Shown piece by piece: positions 1-64,000 of a stretch of DNA of 64,000 nt. The stretch's first letter is position 1; the number at the start of each line of letters is the position of its first letter. A program made the position numbers and the translations under genes. The stretch spans positions 1,798,001 through 1,862,000 of the forward strand of contig NZ_LR734808.1 of the NCBI RefSeq assembly GCF_902506655.1, in the 5' to 3' direction. The notes below the pieces were generated by a model. That model saw only the letters and a program-made list of their open reading frames with translations. It was not told where the DNA came from and did not search any database. Origin of the DNA: Marinoscillum sp. 108. Lineage in GTDB: Bacteria > Bacteroidota > Bacteroidia > Cytophagales > Cyclobacteriaceae.

Positions 1-1
1 T

Positions 2-193
2 GAGGACCATGTGGTCATCTATGCGGGTGCTACCATTTTGGGAGGAAAAACGCGCATAGGCAAACACTCCATTATCGGTGGAAACGTATGGCTCACCAAG
101 AGCATCCCGGCCAATTCGAGAGTGTATTATCAGGCCCTGATGCATGAAGACAATGAATCCAAACCAGACCTCATCATCGTAAAGCAAGCCTGA
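2..193 (+). CDS. cysE: Serine O-acetyltransferase, C-terminal end (truncated by window edge)
   Basis: Only the last 63 residues lie in the window; the frame is open to the left edge. The visible part has hexapeptide-repeat (left-handed beta-helix) sequence such as [19 protein letters not shown], followed by VWLTKSIP and a short polar tail, as in serine O-acetyltransferases, which make O-acetylserine from serine and acetyl-CoA in the cytoplasm. The gene ends 3 nt before a cysteine synthase gene, which supplies the next enzyme of cysteine synthesis, so the pair is almost certainly one operon. The hexapeptide fold alone also fits other acyltransferases; the call rests on fold plus neighbour. Confidence 0.85.
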
Positions 194-196
194 TCC

Positions 197-1075
197 ATGA
201 ATTTACTAGACCTGATAGGAAATACTCCCCTGGTGGAGATTACCAAAATCAATCAAAAACCCGGAGTGAAAATCTTCGGTAAGCTGGAAGGTCAAAATCC
301 GGGCGGTAGTGTCAAAGACCGGGCGGCTTTTGGTATGATCAGCGAAGCCCTCAAACGGGGTGACATCAAAAAGGGCGACCGACTGATAGAAGCCACCAGT
401 GGCAATACCGGTATTGCGCTGGCCATGATTGCACAGTCGGCAGGACTACACATGACCCTGCTGATGCCTGAAAACAGCACGGTGGAGCGCATTCAGGCTA
501 TGAGGGCCTATGGTGCGGAGGTGATTCTCACCCCTGCCGAACGAACCATAGAATACTCAAGGGAGCTGGCGGAAGAAAAAGCCACCAAAGAGGGTTATTT
601 CATGCTCAATCAGTTTGCCAATCCGGACAACTACGGCATGCATTACAAAACCACAGGCCCGGAAATCTGGAGAGACACCGAAGGTCAGGTGACCCATTTT
701 GTCTCCGCCATGGGCACCACGGGCACCATTATGGGGGTTTCCCGATACTTGAAAGAACAAAACCCCGACATACAGATCGTGGGAACACAACCCACCGAAG
801 GCTCCTCTATCCCAGGCATCAGGCGATGGTCACCAGAATTTCTTCCTAAAATCTTTGACCCTAAACGAGTAGACAGAGTGATCGATGTGAGCGAAACGGC
901 CGCCAGAAACATGGCCAGAAGGCTGGCAAGAGAAGAAGCCATCCTCTCAGGGATGAGCAGCGGTGGAGCACTCACTGCCGCATTGCAGGTAGCTGAAGAA
1001 ATCGATCATGGGTTGATTGTTTTCATTGTATGCGACATAGGAGAAAGATACCTGAGCTCCGGACTGTTTGATTGA
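197..1075 (+). CDS. cysM: Cysteine synthase B (O-acetylserine sulfhydrylase)
   Basis: A 292-residue PLP enzyme that replaces the acetyl group of O-acetylserine with sulfide (or thiosulfate) to give cysteine. The PLP-binding lysine is in GGSVKDRAAFGMI (about K40), the substrate loop TSGNTGIAL is at about 67-75, the phosphate-binding GTTGTIMG is at about 174, and the C-terminal GMSSGGAL is present. The length and the RRWSPEFLP stretch fit the CysM branch better than CysK. It starts at ATG 3 nt after the cysE stop. The pair forms the last two steps of cysteine biosynthesis. Confidence 0.95.
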   Translation: MNLLDLIGNTPLVEITKINQKPGVKIFGKLEGQNPGGSVKDRAAFGMISEALKRGDIKKGDRLIEATSGNTGIALAMIAQSAGLHMTLLMPENSTVERIQAMRAYGAEVILTPAERTIEYSRELAEEKATKEGYFMLNQFANPDNYGMHYKTTGPEIWRDTEGQVTHFVSAMGTTGTIMGVSRYLKEQNPDIQIVGTQPTEGSSIPGIRRWSPEFLPKIFDPKRVDRVIDVSETAARNMARRLAREEAILSGMSSGGALTAALQVAEEIDHGLIVFIVCDIGERYLSSGLFD

Positions 1076-1121
1076 AACCAAAATCCGCTCTTCACAGTTC
1101 TAATCTAAATTTTACAAAACG

Positions 1122-2126
1122 ATGAACAAAGCCATCAAAAATATAAAGCCACTTGGCTTCCCATGGGAAACTCAGGATCCCTTCCTTTTTTGTGTATACC
1201 ACAAAGATGATTACCCAAAAGGGAATGCTCAAATGGGCCCAGATGCATCGCTTGCAGGTCGTAATCTCGGTCAGGATTTTGACACTTCCAATGCGTGGAG
1301 AATGTACCACGGCGATACGGTGCCTGGATTTCCACAGCACCCACATCGCGGATTTGAAACTGTGACTGTCGTACCCAAAGGGCTGGTAGATCACTCTGAT
1401 TCGCTGGGTGCTGCAGGCCGGTTTGGCAATGGAGATGTGCAGTGGATGACTGCCGGAAAAGGTGTGAATCACTGCGAAATGTTTCCTTTGCTCAAGCAAG
1501 ACGAAGAAAACCCTCTGCTCCTCTTTCAGATTTGGCTTAACCTGCCCTCAAAGAGCAAGTTTGTGGAACCTCACTTTGCCATGCTCTGGAACGAGAAAAT
1601 TCCGATGTACAAATCGGATGATGGAAAAACCTCCGTCACCGTGGTGGCCGGAAACATTGGGGAGGTGAAAGCCCCTGCTCCTGCACCCGACTCATGGGCA
1701 GCTGATCCCGCCCACGAAGTAGCCATCTGGACCATAAAAATGGATGCCAATGCCGAATGGGAATTACCCAAGGCAAGTGCAGGTGTCAATCGCTCCATCT
1801 ATTTTTACCAGGGAGAACCCCTGACGATAAACGATGAGGTCTTGCAATCCCATCAGTGCATCGAGCTGAATCCCTCAGAAACCGTCACACTCAAAAGTGG
1901 CACATCGGAAACCAGAATACTAATGCTCCAGGGCAAGCCCATCGGAGAACCCGTGGCTAAGTACGGTCCTTTTGTAATGAACAATCAAGATGAGATCAGA
2001 CAAGCCCTTCAGGACTATCAGCGCACGCAATTTGGTGGATGGCCATGGCCCAAAAATGATCATGTTCATCCGCGTGAGCGAGGACGTTTTGCTAAACATG
2101 CAGATGGTCGTTTGGAGGAAATGTAG
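1122..2126 (+). CDS. Pirin family bicupin protein
   Basis: A 334-residue protein with the pirin N-terminal cupin. The metal-ligand set is visible as [10 protein letters not shown] (H73 and H75) and GVNHCEM (H117 and E119), the usual four iron ligands of pirins. The second cupin half (about 180-300) carries the pirin C-terminal sequence including [16 protein letters not shown]. Some pirins have quercetin dioxygenase activity and others act as redox-sensing transcription cofactors; the sequence does not decide between these. It starts 46 nt after cysM and is probably a separate unit. Confidence 0.9.
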
Positions 2127-2188
2127 GATTGCATGACGAACGCTCTAATGATTTAATAACATTTCTCCTGCAAAAAATCCAAATGGAA

Positions 2189-2219
2189 TTGACGTTGGTT
2201 GAAAAAAAAATTAGCTTTA
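2189..2219 (+). promoter_or_regulatory. Putative Bacteroidota-type promoter for the 2236 gene
   Basis: TTG at 2189-2191 is a possible -33 element and TAGCTTTA at 2212-2219 matches the TAnnTTTG -7 consensus with one mismatch. The spacer is 20 nt and the start codon lies 16 nt further on. This is a consensus match only. Confidence 0.45.
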
Positions 2220-2235
2220 GACAAACCCTTTACCC

Positions 2236-2544
2236 ATGAAGATATATCAGTTGATCTGGAGCTATGAATGCAAACCGGAAACGGCCGCCGAATTTGAAAA
2301 AGAGTATGCTCAAAATGGAGCCTGGTTCAAATTTTTTGAACCGTGCGACGACTTCCTGGGGCAGGACCTGGCCAAAAACATAGAAACCGGACATTACATA
2401 CTCACTGACAAGTGGATCTCCAGAGCCTCATACGAAGGCCACATAGCTGAGAACAAAGCAGAATATGACCGGCTCTGCGAACAGTTTAAGGCACTGTATG
2501 AAAAAGAGACTCTGATCGGGAGATTTGAGACCGTTTCGTGGTGA
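2236..2544 (+). CDS. Small dimeric alpha/beta-barrel (ABM-like) protein
   Basis: A 102-residue soluble protein. The pattern IYQLIWSYECKPETAAEFEKEYAQNG, a central strand around YILTDKWIS, a helix rich in E and K, and a final strand resembles the antibiotic-biosynthesis-monooxygenase / dimeric ferredoxin-like fold, in which a small beta-sheet pairs across a dimer. No catalytic residue is obvious, so no reaction is assigned. It has its own predicted promoter and converges on the next, leftward gene with a 3-nt gap. Confidence 0.55.
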   Translation: MKIYQLIWSYECKPETAAEFEKEYAQNGAWFKFFEPCDDFLGQDLAKNIETGHYILTDKWISRASYEGHIAENKAEYDRLCEQFKALYEKETLIGRFETVSW

Positions 2545-2547
2545 TCT

Positions 2548-3138
2548 TTAGCGCCTGAATATGCGTCTGGTGGTGAAACTGCGCTCATCCAGGATTTCAT
2601 CATCACTCACTTTTTTGACACCCTCCACTGTGTAAAAAGCCTTGGGGTTATAAGTTTTAATCACCTTGATGGTTTTCGGGAGCGCTTCTCTTTTGATCAC
2701 CGTGAAGATGATATTCACTGCGCCCTCCTCTGAGGTAGCATCCACGCTTGAAAACCTGAACGAATTTTCCCGGAAATATTCAATGAGCTCCATGGCTGGC
2801 TGTCGGGTGATCACCCGCACCACCACTCTGCCTATGGCCAGTTTTTCTTCAATGATCATCCCCACAAAAATCCCGGATGCGAACCCTGAAGCATATGCCA
2901 GGTAGGTAGGCCAGCTGGTGATATTCTGAAAAATCTGACTAATCGCCAATATCCAGATCAGCGATTCGAAAAAGCCCAGGAAGGTAGAGATGGCCTTTTT
3001 GCTTTGAAGCATAAAGATGATCCGAATGGTGTTGATGGACACGTCCATGATTCTGGACAGGAAAATCAACAGCGGCAATAATACCCATTGAAAAGTTGAT
3101 TGATCCATCCCTAAAAAATCCGCAAGTGATTGCCCCAT
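2548..3138 (-). CDS. UPF0316 / DUF2179-family membrane protein
   Basis: A 196-residue inner-membrane protein with three N-terminal hydrophobic segments (about 17-35, 50-70 and 75-95) containing SRIMDVSINTIRIIFMLQ, followed by a soluble alpha/beta domain with VVVRVITRQPAMELIEYFRE and a second half ending in YTVEGVKKVSDDEI. This domain order is that of the UPF0316 (YebE-like; DUF5698-DUF2179) family, whose function is unknown. It is transcribed convergently to the 2236 gene and divergently from the acetyltransferase at 3224. Confidence 0.85.
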   Translation of the reverse strand: MGQSLADFLGMDQSTFQWVLLPLLIFLSRIMDVSINTIRIIFMLQSKKAISTFLGFFESLIWILAISQIFQNITSWPTYLAYASGFASGIFVGMIIEEKLAIGRVVVRVITRQPAMELIEYFRENSFRFSSVDATSEEGAVNIIFTVIKREALPKTIKVIKTYNPKAFYTVEGVKKVSDDEILDERSFTTRRIFRR

Positions 3139-3223
3139 TGGGCAAAACTAGTCCTTTTCATTTCCCGCACCGGACAGGCACTGTTTAAATCTTCCTTATT
3201 TTTGCTTTCAAAAAATTCAATCA

Positions 3224-3739
3224 ATGCATCTGGAGATCGTAAAAGCCGGACAAGAAGATCATCAAGAGTTGCTAGCCTTCGCCAAAGAGAATTTTCTTCT
3301 TACCTACGCCCACCGGAATTCAACAGAAAATATTCAGCACTACATCAAGGAGGCTTTTGATCCCAGGTCCTTCAAAGATGAACTCCTCAATCAAAACTCA
3401 GTATTCTACAAATGCCAGCTGAATGAAGAAATGATTGGGTATTACAAAATCAACTACGCAGAAGCTCAAACTGAACCTGACTACCCCGAAAGTGCAGAAA
3501 TAGAGCGAATCTATGTGAGCACTGACCAAAAAGGACGAGGTGTTGGCAGGAAAATGATCCAACATGCCAAAGCACAGGCACAGGCAAAAGGACTCGACTA
3601 TCTGTGGTTGGGAGTATGGGAGAAAAACCCTGAAGCGCTTAGTTTTTATGAGAAAATGGGCTTTGAGGAGATTGGCACCCATGTATTTCAGCTTGGTGAT
3701 GATGCGCAGACCGACATCATCATGAAGCTCGCGCTATAA
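3224..3739 (+). CDS. GNAT family N-acetyltransferase
   Basis: A 171-residue cytoplasmic acetyltransferase. The acetyl-CoA binding motif is seen as RIYVSTDQKGRGVGRKMIQHA (the loop QKGRGVG at about 103-109), followed by LGVWEKNPEALSFYEKMGF, the classic GNAT motif B region. The substrate is unknown; this sub-type is often annotated as a spermidine/spermine- or ribosomal-protein-like acetyltransferase. A TATTTTTG sequence at 3197-3204 fits a -7 promoter element 20 nt before the start codon. Confidence 0.9.
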   Translation: MHLEIVKAGQEDHQELLAFAKENFLLTYAHRNSTENIQHYIKEAFDPRSFKDELLNQNSVFYKCQLNEEMIGYYKINYAEAQTEPDYPESAEIERIYVSTDQKGRGVGRKMIQHAKAQAQAKGLDYLWLGVWEKNPEALSFYEKMGFEEIGTHVFQLGDDAQTDIIMKLAL

Positions 3740-3757
3740 ACCCCTTCCGCTTTTCCG

Positions 3758-5089
3758 TCAGGCTTTTTTGATCCGCTCGCGCAGCGTTTTTCGGTCAATG
3801 CCCAACACCTTAGCCGCCTGGGATATATTGTTCTGATTGGCTGCCAGCACATCACCGATGTACTCCTGAATCACCTCCTCAAGCTTCCTGTCCAGCCCCT
3901 TTGACTGAGACGCTGAAAATCGGAAGGCCTCCGGCAAATCAGGTATATCAATGGTGGTGTCATCCGCCAGAATGACGAGCCGATGAACAAGATTTTGAAG
4001 TTCCCTCACGTTGCCAGGCCACGCGTATTCCTTCAGCGCATTGATGGCTTTTGGTGAAAACCGCATCACTGATTTATCCAGCTCCTGTATGTATTTGGCT
4101 AGAAAAAACTCCACCAGCTGAATGATATCGTTGCCCCGCTCGCGCAAAGGAGGCAAATCAATGGAAATAATGTTCAGCCTGTAATACAGATCTTCCCGAA
4201 ACAGGCCTTTCTTGACCAACTGCATCAGGTCCACATTGGTAGCCGCCACCACCCTCAGATTCACTTTCTGGGACTTTTTAGAGCCTACCATGTAAAACTC
4301 CTTTTCCTGAAGCACACGCAGTAGCTTGGCCTGCATGGCCAAACTCGTATTGCTAATTTCATCCAGGAAGATTGTTCCCTTATCAGCAGTCTGGAAGAAC
4401 CCTGCCCGCGTTTCACTTGCTCCGGTAAATGCCCCTTTGACATACCCAAACAACTCGCTCTCGAGCAATGCATCGGGGATCCCTCCGCAGTTCACAGGTA
4501 CAAAGGGCGTAGCAGAATCGCTACCTCCATAGTGCAAAGCCCGCGCTACCAATTCTTTACCAGTGCCACTTTCACCCTGTATCAACACCGTGGCATTGGT
4601 GCTTCGGGCTTTCGCTATGGTATTAAACACCCCGATCATTCCATCGGATGCCCCGATAATGCCAAAGTTTTGCATGGAGGGGTTCTGCCCTTCCTTTTTC
4701 CGGCGATTGGTCTTATTGAGTGCGCTCTCGACAGCTCTGAATAGTTCTTCGTCCGTAAACGACTTCACCAGGTACTCCTCAGCACCGATCTTAATAGACT
4801 CCACCGCCCCCTGAATGGACGGAAATCCCGTGATCACCAGAATGGCTACCCACTTGAAGTTTTCCGACACATGCCGCACCAGCGCCAGCCCATTTTCCCC
4901 AGGCATTTTCAGGTCTGTGATCAATAGGTCGATATTGATCGTCTCCAGGAGCTTTATCGCTGACTGAACGTTATTGGCAGTATAGACCTGATAGCCTACG
5001 GATTCAAGGTTTCGTTTGATTAACTCCACCGTTTCGAAAGAGTCATCAACTACCAACACTTCATGCGGAACCGAGTCTTTTGTTTTCAT
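3758..5089 (-). CDS. NtrC-type sigma-54-dependent response regulator
   Basis: A 443-residue regulator with three domains. A receiver domain (about 10-125) has the phosphoacceptor in LLITDLKMPGENG (about D59). A central AAA+ domain has Walker A GESGTGKE (about 175) and the sigma-54 contact loop GAFTGA (about 225). A C-terminal Fis-type helix-turn-helix is NISQAAKVLGIDRKTLRERI. It activates sigma-54 promoters when phosphorylated. Its start overlaps the histidine kinase stop by 4 nt, so the two are translationally coupled. The divergent promoter at 6358-6373 is the obvious target. Confidence 0.97.
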   Translation of the reverse strand: MKTKDSVPHEVLVVDDSFETVELIKRNLESVGYQVYTANNVQSAIKLLETINIDLLITDLKMPGENGLALVRHVSENFKWVAILVITGFPSIQGAVESIKIGAEEYLVKSFTDEELFRAVESALNKTNRRKKEGQNPSMQNFGIIGASDGMIGVFNTIAKARSTNATVLIQGESGTGKELVARALHYGGSDSATPFVPVNCGGIPDALLESELFGYVKGAFTGASETRAGFFQTADKGTIFLDEISNTSLAMQAKLLRVLQEKEFYMVGSKKSQKVNLRVVAATNVDLMQLVKKGLFREDLYYRLNIISIDLPPLRERGNDIIQLVEFFLAKYIQELDKSVMRFSPKAINALKEYAWPGNVRELQNLVHRLVILADDTTIDIPDLPEAFRFSASQSKGLDRKLEEVIQEYIGDVLAANQNNISQAAKVLGIDRKTLRERIKKA

Positions 5090-6249
5090 GATTGGACATG
5101 TTTGATTGGCAGCCGGATTTCAAATTTTGAACCTTTGCCCCTGGTACTGGTCACCTGAATGCTGCCGTCATGCGAATCTATGATGCCCTGCACCACAGAC
5201 AATCCCAAACCCGTACCCTGACCTACTGGTTTGGTGGTAAAAAAGGGTTCGAAAATCTTCTTTCGCACAGATGGAGGCATCCCTGTACCCGTATCCTTTA
5301 CAGCCAGTATCACGGCATTGTCCTTTTGTCGGGTACTCACCGTCACCTGACCGCCCTCCGGCAACGCATGGATGGCATTGGTAATCAGGTTGACGAGCAC
5401 CTGACTCATCTGCACCGAATCGGCCTGAATCAGTGGAAGATTAGGATCCAGCCGTTCTACAATGTTGATACCCTGGCTCTGAAAGCGAACATCAATGAAA
5501 TACAGTGTGCTCGAAACAATGGTGTTGAGGTTGACAGGCACGATTTGCTGGGGCATCTGCCTGGAGAAAATCATGAGCTTCTTAATGATCTCACGTGTGT
5601 ATAGGGATGCTTTGATAATGCGCTCTATGTCCTCCTCTTGCTGAAAATTGAGTTCCCCACCCTTTTTGAGTAGTTGGGAAAATCCGAGGATCTTTCCAAG
5701 TGGTTCGTTGAGCTCATGAGCAATACCCGCAGATAGTTCCCCCACAAATGCCAACCGCTCTGCATGTTGCAGCTGGGCTTTGAGCTTTTGCTTGTCTTCC
5801 TCTACAGACGCACGCCTGATGAACAGCGAAAGCTCCCGGCCGACGATTCGGATAAGGTTCCTTTCTTCCTGCAGGAAAGGAGAGGCCTTGCTCGCTATAT
5901 CTCCCGACTCCCGATAGCCAATTTTGATGGTTCCATACTTCCTTTCCCCTACTGTGAGCGGTGTGGAGATGTCCCATTTGCAATCGGAAAAATGAGGGGT
6001 GGAGTATTGTTTTTTATGAATCGTCATGCTCACTTCGGCCAGGTCGGGGTATTGCATGGCCTTAGGCAAAATCACCAAAGATTTGGCGATAATGGCTTTC
6101 AAATCGTTCTCTTCTTCCCATGCAATTTTGGAAAGTTCATAAAGACAATTCAATTCTTTGACCCGCTCCCTGAGCTGAAATTCCGTGGAGTTCTCTTTCA
6201 TAGCTTGATCAACAAAGCTACGACTCCTCTCCTGAAACCTTGTGAACAT
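5086..6249 (-). CDS. Sensor histidine kinase, partner of the sigma-54 regulator
   Basis: A 387-residue kinase without clear membrane segments. The N-terminal ~150 residues resemble a GAF-type sensor domain and follow a coiled region with ELNCLYELSKIAWEE. The HisKA box GELSAGIAHELNEPLGK carries the phospho-acceptor (H178), and the HATPase has LVNLITNAIHAL (N box), VKDTGTGM and GTGLGLSVVQGI. It is a cytoplasmic sensor with an unknown input. It is the first gene of a leftward operon with the regulator at 3758-5089, and its start lies just beside tandem palindromes at 6273-6307. Confidence 0.95.
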   Translation of the reverse strand: MFTRFQERSRSFVDQAMKENSTEFQLRERVKELNCLYELSKIAWEEENDLKAIIAKSLVILPKAMQYPDLAEVSMTIHKKQYSTPHFSDCKWDISTPLTVGERKYGTIKIGYRESGDIASKASPFLQEERNLIRIVGRELSLFIRRASVEEDKQKLKAQLQHAERLAFVGELSAGIAHELNEPLGKILGFSQLLKKGGELNFQQEEDIERIIKASLYTREIIKKLMIFSRQMPQQIVPVNLNTIVSSTLYFIDVRFQSQGINIVERLDPNLPLIQADSVQMSQVLVNLITNAIHALPEGGQVTVSTRQKDNAVILAVKDTGTGMPPSVRKKIFEPFFTTKPVGQGTGLGLSVVQGIIDSHDGSIQVTSTRGKGSKFEIRLPIKHVQS

Positions 6250-6272
6250 TTTCGTAAAATTTCCACATCAAG

Positions 6273-6307
6273 TGGGTAATTTTTACCCATGGAGTAATAA
6301 TTACCCA
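6273..6307. promoter_or_regulatory. Tandem palindromes, likely activator sites for the sigma-54 regulator
   Basis: TGGGTAA-TTT-TTACCCA (6273-6289) is a perfect 7-3-7 inverted repeat. Eighteen bases further on lies a weaker copy, GGAGTAA-TAA-TTACCCA (6291-6307). The centres are 18 bp apart, so two dimers would bind on nearly the same face of the helix. The pair sits 50-85 bp upstream of the sigma-54 promoter and within 25 bp of the kinase start, ideal for both activation of the right operon and autoregulation of the left one. Confidence 0.75.
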
Positions 6308-6357
6308 CAACTATAAATCAAAACCCACTCCCAGTCCCTTCAATCGAGCTTTTATTC

Positions 6358-6373
6358 TGGCACACTTCCTGCA
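6358..6373 (+). promoter_or_regulatory. Sigma-54 (-24/-12) promoter
   Basis: TGGCACACTTCCTGCA matches the sigma-54 consensus TGGCACGNNNNTTGCW at all but two positions, with the invariant GG (6359-6360) and GC (6371-6372) at the correct spacing. Transcription would begin near 6384, about 19 nt before the ATG at 6403. The divergent NtrC-type regulator and its kinase provide the expected activator. Confidence 0.85.
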
Positions 6374-6402
6374 TACCCCAGCAGTAATTAAATACTCACT
6401 AT

Positions 6403-6810
6403 ATGAACAGAAGACTGATAACCATCATTGATTACGAACGGTTACTTGCCCTCAAGGAGCTTGCCCTACTGACCACTGAGACTTCAGAGAATGTGAGAAA
6501 GCTCTATACTGAACTGATGCATGCCCACATGCTCAAACCCGGGTACATTTCTGAGAACGCCATCACCATGAACTCAAGAATTCTCTTGCGTGAGTTGCAT
6601 ACCGGCAGGCAGATAGATCTGACCATCACCTACCCCCGAGACTCGAATGCGATGGAACGTAGGGTTTCTGTATTCTCAGAAATCGGAACCGCCCTGCTCG
6701 GCAAACTGGTAGGCGATCGGGTTTCATGGAAAATCAAGGACCGAGAAGCCCACTTCGAAATTCTTGAAGTTCTCTACCAGCCCGAGGCTGTGGGTCATTT
6801 TAATCTATAA
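6403..6810 (+). CDS. GreA/GreB-type, Rnk-like nucleoside diphosphate kinase regulator
   Basis: A 135-residue protein. A short helical N-terminal part (DYERLLALKELALLTTET) precedes a GreA/GreB C-terminal-like domain with IDLTITYPRDSN, VSVFSEIGTALLGKLVGDRV and a closing ILEVLYQPEA. The size and order match Rnk-type proteins, which bind RNA polymerase through this FKBP-like domain but lack the long coiled coil of GreA. It is the first gene downstream of the sigma-54 promoter and is followed by two genes spaced 10 and 4 nt apart. Confidence 0.85.
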   Translation: MNRRLITIIDYERLLALKELALLTTETSENVRKLYTELMHAHMLKPGYISENAITMNSRILLRELHTGRQIDLTITYPRDSNAMERRVSVFSEIGTALLGKLVGDRVSWKIKDREAHFEILEVLYQPEAVGHFNL

Positions 6811-6820
6811 AAAGTAAAAC

Positions 6821-7039
6821 ATGGGTGATCAAAAGGCAAAATCCAATGCGCGCAGAAAGGGGAATCGACATCAAACGTCTATGCTCGAGTATTTCAAAAT
6901 CCTCTTGCGCAAACTCAGTTTCAACTCACGGCTATTTAGAAAAGAATACCGAAAAACCTTCAGATACCTGGAGCCCTCCGATCAGGATCGACTGAGGGAA
7001 TGGTTAAGAAAAGGACCGGAAAACACCAAAATCCAATAA
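6821..7039 (+). CDS. Small basic protein of unknown function
   Basis: A 72-residue, strongly basic protein (MGDQKAKSNARRKGN..., ending EWLRKGPENTKIQ). I do not recognise it. It has no membrane segment; the central LEYFKILLRKLSFNS is amphipathic. It lies 10 nt after the Rnk-like gene and 4 nt before the four-helix-bundle gene, so it is very likely translated from the sigma-54 operon. Confidence 0.6.
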   Translation: MGDQKAKSNARRKGNRHQTSMLEYFKILLRKLSFNSRLFRKEYRKTFRYLEPSDQDRLREWLRKGPENTKIQ

Positions 7040-7043
7040 AATT

Positions 7044-7691
7044 ATGAAGTGGAAAAACATCCTCAACAAACAACAAAGTGCAGGACTGGCTATGGTTTCA
7101 GTATTCATCATGGTACTGGTCATCAGCATCATGAACAAAAGGCACGTATTGGACCTGGAATATTCCCTGACCACCATCTACGACGACCGACTGATGGCTG
7201 AGAATCACATTTTCAATCTCTCCAAGAAAATTTACCAGAAAAAAATTCTCCTCAACGTGGATGAAGACCGACTCATGATGAGCCGGATTCACATCAATGA
7301 CTCCATCAACCTCCTCATTGCCGACTATGAAGAGACGAAGCTCACCATGGATGAAGCTTTTCAGCTGAAAAAGCTCAAGAGCAGTCTGGGGAAAGCCGAG
7401 CTGTTTGAAAATCAGTTCGTTTACAGCAGCTCCGCCGAACATCGAAACCTACTCAATCCAGAACTCAGGGCACAGTACGAAATCATACTCGCAGATCTGG
7501 AAGGATTGGCTATGCTTCAACTTCACGAGGGTCAAAAATTGATTGATCAGTCGCACCGGATAGCGGCGTCCAGCAATGTAACCACACGCCTGGAAGTGGG
7601 CCTACTGATCATTCTCGGACTCATGACGCACATCATCTTTGCGGCCAGACCTCCAGCTCCCAAGTATTCCTATTTTGACAACCTCAACTAA
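7044..7691 (+). CDS. MCP-type four-helix-bundle membrane protein without output domain
   Basis: A 215-residue protein with an N-terminal membrane helix (about 13-31, GLAMVSVFIMVLVISIM), a periplasmic ~150-residue helical region (YDDRLMAENHIFNLSKKIYQKK and following) resembling the four-helix-bundle ligand domain of chemoreceptors, and a second membrane helix (about 185-202). It ends shortly after, with no HAMP, kinase or signalling tip. It may be a sensory or stress-sensing accessory of the sigma-54 system. Third gene of that operon. Confidence 0.8.
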   Translation: MKWKNILNKQQSAGLAMVSVFIMVLVISIMNKRHVLDLEYSLTTIYDDRLMAENHIFNLSKKIYQKKILLNVDEDRLMMSRIHINDSINLLIADYEETKLTMDEAFQLKKLKSSLGKAELFENQFVYSSSAEHRNLLNPELRAQYEIILADLEGLAMLQLHEGQKLIDQSHRIAASSNVTTRLEVGLLIILGLMTHIIFAARPPAPKYSYFDNLN

Positions 7692-7728
7692 CATCTAACC
7701 TAACGCATTCAATGAGTTTAAATTTAAC

Positions 7729-7768
7729 TAGGATAAAATTGTCCTATATAGAAAAACATCTATATTTG
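7729..7768 (+). promoter_or_regulatory. Promoter with overlapping palindromic operator for the Rrf2 regulator
   Basis: TATATTTG (7761-7768) is an exact TAnnTTTG -7 element and TTG (7739-7741) is a -33 element with a 19-nt spacer. An imperfect palindrome, TAGGATAAAATTGTCCTA (7729-7746), covers the -33 element. An operator there would block RNA polymerase, which fits autorepression by the Rrf2 protein encoded next. Confidence 0.6.
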
Positions 7769-7783
7769 TCTCCTGCAACGACT

Positions 7784-8218
7784 ATGTTTTCAAAAGCATG
7801 TGAATATGGAATCCGGGCCACAATCTACGTGGCGGTACAGTCCCTTGAGGGAAAGCGGGCAAGCCTCAAGAGCATTGCTGCGGAGATAGAATCTCCTGTA
7901 GCATTTACCGCTAAAATATTACAGGACCTGGTTCGTAAGGGACTGATGCAGTCTGTGATGGGGCCTACCGGAGGGTTTGAAATGGACCAGCAAAAGCTGG
8001 ACAGCATGAAACTAAGCCAGATAGTAGACGCCATAGATGGAGACTCCATCTACAAGGGTTGTGGGCTTGGAATGAAACAATGCGACGAGTCTAAGCCCTG
8101 CCCCGTTCATGACAAATTCGCCAAAGTGCGTGCTGACCTGCGAGAAATGCTCGAAAGCACGAACCTCCTCGGACTGGCCACCGAACTGGAAACCGGGAGC
8201 ACGTTTTTGAAACGCTGA
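7784..8218 (+). CDS. Rrf2-family transcriptional regulator, NsrR/IscR-like
   Basis: A 144-residue regulator starting at the ATG for MFSKACEYGIRATIYVA, the typical Rrf2 opening; an upstream in-frame ATG would start before the predicted promoter. The winged helix spans about 1-80, with the recognition region SPVAFTAKILQDLVRKGL. Three cysteines in GCGLGMKQCDESKPCPVH match the cluster ligands of NsrR/IscR, so it probably binds an Fe-S cluster. The following haemoglobin and hemerythrin genes suggest sensing of nitric oxide or redox stress. Confidence 0.88.
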   Translation: MFSKACEYGIRATIYVAVQSLEGKRASLKSIAAEIESPVAFTAKILQDLVRKGLMQSVMGPTGGFEMDQQKLDSMKLSQIVDAIDGDSIYKGCGLGMKQCDESKPCPVHDKFAKVRADLREMLESTNLLGLATELETGSTFLKR

Positions 8219-8245
8219 GAAAGAGCAGTCTGCAGTAGTTGACAG

Positions 8246-8635
8246 ATGACAATACCCATGAGACCAATCATACAAATTGAAGACATCAAATTACTAGTAG
8301 ACTGCTTCTACGGAAAGGTGCAGGAGGATGAGCTGCTTGCTCCCATATTCAATGGGCGCATCGCCGACAAATGGCCAGAGCACATGGAGAAAATGTATCG
8401 CTTCTGGCAGACAGTTTTGCTAGGAGAGCATACCTATCTGGGGAGCCCTTTTGCTCCTCACGCGCACTTACCTGTGGATCATACTCATTTCGAGCGTTGG
8501 CTCCAGCTTTTCTATGAGACCATTGATGGGCTCTTTGAAGGAGAAAAGGCCGAAGAGGCCAAATGGAGAGCTGGTAAAATGGCTGAAATGTTTCAACTGA
8601 AAATTGCCTATCGACAGCAACATGGCTTAACCTAA
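8246..8635 (+). CDS. Group III truncated haemoglobin
   Basis: A 129-residue globin. The pattern IKLLVDCFYGKVQEDELLAPIFNGRI, FWQTVLLGEHTYLGSPFAPHAHLPVD and HTHFERWLQLFYETI is characteristic of group III truncated haemoglobins (YjbI/CtrHb type); the proximal haem histidine lies in the HAHLPVDHTHF region. Such proteins bind O2 or nitric oxide and are usually linked to nitrosative stress. It lies 27 nt after the Rrf2 gene and 13 nt before a hemerythrin gene, so the three are probably co-transcribed and controlled by that regulator. Confidence 0.9.
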   Translation: MTIPMRPIIQIEDIKLLVDCFYGKVQEDELLAPIFNGRIADKWPEHMEKMYRFWQTVLLGEHTYLGSPFAPHAHLPVDHTHFERWLQLFYETIDGLFEGEKAEEAKWRAGKMAEMFQLKIAYRQQHGLT

Positions 8636-8648
8636 CCCCGATAATACC

Positions 8649-9101
8649 ATGCCCCTGAAACGTCATAAATCCCTGCAACCTCTCAGCCACGAACATCATC
8701 ACAGCCTGCTCCTTTGCTGGAAAATAAGAATGGGTTTTCGTAAGCAGATAGAGCTGAAGCGGATCAAGCGCTATACAGACTGGTATTTCCATCAGCACAT
8801 CAGCCCCCACTTCTCCCTGGAAGAACAGCACCTCTTCCCTATTTTGGGTATGGATCATCCTTCAGTAAAGAAAGCGCTAGCCGAGCATCGCAGACTCAAA
8901 AGATTGTTTACGGATGAGCATGAGTTCAAAAAGAACCTGAGCCGGATAGAGGAAGAACTCGAAAGTCACATCCGATTTGAGGAGCGGGTGCTCTTTCAGG
9001 AGATTCAACTACAGATCTCCAAACATCAGCTTGAACTCCCGGCAATCCTTCATCAGGAACTGCCATACGAAGAAAACACAAGTGACCCTTTTTGGGAATA
9101 A
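8649..9101 (+). CDS. Hemerythrin HHE-domain protein
   Basis: A 150-residue helical protein. Di-iron ligands are seen as LSHEHHHSL near the N-terminus, FSLEEQHLFPIL (about 57-68), AEHRRLKRLF, and a final SHIRFEERVLFQEIQ. This matches cation-binding HHE proteins that bind O2 or nitric oxide at a di-iron site and relate to RIC/YtfE-type repair proteins. Adjacent haemoglobin and Rrf2 regulator point to nitrosative stress. RBS region aataccATG follows the globin by 13 nt. Confidence 0.88.
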   Translation: MPLKRHKSLQPLSHEHHHSLLLCWKIRMGFRKQIELKRIKRYTDWYFHQHISPHFSLEEQHLFPILGMDHPSVKKALAEHRRLKRLFTDEHEFKKNLSRIEEELESHIRFEERVLFQEIQLQISKHQLELPAILHQELPYEENTSDPFWE

Positions 9102-9171
9102 AATCAGGCTCGGTCGGCCTGGCGAGATTTCTCCACGCAAAATCCGGTGAATCACTTCATTTTTCTCACTT

Positions 9172-10506
9172 TTGCCTTCAAACATTGAAGTACAGATTAC
9201 TCACGCATCATTTGGCCAAGTGGAAGTAAAGGGAAAAAGAAAGTTATTAAACAAGGCGAGCATACTGGAAGGTGCCAGCTCTACCAATCCGTTCGTATTC
9301 AGTCGGATGTTCCTGCTCTGGGCATTTCTAGGCCTGGTGGGTGGGCTCATCGCCGGTGTATACTGGATTACCCTAGAGTTTCTCACACATCAACTATCAA
9401 TCTTTCAGGGTTGGCAGGTCATTCCGCTGATGGCTGGTGCAGGCTTACTTGCAGGGCTTATCATCCACTTCATCGGGGATCCGGGAGAAATCCAGCTGAT
9501 TGTCAATAACATCCGATTCAATAAGGGTAAACTTGACCCTAAAAACAACCCTTCCATGATTCTTTCGTCACTCCTGTGTGTGGCTTCCGGAGGAAGTCTG
9601 GGACCTGAGGCTCCCCTGGTACAGGTGACAGGGTCCACGGGATCATGGCTGGGGAAAATACTCCGACTGAAGGGAGAAGAGTTGCGCTCACTCAGCATTG
9701 CTGGTATGGCCTCAGGATTCACAGCACTCTTTGGAGCACCACTTGGTGGCAGTCTCTTTTCTCTGGAGATACTCCATCACAAACATGTGGTGGAACATTA
9801 CCAGGCCATCATCCCCGCCTTTGTGGCCAGCTGTTTCAGCTACGTCATCTTTGCCTTTGTGGTTCACCTGGGCCTCGGCCCCATTTGGGATCTCCCTGCC
9901 TACGAAATAGCAGACAAATTCGATTTTGCACTGGCAGTGTTCTTTGCCTTGTTTGCCACTGCCGTGGGCTGGGGGTTTATCTTTTTGACCAAAGGGTTGA
10001 AAGAACTCTTTCAAAAAGTAGTCTTCCCTATTTATGTAAAAACACTCATCGGAGGGATCATTCTTGGGACCATTGCATTCTATTTTCCTCTGACCCGATA
10101 CTTTGGGCATGAGCAAACAAACCACTTGCTGGAGGGCCAGTTTACGCTATCGTTTTTAGTACTCCTCCTGTTATTTAAGATTCTCGCCATTTCAGTCACA
10201 GTGACCTCCGGGTGGCGAGGTGGCTTTATCATTCCGCTTTTCTTCACGGGGGCCACTCTTGGCCTGATCATCCACCACTTCATGCCCGGAGTGAGTATTT
10301 CCCTGACAGTGATCAGCTGCATGGCGGCCATCAATGTGTGCGTCACCCGTACACCACTGAGCACGACCATCCTTTTGGCCTCACTCACGGGATTTTCCTA
10401 TTTCATCCCCATTCTGTTTGCCAGCCTGACAGGATATTTTCTGGCACCTAAAACTCCTTTTATCTCCTCTCAAATGGAAGAAAGCAAAAATCACAAGAGC
10501 GCTTAA
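9172..10506 (+). CDS. ClC-family chloride channel or chloride/proton antiporter
   Basis: A 444-residue protein with about ten hydrophobic helices from residue 46 on. The selectivity-filter motif is seen as GGSLGPEAPLVQVTG (about 140-154), and GAPLGGSLFSLEI and GWRGGFIIPLFFTGATLG are the later conserved ClC loops. No CBS domains are present. The start is uncertain: TTG at 9172 gives a soluble N-terminal stretch; an ATG at 9307 (MFLLWAFLGLV) would start directly at the first helix. Monocistronic. Confidence 0.9.
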   Translation: MPSNIEVQITHASFGQVEVKGKRKLLNKASILEGASSTNPFVFSRMFLLWAFLGLVGGLIAGVYWITLEFLTHQLSIFQGWQVIPLMAGAGLLAGLIIHFIGDPGEIQLIVNNIRFNKGKLDPKNNPSMILSSLLCVASGGSLGPEAPLVQVTGSTGSWLGKILRLKGEELRSLSIAGMASGFTALFGAPLGGSLFSLEILHHKHVVEHYQAIIPAFVASCFSYVIFAFVVHLGLGPIWDLPAYEIADKFDFALAVFFALFATAVGWGFIFLTKGLKELFQKVVFPIYVKTLIGGIILGTIAFYFPLTRYFGHEQTNHLLEGQFTLSFLVLLLLFKILAISVTVTSGWRGGFIIPLFFTGATLGLIIHHFMPGVSISLTVISCMAAINVCVTRTPLSTTILLASLTGFSYFIPILFASLTGYFLAPKTPFISSQMEESKNHKSA

Positions 10507-10616
10507 AGCACATAACTGGATTCACAGAATCCCCTGTATCACAAAATCAACCACTATCGCATTTGGGCATTCTCAAACACTGAAGCATCCCACGAACTTT
10601 GCATCTCAATTTTTAT

Positions 10617-10641
10617 TAGTTAGGATTCCTTACTATATTAG
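10617..10641 (+). promoter_or_regulatory. Operator-like motif and -7 element before the CPVC redox gene
   Basis: TAGTTAGGATTCCT (10617-10630) matches TAGTTAGGAGTCCT at 10931-10944, upstream of the MarR-type gene, at 13 of 14 positions; the core AGGA-n-TCCT is palindromic. TATATTAG (10634-10641) is one mismatch from TAnnTTTG. The shared motif suggests both genes are controlled by the adjacent MarR-type protein. Confidence 0.6.
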
Positions 10642-10679
10642 CGCTAGCAATATCGCTACACTCTAAAATCTCTTAAGCA

Positions 10680-10913
10680 ATGAGTAAATCCATCTTTTAT
10701 CATGCGGGATGTCCCGTTTGTGTCAGCGCAGAACATGACATCCTCAACCTACTTAATCCCAAAGAAGTTGAAGTAATCCATTTGGGTGAAGACAAAACAA
10801 AAATCGGTGATGCCGAAAAAATCGGAGTGAAATCCGTCCCTGCATTGGTGACGCCAAATGGCCATGTTTTACACATCAACTTTGGCGCAAGCATGGCTGA
10901 TGTAAAAGGCTGA
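10680..10913 (+). CDS. Small thioredoxin/glutaredoxin-fold protein with CPVC site
   Basis: A 77-residue cytoplasmic protein: FYHAGCPVCVSAEHDILNLL (redox pair C11 and C14), VEVIHLGED, and VKSVPALVTPNGHVL containing the cis-proline of the thioredoxin fold. It is too short for a full thioredoxin but fits the minimal glutaredoxin/NrdH-like or thiol-sensor size. Its promoter shares an operator motif with the following MarR-type regulator, so it is likely a redox-inducible partner of that protein. Confidence 0.8.
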   Translation: MSKSIFYHAGCPVCVSAEHDILNLLNPKEVEVIHLGEDKTKIGDAEKIGVKSVPALVTPNGHVLHINFGASMADVKG

Positions 10914-10930
10914 TCATTTTTTGTCTTTAA

Positions 10931-10967
10931 TAGTTAGGAGTCCTATGTTTACATACGACTCCTAACT
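10931..10967. promoter_or_regulatory. Long inverted repeat, MarR-type operator overlapping the promoter
   Basis: AGTTAGGAGTC (10932-10942) and GACTCCTAACT (10957-10967) form a perfect 11-bp inverted repeat around a 14-nt spacer. The spacer contains TATGTTTA (10944-10951), a near-consensus -7 element, with TTG at 10921-10923 as the -33. A bound regulator would cover the -7 element, implying autorepression. There is no T-run, so a terminator is unlikely. Confidence 0.75.
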
Positions 10968-10975
10968 TCATTCGT

Positions 10976-11578
10976 ATGGCCAATTCCGTTTTTGACACCA
11001 TCTATCAGCTGCAGAATGTAGAAAGCAAGATCATTGTATCATTAGAGCGCATATCAGAAGCTTTCAAAGTTCTACTATGGGAGGATAGTAAAACCCATGG
11101 ACTCACGCCAATTCAGGTGCAAATACTGGTTTTTTGTTTGTTTCATTCTCCAGACAAGCGAAAGGGAAAACGACTCGCCTCCGAATTGAACGTCACCAAA
11201 GCCACAATCAGCGACGCTGTGAAAGCATTGGAGCAGAAAGGGTTAATCTCAAAAACGACAGAAACAGATGCACGTAGCTACATCATTGACCTTACCACAC
11301 ATGGAAAAGAAGTAGCCGAGAAGGTTTCCTTCTTCGCTAACCCGCTCCATTCACCCATCGAGCGTCTGTCAGAAGAAAAAAAAAGCATCTTATTAAGGAG
11401 TTTACTCGACCTTATTTCGAACCTGCAATCTGCTGGCATCATATCTATCAACAGGATGTGTCTTTCATGTAAATACTATGAGCCACGACAAGAGGATCAT
11501 TATTGTCACCTGCTTCAAAAGAAGCTCTCGGATCAAGAACTTCGTATCGACTGCTCTGAACATGTATCTATTCATTAA
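10976..11578 (+). CDS. MarR-family regulator with C-terminal cysteine cluster
   Basis: A 200-residue winged-helix regulator. The MarR core (about 10-145) includes LTPIQVQILVFCLFHSPDKRKGKRLASELNVTKATISDAVKALEQKGLI and TDARSYIIDLT. An unusual ~45-residue tail has four cysteines (CLSCKYYEP..., HYCHLL, and C193), suggesting a metal or Fe-S site or a thiol switch. It probably represses itself and the CPVC gene through the shared operator; oxidants or metal loss may be the signal. Confidence 0.88.
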   Translation: MANSVFDTIYQLQNVESKIIVSLERISEAFKVLLWEDSKTHGLTPIQVQILVFCLFHSPDKRKGKRLASELNVTKATISDAVKALEQKGLISKTTETDARSYIIDLTTHGKEVAEKVSFFANPLHSPIERLSEEKKSILLRSLLDLISNLQSAGIISINRMCLSCKYYEPRQEDHYCHLLQKKLSDQELRIDCSEHVSIH

Positions 11579-11726
11579 ACCCAGCAAATAACTCGCGTCC
11601 GATTTTCGATAACCTTTGTGAAAGCACTTCAGTAGTTCAAACCAATTGCAGAATACTTTCTGATCCACTATCATCTTTCACGGCTTCCCTATTGAAACAA
11701 GAAGCAACAGGATACGCAGGCAATGT

Positions 11727-12908
11727 TTATTGCCCTTCTGTAAAAAACTTCAGTTGGTTTTTATAATACATCAGGTCTTCCAGTTCAATTTCCGCAGCCT
11801 GCAGTGCTTTTTCGCTGTATTTCACAGCTTCCTTTTTCTCACCTAATTTGAAAAGCAGGGATGCATAGCTATCGTAATAAGTGGCACTCGGGTAACGATC
11901 CACCACACCTCGCATCCAGTTTTTGGCCTGGCTGAGGTGATCCTCATTGTCCACGAACAGATAAAATTTCCAGGCAAACTCGTTCAGCTGATCAGGATCC
12001 TCCACTTGCTGCTCCTGTACTACTTTCACGGCATTCTCGGCATACACCGGCCAGTTGGCTTTGAGGTCAGCCGCCTTCAGATTCACCAGTGATTGCAACT
12101 CACCTTTCTTATCAAAATCCACTTCGGACATCAGCTGGCGAAGTGCCTGAGTAGCAAACAATGTGAGGTCCTCACCCTCATAGATGGCGATAAGCTGATC
12201 TAACATGACGTCATGGATCTTCTGATCTACGGTATCTTTTCCATATTTAAGTCCATACATGTCGTGATAGGCCATCAGGTACTGAAAAGGCTCGCTGTAC
12301 GGATCCGACACATTCAGATTGATCATGGCCCAGGCACTCTCCTCCATCCATTTGGAATGGGGCAACTCTGAAAAAAACGTCTCCACCAGCTTCGTCCGAT
12401 TCAGACAGGCGTCGGCCAGCATGAGCGAGTAGTCCACCAAAAAATCTAACGAACGCTCCCCATCCTCAAAATGCTGCTCCATTTCGGAAAGGCTACCCGC
12501 CCCGAGAGCGGCCTTACCCAGGGTCATCAATTCATCAGTCTCTACAGCCCCACACCCACGATGTACGACCTCTCCATTGCCATCCAGAAACAACAACACC
12601 GGAAAAGAGCTCACTTCATACTCCTCGGCCAGCACAGCACCCGCTATGTCTTCCATGTCCATGCGGATATTGATGAAGTTGGAATTGAAAAAAGCACCAA
12701 CCTCCCTATCCGTAAAAGTGTACTTCTCGAGAATCGCACAGGGCTGACTCCAGTCCGCATACCCCTCCAGGAAAATCAGTTTTCCGGACTTTTTGGATTG
12801 ATCCAGTGCCTCAGCCCATGACAGGTCACTGAATTTCACCCCATCCTGCGCAGCAGCGCAATGGGTAATTAAAAGGACAAATGCAGAGAAAAAAAATGAT
12901 TTACTCAT
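11727..12908 (-). CDS. Secreted thioredoxin-like protein with TPR tail
   Basis: A 393-residue protein with a signal peptide (MSKSFFFSAFVLLITHCAAA). Residues 25-140 are a thioredoxin-like domain similar to DUF255/thioredoxin_7: LIFLEGYADWSQPCAILEKY, then EYEVSSFPVLLFLDGNGEVV with the cis-proline. The active-site pair is WSQPC, so only the second cysteine is present and classic disulfide exchange is doubtful. The C-terminal part is helical and TPR-like (YDSYASLLFKLGEKKEAVKYSEKAL). Likely periplasmic. Monocistronic, divergent from the DUF1684 gene. Confidence 0.8.
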   Translation of the reverse strand: MSKSFFFSAFVLLITHCAAAQDGVKFSDLSWAEALDQSKKSGKLIFLEGYADWSQPCAILEKYTFTDREVGAFFNSNFINIRMDMEDIAGAVLAEEYEVSSFPVLLFLDGNGEVVHRGCGAVETDELMTLGKAALGAGSLSEMEQHFEDGERSLDFLVDYSLMLADACLNRTKLVETFFSELPHSKWMEESAWAMINLNVSDPYSEPFQYLMAYHDMYGLKYGKDTVDQKIHDVMLDQLIAIYEGEDLTLFATQALRQLMSEVDFDKKGELQSLVNLKAADLKANWPVYAENAVKVVQEQQVEDPDQLNEFAWKFYLFVDNEDHLSQAKNWMRGVVDRYPSATYYDSYASLLFKLGEKKEAVKYSEKALQAAEIELEDLMYYKNQLKFFTEGQ

Positions 12909-12966
12909 AAGAAAGTATGTAATTTGAACCTAAAAATAAGTGAAATAAAGATAGCTCTCACACGCA

Positions 12967-13581
12967 ATGTACATGAACGTCAAATATCTGATCTGCGCGC
13001 TTTTCCTAGGCTATGGACTCACCACCCTGGCCCAATCTACCTACGAAGCTGAGATCCGCCAATGGCAAAAAGAGCTCAATGAAGAGTTTTCTGATCCTGA
13101 CAGCTCTCCATTGACAGCCAAAGAAATCAAGAAATTCAAAGGGCTGGAGTTTTACCCCATCAATGAGGCCTACCGCGTAGAAGCCACACTGGAAATTCTA
13201 CAAAACCAGCAGCCCTTTACCATCCCTACCAGCTCGCAGCAGCAAAAGGTATTTGTGAAGTACGCCATTGCGCGCTTTGAGCTCCTGGGCCAGGCATTTG
13301 AGTTTCCGCTCTACCAGAGTCTGCAACTGCAGCAGTCTGAAGAATACAAAGACTATCTGTTTGCACCCTTCACGGATGAGACCAATGGATTTGAGACCTA
13401 TGGCGGAGGCCGGTACATGGACCTGAGAATTCCTGAGGGCAATACCCTTATGATCGATTTTAACAAAGCCTATAATCCGAGCTGTGCCTACAGCCCCAAC
13501 TACAACTGCCCGATACCCCCACGCGAAAATGACCTGACGCTGGAAGTCAAAGCCGGGGTAAAGGCCTGGGAAGACCACTAA
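12967..13581 (+). CDS. DUF1684 domain lipoprotein-like secreted protein
   Basis: A 204-residue protein with an N-terminal signal-like helix (YLICALFLGYGLTTLAQS). The body has the DUF1684 pattern: WQKELNEEFSDPDSSPLTAKEIKKFKGLEFYPI, YQSLQLQQSEEYKDYLFAPFTDETNGFETYGGGRYMDL, and FNKAYNPSCAYSPNYNCPIPPRENDLTLEVKAGVKAW. The family has no proven function. Probably periplasmic. Start chosen at the first ATG (MYMNVKYL); a second ATG two codons later is equally possible. Confidence 0.85.
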   Translation: MYMNVKYLICALFLGYGLTTLAQSTYEAEIRQWQKELNEEFSDPDSSPLTAKEIKKFKGLEFYPINEAYRVEATLEILQNQQPFTIPTSSQQQKVFVKYAIARFELLGQAFEFPLYQSLQLQQSEEYKDYLFAPFTDETNGFETYGGGRYMDLRIPEGNTLMIDFNKAYNPSCAYSPNYNCPIPPRENDLTLEVKAGVKAWEDH

Positions 13582-13657
13582 ACATTGGTGTACTCCGGCT
13601 TACTCCAGTGAAGAGTTCGTATCATTGCAGCTGGATTTTTAGGTATAAAAGGGGCAA

Positions 13658-14800
13658 TTGATGAAAATACACATAAAAACACTTTTTGGGCTGGAGGAGA
13701 TACTGGCGGAAGAAGTCAGGAAAATAGGTGGGCAAAATGTGGAAGTACAGAAACGATCCGTCTCCTGCGAGGGTGACATGCACTTTCTCTACAGCGCCAA
13801 CCTGAACCTGCGTACCGCTCTGAAGGTACTGGTACCCGTGTACAACTTCACAGCCCGCACAGAGCAGCAGCTTTACGACCAGGTGATGCGGCATGACTGG
13901 TCTAAGTACCTGAACATCAACCAGACTTTTGCCATTGACAACACGGTGTTTTCAGAGTTCTTCAGGCACTCTCAGTATGCCGCACTGAAGACCAAAGATG
14001 CCATAGTAGATCAGTTCAGAAACCGCACAGGTAAGCGGCCTTCCGTGGACATCAAAACCCCGGACATTCAGTTTGACCTGTATGGCTTCAAAGATCAGTT
14101 TACCATCTCACTGGACAGCTCCGGAGACACGCTGAACCGACGTGGCTACCGTGAGCCGGGACATGAGGCTCCTCTCAATGAAGTGCTGGGTGCTGGCCTC
14201 CTCCACCTGGCAGGGTGGAATAAGTCTATTCCGCTGATCGACCCCATGTGTGGCACAGGCACCATCCTGATAGAAGCTGCAATGATGGGCCAAAACATTC
14301 CGCCACAGATCAACCGACATGATTTCGGGTTTAAAAACTGGAGCAACTTCCACCCTACCGTTTGGAACCAGGTGGTATCAGAAGCCAAAGCCGGCATCCG
14401 TAAGGCGCAGCTGAACATCACGGGGGGAGACATAGATGGAGATGCGGTACTGATGGTGAACAAATCGCTGCGAAAGTTTAAGCTCAGCGACTCGGTGACG
14501 GTCACCCGACAGGATGTACGGGATCACCGACCCAAAACACCCGATGGCATGATCATCAGCAACCCACCCTATGGGGAGCGGATAGGCCGCGAAAACACCA
14601 ACGACTTTTACAAATCCATAGGCGATGTGCTCAAAAACAATTTTACGGGATTTGATGCGTGGCTGATGAGCTCCAACATGGAGGCATTCAAGCACATCAA
14701 ACTGAGGGCATCCAAGAAGATTGTGCTCTTCAATGGTCCTCTGGAGTGTAAGTTTCAGAAGTACGAGATGTACAGAGGAAGTAAGGAGGAGGCTAAGTAA
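13658..14800 (+). CDS. THUMP-domain class I rRNA methyltransferase (RlmL/YcbY N-half type)
   Basis: A 380-residue enzyme. A THUMP RNA-binding domain (about 45-150) with FAIDNTVFSEFFRHSQYAALKTKDAIVDQFR precedes a Rossmann methyltransferase. SAM binding is in IDPMCGTGTILIEAAMM (about 190) and catalysis in ISNPPYGERIG (about 303), the NPPY motif of N-methyltransferases. It matches the m2G2445 23S rRNA methyltransferase (N-terminal half of RlmL) as found alone in Bacteroidota. Methylates guanine in large-subunit rRNA. Likely monocistronic. Confidence 0.93.
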   Translation: MMKIHIKTLFGLEEILAEEVRKIGGQNVEVQKRSVSCEGDMHFLYSANLNLRTALKVLVPVYNFTARTEQQLYDQVMRHDWSKYLNINQTFAIDNTVFSEFFRHSQYAALKTKDAIVDQFRNRTGKRPSVDIKTPDIQFDLYGFKDQFTISLDSSGDTLNRRGYREPGHEAPLNEVLGAGLLHLAGWNKSIPLIDPMCGTGTILIEAAMMGQNIPPQINRHDFGFKNWSNFHPTVWNQVVSEAKAGIRKAQLNITGGDIDGDAVLMVNKSLRKFKLSDSVTVTRQDVRDHRPKTPDGMIISNPPYGERIGRENTNDFYKSIGDVLKNNFTGFDAWLMSSNMEAFKHIKLRASKKIVLFNGPLECKFQKYEMYRGSKEEAK

Positions 14801-15324
14801 TAGAACAATATTAGCTCTGACAAGGCATTGAAGACAGATGGTCGCAGTAACAATCTGAGTTACCCATGGACCATCTATACTTTCCTTAAGGGAGGCTTAG
14901 AATGATTTAAAAAACCATATTGGATCTCCAACTAATCAGCTATCTACTCTTCATTTTCTTTGCTTGGCCCGGGCCGCGTAGGCAAAGAAAACAATTGGTG
15001 ATCCCACAAAATGGCACCAACCTGGCCGGTCGCACGCAAAAAATCCCTTGAACTCATCCTCGATTCTGCTCACTTACTTTAATTTATTCAAGTTCAAGAG
15101 GATTCACACTTGTCCCGGCCGGGCAAGGCTTGGATGGCCACCCCTCCTTTACGCCCTTCCGCAAGCCGCATAGACAAAGAATACCAGCAAAGCCCATTGT
15201 AGAAAAAAAGTGGAATTACCCACACAGATATTGCTTGATCCCAGTTCGAGGCTAAGTAATCTTACCACCTCTAAACACTACTGCGAGAAATGGGTTGTTG
15301 AAAGGGTAAACCAACAAACAATCT
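14801..15324. other. 524-nt gene-free stretch with inverted repeats
   Basis: No credible ORF is seen. It contains TTTTCTTTGC (14954-14963) opposite GCAAAGAAAA (14982-14991), a 10-bp inverted repeat around GGCCCGGGCC, a CTTGAAC/GTTCAAG inverted pair (about 15050 and 15090), and a CCCGGCCGGG palindrome near 15115. The patch is GC-rich in places unlike neighbouring intergenic DNA. It may be a dispersed non-coding repeat of this genome, which one window cannot prove. No terminator is clear. Confidence 0.5.
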
Positions 15325-16278
15325 ATGCAAGCCGACTCACTCGCCCAAGCCACCAAAAAGATGGCGCAGGAAATCAAATCTGAAATGAAGGCGCCTGTGG
15401 AGCACATCACCGAGAAGGTGGATAGCTGGATGGATGGCTTTCTGTCCATGCTCCCCAACATGGCTGTGGCACTGGTGCTCTTCATCATCTTTTTGATCTG
15501 TGCCAAAGCCTTTCAAAAGGTGTTTTTGAAGCTCTTCAGGAAGTCTTCTGAAAACCAGGCACTGGAAAACCTCTTTGGTACGATCGTCTACTACATTGTG
15601 CTGGGTACAGGTATTTTCATCATTCTGGGCGTACTCCAGCTGGACAAGGCCGTCACTTCACTGTTGGCCGGTGTGGGGGTGGTGGGGCTGGCCCTCGGGT
15701 TTGCCTTTCAGGACATTGCCGCGAACTTTGTATCCGGTATCATCCTCGCCTTCAGGACACCCTTCCGCATAGGGGATATCGTGAAAATAGGTGATTACAT
15801 GGGTGCCGTCAGTCGGACGAACCTGCGGGTGTCGGTGATCAGGACCTTTCAGGGTCAGGAAGTATACATCCCCAACAAAGATGTGCTGCAGAGTCCTATT
15901 GAGAACTTCACCATACTGGGGGAGCGCCGGATAGATCTGGCAGTGGGCGTATCCTATGGTGATGACCTGGAAAAGGTAGAACAACTGGTAAGAGAGACCA
16001 TCAGCAACCTGGAAGGTGTGGTACGAAAGGAGGACCTCATCTTTACATATACGGCCTTCGGGGATAGCTCCATCAACTTTGAGGTGAAGTTTTGGATACT
16101 GTATCCGGATCAGCCGGGGTATCTCACCATGCTGAGCAAGGCGATCAAAGCTATTAAGAGCGCGTTTGATCAGAATGACATCACGATACCATTCCCTATT
16201 CGTACGCTGGACTTTGGGATCAAAGGTGGAGAGAAGCTCTCCGCGATGCAGCTGAATACGGGCAATGCACCGAGCTAG
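15325..16278 (+). CDS. MscS-family mechanosensitive ion channel
   Basis: A 317-residue small-conductance mechanosensitive channel. After a charged N-terminal ~40 residues come three hydrophobic segments (about 47-68, 85-110, 112-135); the pore helix is LLAGVGVVGLALGFAFQDIAANFVSGIIL. The beta domain follows with FRIGDIVKIGDYMGAVSRTNLRVSVIRT and YIPNKDVLQSPIENFT, then the C-terminal alpha/beta domain. It opens under membrane tension to release solutes in hypo-osmotic shock. Monocistronic. Confidence 0.95.
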   Translation: MQADSLAQATKKMAQEIKSEMKAPVEHITEKVDSWMDGFLSMLPNMAVALVLFIIFLICAKAFQKVFLKLFRKSSENQALENLFGTIVYYIVLGTGIFIILGVLQLDKAVTSLLAGVGVVGLALGFAFQDIAANFVSGIILAFRTPFRIGDIVKIGDYMGAVSRTNLRVSVIRTFQGQEVYIPNKDVLQSPIENFTILGERRIDLAVGVSYGDDLEKVEQLVRETISNLEGVVRKEDLIFTYTAFGDSSINFEVKFWILYPDQPGYLTMLSKAIKAIKSAFDQNDITIPFPIRTLDFGIKGGEKLSAMQLNTGNAPS

Positions 16279-16411
16279 CCATTGGCTATGGAATGAATCG
16301 GCTGGCTGACTAGACGGGATGGTGGGCAGTGCCAGGGCATGTGCGGACAGCCCGACTATCGGTAGTGCTGGCTATGGGGGTTCTCTCCTAAAAATCCTTG
16401 TAATGGAATCA

Positions 16412-16441
16412 TTTGAGGGGAGTAATATGTTACTATCTTTG
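16412..16441 (+). promoter_or_regulatory. Promoter of ssrA
   Basis: TTTG (16412-16415) and TATCTTTG (16434-16441) are exact matches to the Bacteroidota -33 and -7 elements, with an 18-nt spacer. Transcription would begin near 16448, leaving a short leader removed when the tmRNA 5' end at 16475 is matured by RNase P. This is the best promoter match in the window, as expected for an abundant RNA. Confidence 0.8.
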
Positions 16442-16851
16442 CCGACCATTCAGTTAGAGAATGGGGTTGCACTTGGGGTCGACCGGAATCGACAGGGAGT
16501 GTAAATGATATGCTTGCATGCAGGCGCATGGGATGAGCGCCTTGATCAATAGTTCCAAAACACATTTGGCGAATCTAATTACGCCATGGCAGCTTAATCA
16601 TTACTTAAATGTGATGATTTACCAGGGTTGAGGCCAAAGCCTCCCCCTGCCACATCCCTCCAAGTCTCTGTCCTTTAGGCTGGAATAAGGGGTGTCGAAC
16701 TTTAGGACTAGTGTGGGTGAGGCTACTAAGCCCATGCGAAACTCCAGTGGCTGGTAGGTTCGGTAGGTTGTTATTCACCGGCTGGCCTGCGAGATCAAAC
16801 GAATAACTAAGCATGTAGAGGGTCTATTGTTTCCTTTGCTGGACGAGGGTT

Positions 16852-17490
16852 TGAAGATTCGGACCCATCTGCCAGGGATGGTAGATTAAAAATTGGGTGA
16901 ATTGCAAGAAGCCTACGTATGAAAAGTCATATATGGTAATTTGCAGCCAAGCTTCAGGGAAGACTGAAGAAGGTTCAGAGACTAGGGACACTAAGGTGAG
17001 CCCACAGCGCCCAACACCTGGAACAGGTGATGACATAGTCCGATCCCAGAAGAAATTCTGGATAGATAAACTGCTTGAATCCTGTTAATTTCGATGAATG
17101 AATTGGAGTTATATCTCAGGATTTTTTGATGCTGATGGTTCTATTCAATTGAATAGGATACATAGAAATCAGCTCCCAAGCCCGGTAATGACCTTTCACA
17201 ACAATGAACGAGTCATCCTGGAGCTTATCAAAGCGTTTATCTATGATGAGCTTAATGTAAACGGTACTATTGTTACCAAGAAGAAAAAAGGATATGCCGA
17301 TCAGTTTGAACTTAGGTACTCTTACTTTTCAAAATTTAAGGCCATAGTTGGTGAGTTGGTTATTCATCACCCTCGGAAATTGAAGAGAATAGAGTTTATC
17401 CAAAAGTATCAAGGTCTGAGTAAGAGAAATGGTAAATATTCTAATCAAGAGCTTGAAACAATAGCATCATTACTTAAGCAATGGGAATAG
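16852..17490 (+). mobile_element. Group I intron in ssrA T-loop
   Basis: Core elements are visible in order: P (AATTGCAAGAAGCC, from 16900), Q (GTAATTTGCAGCCAAGC, 16936-16952), R (GTTCAGAGACTAGGG, 16973-16987) and S (GACATAGTCCGA, 17032-17043). P7 forms between GACTA (16980-16984) and TAGTC (17036-17040); a P8 hairpin CACCTG/CAGGTG is at 17015-17029. P1 is strong: exon GGGTT (16847-16851) pairs with intron GACCC (16862-16866), ending in the required U-G wobble at the 5' splice site. The last base, G17490, serves as omega-G. The intron carries the LAGLIDADG gene at 17098-17490. Self-splicing is expected but unproven here. Confidence 0.92.
17098..17490 (+). CDS. LAGLIDADG homing endonuclease in the ssrA intron
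   Basis: A 130-residue protein starting MNWSYISGFFDADGSIQLN; the single LAGLIDADG motif is ISGFFDADGSI (about 6-16) with the metal-binding Asp at its end. One motif means it should act as a homodimer. A typical downstream region, YADQFELRYSYFSKFKAIVGELV, is present. It would cut intronless ssrA at the T-loop and promote intron homing. ATG at 17094 overlaps in another frame; 17098 is the start in frame with the motif. Its stop codon TAG (17488-17490) coincides exactly with the intron 3' end. Confidence 0.9.
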   Translation: MNWSYISGFFDADGSIQLNRIHRNQLPSPVMTFHNNERVILELIKAFIYDELNVNGTIVTKKKKGYADQFELRYSYFSKFKAIVGELVIHHPRKLKRIEFIQKYQGLSKRNGKYSNQELETIASLLKQWE

Positions 17491-17549
17491 CGAATCCCTC
17501 CGACTCCACTCAAAAAGCTCACCGAAACGGTGGGCTTTTTGTGTTTTAA
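17491..17549 (+). repeat. ssrA 3'-end direct repeat, copy 1 (att-like)
   Basis: This 59-bp segment (tmRNA exon 2, acceptor stem, and terminator) is repeated at 19738-19797 with one extra A and one substitution. Integrases that target tmRNA/tRNA genes duplicate exactly such 3' ends, giving attL and attR. The copy begins at the intron/exon junction, so the intron marks its left limit. Confidence 0.8.
17513..17540 (+). terminator. Rho-independent terminator of ssrA
   Basis: AAAAGCTCACC-GAAA-CGGTGGGCTTTTT is a strong hairpin with a T-run directly after the tmRNA 3' end. The A-run on the 5' side makes it possibly bidirectional, serving also the leftward nucleotidyltransferase gene. Confidence 0.85.
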
Positions 17550-17594
17550 GGAAAGGCAATACCCCATCCTCCCTCCACAACCTTGTCCTATCCA
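17543..17594 (+). repeat. 52-bp direct repeat, copy a
   Basis: This 52-bp sequence, starting GTTTTAAGGAAAGGCAATAC and ending CCTTGTCCTATCCA, is identical to 22750-22801. It follows the ssrA terminator directly and runs into the 3' end of the nucleotidyltransferase gene, whose stop codon lies inside it. The pair brackets the 5.2-kb defence island. Confidence 0.85.
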
Positions 17595-18454
17595 CGAATC
17601 CAAAAAAGACCGCCATCTTCTTTTAGTCCTGTTTCAAATTCTTTTAAAATAGCCATGGCTAACTCTAGGTCAATATCTTTTGATAACGCCCACTGACGTG
17701 CAATTCCTGACGAATCGGCATTCGATAACTGTTCTTCCATGAGGCTCAAGATTCTATTTGAAAGTGTTTCTGATTTAAGCAGGTACTCCCGTGCCTTACG
17801 CCCCAACACTCTAGCTGAGATTTTCAGCTGGCCCGCTGTTTCGTCCAATTGATCAAGTAAATCAAAATGAGATTCGACAATGTCATCCCAATCATGCTCA
17901 TAGGATAATTCTATAATTTTCAGGATATCCGTTAGGTCATTATCCCTTTCTTCAGGACGATCACTCCAAGCTACCAACTTTAAAATGATCATCCCTGCCA
18001 GTGGTGGTATTTTGGCTACTTTGTCCTCTATGAGGATTTCGATGGCATCTTCCAACACCTCTCTTAGCCCCAACACATGTAAATCAGAATATCTTTTGTT
18101 AAATGATTCAGTATCATTTTCCTCGATCTTACCAAATGGAAGAAGGTCAATTGCTACGTCATATTTCTCGTGATACAAAGTCCATGGTGCCTCCACGCTG
18201 TTAAATCCATATTCCTTGAGATCAGACACAATATGATCATACTCAGCCATCGAAGATAGCATTAGAGCAAAATCAATATCTCTGGTGCCACGAGGAGGCT
18301 TCTTACCTTCATTAAGGAATTCTAAGGCAATAGCTGTCGCCCCAATAAGATAGTAGGGTATGTCTTCTTTCACCAATACTTTATCGATGATATCGAACAC
18401 CTCCTTAAAATAGGGTAGTGCTAACTCTTTATATGTTTGGCCTGATGTGCTCAT
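17588..18454 (-). CDS. AbiEii-like nucleotidyltransferase toxin
   Basis: A 288-residue nucleotidyltransferase. The active site is visible as YYLIGATAIAL (about 34-44) and GTRDIDFAL (about 56-64, two metal-binding Asp residues), followed by DVAIDLLPFG with a third acidic residue. The C-terminal half is helical. It belongs to the minimal nucleotidyltransferase/AbiEii class of toxins that modify RNA or nucleotides in abortive infection. Its start overlaps the upstream antitoxin-like gene by 26 nt, typical of toxin-antitoxin pairs. The last codons (GLFWIRG) fall in DNA that is a repeat remnant, so its C-terminus may have been rewritten by insertion. Confidence 0.8.
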   Translation of the reverse strand: MSTSGQTYKELALPYFKEVFDIIDKVLVKEDIPYYLIGATAIALEFLNEGKKPPRGTRDIDFALMLSSMAEYDHIVSDLKEYGFNSVEAPWTLYHEKYDVAIDLLPFGKIEENDTESFNKRYSDLHVLGLREVLEDAIEILIEDKVAKIPPLAGMIILKLVAWSDRPEERDNDLTDILKIIELSYEHDWDDIVESHFDLLDQLDETAGQLKISARVLGRKAREYLLKSETLSNRILSLMEEQLSNADSSGIARQWALSKDIDLELAMAILKEFETGLKEDGGLFWIRG

Positions 18455-19406
18455 TCCATATCATTTCAGCAGTTTCTCTGCATCGCTTATTATTTTTCAA
18501 CTTTAGATCCGCATATACTAGTAATGGAGGTGCTGTTTGATGTTGCTTCTCTTGATTCATACCCCAAAACATTTCAAATAGCTCCAATTCACCTTTCTGA
18601 TCAGGTCTTAATTTGTAAGTCTTAATGAAATCTGTTCGGTTCTTTTTTGTGAAAAGAATGTATTGTTCTGGACGCAAATAGTTAGTCAGAATATCTCCTG
18701 CCGGCTCACCTCCCCATGCTTCTTCAAACTCATTTAATTCCAATTCCTGCCAATGAGTTGGCAGATGAAATCTTCCAATCAAAAGCTGAGGTTTTAAGGT
18801 GATTTCATATTCAGTGATCCATCTATCAATTAATTCTTCCTTCCTCTCCCATATATACGTTTTTCGATCTCTTTGAAGAAGATACCCTGTATCCTTCAGC
18901 CCGTTCATGACAAGTGGAATATTGCCTAAAGCAACCCCTGTTTCTTCGGCTATCAATCTTTGAGGGTGATTTACATTGTCCTTATGGAGTAATAAATAGA
19001 ATAAAACCTTTAATCCTGTTTTGGTAAAAGCTCTATTACCGGTTTCCTTTTTTGTTTCTTCCCTTCTATTTGTATCTATCCAAAGCCAGAATGAATCCTT
19101 CTTAATAAAAACATTTCCATTGGTTTCCAGATAGGGGATGTTTAGTTCACGAAGCTCGGTTTTAACCTTTGGGAAAATCCGTTCTGCGATTAAAAGCACA
19201 TTATTGAATTGCTTTTGATATTTGAGGAGCTGATTAACCTGATGAGGTCGCACTTCCGTTTTTACTTCGACATAATAATGGAAATTCTCATCATTTATCA
19301 CAAAGTCAACTTCACCATCTATATCATTCCTGTCAGTCCACTTTCCGGTGATCCCCGTTTCTTTTTCGAGGTTTTCAAGTGCAATATTTACTATTTCCCT
19401 TTGCAT
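18429..19406 (-). CDS. AbiEi-like antitoxin/regulator with nuclease-like N-terminal fold
   Basis: A 325-residue protein from ATG at 19406 (MQREIVNIALENLEKETG); a longer frame from TTG 19472 would cross the operator. The N-terminal ~110 residues have GEVDFVINDENFHYYVEVKTE, a D...ExK pattern resembling PD-(D/E)XK nucleases. A winged helix lies at about 130-190 (HPQRLIAEETGVALGNIPLVMNGL), and GGEPAGDILTNYLRPEQYILF matches the conserved motif of AbiEi-type (COG4861-like) proteins. It probably represses its operon through the GTTCACG sites and neutralises the nucleotidyltransferase. Confidence 0.8.
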   Translation of the reverse strand: MQREIVNIALENLEKETGITGKWTDRNDIDGEVDFVINDENFHYYVEVKTEVRPHQVNQLLKYQKQFNNVLLIAERIFPKVKTELRELNIPYLETNGNVFIKKDSFWLWIDTNRREETKKETGNRAFTKTGLKVLFYLLLHKDNVNHPQRLIAEETGVALGNIPLVMNGLKDTGYLLQRDRKTYIWERKEELIDRWITEYEITLKPQLLIGRFHLPTHWQELELNEFEEAWGGEPAGDILTNYLRPEQYILFTKKNRTDFIKTYKLRPDQKGELELFEMFWGMNQEKQHQTAPPLLVYADLKLKNNKRCRETAEMIWNEHIRPNI

Positions 19407-19409
19407 TAT

Positions 19410-19460
19410 GTTCACAAATATAATCTGTTCACGATACGTGAACAAGAAAAAAACGTGAAC
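19410..19460. promoter_or_regulatory. Four-half-site operator of the AbiE-like operon
   Basis: A perfect palindrome GTTCACG-ATA-CGTGAAC lies at 19427-19443. Outer half-sites GTTCAC (19410-19415) and CGTGAAC (19454-19460) are each offset by 17 bp from the inner ones, so the whole block is symmetrical. It is immediately upstream of the antitoxin ATG (19406, minus strand). AbiEi proteins are known to bind inverted repeats and autorepress. Confidence 0.85.
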
Positions 19461-19468
19461 AAATTTTA

Positions 19469-19663
19469 TCAATTCCTCTTATCAGCAGCTTGATGTGAGA
19501 AGGAAACAATATTCAGCATCTCTCTCAGTTTACTCCTTATCCTACTTCCATACATTCTCTCAACCTCATTACTATCAAGATTTGTTGTTATGTGAGTGAA
19601 CATTTTATGTGAGATGAAATAATCATAGCGTGAGGAGTATGTAAGCCATAACATTGCAGTCAT
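19469..19663 (-). pseudogene. Short orphan reading frame, possible gene remnant
   Basis: A 64-residue frame (start MTAMLWLTYSSRYDYFI, then HKMFTHITTNLDSNEVERMYG). It ends just before the AbiE operator and lies beside the second ssrA 3'-end copy, where an integrase gene would be expected. The MFTHITTN string faintly recalls the terminal YTHI region of tyrosine recombinases, but the GH and Tyr positions are not recognisable. I cannot assign it; a decayed integrase tail or a chance frame are both possible. Confidence 0.25.
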
Positions 19664-19737
19664 TTCCGAAGTACTTCAAACTACTACACATTATAAAGAC
19701 TTAACTAATTGATATTCAATAGTTCAGCTTAAAGGTT

Positions 19738-19797
19738 CGAATCCCTCCGACTCCACTCAAAAAAGCTCACCGAAACGGTGGGCTTTTTATGTTTTAA
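19738..19797 (+). repeat. ssrA 3'-end direct repeat, copy 2 (att-like), with terminator
   Basis: A second copy of the tmRNA 3' end (CGAATCCCTCCGACTCCACTC and hairpin to the T-run at 19788). It is preceded by GGTT, giving GGTTCGAATCCC, the uninterrupted T-loop as in an intronless ssrA. Thus the displaced half does not carry the intron. Compared with copy 1 it has one extra A before the hairpin and A for G after the T-run. Confidence 0.8.
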
Positions 19798-19964
19798 TGG
19801 GTTGGAATCCGGTAAAGAGGGGTTTGATTATGCGAGAGTCACTCAACTGGACTTTACCGAATGAGCGAAATAGCGGTACTCTTGCAGGGGCGTTTGCAAG
19901 CTGGCACCTCATTCACGACTTATAATCGGGATGATGGCACAAGCTGGAGGAATGCCTAAATACG
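19798..19964. other. Gene-free stretch after second att-like repeat
   Basis: No complete ORF is seen. The plus strand reads as broken coding-like fragments, with stops, such as the region around 19826-19925. It may be the remnant of an earlier insertion or of DNA displaced from downstream of ssrA. Nothing further can be supported. Confidence 0.35.
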
Positions 19965-20249
19965 TTATTTTAAGTTTGGAAATTGATAAGCCAGAATAAA
20001 GGATTTGATCTTACTCATAGAATCCAATATGGACTCAGAACTTGGCAGGTCATCTGACCAGACTAACTTAGAGAGTTCTCTCTGGTATGTTTCTTTCAAA
20101 GGAGTCCACATTTGATCTATGTCTCTGAGTAATGGGGAATCATGAATAGGAAGTGATACCCAATCACCTGAGAAGGTATTATTCTGTTGATTATCCTGAA
20201 GCACCAAAGTAATTAGCTCAAAGTTCTCCTTTAATAAAAGTGAGTTCAC
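19965..20249 (-). CDS. Small protein downstream of the NACHT gene, unknown function
   Basis: A 94-residue acidic, soluble protein from a GTG start (MNSLLLKENFELITLVLQDNQ). It contains HDSPLLRDIDQMWTPLKETYQRELSKLVW and ends in a helical segment. I do not recognise a family. It lies 56 nt downstream of the NACHT-LRR gene on the same strand and is probably co-transcribed, so it could be an effector, a regulator or a co-factor of that ATPase. Confidence 0.5.
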   Translation of the reverse strand: MNSLLLKENFELITLVLQDNQQNNTFSGDWVSLPIHDSPLLRDIDQMWTPLKETYQRELSKLVWSDDLPSSESILDSMSKIKSFILAYQFPNLK

Positions 20250-20305
20250 TAATCATTTTTATTGCGAGTGTCTACATCCTACTCAATCAGTAGTAGTCCT
20301 TGAGA

Positions 20306-22588
20306 CTACCTTACCATGAGGTGCATACATAGTGATTCGTTTTTAATCCCAAATCGTACTAAGCTGAAAGTAGGATGATCCAACTCTAACTGAATACCTT
20401 CTGACAACTTTTTAACAAAGTTCATATCATCCAGCTGCGGTTTGTGATTTTTAGTTTCCACTAGTGGAAGTATTTTGAATATAGCTAATAGGTTATTATG
20501 ATCTAAACCATCAGCATAATCAAAGCGACCATCATAGTCACTCTGCTTTTTAACACCATCAATTCTAACCCGATAATAGACAATATGATCATGAGCATGA
20601 GTGCATTTATTGAAAACGCCAAATGCCAAGGTTTTGAGCTCCATTTCCAGTTTTACCCTTCGAGATTTTATGACTTTTGACCTAGAATCGTTTAGCAATA
20701 AGTCAAACTCATTGTCCTTGATGATATGTACTGATTTTGGAAGTTGGGGAACTTCATTTAGCTGCGTGTTTGAAAGGTTCAGGATTCTCAAATTACTTAC
20801 ATCAGAGAAGGTCAACCTAGTTATGGGGTTGAAGGATAAATCTAATTCTTCAATCGACGAGGAATCAATATGGAAGCTCTCCAGTGCATTGTAGCTAAGA
20901 TCACAGACTGTAAGCTTTGGAAAGGATCTGAGCGAGAAAGTAATAATAGTATTATCCCTAAGGTACAGATCACAAATGCCTGTCAATGCATTTAGTGTTT
21001 CCAGGTTAGTTAGCCTGTTGGATGATAAATTCAGGACTACAACCTCCGTCATCATTTTGATGAAATGTAGGTAATCATCTGTTAAATCAAACTGGATTAA
21101 TGATAGTACTCTGTTATGAACAACGCCAGAAACGTGCTGAAGGAAATCAGTTGAGGGGGTGAGAACTCCCATTTTATTACCGATAAACTCACCATGTGAT
21201 TTCGAGTCCAGCCGATAAGATAAATTGGACTTGTTCTGATCGTAATTAATTTTACATAAATCTCGGTACATCTGACGAGCAAAGGTGAAACTACTGAAGT
21301 TGAATTCCCGCAAAAAAAAGTGCTTACTAAAGGCAATTTTCGCTAGAAAGAATTCCAGAATTGACTTGTGAGCAAACTTGTAATTCCCCCTACCGTCTCG
21401 GTTTAACAGCGATTTACTTTTAAGCTCTAAATCTGAAAGATTAATATTTGATTCCTGGGCGAATGTGATTACGGATTGTGCAGGTACTCTTAATGATGAT
21501 TCAGCGTAAAAGTTATTGTAAAGCTCAACAGCAAACTTCTCTGAGAATTCGTAAAGATTCTGCTTGAAAATAGCGCGCTCTACCTGCCTTTTTCTATTTG
21601 CCTCTCTATCAATCCATGATTCAATCAAAAGGGAATAAATATTATAAATGCTATTGAAGGAATCTTGATGATCCAGAAGATCATCGATATAATTCAACAG
21701 CATAGGTCTGACCATCAGATATGGACAGTCCCTAGTAAGACGAAAAGCACGCGTAATCTTATTGACCCGGTAAATTGGATATCTCTTCAAAAGGAATTTT
21801 CTAATATCCGAATCATTGAATGGGGATAAGTAAATCTTCTTGAAGGTGTGAAACCCTCCCACTGAGCCATGTTTTCTTATTCTGATTTCACCTGGTTCTA
21901 CTTCTTCGATTGGAAAGAACTGTGTGCGACTAGAGATCACAACAAATCGAAACTTACTTGTCAATTTAACGAGCTCTTCGATCCTATTCATATAATCCCT
22001 GGCGGCATTAAGGTCCTCGTCAAAGGCGTCCAGAAGAATGATTGATTTACACATCTGTTCATCAGAAATGTTCTCTATATCTTTTTCAATATCAGGCTGA
22101 CTCAAGGGGAAAATGTACATATCAAAATGCTTGAATAACCTTCTTTTATATCTCATGTAGAGATTCATCATGAATGTGGTTTTCCCCATTCCTGAATCAG
22201 CAAGAATGATATAGTATTTATGCTTGTTGCGATCATTGGAAAATGTCCTCAGGAAAAATGGGATTAGCTTTTGCCTAGCCACACTGGCCTGCGAGAAGTA
22301 GGGCTCTTCCTCATAAGATGGGGGGATATTTTGAAACTTGGTATGGACATAGAAACGATAAGCATCTCTAAATTCATAAGGTTGATAATAAGGGTTCTGT
22401 CTTTGAGTAACCCTTTTATATGAATACCAAGCACGGACTTTCTTAAATAGCGGAATTAGCACAGAAGTACCTAGAATCAATAATGAATAGAATATAATAG
22501 TCAGGGTAGATTCACTTACCTCTAAATCAAATGTTTCATTTAGGAAAGTGAGAATATGTTTCTTGGCAGAGTCAAATAGTTTTTCCAC
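20306..22588 (-). CDS. Membrane-anchored NACHT-LRR STAND ATPase (bacterial NLR-like)
   Basis: A 760-residue protein from a GTG start. Residues 28-48 (LTIIFYSLLILGTSVLIPLF) form one membrane helix. The NACHT-type NTPase follows: Walker A ADSGMGKTT (130-138), Walker B IILLDAFDED (183-192) with the extra acidic residues typical of NACHT, and VVISSRTQF as a sensor. A helical winged/arm region runs to about 480, with SLLIESWIDREANRKRQ and KFAHKSILEFFLAKIAF (a common NACHT-associated motif). Leucine-rich repeats occupy about 500-620 (VVLNLSSNRLTNLETL, LYLRDNTI, LDLSFNPITRL, LNLSNTQLNEVP). The last ~130 residues are unassigned. Bacterial NACHT proteins of this kind have been shown to defend against phage; context in an ssrA island beside AbiE supports that role. 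The inner-membrane anchor suggests a membrane-damaging or membrane-sensing mechanism. Confidence 0.85.
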   Translation of the reverse strand: MEKLFDSAKKHILTFLNETFDLEVSESTLTIIFYSLLILGTSVLIPLFKKVRAWYSYKRVTQRQNPYYQPYEFRDAYRFYVHTKFQNIPPSYEEEPYFSQASVARQKLIPFFLRTFSNDRNKHKYYIILADSGMGKTTFMMNLYMRYKRRLFKHFDMYIFPLSQPDIEKDIENISDEQMCKSIILLDAFDEDLNAARDYMNRIEELVKLTSKFRFVVISSRTQFFPIEEVEPGEIRIRKHGSVGGFHTFKKIYLSPFNDSDIRKFLLKRYPIYRVNKITRAFRLTRDCPYLMVRPMLLNYIDDLLDHQDSFNSIYNIYSLLIESWIDREANRKRQVERAIFKQNLYEFSEKFAVELYNNFYAESSLRVPAQSVITFAQESNINLSDLELKSKSLLNRDGRGNYKFAHKSILEFFLAKIAFSKHFFLREFNFSSFTFARQMYRDLCKINYDQNKSNLSYRLDSKSHGEFIGNKMGVLTPSTDFLQHVSGVVHNRVLSLIQFDLTDDYLHFIKMMTEVVVLNLSSNRLTNLETLNALTGICDLYLRDNTIITFSLRSFPKLTVCDLSYNALESFHIDSSSIEELDLSFNPITRLTFSDVSNLRILNLSNTQLNEVPQLPKSVHIIKDNEFDLLLNDSRSKVIKSRRVKLEMELKTLAFGVFNKCTHAHDHIVYYRVRIDGVKKQSDYDGRFDYADGLDHNNLLAIFKILPLVETKNHKPQLDDMNFVKKLSEGIQLELDHPTFSLVRFGIKNESLCMHLMVR

Positions 22589-22749
22589 GTCACCTATTTT
22601 GACATGAAGATAAATTATCCAGGTGAAACCGCTTTTAAATATTCCTATTACAAATGGTATTAGGCAGATAGAAATGGTGAGCTAGAAGTGCATTTCAAAA
22701 AGCGATTTTCCCTATGGATGGATTGGAAGGCTGCGTTAAGATAAGGCTA

Positions 22750-22801
22750 GTTTTAAGGAAAGGCAATACCCCATCCTCCCTCCACAACCTTGTCCTATCC
22801 A
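22750..22801 (+). repeat. 52-bp direct repeat, copy b
   Basis: Identical over 52 bp to 17543-17594. Here it is followed by the start codon of a short heptad-repeat ORF; copy a is followed by a mutated version of the same ORF. The two copies bound the region with the AbiE pair and the NACHT gene. Confidence 0.85.
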
Positions 22802-22893
22802 TGAATTCAAAAAATACGGCTATGTTTCCCAAAAAGACCGCCATCTTTTCTCAAAAGATGGTTATGTTTTCCAAAAACATGGCCATGAAATAA
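22801..22893 (+). CDS. 30-residue heptad-repeat micro-ORF
   Basis: Begins ATG AAT TCA and encodes MNSKNTAMFPKKTAIFSQKM and on, ending FSKNMAMK: three units of a 7-residue repeat with consensus [TM]-[AV]-[MI]-F-[SP]-[KQ]-[KN]. The DNA unit is 21 nt. Copy a of the flanking repeat holds ACG in place of ATG and NPKKTAIFF-stop, i.e. one heptad fewer. Further degenerate units follow the stop. It could be a translated peptide or a non-coding 21-nt tandem repeat that happens to stay open. Confidence 0.4.
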   Translation: MNSKNTAMFPKKTAIFSQKMVMFSKNMAMK

Positions 22894-23139
22894 AAAAAGG
22901 TGGTTATGATTTACCTAATCGATGGTTATGGCTTCACAGAATTCAATGATCAGCACTCAGGTCAACTCGGAGGTCTTTGCTATTGATGTTTTTAGCCCAG
23001 GAATAGCTTTGGTATGAATCAGAAAGGAAGGGCCATCTTGCCACACTTAATGTAACGATCTCCTCTAACGCTATCCGAGGTGGAGCCTTTTGATCAAGAG
23101 GATGAATACCCCATATCCGACTTTATCTTAATTTTCCGC

Positions 23140-23391
23140 TTATCTAGTTTGCTGAAAAACAAAGTAAACAGTTGTAAATACCGTTGATATTCCTAGGGCT
23201 ACCCATACAATGTTGTCTAATTGCTTGAGCCCATTATTCACCTCAAAAGCAGCACTTGCCATAATGCTTATAATCGATATGAGAAAAATGGGAATAAAGA
23301 CTAATCCTAATGTTTTTAGAAAAACTAATCTTGACTTCTTTTCGTGAATTAATATATGTACAGCGGTAATAACAATCAGTATTCCAAGCAT
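23140..23391 (-). CDS. Small membrane protein of unknown function
   Basis: An 83-residue protein with three hydrophobic segments (MLGILIVITAVHILI; LVFIPIFLISIISIMASAAF; IVWVALGISTVFTTVYFVF). No family recognised. AT-rich like the rest of this section. It stands alone between the island edge and the cysteine-rich gene. Confidence 0.6.
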   Translation of the reverse strand: MLGILIVITAVHILIHEKKSRLVFLKTLGLVFIPIFLISIISIMASAAFEVNNGLKQLDNIVWVALGISTVFTTVYFVFQQTR

Positions 23392-23603
23392 TAAATCAAT
23401 AATTAAATTATTAAAACAATATAGTTTTTAATCACAATGTGATGATTTAATAAGTGGATTAGCTATTCCTCCGTACAGAAGGATTCCATGACTATCGACT
23501 TGTGATGTTAGTTTTCCGGTGATCATTGATTATTATTTTTCAATTTCATTGACTCAGCAAACAATGCTTCAAACATTTATCGAAACTAACTTCTACCAAT
23601 CAA
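23392..23603. other. AT-rich gene-free gap
   Basis: 212 nt with no ORF of note and no clear hairpin; it separates two leftward genes. It must hold the promoter of the 23140-23391 gene, but no good element is visible. Confidence 0.4.
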
Positions 23604-24455
23604 TCATACTTCCTTAAAATAAATAGCATTGGGGGTTACATATTTCACTTCAACATCTAACTCAAATTTTTCCACATCCAAGTGGATCATTTTGTTACTT
23701 GACTTACCACTAAAACTTTCCACTAAACAAACTTTTGGTTCTTCAATTCCAAGTAGATGAACCACATGATATTGACCATGTTTATTTCCTCTATACTGAG
23801 CCTTGAACCGTTTTCCTTTTTGAATCAATTCAATATTCTCAGCTATTAATGGATTCTCTAATACCTTTTGTTCCTTGAATCCCAGCTGTTTCACCATAAT
23901 ATCCGATTCTAGTTGATATTGTATAAACTCAAAGAAATTGTCATCTACATCACGGTAAAAGATCAATGTATCTGAAATATTAATTGGGCCTTCCGGAAGA
24001 AAATAATCTTTCAAAAACTCATTCCCCTCCTTTGTTAGCTTTTTAAACGAAATAATAGATCCTGATTGAATCTTCTTGATCTTCCTTATCACGGCTGGGC
24101 ACCAGTCATGACCAACCCAAGCTGGAACAAAATCTACTCGCATTACCTTGTAAGCGGAAGGTAAAAGACCTGAATCAGTACACGGGTGCTTTGGCCAAGG
24201 TGGCCCAAGTTCATCAAAATACACCCTTCCCCCGACTTGAGATTGATAGAAAAATACTCTTCGGCCGCAAACTGGACAAATGGCGTTTGGATTAACATAT
24301 GATGAATATGAATTTTTATCCGTCCACAAGGATAAAAATTTCAGTGTATCACCATAGGATGGTTGAAGCACAATTTTATTATGCCCAAATCCTAAGTGTC
24401 CATCTCCACCCCAACCACAGGTGCATCCTGGTGGATGATTCCATGCGTTACACAT
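23604..24455 (-). CDS. Cysteine-rich N-terminal protein of unknown function
   Basis: A 283-residue protein that opens MCNAWNHPPGCTCGWGGDGH, then has NAICPVCGRRVFFYQSQVGGRVYFDEL and GPPWPKHPCTDS. Two cysteine pairs (CxC, CPVCG) plus His and further Cys look like one or two zinc sites. The strongly patterned first ~95 residues look like a conserved domain; the remaining ~190 residues are not recognised, with a possible small beta domain near FKAQYRGNKHGQYHVVHLLG. It has no membrane segment. Single gene, AT-rich. Confidence 0.65.
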   Translation of the reverse strand: MCNAWNHPPGCTCGWGGDGHLGFGHNKIVLQPSYGDTLKFLSLWTDKNSYSSYVNPNAICPVCGRRVFFYQSQVGGRVYFDELGPPWPKHPCTDSGLLPSAYKVMRVDFVPAWVGHDWCPAVIRKIKKIQSGSIISFKKLTKEGNEFLKDYFLPEGPINISDTLIFYRDVDDNFFEFIQYQLESDIMVKQLGFKEQKVLENPLIAENIELIQKGKRFKAQYRGNKHGQYHVVHLLGIEEPKVCLVESFSGKSSNKMIHLDVEKFELDVEVKYVTPNAIYFKEV

Positions 24456-24601
24456 AATGACTAAATTGTTGGATGATCAAAGTTATTCTTCTCTTCGAAT
24501 TAAGTTAATCAAAATACCAATATACACTTCCTACCACGAGCATGGCACTGGATGTCATCGGCTCAGAATCAGGTGATCCATGTGAAGGCCTCCCCTCACA
24601 A

Positions 24602-24634
24602 AAAAACCTCCACACATTTTGTGTGAAGGTTTTT
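24602..24634. terminator. Bidirectional hairpin terminator
   Basis: AAAAACCTCCACACA and TGTGTGAAGGTTTTT form a stem with one mismatch and a 3-4 nt loop, with A-run and T-run on either side. It lies just downstream of the leftward copper chaperone gene and would end the metal operon. Confidence 0.8.
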
Positions 24635-24675
24635 GGCACCGATCAGGTACGTTCATTAACAGATTGGCTTTCTGG

Positions 24676-24888
24676 TTAGCTCACCTTCTCCGCAGTGTAA
24701 CCTGCCTTTTCTACCACAGCGATCACCTCCGCTTCAGAAGCACCGGCTGTTTCTACGGTCAGGATTTTGTTCGGATTCAAGATATCTACCTCCCACTTAG
24801 CTATGCCTTCGGCAGCATCCAAATGAGGAGTCACATTCGCAAGGCAGCCACTGCACTTGATCGTGGTTTTGAATTTTAATGTACTCAT
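24676..24888 (-). CDS. Heavy-metal-associated (HMA) copper chaperone, CopZ-like
   Basis: A 70-residue HMA-domain protein: LKFKTTIKCSGCLANVTPHLD has the CxxC metal site (C12 and C15), and the fold ends in VIAVVEKAGYTAEKV. Such proteins carry Cu(I) to P-type ATPases. It is the last gene of the leftward copA operon, after the reductase, and is followed by a terminator. Confidence 0.88.
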   Translation of the reverse strand: MSTLKFKTTIKCSGCLANVTPHLDAAEGIAKWEVDILNPNKILTVETAGASEAEVIAVVEKAGYTAEKVS

Positions 24889-24982
24889 CGTTCTTTTATT
24901 TTGATTGTTTTAAACTTGATTCAAAGTTCGCGCTATCGGAGCGCGCTTATATTACACTTTTACCGCTTTGGGTTGCATCATT

Positions 24983-26023
24983 TCATCCATACTGTAGCAC
25001 TAGCTTTTCGGATTGAGGAAAGCCAGAACACAGCAATACATACCCCCGCTCCACCTCATCATCCGGCAGGGCGTAGTTTGTTTTCATATTCAGTTGGCCG
25101 GATACCAACCTCACCTTACAAGCTCCACACATGGATTCTTTGCAGGAATGTGGCAGTCGGATCCCGGCATCCAGCGCCGACTTCAATACCGACTGGTTGC
25201 TCTCAGCCTTAAAAGTGATCGGCTCACCATTCAAATCTTTGATCTCCACCTGCGTATAGGCCTCTGGTTTGTCATCCCGGTTTTCAATGCCTGGCATCCC
25301 TGAGAAGGCCTCCATTTTGATCTGGTCTGCAGACAGGCCAAGGATGGTTAAAGACTCTACCGAAAGATTCATGAGCGCTTCTGGTCCACAGATGAACACC
25401 TCGGGGGTTTCCTTCCAATAGGCATCCACATACTTTTGAAAATCAAAACGGTTGAGCTTGCGGAAGAAGGTGTTTTCCTGCTTCTCCAGGCCCGCATCCT
25501 CTGCAGACAGGAAGTGCCTCACCTCCAGTCTTCCGGTGTACTTTCGTTCCAGATGATCGAGCTCTTTCTTAAATATGATCGATTCTGAGCTTCGGTTGGC
25601 ATAGAGCAGAGTGACCCGGCTTTCGGGTTCCTGCGCCAATATGGATTTCATCATGGCATACAGGGGCGTGATACCACTGCCTCCGGCCACCATCAGCACC
25701 CTTCTTGCCACTCCAAAGGTGGTGGTAAACCGGCCATTGGGCGGGCTCACCGATACCTCATCGCCTGCACGGAGTTGCTCCCCAATGAAATTGGAAGCCA
25801 GTCCACCCGCTACCTTTTTGATGGTAACGGATGGCGGCTCGCCAATAAACGAAGAAGAGGAAAATGAATATTGTCTTACTACTTCCTGACCATTGATCTG
25901 CAGGAAAAAATTCAAAAACTGACCAGGGAGATACTGCGCGATCGAAGGAGCATTTTCCAGCACCAGGGTAAATGCTTCCCTGGTTTCCTGAATGATCCTT
26001 TCAATTTTGACTCGTGTTTTCAT
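24983..26023 (-). CDS. Ferredoxin-NADP reductase-like flavoprotein with 2Fe-2S domain
   Basis: A 346-residue protein. FAD-binding beta-barrel (about 1-100) with RQYSFSSSS; NAD(P)-binding Rossmann domain (about 105-235) with LMVAGGSGITPLYAMMKSIL and FICGPEALMNL; a C-terminal plant-type 2Fe-2S ferredoxin (about 255-346) with CKESMCGACKVRL and CSGFP. This order matches phenylacetate/Hmp-like oxidoreductases. Lying between copA and the chaperone, 11 nt from copA, it probably supplies reducing power in copper handling, but the acceptor is not known. Confidence 0.9.
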   Translation of the reverse strand: MKTRVKIERIIQETREAFTLVLENAPSIAQYLPGQFLNFFLQINGQEVVRQYSFSSSSFIGEPPSVTIKKVAGGLASNFIGEQLRAGDEVSVSPPNGRFTTTFGVARRVLMVAGGSGITPLYAMMKSILAQEPESRVTLLYANRSSESIIFKKELDHLERKYTGRLEVRHFLSAEDAGLEKQENTFFRKLNRFDFQKYVDAYWKETPEVFICGPEALMNLSVESLTILGLSADQIKMEAFSGMPGIENRDDKPEAYTQVEIKDLNGEPITFKAESNQSVLKSALDAGIRLPHSCKESMCGACKVRLVSGQLNMKTNYALPDDEVERGYVLLCSGFPQSEKLVLQYG

Positions 26024-26034
26024 CGCCTTTGAAT

Positions 26035-28284
26035 TTAAATTTTAGATGCTTTCAGTCTAAGGCTATTGGCCACTACGGACACCGAGCTAAAGGCCATGGC
26101 GGCCCCGGCAATCATGGGATCCAATAAGAAACCATTGAATGGATACAAGACCCCAGCCGCAACCGGAATACCTATCAGGTTGTAGATAAACGCCCAGAAA
26201 AGGTTCTGACGAATACCCATGACGGTCTTGCTGGAGAGGTTGAGTGCTTTGGGAATGGACATCAGATCGGAAGTGATCAGGGTCATTTTGGCCACATCCA
26301 TGGCAATGTCGGAGCCTTTGCCCATGGCAATACTGACATCCGCCTGCGCAAGGGCATGGGAGTCGTTGATACCATCACCCACCATGGCCACCACTTTGCC
26401 CCGGGCCTGAAGTGCTTTCACGAAATCTGCTTTGTCCGAAGGCATCACTTCCGCTTTGAAATGCTGCAGCCCAACCTGCTCTGCCACGGCTGCAGCGGTT
26501 TGATGATTATCGCCTGTAAGCATATAGACCTCCACACCCCGATGCTGCAATGTCTGGATAGCTTGTCTGGAGCTGGCCTTCACCTGGTCTGCAATGGCCA
26601 GTACTGCCAGCACCTGCTCTTCATCCGCAAAATAAATGACCGTTTTGGCGTCTTGCTGTAGTCGGCCAGCCGCCTGAGTGAGCGGAAGGCTGATGCTGAT
26701 GTGATGTTCATCTATCAGTTTTCGGTTTCCTACAAGGTACAAGACCTCTCCGGACACCGCGCTGGCACCCCGGCCCGTGATGCTTTCAAAGGCCTCTATC
26801 TCCGCTGGCTGAATGTTATCGGCCTTCAGCTTATTTACCACGGCTTCCGCCAGTGGATGCTCGGAGACAGCCTCCAGACCTAGCAAAATCTGCATGGATC
26901 GATCCACGTTGCTTTCGCTGGTTCCCCAAATCATGTCGGTGACTACTGGTCTGCCTTCTGTGATGGTCCCTGTTTTGTCCAGGATCACAGCGTTTACTTT
27001 GTGAGCGAGTTCCAGGCTTTCGGCGTCCTTGATAAGGATGTTATGCTCTGCACCCTTGCCCACACCTACCATGATGGCCGTGGGAGTGGCCAGTCCAAGC
27101 GCACAAGGACAGGCGATGACCAACACCGCCACAGACGTCAGCAGGGCATGTGTAAAAGCATCATCTCCACCCACAATCATCCAGGTAATGAAGGTGATGA
27201 TGGAAATACCCATCACAATGGGTACAAAAATGCCTGCGATTTTATCGACCAGCTTCTGTACAGGAGCTTTGCTGCCCTGGGCTTCCTGTACCATCTTGAT
27301 GATTTGCGAGAGCAGGGTCTCACCGCCTACTTTCTCAGCTCTGAACTGAAATGAACTTTTTTGGTTGATGGTGCCGGCAAACACCTTGTCGCCCTTCGCT
27401 TTGGAAACGGCGATGGGTTCACCTGTGATCATACTCTCATCCACAAAAGATTCACCCCCGATCACTTCGCCATCTACCGGAATTTTCTCACCTGGCCTGA
27501 CTATGATGGTATAGCCCACCTGAACCGATGAAATGGGAATCTCTACTTCCTCCCCTTCAATCAAAGCCTTCAGGGTTTTCGGCTGAAGTCCCATGAGCTT
27601 TTTGATGGCGGATGAAGTATTGGATTTTGCTTTTTCCTCAAGAAGCTTACCCAACGAAATAAAAGTGATGATCACCACCGCCGCTTCATAGTACACATGC
27701 GGGTGGATGCCCCTACTATGCCAAAACTCTGGGAACAGGGTATTGAACAAGCTGTAAATAAAGGCTATTCCTGTACTCAGAGCCACCAAAGTATCCATGT
27801 TGGCTTTTCCATGTCTGGCTTGCTTAAATGCATTGATGAAGAAGGTTCTCCCAAACCAAAAAAGGATGGGTATGGTGAGCGCCAGTGAGATCCACCTTCC
27901 CTCGGTCCATTCCATAAAGAACATCCCAATGATGAACACAGGAAGTGTGAGCAGGGCAGACCAGATGGTTCGTTTTTTCACGTCCTGATAATGCTTCTGC
28001 TGAAGCTCCTGCTGCATTGCTGAAGGATCGTCCTCCCCCACAATGAGGTCATAACCGATGGATTGGACCGCCTGACGCAGGGTTTCCTGAGTGATTGAAT
28101 CTTCATACTCCACCAAAACCGAATTAGTAGCGAAGTTGACACTCGCTTTTTTCACACCCGGAGTGTGACTGATCATGGACTCCACACTGGAGGCACATGC
28201 TGCACAGGTCATCCCGGTCACCGGAAAGCTTTCCTTGATGACCTGATGAGATGTCGCGGATGATTTTTCTATTACCGTTTCCAT
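26035..28284 (-). CDS. copA: Copper-exporting P1B-type ATPase
   Basis: A 749-residue P-type ATPase. One N-terminal HMA domain with [12 protein letters not shown] (about 23-34); eight membrane helices; phosphatase motif TGEP; ion-site motif [10 protein letters not shown] (about 393); DKTGTITEG (phosphorylation Asp); [19 protein letters not shown] in the P domain. The CPC plus MetSer-type helix arrangement is that of Cu(I) exporters. It pumps Cu(I) from cytoplasm to periplasm. Downstream reductase and chaperone genes and upstream AraC-HMA regulators complete the operon. Confidence 0.95.
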
Positions 28285-28304
28285 TTTATATTGTTTTTAC
28301 TCTG

Positions 28305-28343
28305 CAAAATTATTCAGCCGGGGTAGTGCGATTGTTATACAAT
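28305..28343 (-). promoter_or_regulatory. Putative copA promoter and palindrome
   Basis: On the minus strand TAATTTTG (28312-28305) is an exact TAnnTTTG -7 element 20 nt before the copA ATG. Upstream lies ATTGT-TAT-ACAAT (28331-28343), a perfect 5-3-5 palindrome near the -33 region. It is a candidate site for one of the adjacent AraC-HMA regulators. No ideal -33 TTG is at standard spacing. Confidence 0.5.
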
Positions 28344-28355
28344 TCCGGCTATGGG

Positions 28356-28943
28356 TTACACCTTTTCATTGGAGTGATCCGGCACTATCAGGCCCTTACT
28401 CCTCTGAATCTGCTTGAAATGAGAAGGATTGAGGCCGGTCACCTTTTTGAATTGGGCAGAAAGGTGATGAGCACTGCTGTATCCTCTTTCGTAAGCGATC
28501 TGTGAGAGGGACTTGCCGGTGTACACAAGGGATTCCTTGACTACCTCTATCCGCTTTTCGATGTGATACTTTTCAATGGACTTCCCTTCCATTTGTGAGA
28601 ACAGCTCACTGAGTGTGTCGTAGTTCTGCATGAAATGCCGGGACAGACTTTCGGAGAGGGTAACACCCTGCTCACGGCCACTTCCTGCTGCTATCCACTG
28701 GTGAATGAATTCGCGGATTTCAAGAAATCTGGTCTCCCTCTTATCAGAAACCAGCTCAAACCCCAGCCCTGAGAGGATGGACCGAACTGTTGTTTTCTGC
28801 GGATCGTCTATAGGCTTGCAGAAGGTGACCTTCCCCAGGGAAATATCCCTGACAAACATTCCTGCCTTTTGCAGGCTTTCCCGGATAGTGAAAATGCAGC
28901 GACTGCAAACCATCCCTTTGATATTGACCTGAGTGCTTTCCAT
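28356..28943 (-). CDS. AraC-family regulator fused to an HMA metal-binding domain (second copy)
   Basis: A 195-residue protein. Residues 1-70 are an HMA-type domain with the metal motif GMVCSRCIFTIRESL (CxxC at 13 and 16); residues 95-195 are an AraC DNA-binding domain with LSQIAYERGYSSAHHLSAQFKKVTGLNPSHFKQ. The fusion suggests direct sensing of Cu(I) or another soft metal. It is paralogous to the next gene and lies 71 nt upstream of copA. An inverted repeat GTTCCAATTTT/AAAATTGGGAAC sits just upstream (28945-28972). Confidence 0.88.
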   Translation of the reverse strand: MESTQVNIKGMVCSRCIFTIRESLQKAGMFVRDISLGKVTFCKPIDDPQKTTVRSILSGLGFELVSDKRETRFLEIREFIHQWIAAGSGREQGVTLSESLSRHFMQNYDTLSELFSQMEGKSIEKYHIEKRIEVVKESLVYTGKSLSQIAYERGYSSAHHLSAQFKKVTGLNPSHFKQIQRSKGLIVPDHSNEKV

Positions 28944-29018
28944 CGTTCCAATTTTTAATCAAAATTGGGAACAATCTGCATTGGATGCATTACACAATCA
29001 CCCGGAAGGCTTACATGA

Positions 29019-29618
29019 TTATATGATCTGATCCAGCGGCTTCCTGGATTGGGTCTGTTGAATACTTTTCTTGAATTCGGTGGGTGACAACCCGATGATC
29101 TTTTTGAATTGATTGGACAGGTGCGCCACGCTGCTGAAACCCATCTTGTAGGCAATTTCTTTCACTGACAGCTCGTCGTAAAATAGAAACTCCTTCACTT
29201 TTTCCATCTTTTGGCGAATGATGTACTGCTCCAGCGTGATCCCTGCCATGCCTGAAAACAGGCTACTGAGATAGTTGTAGTCGTAATGGAGCTGGTCCGA
29301 CAGGTAAGCCGACCACTGAATGTGGGTATCGTAGGGATCACGATGATGAATGGTGTCAATCACCAGGGTCTTGATCTTCTCCAGCAACTGCACTTTACGA
29401 TCGTCGATTCGCTCAAAACCATTTTTGGCCAGTAGGTCATCCAATTGCTTCAACTCATCTCCTGACAGCTCTTTTTTGAGTTTCACTTCCCCCAAATCAA
29501 CAGATATAGGCTCTACCCCGATTTGCTCAAAAGCCTGCCTGACCACCATGACGCAGCGGGGGCAAACCATGTTTTTGATATGTAGCTGAGGGATTTCCAA
29601 GGTCATTCCAAATTGCAT
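29019..29618 (-). CDS. AraC-family regulator fused to an HMA metal-binding domain (first copy)
   Basis: A 199-residue paralogue of the neighbouring gene. The metal-binding region is IKNMVCPRCVMVVRQAFEQIG (CxxC), and the AraC domain is VKEIAYKMGFSSVAHLSNQFKKIIGLSPTEFKKS. The two copies share the same layout but differ widely in sequence, so they are old duplicates and may sense different metals or bind as a heteromer. First gene of the leftward copA-reductase-chaperone cluster. Confidence 0.88.
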   Translation of the reverse strand: MQFGMTLEIPQLHIKNMVCPRCVMVVRQAFEQIGVEPISVDLGEVKLKKELSGDELKQLDDLLAKNGFERIDDRKVQLLEKIKTLVIDTIHHRDPYDTHIQWSAYLSDQLHYDYNYLSSLFSGMAGITLEQYIIRQKMEKVKEFLFYDELSVKEIAYKMGFSSVAHLSNQFKKIIGLSPTEFKKSIQQTQSRKPLDQII

Positions 29619-29712
29619 AGTTAAGGTAAGAAAATAGATGGAGGAATGCTATGAAGACTGCTAACTTCATCGTAACAACTAAAACCTTCCATCATTTTCA
29701 CAAATCTATGGA

Positions 29713-31038
29713 TTAAAGCAGTTGAGTGATGAAGTGATTTACCAGTCCGAATAATGAGCTGATCACTATCCAGGTGATCATGTTCAGTTTAAATCGGTAC
29801 ATCGCCACAAATGAAACCACCACCCATCCTAAAATCGGGTAGTCAATTCCTCCTAAAGTCATTTCTTCAGGAAACACTATGGCCTTACCCAGATAAATGG
29901 TCAGGTTAAGGATCACTCCTACCACTGCTGCTGTCACCAGTGTCAAGGCTTGTTTGATCTTTTCATTTTCGCGTGTTTTTTCAATAATGGGTGCCCCTGC
30001 AAAGACGAAAAGGAAACATGGAACAAATGTGTAAAAAGTCGTAGCAACCAACCCTAATGCCCCCATCAACACAGAGCCGTCATAGTGGTTGTATCCCGCC
30101 ATAAAACCAACAAATACCAACACCATAACCAATGGTCCGGGCGTGGTTTCACCAAGTGCCAGGCCATCAATCATTTGGAGTTCGGTCAGCCAATTGAGTT
30201 GCTCCACACTTACCTGTGCTACATAGGGCAATACTGCATAAGCTCCACCAAATGTGACGAATGCGGCCTGTGTGAAAAAGAGTGAAAGCTGCTTCCAGAA
30301 GGAAAAATCACTACTGAACAGATAAAATAGTCCGATGGGAATCACCCAAAGCAAAGCCGCTGCGAACACCTGCCTAACCAACCTTCCAACTTTAAAACCG
30401 GCATCAGGCAAAAAATGATTGCGGTTGATAAAGTACTGCTCCTCATCCTTTGTCAGTTGCTCTTGTGCAGAAGTGGTCTGCTTAAACAGCGATGGAAGCA
30501 TTTTGCGTACCACAAAAGACAACAGCAAAGCTCCAATGATGATATATGGAAAGGGAGTATTAAAAAAGAACATTAGCACAAAGGCCATTCCTGCCAGTAG
30601 AAAGTGAAAGGTGGTATGCAATGATTTAGTGCCGATTTTTATCAGCGCCAGAATGACAATGGCCATTACCGCCGGCTTCAATCCACTAAACATGGCATAT
30701 ACCCAGGGGATATTGCCATAAGTAGCATATAAAGCCGATAGTCCACATAAGATGAACATGGAAGGAAGCACAAAAAACACACCCGCTACGAGGCCCCCTT
30801 TAGTCCCGTGCAGCAGCCAACCTGTGTAGGTAGCAAGTTGCTGAGCTTCAGGTCCAGGCAATATCATGGTATAATTTAGCGCATGGAGAAAACGACTTTC
30901 AGAAATCCATTTCTTCTTTTCAACCAGAAATTCGTGCATGATGGCAATCTGACCTGCCGGGCCACCAAAGCTGATAAATCCAAGCTTCAACCAGAACCAG
31001 CATGCTTCTTTAAACGACGGTTTTTTTAGATGATCCAT
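29713..31038 (-). CDS. chrA: Chromate transporter, ChrA family
   Basis: A 441-residue two-domain membrane protein with about 10-12 hydrophobic helices. The ChrA signature appears in each half: FGGPAGQIAIMHEFLVEKKKWIS (about 26-48) and TFGGAYAVLPYVAQVSVEQLNWL (about 260-283). The first loop has PGPEAQQLATYTGWL and the second has LALGETTPGPLVMVLVFVGFMAGY. Expected to export chromate or a similar oxyanion by a proton-coupled route. It sits between the copper regulators and the MFS pump on the minus strand, with no clear partner. Confidence 0.9.
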   Translation of the reverse strand: MDHLKKPSFKEACWFWLKLGFISFGGPAGQIAIMHEFLVEKKKWISESRFLHALNYTMILPGPEAQQLATYTGWLLHGTKGGLVAGVFFVLPSMFILCGLSALYATYGNIPWVYAMFSGLKPAVMAIVILALIKIGTKSLHTTFHFLLAGMAFVLMFFFNTPFPYIIIGALLLSFVVRKMLPSLFKQTTSAQEQLTKDEEQYFINRNHFLPDAGFKVGRLVRQVFAAALLWVIPIGLFYLFSSDFSFWKQLSLFFTQAAFVTFGGAYAVLPYVAQVSVEQLNWLTELQMIDGLALGETTPGPLVMVLVFVGFMAGYNHYDGSVLMGALGLVATTFYTFVPCFLFVFAGAPIIEKTRENEKIKQALTLVTAAVVGVILNLTIYLGKAIVFPEEMTLGGIDYPILGWVVVSFVAMYRFKLNMITWIVISSLFGLVNHFITQLL

Positions 31039-31237
31039 TGATAATTGATTATGGCTATTTACTCTCTATAACCACGTCCTTATTGTTTTATCTGGCCAAT
31101 GTTAATAAACAGTGTTGAATCGGGGGTTAGATATGGAGCATTTCACAATGGAAAAAAGAAATCTCTTTCTCTGCGACAAAATTGTGCAAGCAATAGCCGC
31201 AATTGTATAAAGTGTACGATCTGGGGTCGTCAGAATT

Positions 31238-31258
31238 TTGTGAAAATAAATTTCACAA
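31238..31258. promoter_or_regulatory. Palindromic operator before the MFS pump
   Basis: TTGTGAAA-ATAAA-TTTCACAA (31238-31258) is a perfect 8-bp inverted repeat ending 2 nt before the start codon. A further half-site TTTCACAA lies at 31141-31148. Such placement suits a repressor blocking transcription or translation start. The matching regulator is not adjacent. Confidence 0.6.
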
Positions 31259-31260
31259 CT

Positions 31261-32679
31261 ATGTCAAATTCAATGTCATTAAACACAAGCTCGCTCTACG
31301 AGAAACGTTGGGCAGCTTTAGCGGTTCTGTGTACCGCACAGTTTATGGTAATCATGGATACCTCCATCATCGGGGTGGCCTTGCCTGCCATACAAAGTGC
31401 GCTGAACTACACCCCATCAGGACTACAATGGATCTTCAATGCCTATGTGATCGTGCTGGGCGGGATGCTGCTTCTTGGCGGAAAACTCTCCGACCTGTAT
31501 GGCTCCAAGAATGTATTTCTATGGGGTTTTGGAGTGCTCACACTCGCATCATTACTCACCGGCATGGCCTGGTCTGAAACCTCCATGAATGTGGGAAGAG
31601 CATTACAAGGACTAGGATCGGCCCTCATTGCTCCTGCTGCACTTAACTTGCTCATGAGCATTTTCACGGATCCCAAGGAACTGGGCAAGGCCTTTGGTTT
31701 CTGGGGAGCAGCCGCTGCAGCCGGTGGTTCTGCAGGCGTATTCCTCGGCGGTGTACTTACAGAGTATATGTCCTGGAGATGGGTCTTTTTCATCAACATC
31801 CCCCTGGGAATACTGGTGATGCTATTGGGTGTTTCACTGCTCACGAATGGAAGCAAGCTACGAGGCAAAATTGACTATTTAAGTGCCCTGCTCGTAACCG
31901 CCGCTACCATGCTGATAGTATACACGCTTGTCATGGTAGAGCAAAATGGATGGACTTCTTTAACAACCATTGGTCTGTTTGCCATTGCACTGGCACTACT
32001 GATCTTATTCATTGTGATCCAAAAGCGCTCCAAATCTCCACTGCTTCCGTTGAGCATTTTCAAAGCACCGAATTTGTCTGCGGCCAATCTGGTGATGGCG
32101 CTAATGGCGGGAGCCTGGATTCCCATGTGGTTTTATCTGAACTTATACCTCCAGCAAACCCTTGGCTACACCGCCTTTTGGTCTGGAGTGGCGCTACTCC
32201 CGATGACCATTGCCATCATGATCCTGATGGTGGGTGTGAGTGGCAAAATGATTGAACGGTTCGGAATGAAGAACAACCTGGTGGCTGGGCTAAGTGTGCT
32301 TACGGCATCACTGGTGTGGTTCTCGACTGTCTCTGTGGACGGAAATTTCCTTGTGGATGTATTGGGTGCCTCTTTACTGGGCGCTGTTGGGATGTCGCTG
32401 GCGTACATTCCGGGAACCATGGCCGCCATGTCGGGTGCCAAACCTGAAGAAACCGGATTAGCCTCCGGCTTGGTTAACACTACTTATCAGGTGGGTTCCG
32501 CTATTGGTTTGGCCATCGTGGTGGCGGTAGCCATTGCCATCACCAATGGACTGGCACCGGACGGAGAAGTAACTACTGAGTCATTAACTGCGGGTTTTCA
32601 GGGTGCGTTCCGCACGGCTGCCGTCATCGGTGTGCTTGGAACCCTGGTGGCCCTGGTTGGGATCAAATCAGGGAAGTAA
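31261..32679 (+). CDS. MFS drug efflux transporter, DHA2 (14-helix) family
   Basis: A 472-residue transporter with about 14 helices, starting at MSNSMSLNTSSLYEKRWAAL rather than at the upstream ATG at 31099, whose leader has no membrane or signal features and would overlap the operator. Motifs: FMVIMDTSIIGVALPAIQ (motif D1), GGKLSDLYG (motif A), GSALIAPAALNLLM, and GVFLGGVLTEYMSWRWVFFINIP (motif C region). Similar to EmrB/QacA-type proton antiporters. Convergent with the mercury module and separated by a terminator. Confidence 0.92.
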   Translation: MSNSMSLNTSSLYEKRWAALAVLCTAQFMVIMDTSIIGVALPAIQSALNYTPSGLQWIFNAYVIVLGGMLLLGGKLSDLYGSKNVFLWGFGVLTLASLLTGMAWSETSMNVGRALQGLGSALIAPAALNLLMSIFTDPKELGKAFGFWGAAAAAGGSAGVFLGGVLTEYMSWRWVFFINIPLGILVMLLGVSLLTNGSKLRGKIDYLSALLVTAATMLIVYTLVMVEQNGWTSLTTIGLFAIALALLILFIVIQKRSKSPLLPLSIFKAPNLSAANLVMALMAGAWIPMWFYLNLYLQQTLGYTAFWSGVALLPMTIAIMILMVGVSGKMIERFGMKNNLVAGLSVLTASLVWFSTVSVDGNFLVDVLGASLLGAVGMSLAYIPGTMAAMSGAKPEETGLASGLVNTTYQVGSAIGLAIVVAVAIAITNGLAPDGEVTTESLTAGFQGAFRTAAVIGVLGTLVALVGIKSGK

Positions 32680-32694
32680 AGTTTCTTAAACAAG

Positions 32695-32728
32695 CCAAAG
32701 GACTGTGCATTGAAGCACAGGCCTTTGG
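32695..32728. terminator. Hairpin terminator between MFS pump and GDCCVxC gene
   Basis: CCAAAGGACTGTGC (32695-32708) and GCACAGGCCTTTGG (32715-32728) form a near-perfect 14-bp stem with a 6-nt loop. T-run is weak, but the convergent setting makes it a likely bidirectional terminator. Confidence 0.7.
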
Positions 32729-32741
32729 TCTTTGGCGTTCT

Positions 32742-32954
32742 TTAGCAATTGCAAGTTCCATTTTGCACCGGTGGGCACTTCTCACTCCCATAACTGCAGT
32801 ACACACAACAGTCGCCTTCTTTGGGTTTCAATACCTCATGACAGTTTTCACATTCATAGAAATATTGACATGCATCTGTTGGCATGGTTTCTTCTTTCTG
32901 ATGTCCGCATTTCGGACAGGTAATGGTTGATTTTAACTCTGCTGCTTTCTCCAT
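32742..32954 (-). CDS. GDCCVxC-domain protein of mercury resistance
   Basis: A 70-residue cysteine-rich protein starting MEKAAELKSTITCPKCGHQKEE; an in-frame start 8 codons upstream would overlap the MerTP stop. Motifs CPKCGH, CENCHEVL and GDCCVYCSYGSEKCPP are diagnostic of the GDCCVxC family found in mer clusters of Bacteroidota and Gammaproteobacteria. It probably binds Hg(II) or a thiol-metal; biochemistry not established. Last gene of the leftward arsR-merTP operon. Confidence 0.88.
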   Translation of the reverse strand: MEKAAELKSTITCPKCGHQKEETMPTDACQYFYECENCHEVLKPKEGDCCVYCSYGSEKCPPVQNGTCNC

Positions 32955-32955
32955 T

Positions 32956-33606
32956 TTATTGATCTTTTGGCTTTTCAATTACCGTATATCCTGTTTGATT
33001 GATGGCCTCTATGATGGTCTTTTCTTCCAGTCTTGAGGGCAAATACTCAATGGTGGCAGAGCCTTCAGTGTAGATGGCATCTACAGACTTTATCCCCGGG
33101 AGTGATCGAACCTCATGCTCAATGTGCGCCTCACATCCGGCACAAGTCATTCCTTTTACATCGAGTACAATCTTGTGTGTTTTCGTTGTGTCTTGTGAAA
33201 GGATAACTGAAGTATTTGGACTTGAGCCATTAGAGTAAAACATGCGCGAATAGCTTGGAAAAGCAAGCATCAAAGCGGCAAACGCAGTAACTATTCCGAG
33301 GAACTTTTTGGATTGCCAAAAAGACGGCTTTTCATCTGTTTCACAGGCGCATTCAATTTTTTCTTTGGTTCGTGGTTTAAGTTTCTGATACCAGGCGAAT
33401 CCTAATACGCCAATTGTCAGTGCGATTAAATAAGGTCTGAAGGGTTCCATCCAGGAGAATGTGGCTGCTATGCCACCAATACCAGCCAGCAATGAAAATA
33501 CAGGTGTGATACAACACAGCGAGGCTACAATTGCTGCAAACAATCCAGCGCCCGCACTTTTTGAGGACAAACTTGTCTGCCGTGAGGCATGGTTTGTAGT
33601 GCTCAT
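32956..33606 (-). CDS. merTP: Mercuric transport fusion protein MerTP
   Basis: A 216-residue MerT-MerP fusion. The first ~130 residues have three membrane helices; the mercury-binding vicinal cysteines are in IVASLCCITPVFSLL (helix 1), and CACETDEKPSF (a CxC pair) lies in the loop. The C-terminal HMA domain has GMTCAGCEAHIEHEVRSLPG. It takes Hg(II) across the inner membrane. No merA reductase is visible nearby, which is unusual. Stop and ArsR genes overlap by 4 nt. Confidence 0.92.
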   Translation of the reverse strand: MSTTNHASRQTSLSSKSAGAGLFAAIVASLCCITPVFSLLAGIGGIAATFSWMEPFRPYLIALTIGVLGFAWYQKLKPRTKEKIECACETDEKPSFWQSKKFLGIVTAFAALMLAFPSYSRMFYSNGSSPNTSVILSQDTTKTHKIVLDVKGMTCAGCEAHIEHEVRSLPGIKSVDAIYTEGSATIEYLPSRLEEKTIIEAINQTGYTVIEKPKDQ

Positions 33607-33977
33607 GATGTTAATTCTTTTTGATTTTGAATCGATAAGCTTTCCAGTACGGGTTTAATAATTTCCAGATTAGCCTCTACCAGTGAATAGAAGACCGTCT
33701 GACCAACCTTCTTATCTTTTACGAGCCCACCGTCTTTCAATTTTCGTAGGTGCTGAGAAACCCCGCCCACAGAGATATCCAGGATATCACTAAGATCACA
33801 GGGACACATTTCACCTTCTTTATGAAGCAGAAAAAGGATCTTCAGCCGTGCTGCATTTCCCGCCAAATTGAAAATTTTAGTAGTTAAATCCAGTTGTTCT
33901 TCCAGACGACTAAGGGTTTCCTTACACTCCTTTATTTGCACTGGATCTGCAAGTACTCTGATACATGTATTGCTCAT
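33603..33977 (-). CDS. ArsR/SmtB-family repressor of the mercury module
   Basis: A 124-residue winged-helix repressor: LKILFLLHKEGEMCPCDLSDILDISVGGVSQHLRKLKDGGLVKDKKVG. The CPC motif in the third helix is the usual soft-metal site (alpha3). It overlaps merTP by 4 nt and has two operators upstream (33987-34004 and 34030-34049). It would release DNA when Hg(II), or another thiophilic metal, binds. Confidence 0.92.
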   Translation of the reverse strand: MSNTCIRVLADPVQIKECKETLSRLEEQLDLTTKIFNLAGNAARLKILFLLHKEGEMCPCDLSDILDISVGGVSQHLRKLKDGGLVKDKKVGQTVFYSLVEANLEIIKPVLESLSIQNQKELTS

Positions 33978-33986
33978 CTTTTAATA

Positions 33987-34049
33987 TTTTAGTAATTACT
34001 AAAACGTGAGAGCAAAAGAAAGGTTCAGTATTTTAGTGAATACTAAAAT
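33987..34049. promoter_or_regulatory. Twin palindromic operators of the ArsR-type repressor
   Basis: TTTTAGTAATTACTAAAA (33987-34004) is a perfect palindrome directly before the repressor ATG; ATTTTAGT-GAAT-ACTAAAAT (34030-34049) is a second copy 44 bp upstream centre to centre. Both share the half-site TTTTAGT. The pair suggests cooperative binding and looping or stacking over the promoter. Confidence 0.8.
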
Positions 34050-34169
34050 TTAACGAGCCTTATGCGCTGTTTTTCTCCAGCATACCAAGCAGAAGACTGA
34101 TATCATTAATAAAAGCCCTCTGATGATGGGGATGTAGAGAGGAGGAGGCGGGCCCCCTCTCTGTATTGT

Positions 34170-34670
34170 TTAAAGCTTACCTTCTACCCTGCCGCACTTC
34201 AGCATCTTATCCCCAAAATATGGATTTCTGATTTCCTCAGACATACTCAGCCAGTTAGCGCCCGTGCCAAATGCCATTGGGCAATACTGGACATAAATCC
34301 CATCATTAGCGCCATTTGCTTTAAGCATAACAATGAGGCTGTCGCTGGCCTTTTTAAATGCTGTCCGCTGGGTTTCCACATCTTCACTGGTAGCAATGAC
34401 CTCTGCGGCCTTAATAATGTCCGTATTCCAGTTTTCAGAAGCTGCCGACTTAGCTAATTTTCCTGCGGCATTTTTGGCCTGATCTCTGTCGGTTTTTACC
34501 AGAGCATCTTTCAATATCATATAATCGGAGAGCGCACTGGATTGTGCCACAAGAACCTCCTCCAGCTCTGGAACAGCTGATACTTGTGACTCATTTTGTC
34601 TTTCATTGTTAGGATTGGAACATGCCATCAGCAAGGACACCAACCCAAGAGATAAGATGTATTTTTTCAT
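34170..34670 (-). CDS. DUF3347 lipoprotein
   Basis: A 166-residue protein starting MKKYILSLGLVSLLMACSNP; a lipobox (LLMAC) marks it as a lipoprotein. The body has EVLVAQSSALSDYMILKDALVKTDRDQAKNAAGKLAKSA and a conserved tail QYCPMAFGTGANWLSMSEEIRNPYFGDKMLKCG, the DUF3347 signature. The same domain is at the C-terminus of the adjacent CusB-like protein. A metal-chaperone role is likely, using His/Met/Cys at YCPMAF and LKCG. It lies 5 nt from the CusB stop, last gene of the operon. Confidence 0.9.
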   Translation of the reverse strand: MKKYILSLGLVSLLMACSNPNNERQNESQVSAVPELEEVLVAQSSALSDYMILKDALVKTDRDQAKNAAGKLAKSAASENWNTDIIKAAEVIATSEDVETQRTAFKKASDSLIVMLKANGANDGIYVQYCPMAFGTGANWLSMSEEIRNPYFGDKMLKCGRVEGKL

Positions 34671-34699
34671 TTTTACAAAATTTATATGGTTCATAATTA

Positions 34700-36478
34700 T
34701 TAAAGTTCTTCTTCTACATTCCCGCAGGAGAGCATGGCATCACCGAGATAGGGATTTAAAATCTTTTCAGAATCACTGAGCCAATAGGCTCCTCTATTGT
34801 TCATGGCCATGGGGCAGAACTGACGGAAGCCACTGGTTTCAATCTTGAATTTCTTAATCGTATGATAAAGCTGGTCACTCAGAGGAGAAAGCATCATTCT
34901 CATGGTTTCCAACTCGCTCCCTTTTTGAATGGCATTGGCAGCTGCCTTTAGCACAGTCAAATCCGCCATCCACTCCATATGGGCTTCGCCTTTTACCAGT
35001 TTCATATCCACTTTACCCAGTGATTCCAATAATGCTTTGGCCGTGGAGCTAGCCCTATCCGGATCTGCAGCAATCAATGCATCTTTTACCGGCAGATAAC
35101 TTTCAAACACTGACTTGATCTGGTTTTGGAAGGCCTTATCGGATTCATACTCCTTGTCTGAAACATTGATTTCAGAGTGGTTCATTTCCTTCGATTCTGG
35201 AGTAGTGCCGTGATTGTGCCCAGTCATGGCAGCTCCACCTTCCGGTGACATCATGCTGGGTTTGCCAGCCAACTGAGCTGCAGCATCCACGCTGAATGTG
35301 CCGTTTACAACAATCTCTTCACCTGCTTCCAACCCTTCTTTCACCACATAACTTTCTCCGAGAGATGGCCCGAGTGTTACCGTGCGCATACGGAAAGATA
35401 TGCTTTGATCACTGGCAGTTTTCACATAGACCACAGACTTTTTACCTGTCCACATCACAGCAGATTTGGGTACAATGAGCCCTTCTTTATTGGCGTGACT
35501 TGTCACACTCAGCACTCCTGAAGCAAACATTTCAGGCTTTAGTTGATAACCCGGATTATTCATCTCTACTCGTAGTTTGGATACGCGAGTCTTCGGATTG
35601 ATGACAGGATCTATGTAGGAGATTTTACCCGTGAATTGTTCACCAGGAAGTGAACTAATCGTAAATGAAACCGAAGCCCCTTCCCTGATCCAGGCCAGGT
35701 CAGATTCATAAGCATCAAACAACACCCATACATTTGACAGATCGGCGATCATGTAGATAGGTGCTCCCTGCTTGATGTAATCCCCAAGCATGACCAGCTT
35801 TTCCTTTACATAACCCGATCGCTCAGATCGGATGGGCAGGGTCTCTAGTGGTTTGCCATTAGCCAAAATCTGGTCGATTTGTGCATTCGTGAGCTTCCAG
35901 TTTGTAAGCTTCCTCTTGGCTGCAGCGAAGAGCTCAGGCTGCTTGTCTTTGATCTTTTGAGTCTCAAATAACTCCTGCTGAGCGGTAACTAACTCAGGTG
36001 AGTAGATAGTGGAAATCTCCTGGCCTTTTTGAACAAAATCTCCAGAGAAATTCACGTTCAATGTTTCCACCCGACCGGGAATGTGAGAGGCCTGGGTATA
36101 AACCAGTTTCTCATTCTCCATCACCTTCCCGTTTAGCCGAATCGTTTTGGTAATTTCACCAGCCCCCACTTTTTGGGTAACCACATTGGCCAACTTCAAC
36201 GCAGTTGGAGACATGTGAATAGCCATCGGATCGTCCATGCCCAAATCTGATTCAAGAGGAATCAGATCCATACCGCAAATGGGACAAGAGCCGGGTTCGT
36301 TCTTGCGGATTTGCGGGTGCATGGAGCAAGTCCAAACGCCATTTTCGTCAGCTACATGTTCGTGATCTTCGCTCATTTCTGAGGCGGGTGTTGAAGGCTT
36401 TAACATCCATCCGATCAAACCACCAATGATCAAGGTAAGGCCAATCAGCACATATTTATTTTGAAGTAACTTTTTCAT
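34700..36478 (-). CDS. CusB-type RND efflux membrane-fusion protein with DUF3347 tail
   Basis: A 592-residue adaptor. N-terminal membrane anchor (KYVLIGLTLIIGGLIGWML), then a heavy-metal-binding domain WTCSMHPQIRKNEPGSCPICG (about 49-70), the membrane-fusion body with alpha-hairpin and barrel (about 100-400), a His-rich linker (GHNHGTTPESKEMNHSE), and a C-terminal DUF3347 domain ending FCPMAMNNRGAYWLSDSEKILNPYLGDAMLSCG. It links the inner-membrane pump to the outer-membrane channel, and both end domains probably hand over Cu(I). Confidence 0.93.
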   Translation of the reverse strand: MKKLLQNKYVLIGLTLIIGGLIGWMLKPSTPASEMSEDHEHVADENGVWTCSMHPQIRKNEPGSCPICGMDLIPLESDLGMDDPMAIHMSPTALKLANVVTQKVGAGEITKTIRLNGKVMENEKLVYTQASHIPGRVETLNVNFSGDFVQKGQEISTIYSPELVTAQQELFETQKIKDKQPELFAAAKRKLTNWKLTNAQIDQILANGKPLETLPIRSERSGYVKEKLVMLGDYIKQGAPIYMIADLSNVWVLFDAYESDLAWIREGASVSFTISSLPGEQFTGKISYIDPVINPKTRVSKLRVEMNNPGYQLKPEMFASGVLSVTSHANKEGLIVPKSAVMWTGKKSVVYVKTASDQSISFRMRTVTLGPSLGESYVVKEGLEAGEEIVVNGTFSVDAAAQLAGKPSMMSPEGGAAMTGHNHGTTPESKEMNHSEINVSDKEYESDKAFQNQIKSVFESYLPVKDALIAADPDRASSTAKALLESLGKVDMKLVKGEAHMEWMADLTVLKAAANAIQKGSELETMRMMLSPLSDQLYHTIKKFKIETSGFRQFCPMAMNNRGAYWLSDSEKILNPYLGDAMLSCGNVEEEL

Positions 36479-36490
36479 TTCAGTAATATT

Positions 36491-37729
36491 TTATTGAGTA
36501 CCGCCCAGGATATAATCCAAATTAGCGAGGGCTATGAATAGCTTCGTTTTTGATTTAATTTCTAGTTTCTGATAGTTGAGTAGTTGCATCTGAATGCGCA
36601 GCAGCTCTACCAGGTCTTTTCCTGAATTGCCGAACTCCGAAACCAAGAGTGACTGAATTCGCTGTGTCTCTTCAATTTGTATTTCATAGAGATTCAGCAT
36701 TTCAATTTCACGCATCACATCATATTTCACGTTTTCAAAGGAGGCATTCAATTCATTTCTCGTGGATTGCGCCATGAGTTCAATGCTCTCTGTCTGAAGC
36801 TTATTCTCCTTCAAAGCAGCCTTATATTTCCTGCGGTACAGCGGAAGGGAAACAGTAATCATCGGCATGATGGCATCTTGTCCGTTTCCTGGAACATTCA
36901 TACCTGCCTGTCCGGCCGCCAAGTCTGTTCTTTCCGCCACGATGATGTAATCCAATCCCACACCCAACTTTGGCATGGACTGTTTTTCGATTGCCATATA
37001 CTGCTTTTCCTTAGACTGCTTTTTCAGTGTAATTTCCTTCAATAACGGGTGGTCGTTCCAATTTACCTGCTCAGAGTAGACGGGCACACTCACAGAATCA
37101 AATGGAGAAGTAAAAACCTCCATTGAGTCTGGCCGATTGAGGAGCTGATTGAAGGAAGCTGTCAAAGGTCTTTTCATTCCTTCAAGGAGTATGATTTCGG
37201 TTTCCATATCCTGAATCATGAGATCAACCCTGAGAACATCTGCCAGGCTGGTTTTACCATTCTCGTATTTTGAAGTGGCCAGGGTCTTCCATGATTTCAG
37301 GATATCCAGGTTCCCTCGTTGAATCGATAAGACATCCTCCAGCTCTACCAATGGGTAGTACGCTCTGGAAACCTGGAACCATAGTTTATTTTGTTCATCA
37401 ATGTATCGTTCGAAAGCAGCATCAGCTATAAGAGCTGTTGCTTCCCCCTGCACCTTCAAAGTCCCGAACCACGGAAACATTTGAGAGAGTGTAAACCTGG
37501 CCATCTGTCTCCCAACCCGTGTCTCGGTCATCCGACCAAATGCACTTACTGACAGTGTAGGATCTGGAAAACCTTTCACTTGAGTCACGCGCTGCAGGGC
37601 CGCCTCAAACTCCTTGTATTTGGACTGAAGCATGGGATTGTTTTCCGATGCCTCCTGTTGGTATTCCTGAAGCGTTTGTGCGCTAACAAGCGAACCCAAT
37701 AATAAGAATACTATAGTTAGATATCTCAT
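36491..37729 (-). CDS. TolC-family outer-membrane efflux protein (CusC-like)
   Basis: A 412-residue protein with a signal peptide (MRYLTIVFLLLGSLVSA) and two halves of long coiled helices with a short strand region, e.g. LQEYQQEASENNPMLQSKYKEF and MNVPGNGQDAIMPMITVSLPLYRRKYKAALKE, typical of TolC-type trimeric channels. It overlaps the start-stop junction with the RND pump gene by 4 nt. It completes the tripartite metal efflux pump. Confidence 0.9.
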   Translation of the reverse strand: MRYLTIVFLLLGSLVSAQTLQEYQQEASENNPMLQSKYKEFEAALQRVTQVKGFPDPTLSVSAFGRMTETRVGRQMARFTLSQMFPWFGTLKVQGEATALIADAAFERYIDEQNKLWFQVSRAYYPLVELEDVLSIQRGNLDILKSWKTLATSKYENGKTSLADVLRVDLMIQDMETEIILLEGMKRPLTASFNQLLNRPDSMEVFTSPFDSVSVPVYSEQVNWNDHPLLKEITLKKQSKEKQYMAIEKQSMPKLGVGLDYIIVAERTDLAAGQAGMNVPGNGQDAIMPMITVSLPLYRRKYKAALKENKLQTESIELMAQSTRNELNASFENVKYDVMREIEMLNLYEIQIEETQRIQSLLVSEFGNSGKDLVELLRIQMQLLNYQKLEIKSKTKLFIALANLDYILGGTQ

Positions 37730-40700
37730 CTCAATTTCCTGTTTTGGTTGTTAATCACCGTTTCTCGCCAGAAAGCCTGAAGGATCGGCACCACGAACAT
37801 GGTCATGATCTGAATGGCCATTCCACCAAAGGTCGGGATGGCCATTGGCACCATAATGTCGGATCCTTTACCTGTTGATGACAGTACCGGAAGCAAGGCG
37901 ATTATTGCCACCGCGGCAGTCATCATCGCAGGGCGTACTCGTTTTTTACCGGCTTCAAGTACCGCTGCTCTTACCTCAGGTATGGTACCTGGCTTCCGTT
38001 CCTCAAATACCTGATGGATGTACGTTCCCATGATCACTCCATCGTCTGTGGCGATTCCAAAAAGTGCTATGAAGCCTACCCAAACCGCTACACTCAGATT
38101 AATGGGGTGCATCTGAAATAGCTCTCGCATGTTGGTGTCTGAAATGGAGAAATCCAGGAACCAATCCTGACCGTACAGCCAGAGCATGATAAAACCTCCT
38201 GCAAATGCCACAAATACGCCTGAGAAATGGATTGATGAGGCAATGACCGTCTTGAACTGGAAGTAGAGCAGTAGGAAGATGACAATCAAACTGATTGGTA
38301 TCACAATAGATAGCCGCTTGATGGCGCGCACCTGATTTTCGTAGGTTCCTGAGAATTTGTAGCTAATTCCGGCCGGAACAATCAATTCACCTGAATCAAT
38401 TTTACCCAGAATAGCCTCTTGAGAGGCCTTTACCACATCCACCTCCGCAAAACCTGCTCGTTTATCAAACAGCACATAGCCAACCAGAAACGTCTCCTCA
38501 CTACGAATCATTTGTGGTCCTCTGACATATTCAAAATCCACCAGCTGCTTCATGGGGATTTGAGCACCAGTAGGTGTGGGGATCAGAATGTTGCCAAGTG
38601 ATTCGGGATCATCACGTAACTCCCGTGGGTATCTCACCCTTACAGGAAAACGCTCACGCCCTTCCACTGTAGAGGTGATTTTCATGCCCCCTATTGCCGT
38701 TTCGATAGTCTGCTGTACATCCTCAATGCTAAGTCCGTATCGGGCGATTTCATTCCTATTGATATTTAAGTGCAGATAAGGCTTGCCCACAATTCGATCA
38801 GCAAACACCGCTTCTGATTTTACGGAATGAACGTCTTTAAGAATGTTCTCAAGTTGGAAACCAAAATCCTGAATGGTCTTTAAGTCAGGACCATACACTT
38901 TGATTCCCATGGGTGCTCGCATGCCTGTCTGAAGCATCACCAATCGTGTCTCTATGGGCTGCAATTTTGGAGCTGAAGTCACGCCTGGTATTTTAGTCAC
39001 CCGGACTATCTCATCCCAGATGTCGTCTGGAGATTTAATTGATTCCCTCCAGTTTCGGAAGTATTGTCCTTTGAGGTCAGGGAGAAGATCAGAAGTGGAG
39101 ATATTAGCAGCCAGGATTTCCTCATTGGACAACGACTCACCTGATTTTAATATGAAATTTCCTTTCCCATCTACCTTAAATCGCTTGCGATGACCTTCTC
39201 CATCAATGACATACTCCGGCTTATAGTTGATAACATTTTCATACATGGAGATAGGTGCAGGATCAAGCGCTGACTCCACTCTGCCAAGCTTTCCCACCAC
39301 CATTTCCACTTCCGGGATTTGAGCCACTAACATGTCGAGCTGTCCAACCACCCTTCGGTTTTGTTCCATCCCTGCATGAGGCATGGAGGTAGGCATAAGC
39401 AGAAAGCTTCCTTCGTTCAATGAAGGCATAAATTCCGATCCGATACCCGGAAAGGTTTTATCCAGCGATTTCCAGGCTTGGGTTTCCTTTATCCCATCCC
39501 CTAAGAACCCAAAGGATTTACCAAATCCAATCCAGATGACAACACCCAGCAGAATAGTGAAGAACGGAAGCAACAAGAATTTGCCTTTGTTAACCAGACA
39601 CCATTTCAGAATGGGCTCATAAAAATGAACGACTGACAATAGTGCTCCCAGGATAATTCCAATGAGCCCCAGTACGAATAGATAGTTCACAGTAAGTGAG
39701 GTTTGAACACCTAAAGGCATCCATTCTTCAGCGAGAAAGAAGCTGGCAATAAACAGGGCCAAGGCTATATTGATATACTCAGGGAATTTCTTAAATCGCT
39801 CTGGCCATTTGCTTTCCAGCATGTTATTGAAACCAATAAGGCACAGTACCCCAGGAAGCCACATTTGAGTATAGACTACTAGCAGAATACCGGCAGTTAT
39901 GAAAGTGAAATTCCAGATGTTCCGAACGTTCTTCTTGTCGTATCGTATGCCGAAAATGAAATAAGCCAGCGTGGGCAACACAACAAGCCCAAGAACAAAG
40001 GATCCAAGCAGGGCATACGTCTTTGTGAAAGCCAAAGGCTTGAAGAGCTTGCCTTCTGCCGATTCCATAGCGAAAACAGGGACGAAGCTGACAATTGTTG
40101 TAGCCAGTGCGGTTGTAATAGCGGATGCTACCTCTTTTGTAGCCTCATAAATGACCCGGAGTAAGTCTTTTCCTTTCACTCCGTGGTTTTCAGGCATTTC
40201 CAGATAGCGTATGATATTCTCCACGAAAACAATCCCTACATCCACCATTACCCCAATGGCAATAGCTATTCCTGAAAGAGCGACAACATTAGCGTCCACA
40301 CCAGTATATCGCATGACTATGAATGTCATCAATACGCCTACAGGTAGCAGGCTCGAAATAATGATCGATGCACGAAGATTGAGTAGCAGCACCAGCACAA
40401 CGATGATGCTGATCAGCACTTCATGAGATAAGGCTGTTTCCAGCGTACCAATAGTTTCATGGATCAACTGAGTGCGGTCGTAGAATGGAACAATAGTCAG
40501 TTGAGATTCTGTACCATCTGTTAATGTTTTCTTCGGCAAGCCGGGAGCAATCTCATTGATCTTGGCCTTTACATTATTGATCACCTCCAAAGGATTGGAA
40601 CCGTATCGGGCCACCACCACACCTCCAACCACTTCAGCACCTTCCTTATCGAGTGCTCCTCGGCGGGCTGCAGGCCCAAGGGATACTACTGCTACATCCT

Positions 40701-41529
40701 TGATTCGGATAGGGACATTGTCCTGAACTGACACCACGGCCTTCTCTATGTCGGCCACTGATTTGATATAGCCTAAACCTCTAACCAGGTACTCTGCCTG
40801 GTTGATTTCAATCGTTTTGGCACCTACATCACGATTCGACTTGCGAACAGCGTCCATCACCTTCATTAGTGGTATGCCGTAGGCTTTTAAAGCATCTGGA
40901 TTCACATCGATCTGGTATTCCTGAACGAATCCACCGATTGAAGCAACTTCTGAAACTCCTTCTACCGCATTCAGGCCATACTTCACATAGAAGTCCTGAA
41001 CCGTTCTGATTTCATGCAAATCCCAGCCGCCGGTAACATTGCCTTCCTTATCACGCCCTTCAATGGTGTACCAAAACACTTGCCCCAAAGCAGTCGCGTC
41101 CGGACCCAAGGTGGGTCGAACGTCATCAGGGAGTAGTCCTGAAGGAATCGAATTTAGCTTTTCAAGGATTCGGGAGCGAGACCAATAAAATTCAATTTCT
41201 TCATCGAAGATGATATTGATCATTGAAAACCCGAAAATGGAGGAACTTCTGATCGATTTCACTCCTGGGATACCCAATAAATAAGTGGTCATTGGGTAGG
41301 AAATCTGATCTTCAATGTCCTGTGGAGAGCGTCCCGGCCATTGGGTAAACACAATCTGCTGATTTTCACCGATATCAGGAATCGCATCCACAGGAACCGG
41401 ATCCTTTGGGAGAAAACCTGTATTCCAGCTAAAAGGGGAAGTAACAATCCCCCACGCTACCAGCATGATCAGTATGAGTACCGTCACCAAACGGTTCTCA
41501 AGGAAATATTTTATGATTTGATTTAGCAT
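37726..41529 (-). CDS. CusA-type heavy-metal RND efflux pump with extended inserts
   Basis: A 1267-residue RND permease, about 220 residues longer than classic CusA. Conserved features: QWPGRSPQDIEDQISYPMTT, IRSSSIFGFSMINIIF, ALSGIAIAIGVMVDVGIVFVENI (proton relay helix 4), SFLLMPTSMPHAG, and VGFIALFGIATDDGVIMGTY. The extra length lies mainly in added hydrophobic segments around residues 540-640 (ITAGILLVVYTQMWLPGVLCL and following) and a soluble insert near residue 770-840 (KPEYVIDGEGHRKRFKVDG). It exports Cu(I)/Ag(I) from the periplasm using proton motive force. First gene of the Cus operon. Confidence 0.95.
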   Translation of the reverse strand: MLNQIIKYFLENRLVTVLILIMLVAWGIVTSPFSWNTGFLPKDPVPVDAIPDIGENQQIVFTQWPGRSPQDIEDQISYPMTTYLLGIPGVKSIRSSSIFGFSMINIIFDEEIEFYWSRSRILEKLNSIPSGLLPDDVRPTLGPDATALGQVFWYTIEGRDKEGNVTGGWDLHEIRTVQDFYVKYGLNAVEGVSEVASIGGFVQEYQIDVNPDALKAYGIPLMKVMDAVRKSNRDVGAKTIEINQAEYLVRGLGYIKSVADIEKAVVSVQDNVPIRIKDVAVVSLGPAARRGALDKEGAEVVGGVVVARYGSNPLEVINNVKAKINEIAPGLPKKTLTDGTESQLTIVPFYDRTQLIHETIGTLETALSHEVLISIIVVLVLLLNLRASIIISSLLPVGVLMTFIVMRYTGVDANVVALSGIAIAIGVMVDVGIVFVENIIRYLEMPENHGVKGKDLLRVIYEATKEVASAITTALATTIVSFVPVFAMESAEGKLFKPLAFTKTYALLGSFVLGLVVLPTLAYFIFGIRYDKKNVRNIWNFTFITAGILLVVYTQMWLPGVLCLIGFNNMLESKWPERFKKFPEYINIALALFIASFFLAEEWMPLGVQTSLTVNYLFVLGLIGIILGALLSVVHFYEPILKWCLVNKGKFLLLPFFTILLGVVIWIGFGKSFGFLGDGIKETQAWKSLDKTFPGIGSEFMPSLNEGSFLLMPTSMPHAGMEQNRRVVGQLDMLVAQIPEVEMVVGKLGRVESALDPAPISMYENVINYKPEYVIDGEGHRKRFKVDGKGNFILKSGESLSNEEILAANISTSDLLPDLKGQYFRNWRESIKSPDDIWDEIVRVTKIPGVTSAPKLQPIETRLVMLQTGMRAPMGIKVYGPDLKTIQDFGFQLENILKDVHSVKSEAVFADRIVGKPYLHLNINRNEIARYGLSIEDVQQTIETAIGGMKITSTVEGRERFPVRVRYPRELRDDPESLGNILIPTPTGAQIPMKQLVDFEYVRGPQMIRSEETFLVGYVLFDKRAGFAEVDVVKASQEAILGKIDSGELIVPAGISYKFSGTYENQVRAIKRLSIVIPISLIVIFLLLYFQFKTVIASSIHFSGVFVAFAGGFIMLWLYGQDWFLDFSISDTNMRELFQMHPINLSVAVWVGFIALFGIATDDGVIMGTYIHQVFEERKPGTIPEVRAAVLEAGKKRVRPAMMTAAVAIIALLPVLSSTGKGSDIMVPMAIPTFGGMAIQIMTMFVVPILQAFWRETVINNQNRKLR

Positions 41530-41608
41530 ACTATGATTTGAAAGACTAGAATAAACATGACAGCCTCAACACTTCATTTGCGCTGGGGACATGAATCAAA
41601 TCGTCAAA

Positions 41609-42022
41609 TCATATAAGGAAAACCTGATGCAGAACCTGATAGTCCGGACTGCCAAGTTGTGGGGAGGTATCAACCGGAATGGGTTGATCAAAAGTCTCCT
41701 CAAATTCTATAGAATAAAGGATAGTCGCTATAGCTATAGCCACGAAGAATTGAGCTGCTTCATTAGAGACTTCCTTGTTTAAAGTCTCATCAACCTCTGC
41801 AGAGACATACTGATTCTCACAGCATGGGGATTTAGAGAAGTGTGGAGAGTCATGCTCTGCTTCGGGCATATCCATCATGCCCATACCACAATCCAGGTGC
41901 TTTTCTCCAAACATCAATTCACTTACTATCGCACGCCCACCGCAAAAGTGAGTTCCAAAGGTGATACCCAGGTTTCCGAGTAGCAACATGAAGATAAGCG
42001 ATATGGAAGTGACCTTTTTCAA
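41609..42022 (-). CDS. HYC_CC_PP-family small secreted protein
   Basis: A 137-residue protein from a TTG start, MKKVTSISLIFMLLLGNLG; a longer frame begins at TTG 42064. Landmarks are FGTHFCGGRAIVSEL, CGMGMMDM, SPCCENQYVS and the end PQLGSPDYQVLHQVFLI, which match the HYC_CC_PP family of Bacteroidota proteins tied to metal transport operons. Probably a periplasmic metal-binding protein. It lies upstream of, and on the same strand as, the Cus pump, 79 nt away. Confidence 0.8.
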   Translation of the reverse strand: MKKVTSISLIFMLLLGNLGITFGTHFCGGRAIVSELMFGEKHLDCGMGMMDMPEAEHDSPHFSKSPCCENQYVSAEVDETLNKEVSNEAAQFFVAIAIATILYSIEFEETFDQPIPVDTSPQLGSPDYQVLHQVFLI

Positions 42023-42139
42023 CCTTACAAATATACGGAAAGCTTGAAACAGAGATTTACACAATAAAAGGATAGAGTTACATGATTATAAGAGAATCTC
42101 CAGAGGAAGGGAAATAAGACCCCCATAGCTGAGGCTCTC

Positions 42140-42176
42140 TACGTGAATCACGTATTTTTTAGATTGCGTATATCCC
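42140..42176. promoter_or_regulatory. Shared regulatory element, site A
   Basis: TACGTGAATCACGTA (42140-42154), a near-perfect palindrome, followed by TTGCGTATATCCCC (42164-42177). It corresponds to the elements upstream of the cassette genes (B-E), with 9 nt rather than 5 nt between the two parts. A -7-like TAACTTTA is at 42202-42209. It would drive the small membrane peptide and probably the kinase-regulator genes, closing a feedback loop with the LuxR-type regulator. Confidence 0.6.
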
Positions 42177-42236
42177 CCTCACAACAGATAACACAGTGTG
42201 CTAACTTTACGAAATTCACCAAAAATTCATTCGCCA

Positions 42237-42344
42237 ATGAATAGATTCAACAAAACGGCTGCCATCAGGGTGATAGACATCCTGATCGGCACTATGATTA
42301 TTCTCACCATTGTGATCACCTTCCTGGAGAAAGGTCCTTCCTGA
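42237..42344 (+). CDS. 35-residue single-span membrane peptide
   Basis: ATG at 42237 opens MNRFNKTAAIRVIDILIGTM and continues with a hydrophobic stretch to FLEKGPS before TGA. Residues 12-30 form one membrane helix flanked by positive N-terminal and charged C-terminal ends. It lies 61 nt after the shared regulatory element, about where the cassette genes lie relative to theirs. It may modulate the adjacent kinase. Too short for homology-based assignment. Confidence 0.5.
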   Translation: MNRFNKTAAIRVIDILIGTMIILTIVITFLEKGPS

Positions 42345-42553
42345 CATATGTTGACGTCCGGCTACTCTTAAGCGCCAAAGAACCTTAATCAGCATCTCAA
42401 TAAAATAAATATTCCAATTGACCATAAGTCACCTTCATTTTCTTTAATTTATTACAAAAAACGCATTTACTAAATCATGTTTCCCAAGACCGCACACCCA
42501 ACATCCATTTTGAACCGCTCTTGTTTTAATCTTTAAATTCTGCATAATCGGAA

Positions 42554-44098
42554 TTGAAACGCCTCGCTAAACATAACCTCATTAATTATCTCCAGGGAAT
42601 CTTTGATCACTCCCTTCATGGTATCGCTATGGTGGATGACACGGGTATTCCGTTTCTTGTCAATGCCAGACTTTGTCAGATTATAGGTTATTCAGAAACC
42701 GAGCTTACCTCTATGAGCTTTGGCCAATTCACTCATCCTGAGGACGTGGACAGAGACCTTAAACTTTTTGAACAACTCAGAAAAAATGAAATAGATCATT
42801 ACTCAATTGAGAAAAGGTACATCTCGAAAGCAGGCCATGTGACACCTGTGAAAATACACGTGACACCTGTAAAAAGTACAAAAGAAGGTCCATGGCATGC
42901 CATTGCGCTGATAGAAGATATTTCCATCCAAGAGAAAACAAGTAAAAAAATAAAAGCGGCGAATCAGCGGGCAAAAGACCTGAACAACCTGATGGAGGAG
43001 ACCTGGGAAATCGCCAAAATTGGCTCCTGGGAGGCGAATCTGGAGACCAAAGAAGTTATTTGGAGTAAGCCCATCTATAAAATCCATGGGGTACCCTTCG
43101 GAGAGGCCATTGATATGGATAAGGCATTTGGTTTTTTTCACCCGGACTATAGAGCCGCTGCCCAGGAAATCATAGCTAAATGTATAGAAACGAAAGGCGC
43201 CTGGAATGTCGACCTCAAAATAATCGCCAGGGACGGTGCTGAAAAATGGGTAAAAACGATTGGCCAACCTGTTTCCCACAATGATATAATGCTAGGGCTA
43301 AGAGGGATCCTCCAGGACATCACGGAGGTGAAAGAAGCCAATATTAAGTTGGCGCTTTATAATTCAACACTCGAAGAAACAGTCAGCGAACGTACCAGAC
43401 AACTTGAGAATGTCAATAAAGAGCTGGAGGCCTTTGCCTACTCCGTATCACACGATCTGAGGGCGCCACTCAGAGCCATCGACGGGTTCTCCAATGCCCT
43501 GACTGAGGACTACCTGGATATTCTTCCAGATACAGCCCAACGCTACCTGACCCGAATTTCTGACAACAGTACCCGAATGGGTAAACTCATTGATTCGCTG
43601 CTCAGCTTCAGCAGGCTCTCCCGATCCCAGACATCATTTCAAAGTTTCGGACTGGAGGAAAGAATCGATTCAATTATCCACAGCATTGACCCACCCATAC
43701 ATTGTAAAATCACAAAGGAAAATCTGGGTGATGTCTATGGAGACCGCATGCTCCTTGACCATGTTTTTCAAAACCTACTTTCTAATGCCATCAAATATTC
43801 ATCCCGGGAAAGTGCCCCCAAAGTTCACATTAAGCAGATCTCTCATCAAGATTCGGATGAAATCATCATTTCCGATAATGGAGTAGGATTTGATATGGCA
43901 TACTACGACCAACTATTTAGTATTTTTCAAAGACTCCATACCGAAACGGAATTTGAAGGATCAGGAGTAGGTCTCGCACTGTGCCAAAAAATCATATTGA
44001 AACACCATGGTAAGATATGGGCTGAAAGTAAAGTCGGAGAAGGCAGCACTTTTTGTGTGTCGCTACCCAAGAAAAGTATTGATAATCAATTATATTAG
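42554..44098 (+). CDS. PAS-domain sensor histidine kinase
   Basis: A 514-residue kinase from a TTG start. Two PAS domains: FDHSLHGIAMVDDTGIPFLVN and GYSETELTSMSFGQFTHPED (about 15-130), then WEIAKIGSWEANLETKEVIWS (about 150-275). A coiled linker precedes the HisKA box AYSVSHDLRAPLRAIDGF (H at about 302), and the HATPase has NLLSNAIKYS, DNGVGFD and GSGVGLALCQ. No membrane helix, so cytoplasmic. Similar to the kinases that precede Rcp1-like response regulators; a CheY-like protein gene follows by 14 nt. Confidence 0.92.
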   Translation: MKRLAKHNLINYLQGIFDHSLHGIAMVDDTGIPFLVNARLCQIIGYSETELTSMSFGQFTHPEDVDRDLKLFEQLRKNEIDHYSIEKRYISKAGHVTPVKIHVTPVKSTKEGPWHAIALIEDISIQEKTSKKIKAANQRAKDLNNLMEETWEIAKIGSWEANLETKEVIWSKPIYKIHGVPFGEAIDMDKAFGFFHPDYRAAAQEIIAKCIETKGAWNVDLKIIARDGAEKWVKTIGQPVSHNDIMLGLRGILQDITEVKEANIKLALYNSTLEETVSERTRQLENVNKELEAFAYSVSHDLRAPLRAIDGFSNALTEDYLDILPDTAQRYLTRISDNSTRMGKLIDSLLSFSRLSRSQTSFQSFGLEERIDSIIHSIDPPIHCKITKENLGDVYGDRMLLDHVFQNLLSNAIKYSSRESAPKVHIKQISHQDSDEIIISDNGVGFDMAYYDQLFSIFQRLHTETEFEGSGVGLALCQKIILKHHGKIWAESKVGEGSTFCVSLPKKSIDNQLY

Positions 44099-44112
44099 AT
44101 AAAGCCATTGCC

Positions 44113-44562
44113 ATGGATATAAGAGAAAATCAATACGATACAGTGGTTCTGGTAGAAGATAACCCTGACGATGCAGAGCTGACCATGAGGTCTCTCAACT
44201 CATTGCAACTCGGCAATCAGATCATTTGGCTGAAAGATGGAGCAGAAGCCATTAACTATCTTTTTGGCCAACAACCAGACCAATCACGTAGAGTATCTAA
44301 CCGACCTAAACTCATCCTACTGGATCTCAAGCTCCCAAAAGTAAATGGTATTGAAGTTTTGAAAAGAATAAAGTCAGATGACCAGATGAAAACTGTGCCC
44401 GTGGTGGTAATGACTTCATCTAATGAATCTGTGGACCTAAGGACTTGCTATGAGCTCGGTGTGAACAGCTTCGTCACCAAGCCCATCAATTATCAAGAAT
44501 TTATAGAAGCCACCAAAAATATTGGCTTATACTGGCTACTGGTCAATCAGGTGCCTAATTAA
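44113..44562 (+). CDS. Single-domain CheY/Rcp1-type response regulator
   Basis: A 149-residue receiver: VVLVEDNPDDAELTMRSL (acidic pocket), PKLILLDLKLPKVNG (phospho-acceptor Asp), VVVMTSSNES and NSFVTKPINYQEF (conserved Lys). The spacing with an extra loop after LNSLQLGNQIIWLKDGAEAINYL is that of Rcp1-like single-domain regulators. Partner of the preceding kinase. The next gene starts 28 nt downstream. Confidence 0.95.
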   Translation: MDIRENQYDTVVLVEDNPDDAELTMRSLNSLQLGNQIIWLKDGAEAINYLFGQQPDQSRRVSNRPKLILLDLKLPKVNGIEVLKRIKSDDQMKTVPVVVMTSSNESVDLRTCYELGVNSFVTKPINYQEFIEATKNIGLYWLLVNQVPN

Positions 44563-44590
44563 GCGTCATTACTTCTTAAGTAAATCTGTT

Positions 44591-46336
44591 ATGAAGATCC
44601 TTTATTTAGAAGACAACACCAGTGACTATGAGCTACTGGACCTGTCTCTACAGAAAAGTAACCTGGAGTTTACCCTGGACCGTGCTGAAAACAAGGCACA
44701 ATACCAGAAAGCTCTGGAAACCCATTATGATATTATCATTTCGGATTATAACCTGCAGGGTTTCACAGGTACTGATGCGCTCAAAATGCTGCGTGAAAAA
44801 GACCAGTCCATTCCATTCGTGGTGATCTCAGGCACTGTTGGGGAAGAGCAGGCCGTCTCTCTGCTTCACTACGGCGCCAGCGATTTTTTACTGAAGAAGA
44901 ATGTAAAAAAACTACCCATCATTATCGAAAGAGTACTCAGAAATAAGATGATTGATGACGAGCGCCGAAACTTCCAAAAGGAGCTCATTAATAAAAACCT
45001 CATCCTTGATTCACTTTTTAATAGTTTCGAGGACATGGTATTCCTGAAAGATACCAATGGCACTTACCTGAAAGTCAACACCGCTTTTTCACGATTTTTC
45101 GGCTTTACCGAAAAGGCTATCCTGGGAATGACAGATGGAAACCTATTCGACAAAAACATTGCTGAAAAGGCACAGGAAACTGACGAGCACGTCCGGAACA
45201 ACAAACTCTCTATCACCTACGAGATATTATTTACGGGCACAGATGGTGTCAGCAGAATACTGGAAGTGGTGAAATACCCGGTACTGGATGGCAATGAGGT
45301 CACCGGAGTGGTAGGCTCCTCCAGAGACATTACCGAACGAAAAATGCTGGAAGAGAAAAATGCCAAAAGCCAGTACATCCTCAACCAGGCCGAGCAGCTC
45401 ACCTATTCAGGAAGCTTTCAGTACGATTCGGAAGTGGATATACTTAGCTGCTCCCCTCATTTTGTGAAGATGATGGGTATACCTGGAAATATCAACAAAA
45501 TCTCCCTTATGAAATTTTTGGGTCTGGTTTATAAAGATGATCACAAGATTTTCAATGACGAAATAGACAAAGTGCTGGATAAAAAAGTCACTGTCACCAT
45601 TGACCACAGATACATCCCTAACGGCTCCAAACAGATAAGATATGGCCGTACCACCATTAGTCCAGACTACAGTACCGGCAATGCCAGCATCTTCTATGGC
45701 ACCATTGTGGATACTACCTCCGACTATGAAAATGACATGGCGCTGCTCAACATTCAGGAGCTGGAAAGAAGCAACATTGCCAATGAGCTCCATGACAACC
45801 TTGGTCAGAAAATGAGCGCTTCAGCACTTTTTCTGGATGGCCTGGTGTCTAAATATCCCGAAGACACTGAGCTCACTAAAGTGGCCAATATGATCAATAC
45901 CTCCCTCACGCAAATCAGATCCCTCTCCAATACGCTTTCGCTGAGCAGCATCAAGGAGATGGGGTTGGAGGATTCACTGAGACAGCTTCAGGATCAGATT
46001 CCTCTCTCCATAGAGTTTGAGCTTCATTACTCTGTAGACGAGAGTTCTATCTCTGAGTTTATCAGTACCCAGACGTTTCGCATCATTCAGGAAGCCATCA
46101 ATAATATTCAAAAACACAGTGAAGCCAAAAGGATAGAAATAGACATTGCTCAGGCCCAAAGTGTGATTACGCTCAAAATCAGAGACAATGGCAAAGGCTT
46201 TGACATCAATGCCGGAGTGAGGGGTAATGGCATTCGAAACATGGAGCAAAGAGTAAAAAAATGCAATGGACTGATCCATATAGATTCAAAAATCAATGAA
46301 GGAACCTTTATTGACATTAAACTCCCAATTAAATAA
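44591..46336 (+). CDS. Hybrid receiver-PAS histidine kinase of the NarX/DesK (HisKA_3) type
   Basis: A 581-residue protein starting MKILYLEDNTSDYELLDLSL (ATG 44591). An N-terminal receiver domain has DIIISDYNLQGFTG; PAS domains occupy about 135-390 (DSLFNSFEDMVFLKDTNGTY; YSGSFQYDSEVDILSCSPHF). The HisKA_3 box NIANELHDNLGQKMSASAL carries the phospho-His, and the HATPase ends DNGKGFDINAGVRGNGIRNMEQRVK. This class normally partners LuxR-type regulators; one starts 7 nt downstream. Its receiver may take phosphate from the first kinase, giving a relay. Confidence 0.93.
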   Translation: MKILYLEDNTSDYELLDLSLQKSNLEFTLDRAENKAQYQKALETHYDIIISDYNLQGFTGTDALKMLREKDQSIPFVVISGTVGEEQAVSLLHYGASDFLLKKNVKKLPIIIERVLRNKMIDDERRNFQKELINKNLILDSLFNSFEDMVFLKDTNGTYLKVNTAFSRFFGFTEKAILGMTDGNLFDKNIAEKAQETDEHVRNNKLSITYEILFTGTDGVSRILEVVKYPVLDGNEVTGVVGSSRDITERKMLEEKNAKSQYILNQAEQLTYSGSFQYDSEVDILSCSPHFVKMMGIPGNINKISLMKFLGLVYKDDHKIFNDEIDKVLDKKVTVTIDHRYIPNGSKQIRYGRTTISPDYSTGNASIFYGTIVDTTSDYENDMALLNIQELERSNIANELHDNLGQKMSASALFLDGLVSKYPEDTELTKVANMINTSLTQIRSLSNTLSLSSIKEMGLEDSLRQLQDQIPLSIEFELHYSVDESSISEFISTQTFRIIQEAINNIQKHSEAKRIEIDIAQAQSVITLKIRDNGKGFDINAGVRGNGIRNMEQRVKKCNGLIHIDSKINEGTFIDIKLPIK

Positions 46337-46343
46337 CGCCAAA

Positions 46344-46985
46344 ATGAAAACTACCATACTTCTAGTAGATGACCATGATATGATCCGTGACGCCATAAAG
46401 TTCTACTTTAAGGATGATCCTGACTATGAAATATGTGAAGAAGCACAAAATGGACTTGAGGCTCTGGAGATACTCAAAACAAAGAAAATAGACATCCTGC
46501 TCACTGACATCAATATGCCCGAAATGAACGGCATAGAGCTGATGGAAAGTGTACGGCAAAATCATAAAGAGCTGAAAGTGCTGGTGCTCTCCATGATCAA
46601 CGAAGCCAGCTATATCAACAAAATGATTGCGTTGGGAGCCTCCGGATATGTCCTAAAAAACACCTCTAAGTCAGAAATGCGCGATGCCCTGAATAAGATC
46701 ATGAAAGGTGAGGACTACTATGCAGATGCGGTGTACAAAACCATTGTTAATAGCATAGCCCGTAAAGCCCCCAAACAAAGGCTCACCATCGATGTGCCTC
46801 TTTCGGAAAGAGAGCGTGAGATCCTCCTGCTGATCGTCAATGAATATACCAATCAGGAAATTGCCGACAAGCTTTTCATCAGCACCCGTACCGTAGAGTC
46901 ACACAAGCGAAACCTATTGGAAAAGACAGGTTGCAAGAATGTGGCTGGTTTGGTGATGTACGCCGTAGAGCGAAACATCGTTTAG
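46344..46985 (+). CDS. NarL/LuxR-type response regulator, likely controller of the cassette array
   Basis: A 213-residue regulator from ATG 46344 (MKTTILLVDDHDMIRDAIKF). Receiver with IDILLTDINMPEMNG (phospho-Asp) and a C-terminal LuxR helix-turn-helix LSEREREILLLIVNEYTNQEIADKLFISTRTVESHKRNLLEKT. NarL-type proteins bind short inverted repeats. The repeated motif TGCG-CGAAACA-CGCA upstream of the cassettes is a good candidate target, since this gene is the closest DNA-binding regulator. Confidence 0.94.
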   Translation: MKTTILLVDDHDMIRDAIKFYFKDDPDYEICEEAQNGLEALEILKTKKIDILLTDINMPEMNGIELMESVRQNHKELKVLVLSMINEASYINKMIALGASGYVLKNTSKSEMRDALNKIMKGEDYYADAVYKTIVNSIARKAPKQRLTIDVPLSEREREILLLIVNEYTNQEIADKLFISTRTVESHKRNLLEKTGCKNVAGLVMYAVERNIV

Positions 46986-47053
46986 AGTGTCTTTCCAAGA
47001 CGAATGAGCACAACGTTACATTTTTTAAAAGCCCGATGTATGCGATAAAATCC

Positions 47054-47144
47054 TGTGTGAATCACGCAGGATTTTGCGTAAATAACCCAATTATTTCTTT
47101 GCGTGAGATGCTCTAATCTAAGACTCTCGGTTTTCTGAGCTTTG
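47054..47144 (+). promoter_or_regulatory. Shared regulatory element B and promoter of cassette 1
   Basis: TGTGTGAATCACGCA (47054-47068), then 5 nt, TTGCGTAAATAACCC (47074-47088), then AATTATTTC and CTCTAA (47111-47116), then exactly 21 nt to AGCTTTG (a -7-like element). Cassettes 2-4 have identical internal spacings (15-5-15-22-6-21). The start codon of the secreted-protein gene is 87 nt beyond the second motif. Confidence 0.75.
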
Positions 47145-47175
47145 TTTTATCATTTGGAACTAACCCCAACAGAAA

Positions 47176-47628
47176 ATGAAAAAGCTAGCCGTAATCGCAC
47201 TCACCATTCTTTTCATCCACACCTTAAGTGCCCAGGACATCACTGCCCGGACATACATAGAAAAAACGGTAGTTGCCAGCAAATTGGGAACTGCCATAGG
47301 TTACATCTTCCCTTGCAAGGTAGAGGTGGGAGGATTCTACCAAAAAAATGCCGATTTCATGAATGGCCATGAAATCACCAAGAGATTTTATGAGAAGGAA
47401 TTTGCAGGAATGTACCTCAACCTGCCACTGAAGCACTACCGAAAAATCAACTTTGATCTGAATATTCGCACGGGAGCTGTGAATGGAAAAAACTTTGTCA
47501 TCACTCCATCACTCCTCGGATCCTATAGGCCCGTAAAAGCCATCAAAATGGGGGTTGGATTGGGCACGAGAATGTTTCGTCCTACGTTACAAGCCGCTTT
47601 ATCCATAAGGCTTAGTAAGCTCCATTAG
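47176..47628 (+). CDS. Cassette 1: secreted 150-residue protein
   Basis: A 150-residue protein with a signal peptide (MKKLAVIALTILFIHTLSAQ). The mature part opens DITARTYIEKTVVASKLGTAIGYIFPC, then VEVGGFYQKN, GMYLNLPLKHY, FDLNIRTGAVNG and ends GLGTRMFRPTLQAALSIRLSK. Alternating hydrophobic residues and the aromatic ends suggest a small beta-barrel or outer-membrane beta protein. Paralogous to the genes at 48370 and 50372. No known family recognised. It is followed by its SiaC-like partner 58 nt downstream. Confidence 0.75.
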   Translation: MKKLAVIALTILFIHTLSAQDITARTYIEKTVVASKLGTAIGYIFPCKVEVGGFYQKNADFMNGHEITKRFYEKEFAGMYLNLPLKHYRKINFDLNIRTGAVNGKNFVITPSLLGSYRPVKAIKMGVGLGTRMFRPTLQAALSIRLSKLH

Positions 47629-47686
47629 TCATACTCCATATTTCACACCGCCCAAAATTTATATCCACTTAACCAGCAGACAAATT

Positions 47687-48094
47687 ATGAACCTTATCAC
47701 CAATCCCAAGCACGAAAAGGATGAGAAATTATTCAGCATCAAATTTGTAGAACCCCACAACCTGCTCATTATTAAGGGGTGGTCCATTACACCCGAACTC
47801 AACACCTACTATCAGGCTACCCGGGAGGGCATCATACGACACCTGACTATCAATAAAGGGCTGACCATTTATTTCTCCTACGAACTATTGCATTCTGTGA
47901 CCACAAGGTTTCTTTATAACATCGTCCAAATTCTCAACCAATTTCACGTTCTTGGAAAGCGTGTAAAAATCTATTGGGTTATTGATCAATATAATGAGCA
48001 ACTGATCGAACTGGGGACGGAGCTCAAAGCACTTAGTCATTTCAGCTTTGACCTGTCTCTTCCAAGCACCACCCTCTCTTCTCTGCTGGACTAA
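47687..48094 (+). CDS. Cassette 1: SiaC/DUF1987-like protein (divergent copy)
   Basis: A 135-residue cytoplasmic protein: LFSIKFVEPHNLLIIKGWSI, TPELNTYYQATREGIIRHL, LTIYFSYELLHSVTTRFLYNIVQIL, GKRVKIYWVIDQYNEQLIELGTELKAL. It has the same strand-helix plan as SiaC/DUF1987 proteins (G-x-S...W, a strand then a T-containing turn and helix, then V-x-W and a final E/G-rich helix). It is the most divergent of the four copies; the key Thr in HSVTTRF is kept. Such proteins act as phospho-switches in Pseudomonas SiaABCD. Confidence 0.55.
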   Translation: MNLITNPKHEKDEKLFSIKFVEPHNLLIIKGWSITPELNTYYQATREGIIRHLTINKGLTIYFSYELLHSVTTRFLYNIVQILNQFHVLGKRVKIYWVIDQYNEQLIELGTELKALSHFSFDLSLPSTTLSSLLD

Positions 48095-48369
48095 CTTCAG
48101 CACATCTCTTCTCATTGGCGCTATTATTAACGCCTCACCTCTTTAGCGTAATGATCTCCCTTTGAGGGACATCATATGTACAATATCTCTAAGACCTTCC
48201 CTGCCCATTCCAAGGCTCCCAATCAAAACAGTGTAGGTAAATTATCCTGCGCGAAACACACATCTCATTATGTGTATAACCCAATATTCCAATTCAGTGA
48301 CTCACTCTAACACAGGAGCCCCCCTTGCCCCAACTTTGCTTCATCATTAAATATTTAACCGCTGAACAA
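48095..48369 (+). promoter_or_regulatory. Gap with shared regulatory element C (promoter of cassette 2)
   Basis: 275 nt. Element C is at 48248-48283: TGCGCGAAACACACA, 5 nt, TTATGTGTATAACCC, then CTCTAA at 48305 and, after 21 nt, AACTTTG (48332-48338). The start codon is 48370. The first 150 nt hold nothing recognised; no shared 3' motif is present after cassette 1. Confidence 0.75.
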
Positions 48370-48822
48370 ATGAAAAAACTAATTACATTCTCAATCGCCC
48401 TATTATTAGCCCAGGCTATTTATTCACAAGACATCACTACCAAGTCCTACATTGAGCAAACTCAGGTTGGAAACAAATTGGGAACCGCAATAGGTTACAC
48501 CTTTCCATGCAAAGTGGAAATAGGTGGCTTCTATCAGAAAACCGCCGACTTCATGAATGCTCAGGAAATCACTGAAAGATTCTACGAAAAAGAATTCACC
48601 GGCATGTATGTCAACCTGCCCCTGAAGCACTATGGTAAACTCAATTTTGACCTGAACATCCGGACTGGGGCGGTCAATGGACAAAACTTTGCCATCACAC
48701 CATCGATACTGGGATCTTACAGTCCCGTCAAAGCCATCAAATTAGGCCTGGGGCTTGGCACCAGAATGTTTCGGCCTACACTACAAGCCTCTATTAGCAT
48801 CAAAATCAGCAAATTTCAATAA
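48370..48822 (+). CDS. Cassette 2: secreted 150-residue protein
   Basis: Start at ATG 48370 (MKKLITFSIALLLAQAIYSQ signal peptide); an upstream in-frame frame extension overlaps the promoter. The mature part, DITTKSYIEQTQVGNKLGTA through FDLNIRTGAVNGQNFAITPS to GLGTRMFRPTLQASISIKIS, is closely similar to the copies at 47176 and 50372. Function unknown; secreted or outer-membrane. The partner gene starts 35 nt downstream. Confidence 0.75.
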   Translation: MKKLITFSIALLLAQAIYSQDITTKSYIEQTQVGNKLGTAIGYTFPCKVEIGGFYQKTADFMNAQEITERFYEKEFTGMYVNLPLKHYGKLNFDLNIRTGAVNGQNFAITPSILGSYSPVKAIKLGLGLGTRMFRPTLQASISIKISKFQ

Positions 48823-48857
48823 GAACCTCAGTACTCACACTGCTAAAACAAAGAATC

Positions 48858-49289
48858 ATGAACGCTTACTCACTCTCTCCATCAATCAACGAAGTATCCC
48901 CCACCACAAATAGCAACCGAAAACTGCTCAGTATTAACTTCCTTGAAAACAAAAGTCTGCTCATCATCAAAGGGTGGTCATTGACACCTGAACTCAGAAC
49001 GGTCTATTCAGTGATCCTCGAGGAAATCCAAGACCACCTGGCTGTAAACGAAGGCATCACTATCAACTTTGAATATAAAATCTTTAATGCCTTCACGGCA
49101 CAGTTTCTATTCAAAGCCATCAAAACATTGAATCAAGCCAAAGCTCAGAGCAAGCAAGTCAACGTCAACTGGATTGCGGAAAAATACAACACAGAGATCT
49201 ACGAAATGGGAATGGACCTTAAGGAACTTTGTGAGTTCGATTTCAATGTGAATCTGAAACATCACACCATTTCCCCCTCTCTCAACTAA
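48858..49289 (+). CDS. Cassette 2: SiaC/DUF1987-like protein
   Basis: A 143-residue protein: LSINFLENKSLLIIKGWSLT, ILEEIQDHLAVNEGITINFE, YKIFNAFTAQFLFKAIKTLN, VNVNWIAEKYNTEIYEMGMD. The strand-FN-x-x-T-helix and V-x-W features follow the SiaC/DUF1987 plan, and the Thr in FNAFT corresponds to the phosphorylated Thr position in SiaC by alignment of the turn; this is an inference. Its 3' half is almost identical in DNA to the next copy. Confidence 0.6.
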   Translation: MNAYSLSPSINEVSPTTNSNRKLLSINFLENKSLLIIKGWSLTPELRTVYSVILEEIQDHLAVNEGITINFEYKIFNAFTAQFLFKAIKTLNQAKAQSKQVNVNWIAEKYNTEIYEMGMDLKELCEFDFNVNLKHHTISPSLN

Positions 49290-49622
49290 TTTAAAAAAGT
49301 GTCCTCGAAACAGGGCCCTAATCAGCGGTGATTTGGAAAGGCAGCTCTCGGGCTGCCTTTTTGCGTAAAGCCCATCGCTTAGGGTCACACTACCAAGTGT
49401 GGTCTACCCCCTATCCCTCCTCTCTAGCACTATTATCTTCAAAAAACATGCATTTCGCCTACCTCATACCACTATAGGTAAATCGTACTGCGCGAAACAC
49501 GCATCCCGTTGTGTGAATAACTCAATTATCACATTACGTGGGACACTCTAACTATAGAGCTATGAAAGCGTCAACTTTACATCATCATTAAGAAGCTTTT
49601 ACTCATTACAATTGCAATCACC
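49290..49622 (+). other. Intercassette region: 3' motif, terminator, element D and a deleted gene remnant
   Basis: AATCAGCGGTGATTT (49320-49334) precedes hairpin AAAGGCAGC...GCTGCCTTT (49337-49362), a terminator. Element D is at 49489-49523: TGCGCGAAACACGCA, 5 nt, TTGTGTGAATAACTC, CTCTAA at 49546, 21 nt, AACTTTA. At 49587 ATT AAG AAG CTT TTA begins an in-frame signal-peptide remnant (KKLLLITIAITMNTLAQ) that runs into the next gene. Confidence 0.75.
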
Positions 49623-50048
49623 ATGAACACTCTAGCACAAATCCTCCCAGCCACCCAAACCCCAGCCATTGAAGATAAGAAGCTATTGAAGATCAGCTTT
49701 ATTGAAAAGAAAAATTTTCTAAGCATCAAAGGATGGTCAGTTACACCTGAACTCAAAGTAGTCTATGCTGTACTCCTCGAAGAAATCCAGGATCACCTGG
49801 CCTCCTATGAAAGCATCACCATCAACTTTGGCTATAAAATATTTAACCCCTTCACAGCGCAGTTTCTATTCAAAGCCATCAAAACATTGAATCAAGCCAA
49901 AGCTCAGGGCAAGCAAGTCAACGTCAATTGGATTGCGGAAAAATACAACACAGAGATCTACGAAATGGGAATGGACCTTAAAGAACTTTGTGAGTTCGAT
50001 TTCAATGTGAACCTGAAACATCACACCATTTCTCCTTCCCTCAACTAA
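49623..50048 (+). CDS. Cassette 3: SiaC/DUF1987-like protein fused behind a deleted secreted gene
   Basis: A 141-residue protein (MNTLAQILPATQTPAIEDKK N-terminus; then LLKISFIEKKNFLSIKGWSV, and a 3' half nearly identical to cassette 2). The first codons AACACTCTAGCACAA match the end of a signal peptide (TLAQ); in-frame upstream codons KKLLLITIAIT complete it, but with ATT where the cassette start ATG would be. A deletion joined the secreted gene's start to this gene. If ATT initiates, the product could be exported; otherwise it begins at 49623. Confidence 0.65.
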   Translation: MNTLAQILPATQTPAIEDKKLLKISFIEKKNFLSIKGWSVTPELKVVYAVLLEEIQDHLASYESITINFGYKIFNPFTAQFLFKAIKTLNQAKAQGKQVNVNWIAEKYNTEIYEMGMDLKELCEFDFNVNLKHHTISPSLN

Positions 50049-50371
50049 TTCAAAATAGCGCCCTCGAAATGGGCCTTAATCAGCGGTGATTTGAAAAGGC
50101 AGCCCTCTCGAGCTGCCTTTTTTCGTAAAGCTCCACCGCTTTGATCACGCTTCCCAAAAACAATCCACCTTCATACCCTCCCCTCAGGGCTATTACCTTC
50201 CAAAAATCATGCATTTCGCATACCTCATACCACTATAGGTAAATCGTACTGCGCGAAACACGCATCCCGTTGTGTGAATAACCGAAATATCACATTACGT
50301 GGGACACTCTAACATGAGAGGCACGATAAGCTCAACTTTACATCATCATAAAGAACTCAAAACGTACTCAC
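50049..50371 (+). other. Intercassette region with 3' motif, terminator and element E
   Basis: AATCAGCGGTGATTT (50078-50092) and hairpin AAAAGGCAGC...GCTGCCTTTT (50094-50121) repeat the previous block. From about 50190 the DNA is nearly identical to 49437-49560. Element E (50250-50284): TGCGCGAAACACGCA, 5 nt, TTGTGTGAATAACCG, CTCTAA at 50307, 21 nt, AACTTTA (50334-50340). Confidence 0.75.
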
Positions 50372-50824
50372 ATGAAAAAACTATTTACACTCGCTTTTAC
50401 GATTTTTTTGGCCCAGGGAATCTATGCTCAGGGAATCACAGCCAAATCCTACATTGAACAAACTCAGGTGGGCATCAAACTAGGTACTGCCATCGGATAT
50501 ATTTTCCCCTGCAATGTGGAAATAGGTGGATTTCACCAAGAGCCTGCCAAATTCATTGACAACCAGGAATTGCCTTATAGATTTTACGAAAAGAAATTCA
50601 CTGGCATGTACCTTAACCTGCCCTTGAAGCATTATGATTTCATAGGCTTTGACCTGAACATCCGAACAGGTGTTACCAACGGACAAAATTTTGCCATCAC
50701 ACCTACGCTGCAGGGATATGTCAACCCTATTCCGGCGGTCAAATTAGGACTTGGCCTGGGGACCAGAATGTTCCAGCCTACACTACAGGCCTCTATCAGC
50801 ATTAAAATCAGCAAATTTCAATAA
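50372..50824 (+). CDS. Cassette 4: secreted 150-residue protein
   Basis: Signal peptide MKKLFTLAFTIFLAQGIYAQ; mature part GITAKSYIEQTQVGIKLGTA, IFPCNVEIGGFHQEPAKF, FYEKKFTGMYLNLPLKHY, FDLNIRTGVTNGQNFAITPT and ends GLGTRMFQPTLQASISIKIS. A paralogue of the cassette 1 and 2 genes with the single cysteine in FPC conserved. Unknown function, exported. The partner starts 35 nt downstream, the same spacing as in cassette 2. Confidence 0.75.
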   Translation: MKKLFTLAFTIFLAQGIYAQGITAKSYIEQTQVGIKLGTAIGYIFPCNVEIGGFHQEPAKFIDNQELPYRFYEKKFTGMYLNLPLKHYDFIGFDLNIRTGVTNGQNFAITPTLQGYVNPIPAVKLGLGLGTRMFQPTLQASISIKISKFQ

Positions 50825-50859
50825 GAACCTTTACTACTTACACAGCTAAACAAAGAACC

Positions 50860-51294
50860 ATGAACGCATACTCACTACACTATCCGCTGCTCCAGGAATT
50901 AGAAAACAGAAACCTTAAAGTCGACGGACCACTCAGCATCAACTTCCTTGAGAAACAAAGTCTGCTGATCATCAAAGGGTGGTCACTCAAACCAGAACTG
51001 AGAATCTGCTACAGCGTGATACTGGAAGAAATCCAGGATCACCTGGCTGCAAACGAAGGCATCACCATCAACTTTGAATATAAAATCTTCAATGCGTTTA
51101 CCACACGGTTTCTCTTCCAAACCATCAAGACTCTCAATGCGGCTGTAGCTCAGGGTAAGCATATTACCATCAACTGGATTACTGAGAAATACAACACAGA
51201 AATCTATGAAATGGGGATGGACCTTCAGGGATTGTGCGACTTTGACTTTCGGGTAAACCTCGCCAACCTCACCATTTCTCCTTCCATGAACTAA
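50860..51294 (+). CDS. Cassette 4: SiaC/DUF1987-like protein
   Basis: A 144-residue protein: LSINFLEKQSLLIIKGWSLK, ILEEIQDHLAANEGITINFE, YKIFNAFTTRFLFQTIKTLN, ITINWITEKYNTEIYEMGMD. Same plan as cassettes 2 and 3, but without the near-identical 3' half. The conserved Thr is in FNAFTTRF. Last member of the array before the divergent giant gene. Confidence 0.6.
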   Translation: MNAYSLHYPLLQELENRNLKVDGPLSINFLEKQSLLIIKGWSLKPELRICYSVILEEIQDHLAANEGITINFEYKIFNAFTTRFLFQTIKTLNAAVAQGKHITINWITEKYNTEIYEMGMDLQGLCDFDFRVNLANLTISPSMN

Positions 51295-51302
51295 TAAAAA
51301 AA

Positions 51303-51376
51303 GAGCCCACTTCTAAAGAAGTGAGCTCCAATCAGCGGTGAATTCTTGAAAAGGCAGCTCCCTTGGAGCTGCCTTG
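51303..51376. terminator. Double hairpin with shared 3' motif at array end
   Basis: GAGCCCACTTC/GAAGTGAGCTC (51303-51329), then AATCAGCGGTGAATT (51330-51344), then AAAAGGCAGCTCC/GGAGCTGCCTT (51349-51375). The same motif-hairpin block follows cassettes 2 and 3. This one also separates the array from the convergent giant gene. Confidence 0.75.
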
Positions 51377-51414
51377 ATAGACCTGAAAGTCTATCCGCCT
51401 TAGTACTTATATTT

Positions 51415-54400
51415 CTATTCTTTGATCACCCTTCTGAGCTCCCGCTCATTGCCCACCGTGAGGATCATCGTGTAAATACCCGGAGCCAGCACCACATTTT
51501 CTTCCATAACCAATCGCCCGGCAGATTTCTCATACCTGGCGGAAAACACCACTCTTCCACTCAGATCAGACAAACTCAGGTGTACTTCCCCTTGATAAGG
51601 ACTGGATACATCCAGGGTAAACCGATCAGTAAATGGGTTAGGATAAATCGTCAACTCCTCCTGAAGTACACTGAGCACCACAGACTGACCTGCTAATACC
51701 TCGAAGGAAACCACCACTGGAGTCGCCGCCAGATAGTTTTCATTCCCATCCTGATTGGCCGTCACAGTGACTAAACCGGCACCTGTCGCTGTAATCTCAT
51801 TACCCGAAAGGGTGACAGGCCCGGTGACCGTGTAGGTAATCTCCAGACCGGATGAAGCAGTGGCCGTGAGTGCCACGGGTGCGCTATCTACTGGAATATC
51901 ATCCATATCTTCAAAAATAATAGACTGGCTGGCCTTGTTAACCGAGAGGACCTGCTGCACATCTGCAGCTGCTAAAAAGTTGCCGTCTCCAGACTGTGCA
52001 GCTGAGATGGTCGCTGAACCAGCAGCATGAATGGTGATGGTACTTCCACTCACACTGGCAACAGCCGGATCTGACGATACATAGCTTACCGACAATCCGC
52101 TGCTGGCAGAGGCCGTGAGGTCAAAGTCAGCGTCTCCAAAGGTCTTATCCTCCAAAGCTCCAAAAGTGATGGTCTGACTAGCTTTGCCGATGGTTAAGGT
52201 CTGAGTGACCGAACCGGCCGCTGTGTAATTTTCATCCCCTACCTGGCTGGCTGTGATCTCCACAGTGCCCGCAGCATGAATGGTCACTGTAGACCCAGAG
52301 ATGGTGGCAATGGACTCATCTGACGATACATAGTCTAACGACAATCCGCTACTGGTAGTGGCCGCAAGATCAAAAGGAGCATCTCCAAAAGTCTTATCCT
52401 CCAAAGCTCCAAAAGTAATGCTCTGACTGGCTTTGCCGATGGTCAAGGTCTGGGTGACCGAACCCGCTGCTGTGTAATTGTCATCTCCTGCCTGGCTAGC
52501 TGTGATCTCCACAGTGCCAGCAGCATGAATGGTCACTGTAGCCCCTGCAATGGTGGCAATGGACTCATCTGAGGATACGTAGCTTACCGACAATCCGCTA
52601 CTGGCAGTGGCCGTAAGGTCGAAGGCAGCATCTCCAAAAGTCTTATCCTCCAAAGTGCTAAAGGTGATGCTCTGACTGGCTTTGCCGATAGTCAAAGTCT
52701 GAGTAACCGAACCGGCCGCTGCATAATTGTCGTCTCCTCCATGACTGGCTGTGATCTCCACAGTGCCCGCAGCATGAATGGTCACTGTAGATCCAGAGAT
52801 GGTAGCAATGGACTCATCTGACGATACGTAGCTTACCGACAATCCGCTACTGGCAGTGGCCGTAAGGTCGAAGGCAGCATCTCCAAAAGTCTTATCCTCC
52901 AAAGCTCCAAAAGTGATGCTCTGACTGGCTTTGCCGATGGTCAAGGTCTGAGTAACATCAGTGGCAGGATTATACGTATCATCCCCGGCCTGAGAGGCGG
53001 TAATGGTCACTGATCCCACCTTGAGAATACTCACCGTGGTACCACTTATTTCAGCGATTGACGGATCCGATGATGCATAAGTCAGAGCCAAACCACTGCT
53101 GGATGAACCTGTGAGTGTAAAATCAGCATCCCCGAAGGCCTTGGCTGGTAAAACGTCAAAGGTGATGACCTGATCCAATTTCTCAAACACATCTGTGATA
53201 GAGATCGTCAGGGATTCATCATAAGTCAGCCCGCCCGCATCTGTGGCTGTGACAGTAATGGTGTAAGTATCCTTTGTTTCAAAATCAAATGACTCGGCAG
53301 CAGAGAGGTCACTTCCTGACACGGTAAATGAATCATTGTCGTCCACCCCTGAGGCCAATGAAAAAGTATGGGAATCCCCTGCATCTGTATCAGCTGCACT
53401 GAGTACCCCGATCAACGTACCCGAAGCTTCATTTTCATCGATGGCTGCCACAGAAAGTGTGATGGCAGTTGGTGCCTCATTGAGGTCGTTTACTGTGATG
53501 GTAAATACTCCTTCTGTTTCTCCTCCGTTGCCATCATTGGCCAGTACGGTCACTTCATAACTAGACCTGGTCTCAAAATCAAATACCTCAGCCACATAAA
53601 GGGCATTGTCTGTAATGGTGAAAGCAGCATTATCCGTAGCGCCATCTTTCAAACTAAAAGTGGCCTCAGCTGCACCAGTATCCTGGTCATCCGAGCTAAA
53701 GTCTCCTACCTTGCCCCCCACGGTCGTGTTTTCATCGACTGTACTAACACTCAGTACCAGATTAGTGGGTGCTTCGTTCACATCATTGGTCGAAAGCAAA
53801 AATGATTTCGTAAAAGTCAAATCGTAACCGTCGGTAACTTCCACCTCGATCAAATACTGAGGAACCTGCTCAAAATCCAATGGCACGGTAGTGACCAACT
53901 GATCACCACTAGCCACAATCGGAAAAATGGTTTGTCCTCCGATCTCAATGGAAGTCAGCACTTCGTAGCTAAAGGTATCATCTGCATCCACATCGGTGGT
54001 AGTCAGCGTACCGATGGCCGAACCCACTGCTGCGTCTTCATCTATGTCACTTTTGGAAAGTGACATATCCGTGGGAGCATCACCTACCGGCGACACATCG
54101 ATGGTCATGGTATAGGTGAGTGTGCTGAGCACATCCTCTCCGGAATCATCAGCGACTTTGAAAGTGAAAGTAGCATAATCCTCCCCATTGGCATTGGCCT
54201 CTGGTGTAAAAGTCAGGAGCGTAAGGTCAGAATAGGTAACATCCGTACTCACAGCATCACCGTCATATAACAGATATCCCAAAGAGACATCCGAGATGAT
54301 TTGTATCCCAGCAAAGAGGTCTTCATCACTATCAGCAAATACAATATCTGACTCCTGAAAGGAGTAAGTGGCGTCCTCCAGAGCCGTCACCGAGCCATCA

Positions 54401-57400
54401 TCGGACGTTGGGTAGTGGATGACGTCCAACAGCGCACCGCTCGAAATATTTTCGCACAGCCCATTAATCACCACGCGATAGCTATTTCCATCAAGATCAT
54501 CTGTTAGCTCTGCAATGGTAAGCTCGCTGGTCTGAGTACCTGAGTAAGTGGCATCATCAGCCAGATCCGTGTATTCACCACCACTGCTGACCTGCCACTG
54601 ATAGGTAGGAGCATCCGCACTAGCCACCACAGAAAATGAGGCTTCATTTCCCAGGAAGTCTTTCAGGTCTTGTGGTTGTGTGTTAATAAATCCCTGTGAT
54701 TCGACCGCTCCAAGATCTGAAATGCCCGATCTGGTATTTCCCAGCTGATCCGTCTCAGGGGCCACTGAATCATCTCCCGCATCGAGGGCTGAAGACGTGC
54801 AAACAACCAATTCATGCACCAAAAGTCCGGTCCCGTTTGGATCGGTCAGGGTCGTATTGATCACATCAGCGGCTACTCCTGAAAAGGTAGGATAGCCAAT
54901 ATTGTTGGATTCTGTGATTGTGGCCGCACCAGCAGATGTATAAACGTTGCTAATCGTGTTCCCCACAAAAATGGAGTTCTTGATAGTTGCCAGGGCACTT
55001 CCTCCGGAAACTTCATCATAGCCAATGGCAATGGCATTTTGCGCGAAAGTACAATTGGTAAGAATTACTTCAGAATTCTTATTGGCCAGTGCCGCGATAT
55101 CGATGGTTGTATCGTCTAGGTTGTCATCATACGATCGAATACCATTTTCTGAGAAAGTACAATTAGTAAAATGAGCGATGATTTGATCATTTCCGTCCGA
55201 TGCGTTTAGGTTGGCCCCATTTCCATATGCATTGATAAAGGACACATTGGTGATGTAATGCGTGGTAGTGAAGCTTCCAGATGTATTGTAGAGATTAATT
55301 TGTAATCCTCCGCTGTATTCATCCTGGTTATTTTTGATCACTACATTCTCAATGGTTGAAGTGGTGAAGGACTGATAGTCATTAATAAATACGGATTTTT
55401 CATTATTATCAAACTCAGAGTTTGTCAGTGAAACTCTTGCGGGTACTTCCGAGGAAGTCTGACCACCTAGCTGAGAGCTATAGAATAAAATGGCGGTGCG
55501 GTTATCAGATAAGAATAACTGATCGAAATCATTGTCCATGGATACGGTGCTTATTCCGTTCTGTCCATAACCTGATACTGCTATTTCTGAAAGAACGATC
55601 ATACTTGACTCAAGCCTCAACCCATCATCAGTATTTTCCTGATCATGGTAGAGTTCAAATCCTGACATTTCAAGATATTCCATGCCTTGAGAACTTAAGG
55701 AATAACCTGAAGGAGTCGTGTCTTCAAATCTAAGTAGATCCCGTCCTGGCCCCACGATCTTCAATCGGCTGGCAGTTATCAATATCCCACTGATGTTGAT
55801 GGTGGAATTGTCCGGCAAGCCAGTCAAATCCACTGTAATCGTTTGATCACAGGCTGCGGTGTTAGCCAATGCAACTGCCCATGCGAAACTGCCTTGCCCT
55901 GAAGAAGCATCGGTAGTGACCGCTATGGTGTCACTTTCTTCTATTGTTATGATCTCAGAGGTCGCAGCAGCTCTTGTATAACAAGCGCCTGGCTCGCTTA
56001 AAATGACACTTATTTCGTCTCCGGGAGAAACTTCATAAGTGAAAGTCTCATCGGTTTCTTCAGCTATTTCCTCACTATTGACCACCCATTGATATGCTGG
56101 CGTAGTTTCGACATTTTCCGCAACTGCAGTAAACGTAATCTCCTGTGCTCCGCATAAGATGAAATCCTGTCCGGTAATGGTGACCTCAAGTGCAGCTGCA
56201 GGATTCACTGTAAGGGTAGCTACCTCGGAAGTCTCGGTATTCAGTGTTCCCTCCACTACGCATCGAAATTGGTACTGGTCCCAGTCAATATCAAGACAAG
56301 TAAGGCTTAACTCCTCGGTATCTGACCCGCTTATTTGATCATCCTCTTCCAGATCGCTCCAGGTACTGCCGTCATTGACCTGCCACTGATAGGTGGCGCC
56401 GCTTCCAGTCACGGCCACCGAAAAGACGACATCTTCACCTTCCGATATTTCATCATCTTCCGGATTGGATTCAATCACAATATTGGTGATAATACTCAGT
56501 GTACCATAGTTGTTATTGTTATCGAAATCAGTCTCTCCAGCATTTGAAGCAGTGTTGTTGCTAAAAGAAACTCCTACTCCCTCTGCCGTCACGCCATCCA
56601 TTAGGAAGAGCGCTCCGCCCTTGCCCTGGCCATCACCGGAATAGGCTCCACCCAGACCTTTTGAAGCCTGGTTATTGGAGAACGTCACATTTGTAAATTC
56701 TGCAGATCCAGCTCTGACGAACAGTGCTCCCCCGAGCCCTCCGCCTCCACCACCGGATCTTGCACTAGAGCTTGAGCTTCCGTTGAATGAATTTGTGCTT
56801 CCACCGAACATCCCGCCTGTGCCTCCTGGTGATGTACCTGGTGCTTGAAAGTTCGCCACCCCAGGTGCACCTGCTCCGGCACCATATCCACCTGTTCCGC
56901 CTCTGCCATTGGCTCCACCACCATAGACAGTGGCCGCACCACCAACACCACCACCAGAACCAAATCCTCCAGTGCCTCCAGGGTTTCCATTGGGTCCTGA
57001 AGAACCTGGAGCCCCGCCAGTATCAAACGGTCCTGCACCACCACTATGGGTTCCTCCTGCCACACCACCATTTCCACCTTGGGCCGTGTTGCCATCAAAG
57101 ATGACATTTTCTAAACTCAGGGTTGCATTATCTGCATAGATGGCTCCCCCCATGCCAGCCCCGGCTCCAGCATAATTTTTGTCTTGGCCTTTGGCTAATC
57201 CATTTTGAAGGGTGAGATCGTTGATCACAACCGTTGGAGCAGTTTCATTCACAATAAAAAAAATGCGATAAGTATCTGCACCATCTATGGCCAGATCAGA
57301 TGATCCTGGTCCATTAATCGTCAGGTCTTGCGTGATGTCAGGAAGCGCACTCCCCAAAGTGATGGTCCCAGAAATTCCGGTCATGTCGATCACATCTGCT

Positions 57401-57543
57401 CCGGATGAGCCTTCGGCAAGGGTCATTGCCTCGCGAAGTGAACCAGCACCATCATCGTTGGTATTGGTCACTGTGTAAGTTGTCTGGGCCCATGACCAAT
57501 GGGTCAGTAAAAAGAACAATACTAAGGCGAAAAGTTTTCTCAT
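51415..57543 (-). CDS. Giant T9SS-secreted adhesin-like protein
   Basis: A 2042-residue protein from ATG 57543 (MRKLFALVLFFLLTHWSWAQ signal peptide). Residues 20-350 resemble a parallel beta-helix (TYTVTNTNDDGAGSLREAMT opening) with a long Gly-rich stretch. Ig-like stretches and further beta-helix follow, then three cadherin-type repeats (each with NEAPT or DAPTD), then six ~83-residue Ig/MBG-like repeats (ITFGALEDKTFGDA...), and a C-terminal T9SS sorting domain starting LTIYPNPFTDRFTLDV and ending in GIYTMILTVGNERELRRVI. Secreted or surface-anchored; a role in adhesion is inferred from the architecture. Confidence 0.88.
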   Translation of the reverse strand: MRKLFALVLFFLLTHWSWAQTTYTVTNTNDDGAGSLREAMTLAEGSSGADVIDMTGISGTITLGSALPDITQDLTINGPGSSDLAIDGADTYRIFFIVNETAPTVVINDLTLQNGLAKGQDKNYAGAGAGMGGAIYADNATLSLENVIFDGNTAQGGNGGVAGGTHSGGAGPFDTGGAPGSSGPNGNPGGTGGFGSGGGVGGAATVYGGGANGRGGTGGYGAGAGAPGVANFQAPGTSPGGTGGMFGGSTNSFNGSSSSSARSGGGGGGLGGALFVRAGSAEFTNVTFSNNQASKGLGGAYSGDGQGKGGALFLMDGVTAEGVGVSFSNNTASNAGETDFDNNNNYGTLSIITNIVIESNPEDDEISEGEDVVFSVAVTGSGATYQWQVNDGSTWSDLEEDDQISGSDTEELSLTCLDIDWDQYQFRCVVEGTLNTETSEVATLTVNPAAALEVTITGQDFILCGAQEITFTAVAENVETTPAYQWVVNSEEIAEETDETFTYEVSPGDEISVILSEPGACYTRAAATSEIITIEESDTIAVTTDASSGQGSFAWAVALANTAACDQTITVDLTGLPDNSTINISGILITASRLKIVGPGRDLLRFEDTTPSGYSLSSQGMEYLEMSGFELYHDQENTDDGLRLESSMIVLSEIAVSGYGQNGISTVSMDNDFDQLFLSDNRTAILFYSSQLGGQTSSEVPARVSLTNSEFDNNEKSVFINDYQSFTTSTIENVVIKNNQDEYSGGLQINLYNTSGSFTTTHYITNVSFINAYGNGANLNASDGNDQIIAHFTNCTFSENGIRSYDDNLDDTTIDIAALANKNSEVILTNCTFAQNAIAIGYDEVSGGSALATIKNSIFVGNTISNVYTSAGAATITESNNIGYPTFSGVAADVINTTLTDPNGTGLLVHELVVCTSSALDAGDDSVAPETDQLGNTRSGISDLGAVESQGFINTQPQDLKDFLGNEASFSVVASADAPTYQWQVSSGGEYTDLADDATYSGTQTSELTIAELTDDLDGNSYRVVINGLCENISSGALLDVIHYPTSDDGSVTALEDATYSFQESDIVFADSDEDLFAGIQIISDVSLGYLLYDGDAVSTDVTYSDLTLLTFTPEANANGEDYATFTFKVADDSGEDVLSTLTYTMTIDVSPVGDAPTDMSLSKSDIDEDAAVGSAIGTLTTTDVDADDTFSYEVLTSIEIGGQTIFPIVASGDQLVTTVPLDFEQVPQYLIEVEVTDGYDLTFTKSFLLSTNDVNEAPTNLVLSVSTVDENTTVGGKVGDFSSDDQDTGAAEATFSLKDGATDNAAFTITDNALYVAEVFDFETRSSYEVTVLANDGNGGETEGVFTITVNDLNEAPTAITLSVAAIDENEASGTLIGVLSAADTDAGDSHTFSLASGVDDNDSFTVSGSDLSAAESFDFETKDTYTITVTATDAGGLTYDESLTISITDVFEKLDQVITFDVLPAKAFGDADFTLTGSSSSGLALTYASSDPSIAEISGTTVSILKVGSVTITASQAGDDTYNPATDVTQTLTIGKASQSITFGALEDKTFGDAAFDLTATASSGLSVSYVSSDESIATISGSTVTIHAAGTVEITASHGGDDNYAAAGSVTQTLTIGKASQSITFSTLEDKTFGDAAFDLTATASSGLSVSYVSSDESIATIAGATVTIHAAGTVEITASQAGDDNYTAAGSVTQTLTIGKASQSITFGALEDKTFGDAPFDLAATTSSGLSLDYVSSDESIATISGSTVTIHAAGTVEITASQVGDENYTAAGSVTQTLTIGKASQTITFGALEDKTFGDADFDLTASASSGLSVSYVSSDPAVASVSGSTITIHAAGSATISAAQSGDGNFLAAADVQQVLSVNKASQSIIFEDMDDIPVDSAPVALTATASSGLEITYTVTGPVTLSGNEITATGAGLVTVTANQDGNENYLAATPVVVSFEVLAGQSVVLSVLQEELTIYPNPFTDRFTLDVSSPYQGEVHLSLSDLSGRVVFSARYEKSAGRLVMEENVVLAPGIYTMILTVGNERELRRVIKE
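51945..53190 (-). repeat. Tandem ~249-bp repeats inside the giant gene
   Basis: Five to six units of 83 codons, each running from the (S)QSITFGALEDKTFGDA region to LTIGKA. The four central units are nearly identical at the DNA level (for example the TCTTATCCTCCAAAG stretch recurs at about 52146, 52395, 52644 and 52893, spaced 249 bp). Such repeats suggest recent recombination-driven copy-number change. Confidence 0.85.
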
Positions 57544-57685
57544 GTCGGTGAATTTTGAATATGAACTAAGGTTATCAATCACCATAGTTAATGTTCAAAA
57601 GACATGATCGCTGAAAAAAAGTGAAGTATGGCACCAATGCTGTGAAGTATGGTCAGCGAGTGCCGACCAACTCAAATAAATGCCC

Positions 57686-58417
57686 TTAAATGGTCTTAAT
57701 GCTACGAAAGAGGTTGTCTTTGAATGTTTTTGAAATCGGGATTTCTTTCCCTACAACTGTCAGATAGCCATTGCCGATCACTTCTACTTTGGATAAATTG
57801 ACCAGGTAGCGCTGATGCACCTGAATGAAATTTGCGGGCAGCCTCTGAGCAAAATCCACAAGCTTGCTTCGGATCAGGTGCCTTTTCCCTGACAGGTGTA
57901 ACTCCAGGTAATTACCGTCTGACTTCACAAACTGAATCTCATCAACGGTCAATTTGACCAAAATATGCTCGTCCTTGATAAAAAGACTTTCATTGACCAT
58001 CATATTGTCCGTCTCGGCAGGCGGCGGTGAGGTAGATCTATTGGCAAATGCCTCCAGGGCAATTTTAATGGCTGTGTACAGTTCCATCTCCTCAAAGGGT
58101 TTGATTAGATAGCCGTCAGGTTTAAAAGTGAGCGCACTCTCTACGGTTTTTCGGTCGCCATAGGCCGTAAGGAAAACAAAGGGAATGGTCCCCAGTTCGT
58201 GGATTTTCTGAGCCAACCAAATGCCGTCCTTCTCGCCAATCAGGTTGATATCTAAAATGGCCAGGTCCACTTCCATGGACTGAATATCCTTCCAGGCGGC
58301 AGTAGCCTCATCGGCGACTCCACATACCTCATATCCAACCTGATGCAAATAACTCTTGATGGTGGCCACGGTGATGGCCTCATCCTCCACTATGTATATG
58401 TTGATTTTCTCACTCAT
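57686..58417 (-). CDS. LytTR-type response regulator
   Basis: A 243-residue regulator. Receiver with DLAILDINLIGEKDG (phospho-Asp) and PDGYLIKPFEEMEL, a linker, and a C-terminal LytTR DNA-binding domain: VDEIQFVKSDGNYLELHLSG and FIQVHQRYLVNLSKVEVIGN. Works with the kinase gene just upstream (3-nt gap). LytTR regulators often control surface or biofilm genes; the giant adhesin gene next to it is one possible target. Confidence 0.93.
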   Translation of the reverse strand: MSEKINIYIVEDEAITVATIKSYLHQVGYEVCGVADEATAAWKDIQSMEVDLAILDINLIGEKDGIWLAQKIHELGTIPFVFLTAYGDRKTVESALTFKPDGYLIKPFEEMELYTAIKIALEAFANRSTSPPPAETDNMMVNESLFIKDEHILVKLTVDEIQFVKSDGNYLELHLSGKRHLIRSKLVDFAQRLPANFIQVHQRYLVNLSKVEVIGNGYLTVVGKEIPISKTFKDNLFRSIKTI

Positions 58418-58420
58418 TCT

Positions 58421-60328
58421 TTAACCTTCATTAAGTTGAATCACATAGACAGCTCCATGATCAGAAAAGATATTCAGTTTGGCCCTGATCTGACCACAGA
58501 GCATTGTGATTAGTTGCATGCCTAGTGAATTGGATTTTTCAATTGAAAAATGCTCCGGAAACCCTTTTCCATTGTCACGAATCTCTAAAGTTTCACCCCC
58601 ATGTTCACCCTTATAAAACCGAATGGAAATCTCACCCGGCGAGGAATCAAAGGCATATTTATAGCTATTTGTCAATATCTCATTGATAATTAATCCCAGG
58701 GGAACCGCCAGCTCCCCACTCACCTCAAGGTCCTCTATGGAAGTGGTCACTCGGGTATCCTTCGGCTGGCCAAGTCCTGCTTCGACAAGCTCAACTAATT
58801 CCTCAATGTACTTCTTCAAAGAAACTGAAGAAATACTATTGTCACCAATCAGTAAATTATGAATCAGTGCCATGGACCTTATTCTGCCCTTACTTTCCCG
58901 GAGAGCAGAATTCACAAAATCATCCTTGGACTTATCTGCCTGGAGTTGCAATAAACCAGAAGTGATCTGAAGGTTGTTTTTGATCCGATGGTGCAATTCT
59001 CTCAGGAAAATTTCTTTCTGCTCCAACTTGCGCTCGGCTTCCAATTTGCTATTTAGCTTTTGCTTATAGTTGAGAAACAAAACCACAATGACCAGAACCA
59101 GGATCACTATTCCGGAGATCAATAGGTTGAGTTGATTATTTTGGACTTTTTTAATCGAATTGGATTTCTCAATTTCCAGTTTCTGTTCTGCCAGTATCGC
59201 CCTTTGCTGATCTGAATCCAGAAGGGTGGTCATGGCAATAAGGTTGTTCCTGTTGCTGAGTTCATTCAGTGAATCGTTGAGTTTATTGAATTCCTTAAGG
59301 TATTTGGCAGCGTTTCCGTACTGCTCGGTCTCATAAAAATACTCCGCCTCCACTTCCAAAAGTCTCAATTTGGTAGCCAGCCAGCCTCTGTTTCCCAGCA
59401 GGTTTTTGACGGTATCAATATAGCTGGCGGCCCGAGGCAAATCCCCCAGATGAATGAAACATTCGGCCAGATCCAGACGCTTGTTGAGAGTGTTATCCAC
59501 TTCATGAATGGTTTTGCTCACTTCTATGTCCTTGATCAGAAGTGGTATGGCAGGCTCATAGTTACCTTGCGCCACCAACACCTGGCCAATCATGCCTCTG
59601 GAGTAGGCTGTCCAGTAATGTTTATTGGATTCTGTGTACGGCGATTTGCCATCGTACTCCACTCGTGCCATGATGTACTGTCCATCTTCATAAGCTTTAT
59701 CGTAATAGTAGATGGCACTGTCATAGTCGCCATTTTCTTTATAAAGGGAGGCCAGGTCCATGAAATACACCATTCTGTTCCACCCCTGAGCTGGGAATTC
59801 TACAGAATGCTTAAAATCCTTAATGGCTTCCGTAAACAGGTCTGCTTCCGCGTAGATTTCCCAAAAACTATGGTCAAATCCGGCTTCTATTCTTTGCTTT
59901 CTCAAGGGGATGGCCTCCTTCAGGTTTCCGGTTCGTCTGTAGGCCTCCTCCAGCTTGAGTATTGCATATTGATAACGTTTTTCAGATAGCAACTCCCTTT
60001 GCTCCAGCAATTCCACCAGAAGCGGGATACACTTTTCGTATAAAGCCAGGGTATGATAGACTATGGCCAATGGATAATCTAGCTTTTGAAGTGTCAGTGT
60101 ATCCTGATTGAGTTTAGCCTGCTCGTAGAAGTATTCGGCTGGCGCCAGCCACTCTCCTACCGGATTTTGAAAGACACCGTGACCTGATTGCTCCAGGCTA
60201 TCCCACACATGTATAAAGCGGTCTGTACTGTTGAAGTTGTAAACAGACTTCACCTCGTCGCTGAGCTCCTGTGAGGTGAGGGCCAGGCTGCCAATGAGTA
60301 GGCAAATACATGTAAGATAAAATCTCAA
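58421..60328 (-). CDS. TPR-containing sensor histidine kinase (HisKA_2 type)
   Basis: A 635-residue membrane kinase. Signal peptide (MRFYLTCICLLIGSLAL), a periplasmic TPR region (about 100-370, e.g. SAIYYYDKAYEDGQYI and GDLPRAASYIDTVKNLLG), a membrane helix (about 403-421, LLISGIVILVLVIVVLFL), then the HisKA_2 box FLRELHHRIKNNLQITSGLLQ and an HATPase with INEILTNSYKYAF and DNGKGFPEHF. Typical partner of LytTR regulators in Bacteroidota. First gene of the pair. Confidence 0.93.
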   Translation of the reverse strand: MRFYLTCICLLIGSLALTSQELSDEVKSVYNFNSTDRFIHVWDSLEQSGHGVFQNPVGEWLAPAEYFYEQAKLNQDTLTLQKLDYPLAIVYHTLALYEKCIPLLVELLEQRELLSEKRYQYAILKLEEAYRRTGNLKEAIPLRKQRIEAGFDHSFWEIYAEADLFTEAIKDFKHSVEFPAQGWNRMVYFMDLASLYKENGDYDSAIYYYDKAYEDGQYIMARVEYDGKSPYTESNKHYWTAYSRGMIGQVLVAQGNYEPAIPLLIKDIEVSKTIHEVDNTLNKRLDLAECFIHLGDLPRAASYIDTVKNLLGNRGWLATKLRLLEVEAEYFYETEQYGNAAKYLKEFNKLNDSLNELSNRNNLIAMTTLLDSDQQRAILAEQKLEIEKSNSIKKVQNNQLNLLISGIVILVLVIVVLFLNYKQKLNSKLEAERKLEQKEIFLRELHHRIKNNLQITSGLLQLQADKSKDDFVNSALRESKGRIRSMALIHNLLIGDNSISSVSLKKYIEELVELVEAGLGQPKDTRVTTSIEDLEVSGELAVPLGLIINEILTNSYKYAFDSSPGEISIRFYKGEHGGETLEIRDNGKGFPEHFSIEKSNSLGMQLITMLCGQIRAKLNIFSDHGAVYVIQLNEG

Positions 60329-60624
60329 AACTGCGGATTAGTACTGTAGAAAACGTGAATTACAGGAATCTGCACCTCCTGTGCAACAATAAGTGAAACA
60401 TAAGCATTTTCTTACCAACTCTGCCCATTTATCTGGGAAGTACGTCGCACGAAATTCCCTTATACCGCCCTACCCCTATTCATTTTTATCTCCCTTCGAT
60501 CCAACTTTGCATCTGGCCAATACCAATTCACTCCTATTGTTTATACATTTAGAATGTGATTTGAAAACACCGAAATTGGCGCTCTCCACATGAGATCATT
60601 AACTTTTAGTCTGAACTCTAGCAC
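60329..60624. other. Divergent intergenic region
   Basis: 296 nt between the leftward TPR kinase and the rightward OmpR-type regulator. AACTTTG at about 60503-60509 resembles the cassette -7 element, and GTCGCACGAAAT (near 60443) is loosely like the shared element, but the match is poor. No other structure is seen. Confidence 0.4.
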
Positions 60625-61302
60625 ATGAATATACTTTTAGTTGAAGATGAACGCTCCCTTGGAGAATCCATCATCACTTACCTCAGCAAGGAAGGCTACC
60701 ACTGCGAATGGGCAGAAAACTTCTCCAAAGCCAGTGAAAAAACCTGGGCTTATTCCTACGACTGTGTGATTGTAGACATCACCCTTCCGGATGGCAACGG
60801 TCTGGATGTCATCGAAGGACTCAAAAAACTCAAGTCCCTCTCCGGGATCATCATCATCTCTGCCCGGAATTCCATAGAAGACCGCATCAAGGGCCTGGAC
60901 ATAGGCGCAGACGACTACATCACCAAACCTTTTGATCTGTCCGAACTCAATGCTCGTGTGAAGGCTGTCATCAGAAGAAGGAACTTTGATGCCCAAAACG
61001 AAATCGTGTTCAAAGAGATCACCGTAAAGCCCTACGACCGCTCTGTGATCATTCACGAACAATTCGTAAGCCTCACCAAAAAGGAGTTTGACCTGCTGGT
61101 CTTTTTCATCTCCAATCAAAACCGGGTGATTACCAAAGAATCCATTGCCGAGCACCTGTGGGGAGACGACATGGACATGGCTGACTCCTACGATTTTATC
61201 TATTCACACCTGAAAAACCTGAGGAAGAAAATACAGGAGCATGGAGGAAATGATTACATCGAAACCGTCTATGGTATTGGCTATAAATTCACTAACCATT
61301 GA
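60625..61302 (+). CDS. OmpR/PhoB-type response regulator
   Basis: A 225-residue regulator. Receiver MNILLVEDERSLGESIITYL with CVIVDITLPDGNG (phospho-Asp) and DDYITKPFDLSELNARV; winged-helix output SLTKKEFDLLVFFISNQNRV and IYSHLKNLRKKIQE, ending YGIGYKF. It overlaps the kinase start by 4 nt (TTGA), giving translational coupling. Function of the pair unknown. Confidence 0.95.
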   Translation: MNILLVEDERSLGESIITYLSKEGYHCEWAENFSKASEKTWAYSYDCVIVDITLPDGNGLDVIEGLKKLKSLSGIIIISARNSIEDRIKGLDIGADDYITKPFDLSELNARVKAVIRRRNFDAQNEIVFKEITVKPYDRSVIIHEQFVSLTKKEFDLLVFFISNQNRVITKESIAEHLWGDDMDMADSYDFIYSHLKNLRKKIQEHGGNDYIETVYGIGYKFTNH

Positions 61303-62594
61303 GACTCCTCGCCATAGCCAACCGGTATTACCTGGCCACACTGATTATCGTTTTTGTGGCAGGCAGCCTGGCGGCCTACCTGATTCTGAAATCAATCATC
61401 AACCAGGAGTTCAATGAAAAGCTGTTTGCTGAGCAAGATCAACTCCTGTATGAGCTCCGCAACTATGAGAACCTGGAAAAAACCTATTACCTGAATATAG
61501 GAGACCTTATTGAGATCAATGAAGTGGCCGAAAATCCCAACATTCCACCTACACTGATCGATACGGTGATGTATGATCCCTATGAAAAGAAAGAGTTGCC
61601 CTTCAGACTGCTGACCTTCTCCAGTGAGATCAAATCCAGGTTTTATGTCATTACCATTTCCAAATCACTCCTACCCAATCAGGACCTCATGGAAGGTGTG
61701 AGCGAAATCATGCTGGGCATCGCGCTCATGCTGATGGTGTCTTTGGGGCTTCTCAACCGATTCATTTTCAAAAAGCTTTGGCATCCTTTTCACCAGATCA
61801 TCGATCAGCTGCACAAATTCCAGATCACCCACCCTGAGCAGCTGGCCATAGAGCCTTCTCATGTGGAGGAGTTTAATGACCTCAGACAGGTACTGGACAA
61901 AATGATCTCCAAGAGTATCTATGATTATAAAACCCTGAAAGAATATACCGAAAACACCTCCCACGAAATCCAAACACCTCTGGCCATTATCAAAAACAAG
62001 GCTGAAATGCTCTTGCAGGAACCTCTGTCTGAGGCCCAGCTGAATGAGGTGAGTAAAATCTACGAAGCAGCCGGAAGGCTCTCCCGACTCAAGGAAGGGC
62101 TATCCACCCTTACAAAGATCGACAACAACCAGTTTGTAGAGTCAGAGCCGATCGAACTGAAAGCTTTCATCATGAGTCGGCTGTCCGGTTTTGATGAGCT
62201 GGTTGACCTCAAAGGCCTGAAAGTAGACCTCAGATTTGAAGGGAACCCGATACTCAACTTTAGCAATGATCTCATGTACATGATGATCACCAACCTCCTG
62301 AGCAACTCCATCAAGCACAACATTCAAGATGGCACCATCAGGATCATACTGACTCAAAATCACCTGGTCATTGAAAATACAGGCAAAGACCCGGGTCTCC
62401 CCACAGCATCCCTCTTTGATCGGTTCAAAAGGTCTGGCGAAGGGCATGAATCTACCGGACTGGGGCTGTCCATCATCAAGAGAATTGCCGATCTTTACGA
62501 CATGACCATCCTCTATACATACCAGGATGGGTGGCACCGGATAAAAATCAGCTTCAATTCCCAAAAACATCAAAATCATGAAGATCAACGCTAA
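61299..62594 (+). CDS. Membrane sensor histidine kinase, partner of OmpR-type regulator
   Basis: A 431-residue kinase from TTG 61299. Membrane helices at about 10-29 and 135-155 flank a periplasmic ~100-residue sensor. HisKA box YTENTSHEIQTPLAIIKNKAE carries the phospho-His; the HATPase has MITNLLSNSIKHN, and GHESTGLGLSIIKRI. The D and G boxes are short (ENTGKDPG), so ATP lid may be atypical. Its 3' end overlaps the next gene by 17 nt. Confidence 0.93.
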   Translation: MRLLAIANRYYLATLIIVFVAGSLAAYLILKSIINQEFNEKLFAEQDQLLYELRNYENLEKTYYLNIGDLIEINEVAENPNIPPTLIDTVMYDPYEKKELPFRLLTFSSEIKSRFYVITISKSLLPNQDLMEGVSEIMLGIALMLMVSLGLLNRFIFKKLWHPFHQIIDQLHKFQITHPEQLAIEPSHVEEFNDLRQVLDKMISKSIYDYKTLKEYTENTSHEIQTPLAIIKNKAEMLLQEPLSEAQLNEVSKIYEAAGRLSRLKEGLSTLTKIDNNQFVESEPIELKAFIMSRLSGFDELVDLKGLKVDLRFEGNPILNFSNDLMYMMITNLLSNSIKHNIQDGTIRIILTQNHLVIENTGKDPGLPTASLFDRFKRSGEGHESTGLGLSIIKRIADLYDMTILYTYQDGWHRIKISFNSQKHQNHEDQR

Positions 62595-63030
62595 CAACCC
62601 CGGGGAGTACATCAGTCAGCTGCCAGATGAAAGGCAGGAAGCTTTCCAAAAACTCCGACAGACCATTTTGGACCATCTCCCTGAAGGGTTTGAAGAGAGG
62701 ATGAGCTACGGAATGATCGGGTATGTGGTACCACATGAGCGCTACCCGGCGGGCTATCATTGCGACCCCAAACTGCCCCTCCCCTTTATTAATATTGCCT
62801 CGCAGAAGAATTTCATCGCCCTCTACCACATGGGCATCTACGCAAACCCTGACCTCATGGAGTGGTTTACGACAGCCTATCCGCTACATTGCAAAACCCG
62901 GCTGGACATGGGCAAGAGTTGCATTCGTTTCAAGAAAGTCAATGATATCCCCTTTGAACTGATCGGCCAACTGGTGAGCAAAGTAACAGCAGAAGAATGG
63001 ATACAATGCTATGAAACCCGCCTGAGGTAA
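62578..63030 (+). CDS. DUF1801 (YdhG-like) protein
   Basis: A 150-residue protein: MKINANNPGEYISQLPDERQ, GFEERMSYGMIGYVVPHERYP, FINIASQKNFIALYHMGIY, GKSCIRFKKVNDIPFELIGQ. The EERMSYGM and GKSCIRFKK motifs mark DUF1801 (YdhG/YjhX-type), which has a mostly unknown role. It begins inside the end of the kinase gene, so co-transcribed. Confidence 0.88.
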   Translation: MKINANNPGEYISQLPDERQEAFQKLRQTILDHLPEGFEERMSYGMIGYVVPHERYPAGYHCDPKLPLPFINIASQKNFIALYHMGIYANPDLMEWFTTAYPLHCKTRLDMGKSCIRFKKVNDIPFELIGQLVSKVTAEEWIQCYETRLR

Positions 63031-63160
63031 AAGCCACCACCCGTATTGTTCTGTGCATTCGTCAGAATAAAAACCATTTTTTCACTTGCGATAGTCATTT
63101 TTACAGAATTCATCCAGAATCTACTTGTAAGTTCACTTAGAATTTAACGTCACTTAGATT

Positions 63161-63745
63161 ATGGAAATAAAGAACAAATTCATCCTGATCTCACTAGGAA
63201 TCATACTGGCCCCGGCCGTCATACTCCTCTTTTGGAACCCTCCGGGCCATTACGAACAAACCAAAGAAGCCCGCCTGATGAGAGATTTGTGTAATGAAGT
63301 AGCATCTAGCGAAACCCTAAGAGCGCAGGACGATTTCAATAAGCTGATCGAACTCATTTCGGTGCACATACACCAGTATGCAGACAACAGCAATGAGACT
63401 GTAGCCCGGGCCGTGATGGAGCTGAGAGCCTTGCAAAATGAAGCAGAGTTTCGCACCATAGACGTGGACATGTACCACAGGAAGTTTGCCAGGATACTGG
63501 TGGAGCTGGCCCAGGTAGAACTGGAAGATGCCATAGGCTTTGAGGCACAGCATCAGGCATATGGTGTGAAGAAATCTGTGCGAGAAGCCAAGCATTACCT
63601 TCACGATGCACTCATTTTCTCTCGGACCTCATCGCTCAGTCATCAGAAAGAATTGGAATATGAGTTTGAAAAGCTGAGTATCTCCAATGTCAGCAATGAG
63701 CAGATCAGAAACTGTATTGCCGCTACGCAAAAGGTTGTTTCATAA
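63161..63745 (+). CDS. Membrane-anchored helical protein of unknown function
   Basis: A 194-residue protein with one N-terminal membrane helix (IKNKFILISLGIILAPAVILLFW) and a helical soluble part, HQAYGVKKSVREAKHYLHDALIFSRTSS. No family recognised; the helices may pack as a bundle. Likely a single gene, 130 nt after the DUF1801 gene, with no clear promoter motif seen. Confidence 0.6.
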   Translation: MEIKNKFILISLGIILAPAVILLFWNPPGHYEQTKEARLMRDLCNEVASSETLRAQDDFNKLIELISVHIHQYADNSNETVARAVMELRALQNEAEFRTIDVDMYHRKFARILVELAQVELEDAIGFEAQHQAYGVKKSVREAKHYLHDALIFSRTSSLSHQKELEYEFEKLSISNVSNEQIRNCIAATQKVVS

Positions 63746-64000
63746 GTGTTCAAAATCCGCTCTTCAGGTTAGTTGCGGTCCCGCAGAGCGGGGCTGTAAC
63801 TGCCTGTAACATGGCCTAGCCGCTGACTTGTATATTTTCTACAGATTGTCTCCAGATTCAGTGGCTAGCTTAGTCTAAGCTAAACAAATGCATTATTCAC
63901 AACCAGCGGTGAGCATTTACCATTAGCAGATTCGTTATGGCCGGTCTGAAGCCCTGCTCATTGAGTTTGGGATCTTCGGGGGCTTCGCTGGTCATAACTT
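63746..64000. other. Gene-free window end with hairpin
   Basis: 255 nt. GGTCCCGCAGAGCGGGG near 63776 is a short stable hairpin (CCCGC/GCGGG) without a clear T-run. A 32-codon minus-strand frame (63995 leftward) is the only ORF and cannot be supported. The stretch may belong to a gene or repeat beyond the window. Confidence 0.4.

Follow-up and report, generated by a model that had tools for sequence, protein, structure and literature searches.

Organisation and domains of the regulator pair

The window analysed here, a stretch of 64,000 nucleotides from Marinoscillum sp. 108 (contig NZ_LR734808.1), carries two adjacent minus-strand genes for regulators that join an N-terminal HMA domain to a C-terminal AraC-type domain, as judged from profiles and predicted fold. 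P2 (29019-29618) encodes 199 amino acids with the loop IKNMVCPRC, and P1 (28356-28943) encodes 195 amino acids with the loop IKGMVCSRC; they are referred to below as N-type and G-type regulators, respectively. On the same strand lies copA (26035-28284), a Cu-type P1B ATPase with an HMA domain of its own (TIGR01511 score 604.5 bits, cut-off 397). The first-pass annotation had described side-by-side reading frames combining a CxxC HMA domain with an AraC helix-turn-helix (HTH) upstream of copA, and this description proved correct, both in its exact coordinates and in the presence of the domains.

P1 and P2 share 34% identity across 184 amino acids. Their AraC halves are certain, with Pfam HTH_18 matches at 1.7e-15 and 2.9e-17, and both proteins have the C-terminal two-HTH domain that defines AraC/XylS regulators. 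The HMA half is less conspicuous in single proteins, scoring 15.9 bits in P2, under the Pfam cut-off of 24.8, and going unreported by Pfam in P1; HMA membership (PF00403) emerges instead from family profiles. A profile of 21 family members matched the ATP7B HMA domain at 3.1e-13 and CopZ at 3.6e-5 over positions 2-62, with YesN/AraC domains following at 74-180, and a profile of 12 P1-type proteins matched ATP7B HMA at 1.1e-13. The CxxC metal loop by which the HMA superfamily is recognised is present in both P1 and P2.

AlphaFold models (pLDDT 91.9 and 90.6) show a ferredoxin-like beta-alpha-beta-beta-alpha-beta head, with the first AraC helix starting straight after it. Among the Foldseek matches, residues 73-190 of P2 align with AraC domains at Z scores up to 14.7, and residues 9-72 align with GolB, Atx1 and CopZ at a Z score of about 7, a value that ACT-like folds likewise reach (7). 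Since ACT-type folds equal the chaperones for the P2 head, it is the sequence profiles that carry the argument for an HMA domain.

Distribution and subfamilies of HMA-AraC regulators

With P2 as query (E ≤ 1e-14), 142 of the 296 Bacteroidota genomes sampled were found to contain a family member, and with P1 as query 50 of the 60 genomes of the window's family; genome and member counts here and below include related sequences, one clade being a set of non-independent cases. Plasmids of Hymenobacter, Runella and other genera also bear members (30 records), which carry AraC family or helix-turn-helix annotations. It had been suggested that chaperone-type folds rarely serve as sensor domains: the HMA head is indeed likely to be the sensor of an AraC regulator, but at 142 of 296 genomes the arrangement is not rare. 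The fusion thus apparently constitutes a widespread family without earlier description, no paper on HMA-AraC regulators having been found in the open-access literature, from which subscription journals are mostly absent.

A total of 153 full-length members were gathered from 140 loci and the window, out of 165 hits before those with profile scores below 100 were dropped, gene calls being longest ORFs. Eighty of the 140 loci were found through the peptide patterns IK[NG]MVCxRC and SS[VA][AQH][HY]LSxQF, which biases CxRC counts there; the other 60, drawn from roughly 98 listed places and holding 68 members, are free of CxRC selection. Sorted by the letter preceding MVCxRC, the 153 members comprise 122 N-type proteins including P2, 12 G-type including P1, 10 Y-type (SxRC) and a few others. 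In the phylogenetic tree, 11 of 12 G-type rows, P1 included, were grouped at an SH-aLRT support of 98, and the Y-type rows occupied one side of a branch with a support of 94.

P1 belongs to one old subfamily ('IKG...') and P2 to another ('IKN...'), and genes of the two are found repeatedly in the order N-G-copA. Eight close pairs were identified (the window, L072, L103, L148, L149, L150, L153 and L169), in all of which the N-type gene lies at most 350 bp upstream of the G-type gene on one strand, followed by copA; at L084 and L151 the two genes are wider apart in unchanged order. A further branch, reading VKNMACxSC, was seen at L190, L200, L252 and L256, with no metal genes near the members at L190 and L200; the L252 protein (VKNMACESC), which lies outside the 140-locus set, has a next gene that is ChrA-like by eye.

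Copper genes around the regulators

Several further copper-related genes accompany copA in the window. A CopZ-like HMA protein of 70 amino acids with a CxxC motif is encoded at 24676-24888 (-), and a DHA2/EmrB-type MFS pump at 31261-32679 (+), its start being placed at 31261 because a longer reading frame from 31099 would take in its own promoter. An HYC_CC_PP family gene (41609-42064, -) probably starts near 42022, because the listed start at 42064 lies upstream of its -7 type box. Behind it follow the cus genes (34170-41529, -), consisting of CusA/CzcA (37726-41529, -), what we take, by eye, to be an outer-membrane factor (36491-37729, -), a CusB-like protein (34700-36478, -) and, named in the same presumptive way, a DUF3347-like protein (34170-34694, -). 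Directly behind copA, a PaaE-like FAD/NAD/2Fe-2S oxidoreductase is encoded at 24983-26023 (-); five of the 11 G-type genes have a relative of it nearby, and the enzyme is perhaps a copper or quinone reductase.

The association with copA anticipated by the first-pass annotation extends well beyond this genome. Outside the window, a P1B ATPase lies no more than five genes away from 86 of the 151 members; all of these ATPases bear the Cu-type motif, and in 57 cases the ATPase is the immediate next gene. Such a neighbour was counted for 72 of 121 N-type and 10 of 11 G-type genes; for the Y-type, H-type and other genes the figures are 0 of 10, 1 of 4 and 3 of 5, respectively. In the set free of CxRC selection (68 genes), an ATPase was near 21 of 42 N-type, 8 of 8 G-type and 0 of 9 Y-type genes, and any copper-type cluster was near 30 of the 42 N-type genes; the half of these N-type genes that lack a neighbouring ATPase count against a copper role. 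Across 91 regulator-ATPase pairs, 84 ATPases share one 10-letter CPC motif, two have another CPC motif and five read CPHALGLA[VI]P, motifs that we take to be of copper type; CPCALVIS, presumably the zinc/cadmium type, was found in none of the 91. Gene context and motif conservation make copper the candidate metal of the HMA-AraC family.

A chromate link was considered and rejected: chrA lies just upstream of P2, yet no gene of the 140 loci matched the window's ChrA at 1e-10.

A predicted operator upstream of copA

Regulator-copA intergenic regions display a common layout. When spaced T[AG][TC]AA words were counted in 51 such regions, 31 held a pair at 21 bp, against a mean of 0.5 and a maximum of 3 in 100 shuffles; another peak lay at 30 bp (15 regions). 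Alignment on the repeat gave the consensus AAATCNTATAAATC..TT.CCAAAATTNTGTAA, followed at a constant distance by a -7 type box that contains TTTG. Twenty of the 51 promoters show no pair with the strict core, many of them displaying, by eye, the repeat with another core; G-type loci were compared by eye as a possible separate operator class. The candidate operator is thus probably a 21-bp direct repeat, AATNNTRYAA-N11-AATNNTRYAA, with TTTG 25 or 26 bp further on.

In the 2.29 Mb of the 140 loci, exact sites numbered 50 and sites with at most one mismatch 141, whereas the reversed pattern gave 2 and 16, respectively. TTTG follows in 107 of the 141 sites, at 26 bp in 85 and at 25 bp in 22. The genes downstream are copA (59 sites, a count that is partly circular because the pattern was derived from copA promoters), a 245-amino-acid HMA protein (11), 70-amino-acid CopZ-like proteins (10), HYC_CC_PP genes (7) and G-type regulators (7). 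In Bacteroidota, the -7 box reads TAnnTTTG, and the predicted direct repeat would adjoin this core promoter, as is usual for AraC/XylS operators; its second half-site would lie over the place of the -33 box, where that of a class-II activator is expected.

Five sites with at most one mismatch lie in the window, whereas shuffled versions averaged 0.01 and none of 100 shuffles reached five. The predicted copA operator, AAAGGTGTAA-N11-AATTGTATAA (28335-28365, -), overlaps the P1 stop codon with its first half and is followed, at the family's fixed spacing, by the -7 type box TAATTTTG (28305-28312, -). The P1 operator (28990-29020, -; one mismatch) overlaps the end of P2, with TTTG at 28960-28963, and that of the CopZ-like gene (24952-24982, -; one mismatch) has TTTG at 24922-24925. 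The MFS pump is preceded by a site without mismatches (31180-31210, +; TTTG at 31237-31240), and the HYC_CC_PP and cus genes are headed by one with a single mismatch (42057-42087, -), whose -7 type box TATATTTG (42028-42035) is one base closer than usual. At this stringency, the window search returned no site upstream of P2, of the ArsR-MerTP operon or of chrA.

The palindrome ATTGTTATACAAT at 28331-28343, put forward earlier as the binding site, is present as letters but overlaps only one half-site of the direct repeat. It was discarded as a candidate: the nearest relative, L148, keeps the half-site ATTGTATAAC and not the other arm, and it is the direct repeat that recurs.

A site precedes the regulator gene itself in 4 of 121 N-type cases, against 7 of 11 G-type cases; P1-type genes are therefore predicted targets, and P2-type genes mostly are not. 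The same counts bear on the proposal that P1 and P2 sense different metals. The 34% identity of the pair and the exchange of N for G before MVCxRC would fit such a division, but the CxRC ligands, the copper neighbours and the operator are common to both, and no zinc/cadmium-type ATPase motif occurs in the 91 pairs. As P1-type genes lie near Cu-type ATPases (10/11) and under the operator type of copA (7/11), two metal specificities are unlikely, and we regard this as the least probable of the readings weighed here. The main refinement of that idea is a proposed standing copper sensor, P2, accompanied by a copper-induced second regulator, P1.

Occurrence of the predicted operator in the genome and the phylum

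The window's own genome contains four exact copies of the pattern, located before the MFS gene, two further HYC_CC_PP genes and a gene for a 212-amino-acid protein of unassigned kind. With one mismatch allowed, 14 sites were found against 7 for the reversed pattern, so weak sites outside the window are unreliable.

A phylum-wide search for the pattern followed by TTTG at 26 bp, with up to one mismatch, found it in 78 of the 142 genomes with the family and in 12 of the 154 without it, with 320 against 14 sites. The remaining 64 family-bearing genomes, among them most of the taxonomic family f23, had no site at this stringency, and much of the excess comes from a single genus, g13, whose 17 genomes hold 201 sites. 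In this genus, N-type members precede HMA proteins, with the operator between them, and Y-type members lie beside PAS-type kinases, some of them with the operator upstream of themselves. The genes inspected downstream of the g13 sites, some of which were named by eye, encode Dps/ferritin-like proteins, MlaE, AI-2E transporters, and outer-membrane proteins and lipoproteins. An operator reserved for copper genes was accordingly dismissed: stress genes carry it in g13, which makes the operator by itself a less certain sign of copper control.

Y-type proteins (KYMVSxRC) lack the first metal cysteine, their loop being SxxC. The g13 stress-gene sites are probably under this clade, whose members would control a general stress regulon through the same operator; the simplest view is that one DNA-binding specificity is common to a family whose sensor part has diverged. 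It could also be argued that the family as a whole senses thiol or envelope stress rather than metal, copper genes being one output among others. The SxRC clade beside PAS/CheB-CheR-type kinases and the operator before stress genes in related genomes would agree with this. Loss of the first cysteine, however, goes with loss of the copper genes (0/10), although these proteins form one clade and thus represent one event and one observation, and we consider a family-wide stress sensor very improbable. Copper sensing through the CxRC loop, with the Y-type clade as a derived exception, is the reading retained below.

Y-type members were recorded at L142, L177, L180, L187, L188, L192, L198, L203, L206, L207, L251, L253, L255, L258, L261 and L266-L268, and several lie beside PAS/CheB-CheR-type kinases, response regulators, and CsbD- or Dps-like genes (by eye). 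An almost identical promoter, AATTATATAACGTTTCTTTTTTATGCTGTAA...CATCTTTG, was seen in three g13 species (G021, G170 and G206).

Relation to known regulators and copper sensors

The two-HTH C-terminal domain of P1 and P2 resembles that of AraC, MarA and SoxS, and a 21-bp direct repeat over the -35/-33 region recalls araI1-I2, the half-sites of which are also spaced by 21 bp. They differ from AraC in the sensor, an HMA domain of about 65 residues without a long linker in place of the cupin arabinose domain. With Atx1, CopZ and the HMA domains of Cu-ATPases, the N-terminal domain has the fold and the CxxC metal loop in common; in P1 and P2 this head is fused to a DNA-binding domain, and its loop reads MVCxRC, where the usual HMA metal loop is MTCxxC. 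Ada likewise sets an N-terminal metal/cysteine domain on an AraC-type domain, with zinc and methyl-transfer chemistry serving DNA repair; 1u8b, which we take to be Ada, was among the structure matches of the P2 model.

Being AraC/HMA proteins, P1 and P2 do not belong to the MerR-type CueR group, and the CsoR domain (PF02583) is absent from the families matched in them. CsoR is, like them, a copper-linked one-component regulator, but it is a repressor with a different fold. The metal domain of CopR from Pyrococcus furiosus is of the TRASH type, not HMA. CopR resembles P1 and P2 as a copper-sensing one-component regulator, in this case an archaeal one (PMC7830388). CueR, similarly, is presented in a survey of marine bacteria as a one-component copper-responsive activator of copA (PMC10141476); its fold and operator are unrelated to those of P1 and P2. 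For the Bacteroidota among its 76 bacteria, this survey reports two-component and ECF sigma-factor homologues only, and no one-component copper regulators (PMC10141476).

Other candidate sensors were sought in the 296 genomes. CsoR-family hits occurred in 85, mostly from one taxonomic family (f17) without HMA-AraC proteins, so that 9 of the 142 genomes with the HMA-AraC family had such a hit against 76 of the 154 without it, most of the hits stemming from f17. The cut-off of the CueR model (TIGR02044, 147.4 bits) was reached in none of the 296 genomes, a few dozen MerR proteins scoring about 100-138 bits. In the window's genome, no CsoR-family hit and no CueR above the cut-off were found, only weak MerR hits.

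Proposed mechanism and significance

Taken with the computed domains, family, pairing and predicted operator with its spacing and targets, these observations make it probable that P2 and P1 are copper-responsive activators, in which the HMA domain would be the sensor and the AraC domain the effector, with P2 as the standing Cu(I) sensor and P1 as a copper-induced second regulator. We infer here the nature of the ligand (Cu(I)), activation rather than repression, occupancy of the sites, and the separate roles of P1 and P2. P2 would be present without induction, and binding of Cu(I) to its CxRC loop would convert it into the activating form. Activated P2 would then occupy both half-sites of the 21-bp repeat, immediately upstream of the -7 box and over the -33 place, and recruit RNA polymerase as a class-II activator, turning on copA, the CopZ-like protein, the MFS pump, the HYC_CC_PP and cus genes, and P1. 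Copper might change the DNA-bound state through a Cu-bridged pair of HMA domains or through release of a contact between the HMA and DNA-binding domains. P1, once induced by copper, would act on the same class of site and tune the response, as an amplifier or as a brake.

The braking role deserves separate consideration, since P1, induced by P2 under copper, might occupy the 21-bp repeats without activating and so damp the response. Such negative feedback would accord with the operator before 7 of 11 P1-type genes and with their faster evolution, as might be expected of a dispensable modulator: in each of the 45 pairs of loci compared, the G-type proteins show lower identity to one another than the N-type proteins do (mean 41% versus 54%). 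Against it, P1-type proteins retain the CxRC loop and both HTHs, and we consider a negative-feedback P1 fairly unlikely.

An obligate heterodimer of P1 and P2, with one protein per half-site, seems a weaker candidate still and is rather unlikely. The N-then-G order is fixed on one strand in all eight close pairs, and the distance ranks of the partners match (Spearman 0.63, from non-independent pairs), as obligate partners might be expected to show. Most N-type loci, however, have no G-type neighbour (11 G-type against 121 N-type genes) and 86 of the 121 nevertheless have a site; P1 itself, moreover, lies behind the operator, so that no pair would exist before induction unless expression were basal. 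P2 acting alone as the standing sensor, with P1 joining after induction, remains the preferred reading.

On a broader view, for and against which we see the case as evenly balanced, HMA-AraC proteins would form a new structural family of metalloregulators, and in many Bacteroidota they would be the principal one-component copper sensor of the cytosol: a chaperone turned transcription factor, whose duplication gave a standing sensor and a partner induced by copper, while another branch, having lost its metal ligand, took up general stress regulation through the same operator type. The family, its predicted operator and its targets offer a testable candidate for the missing one-component copper sensor of Bacteroidota, and the operator provides a way to predict copper regulons across the phylum. 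The CxRC and SxRC loops form a natural series in which to follow how a chaperone fold becomes a switch.

Elsewhere in the window, a mercury-type operon (32742-33977, -) encodes an ArsR-family regulator, a MerTP fusion and a GDCCVxC protein, and the segment 47176-51294 (+) contains tandemly repeated pairs of genes, named by eye, for outer-membrane-like proteins of about 150 amino acids and STAS-like proteins of about 140.
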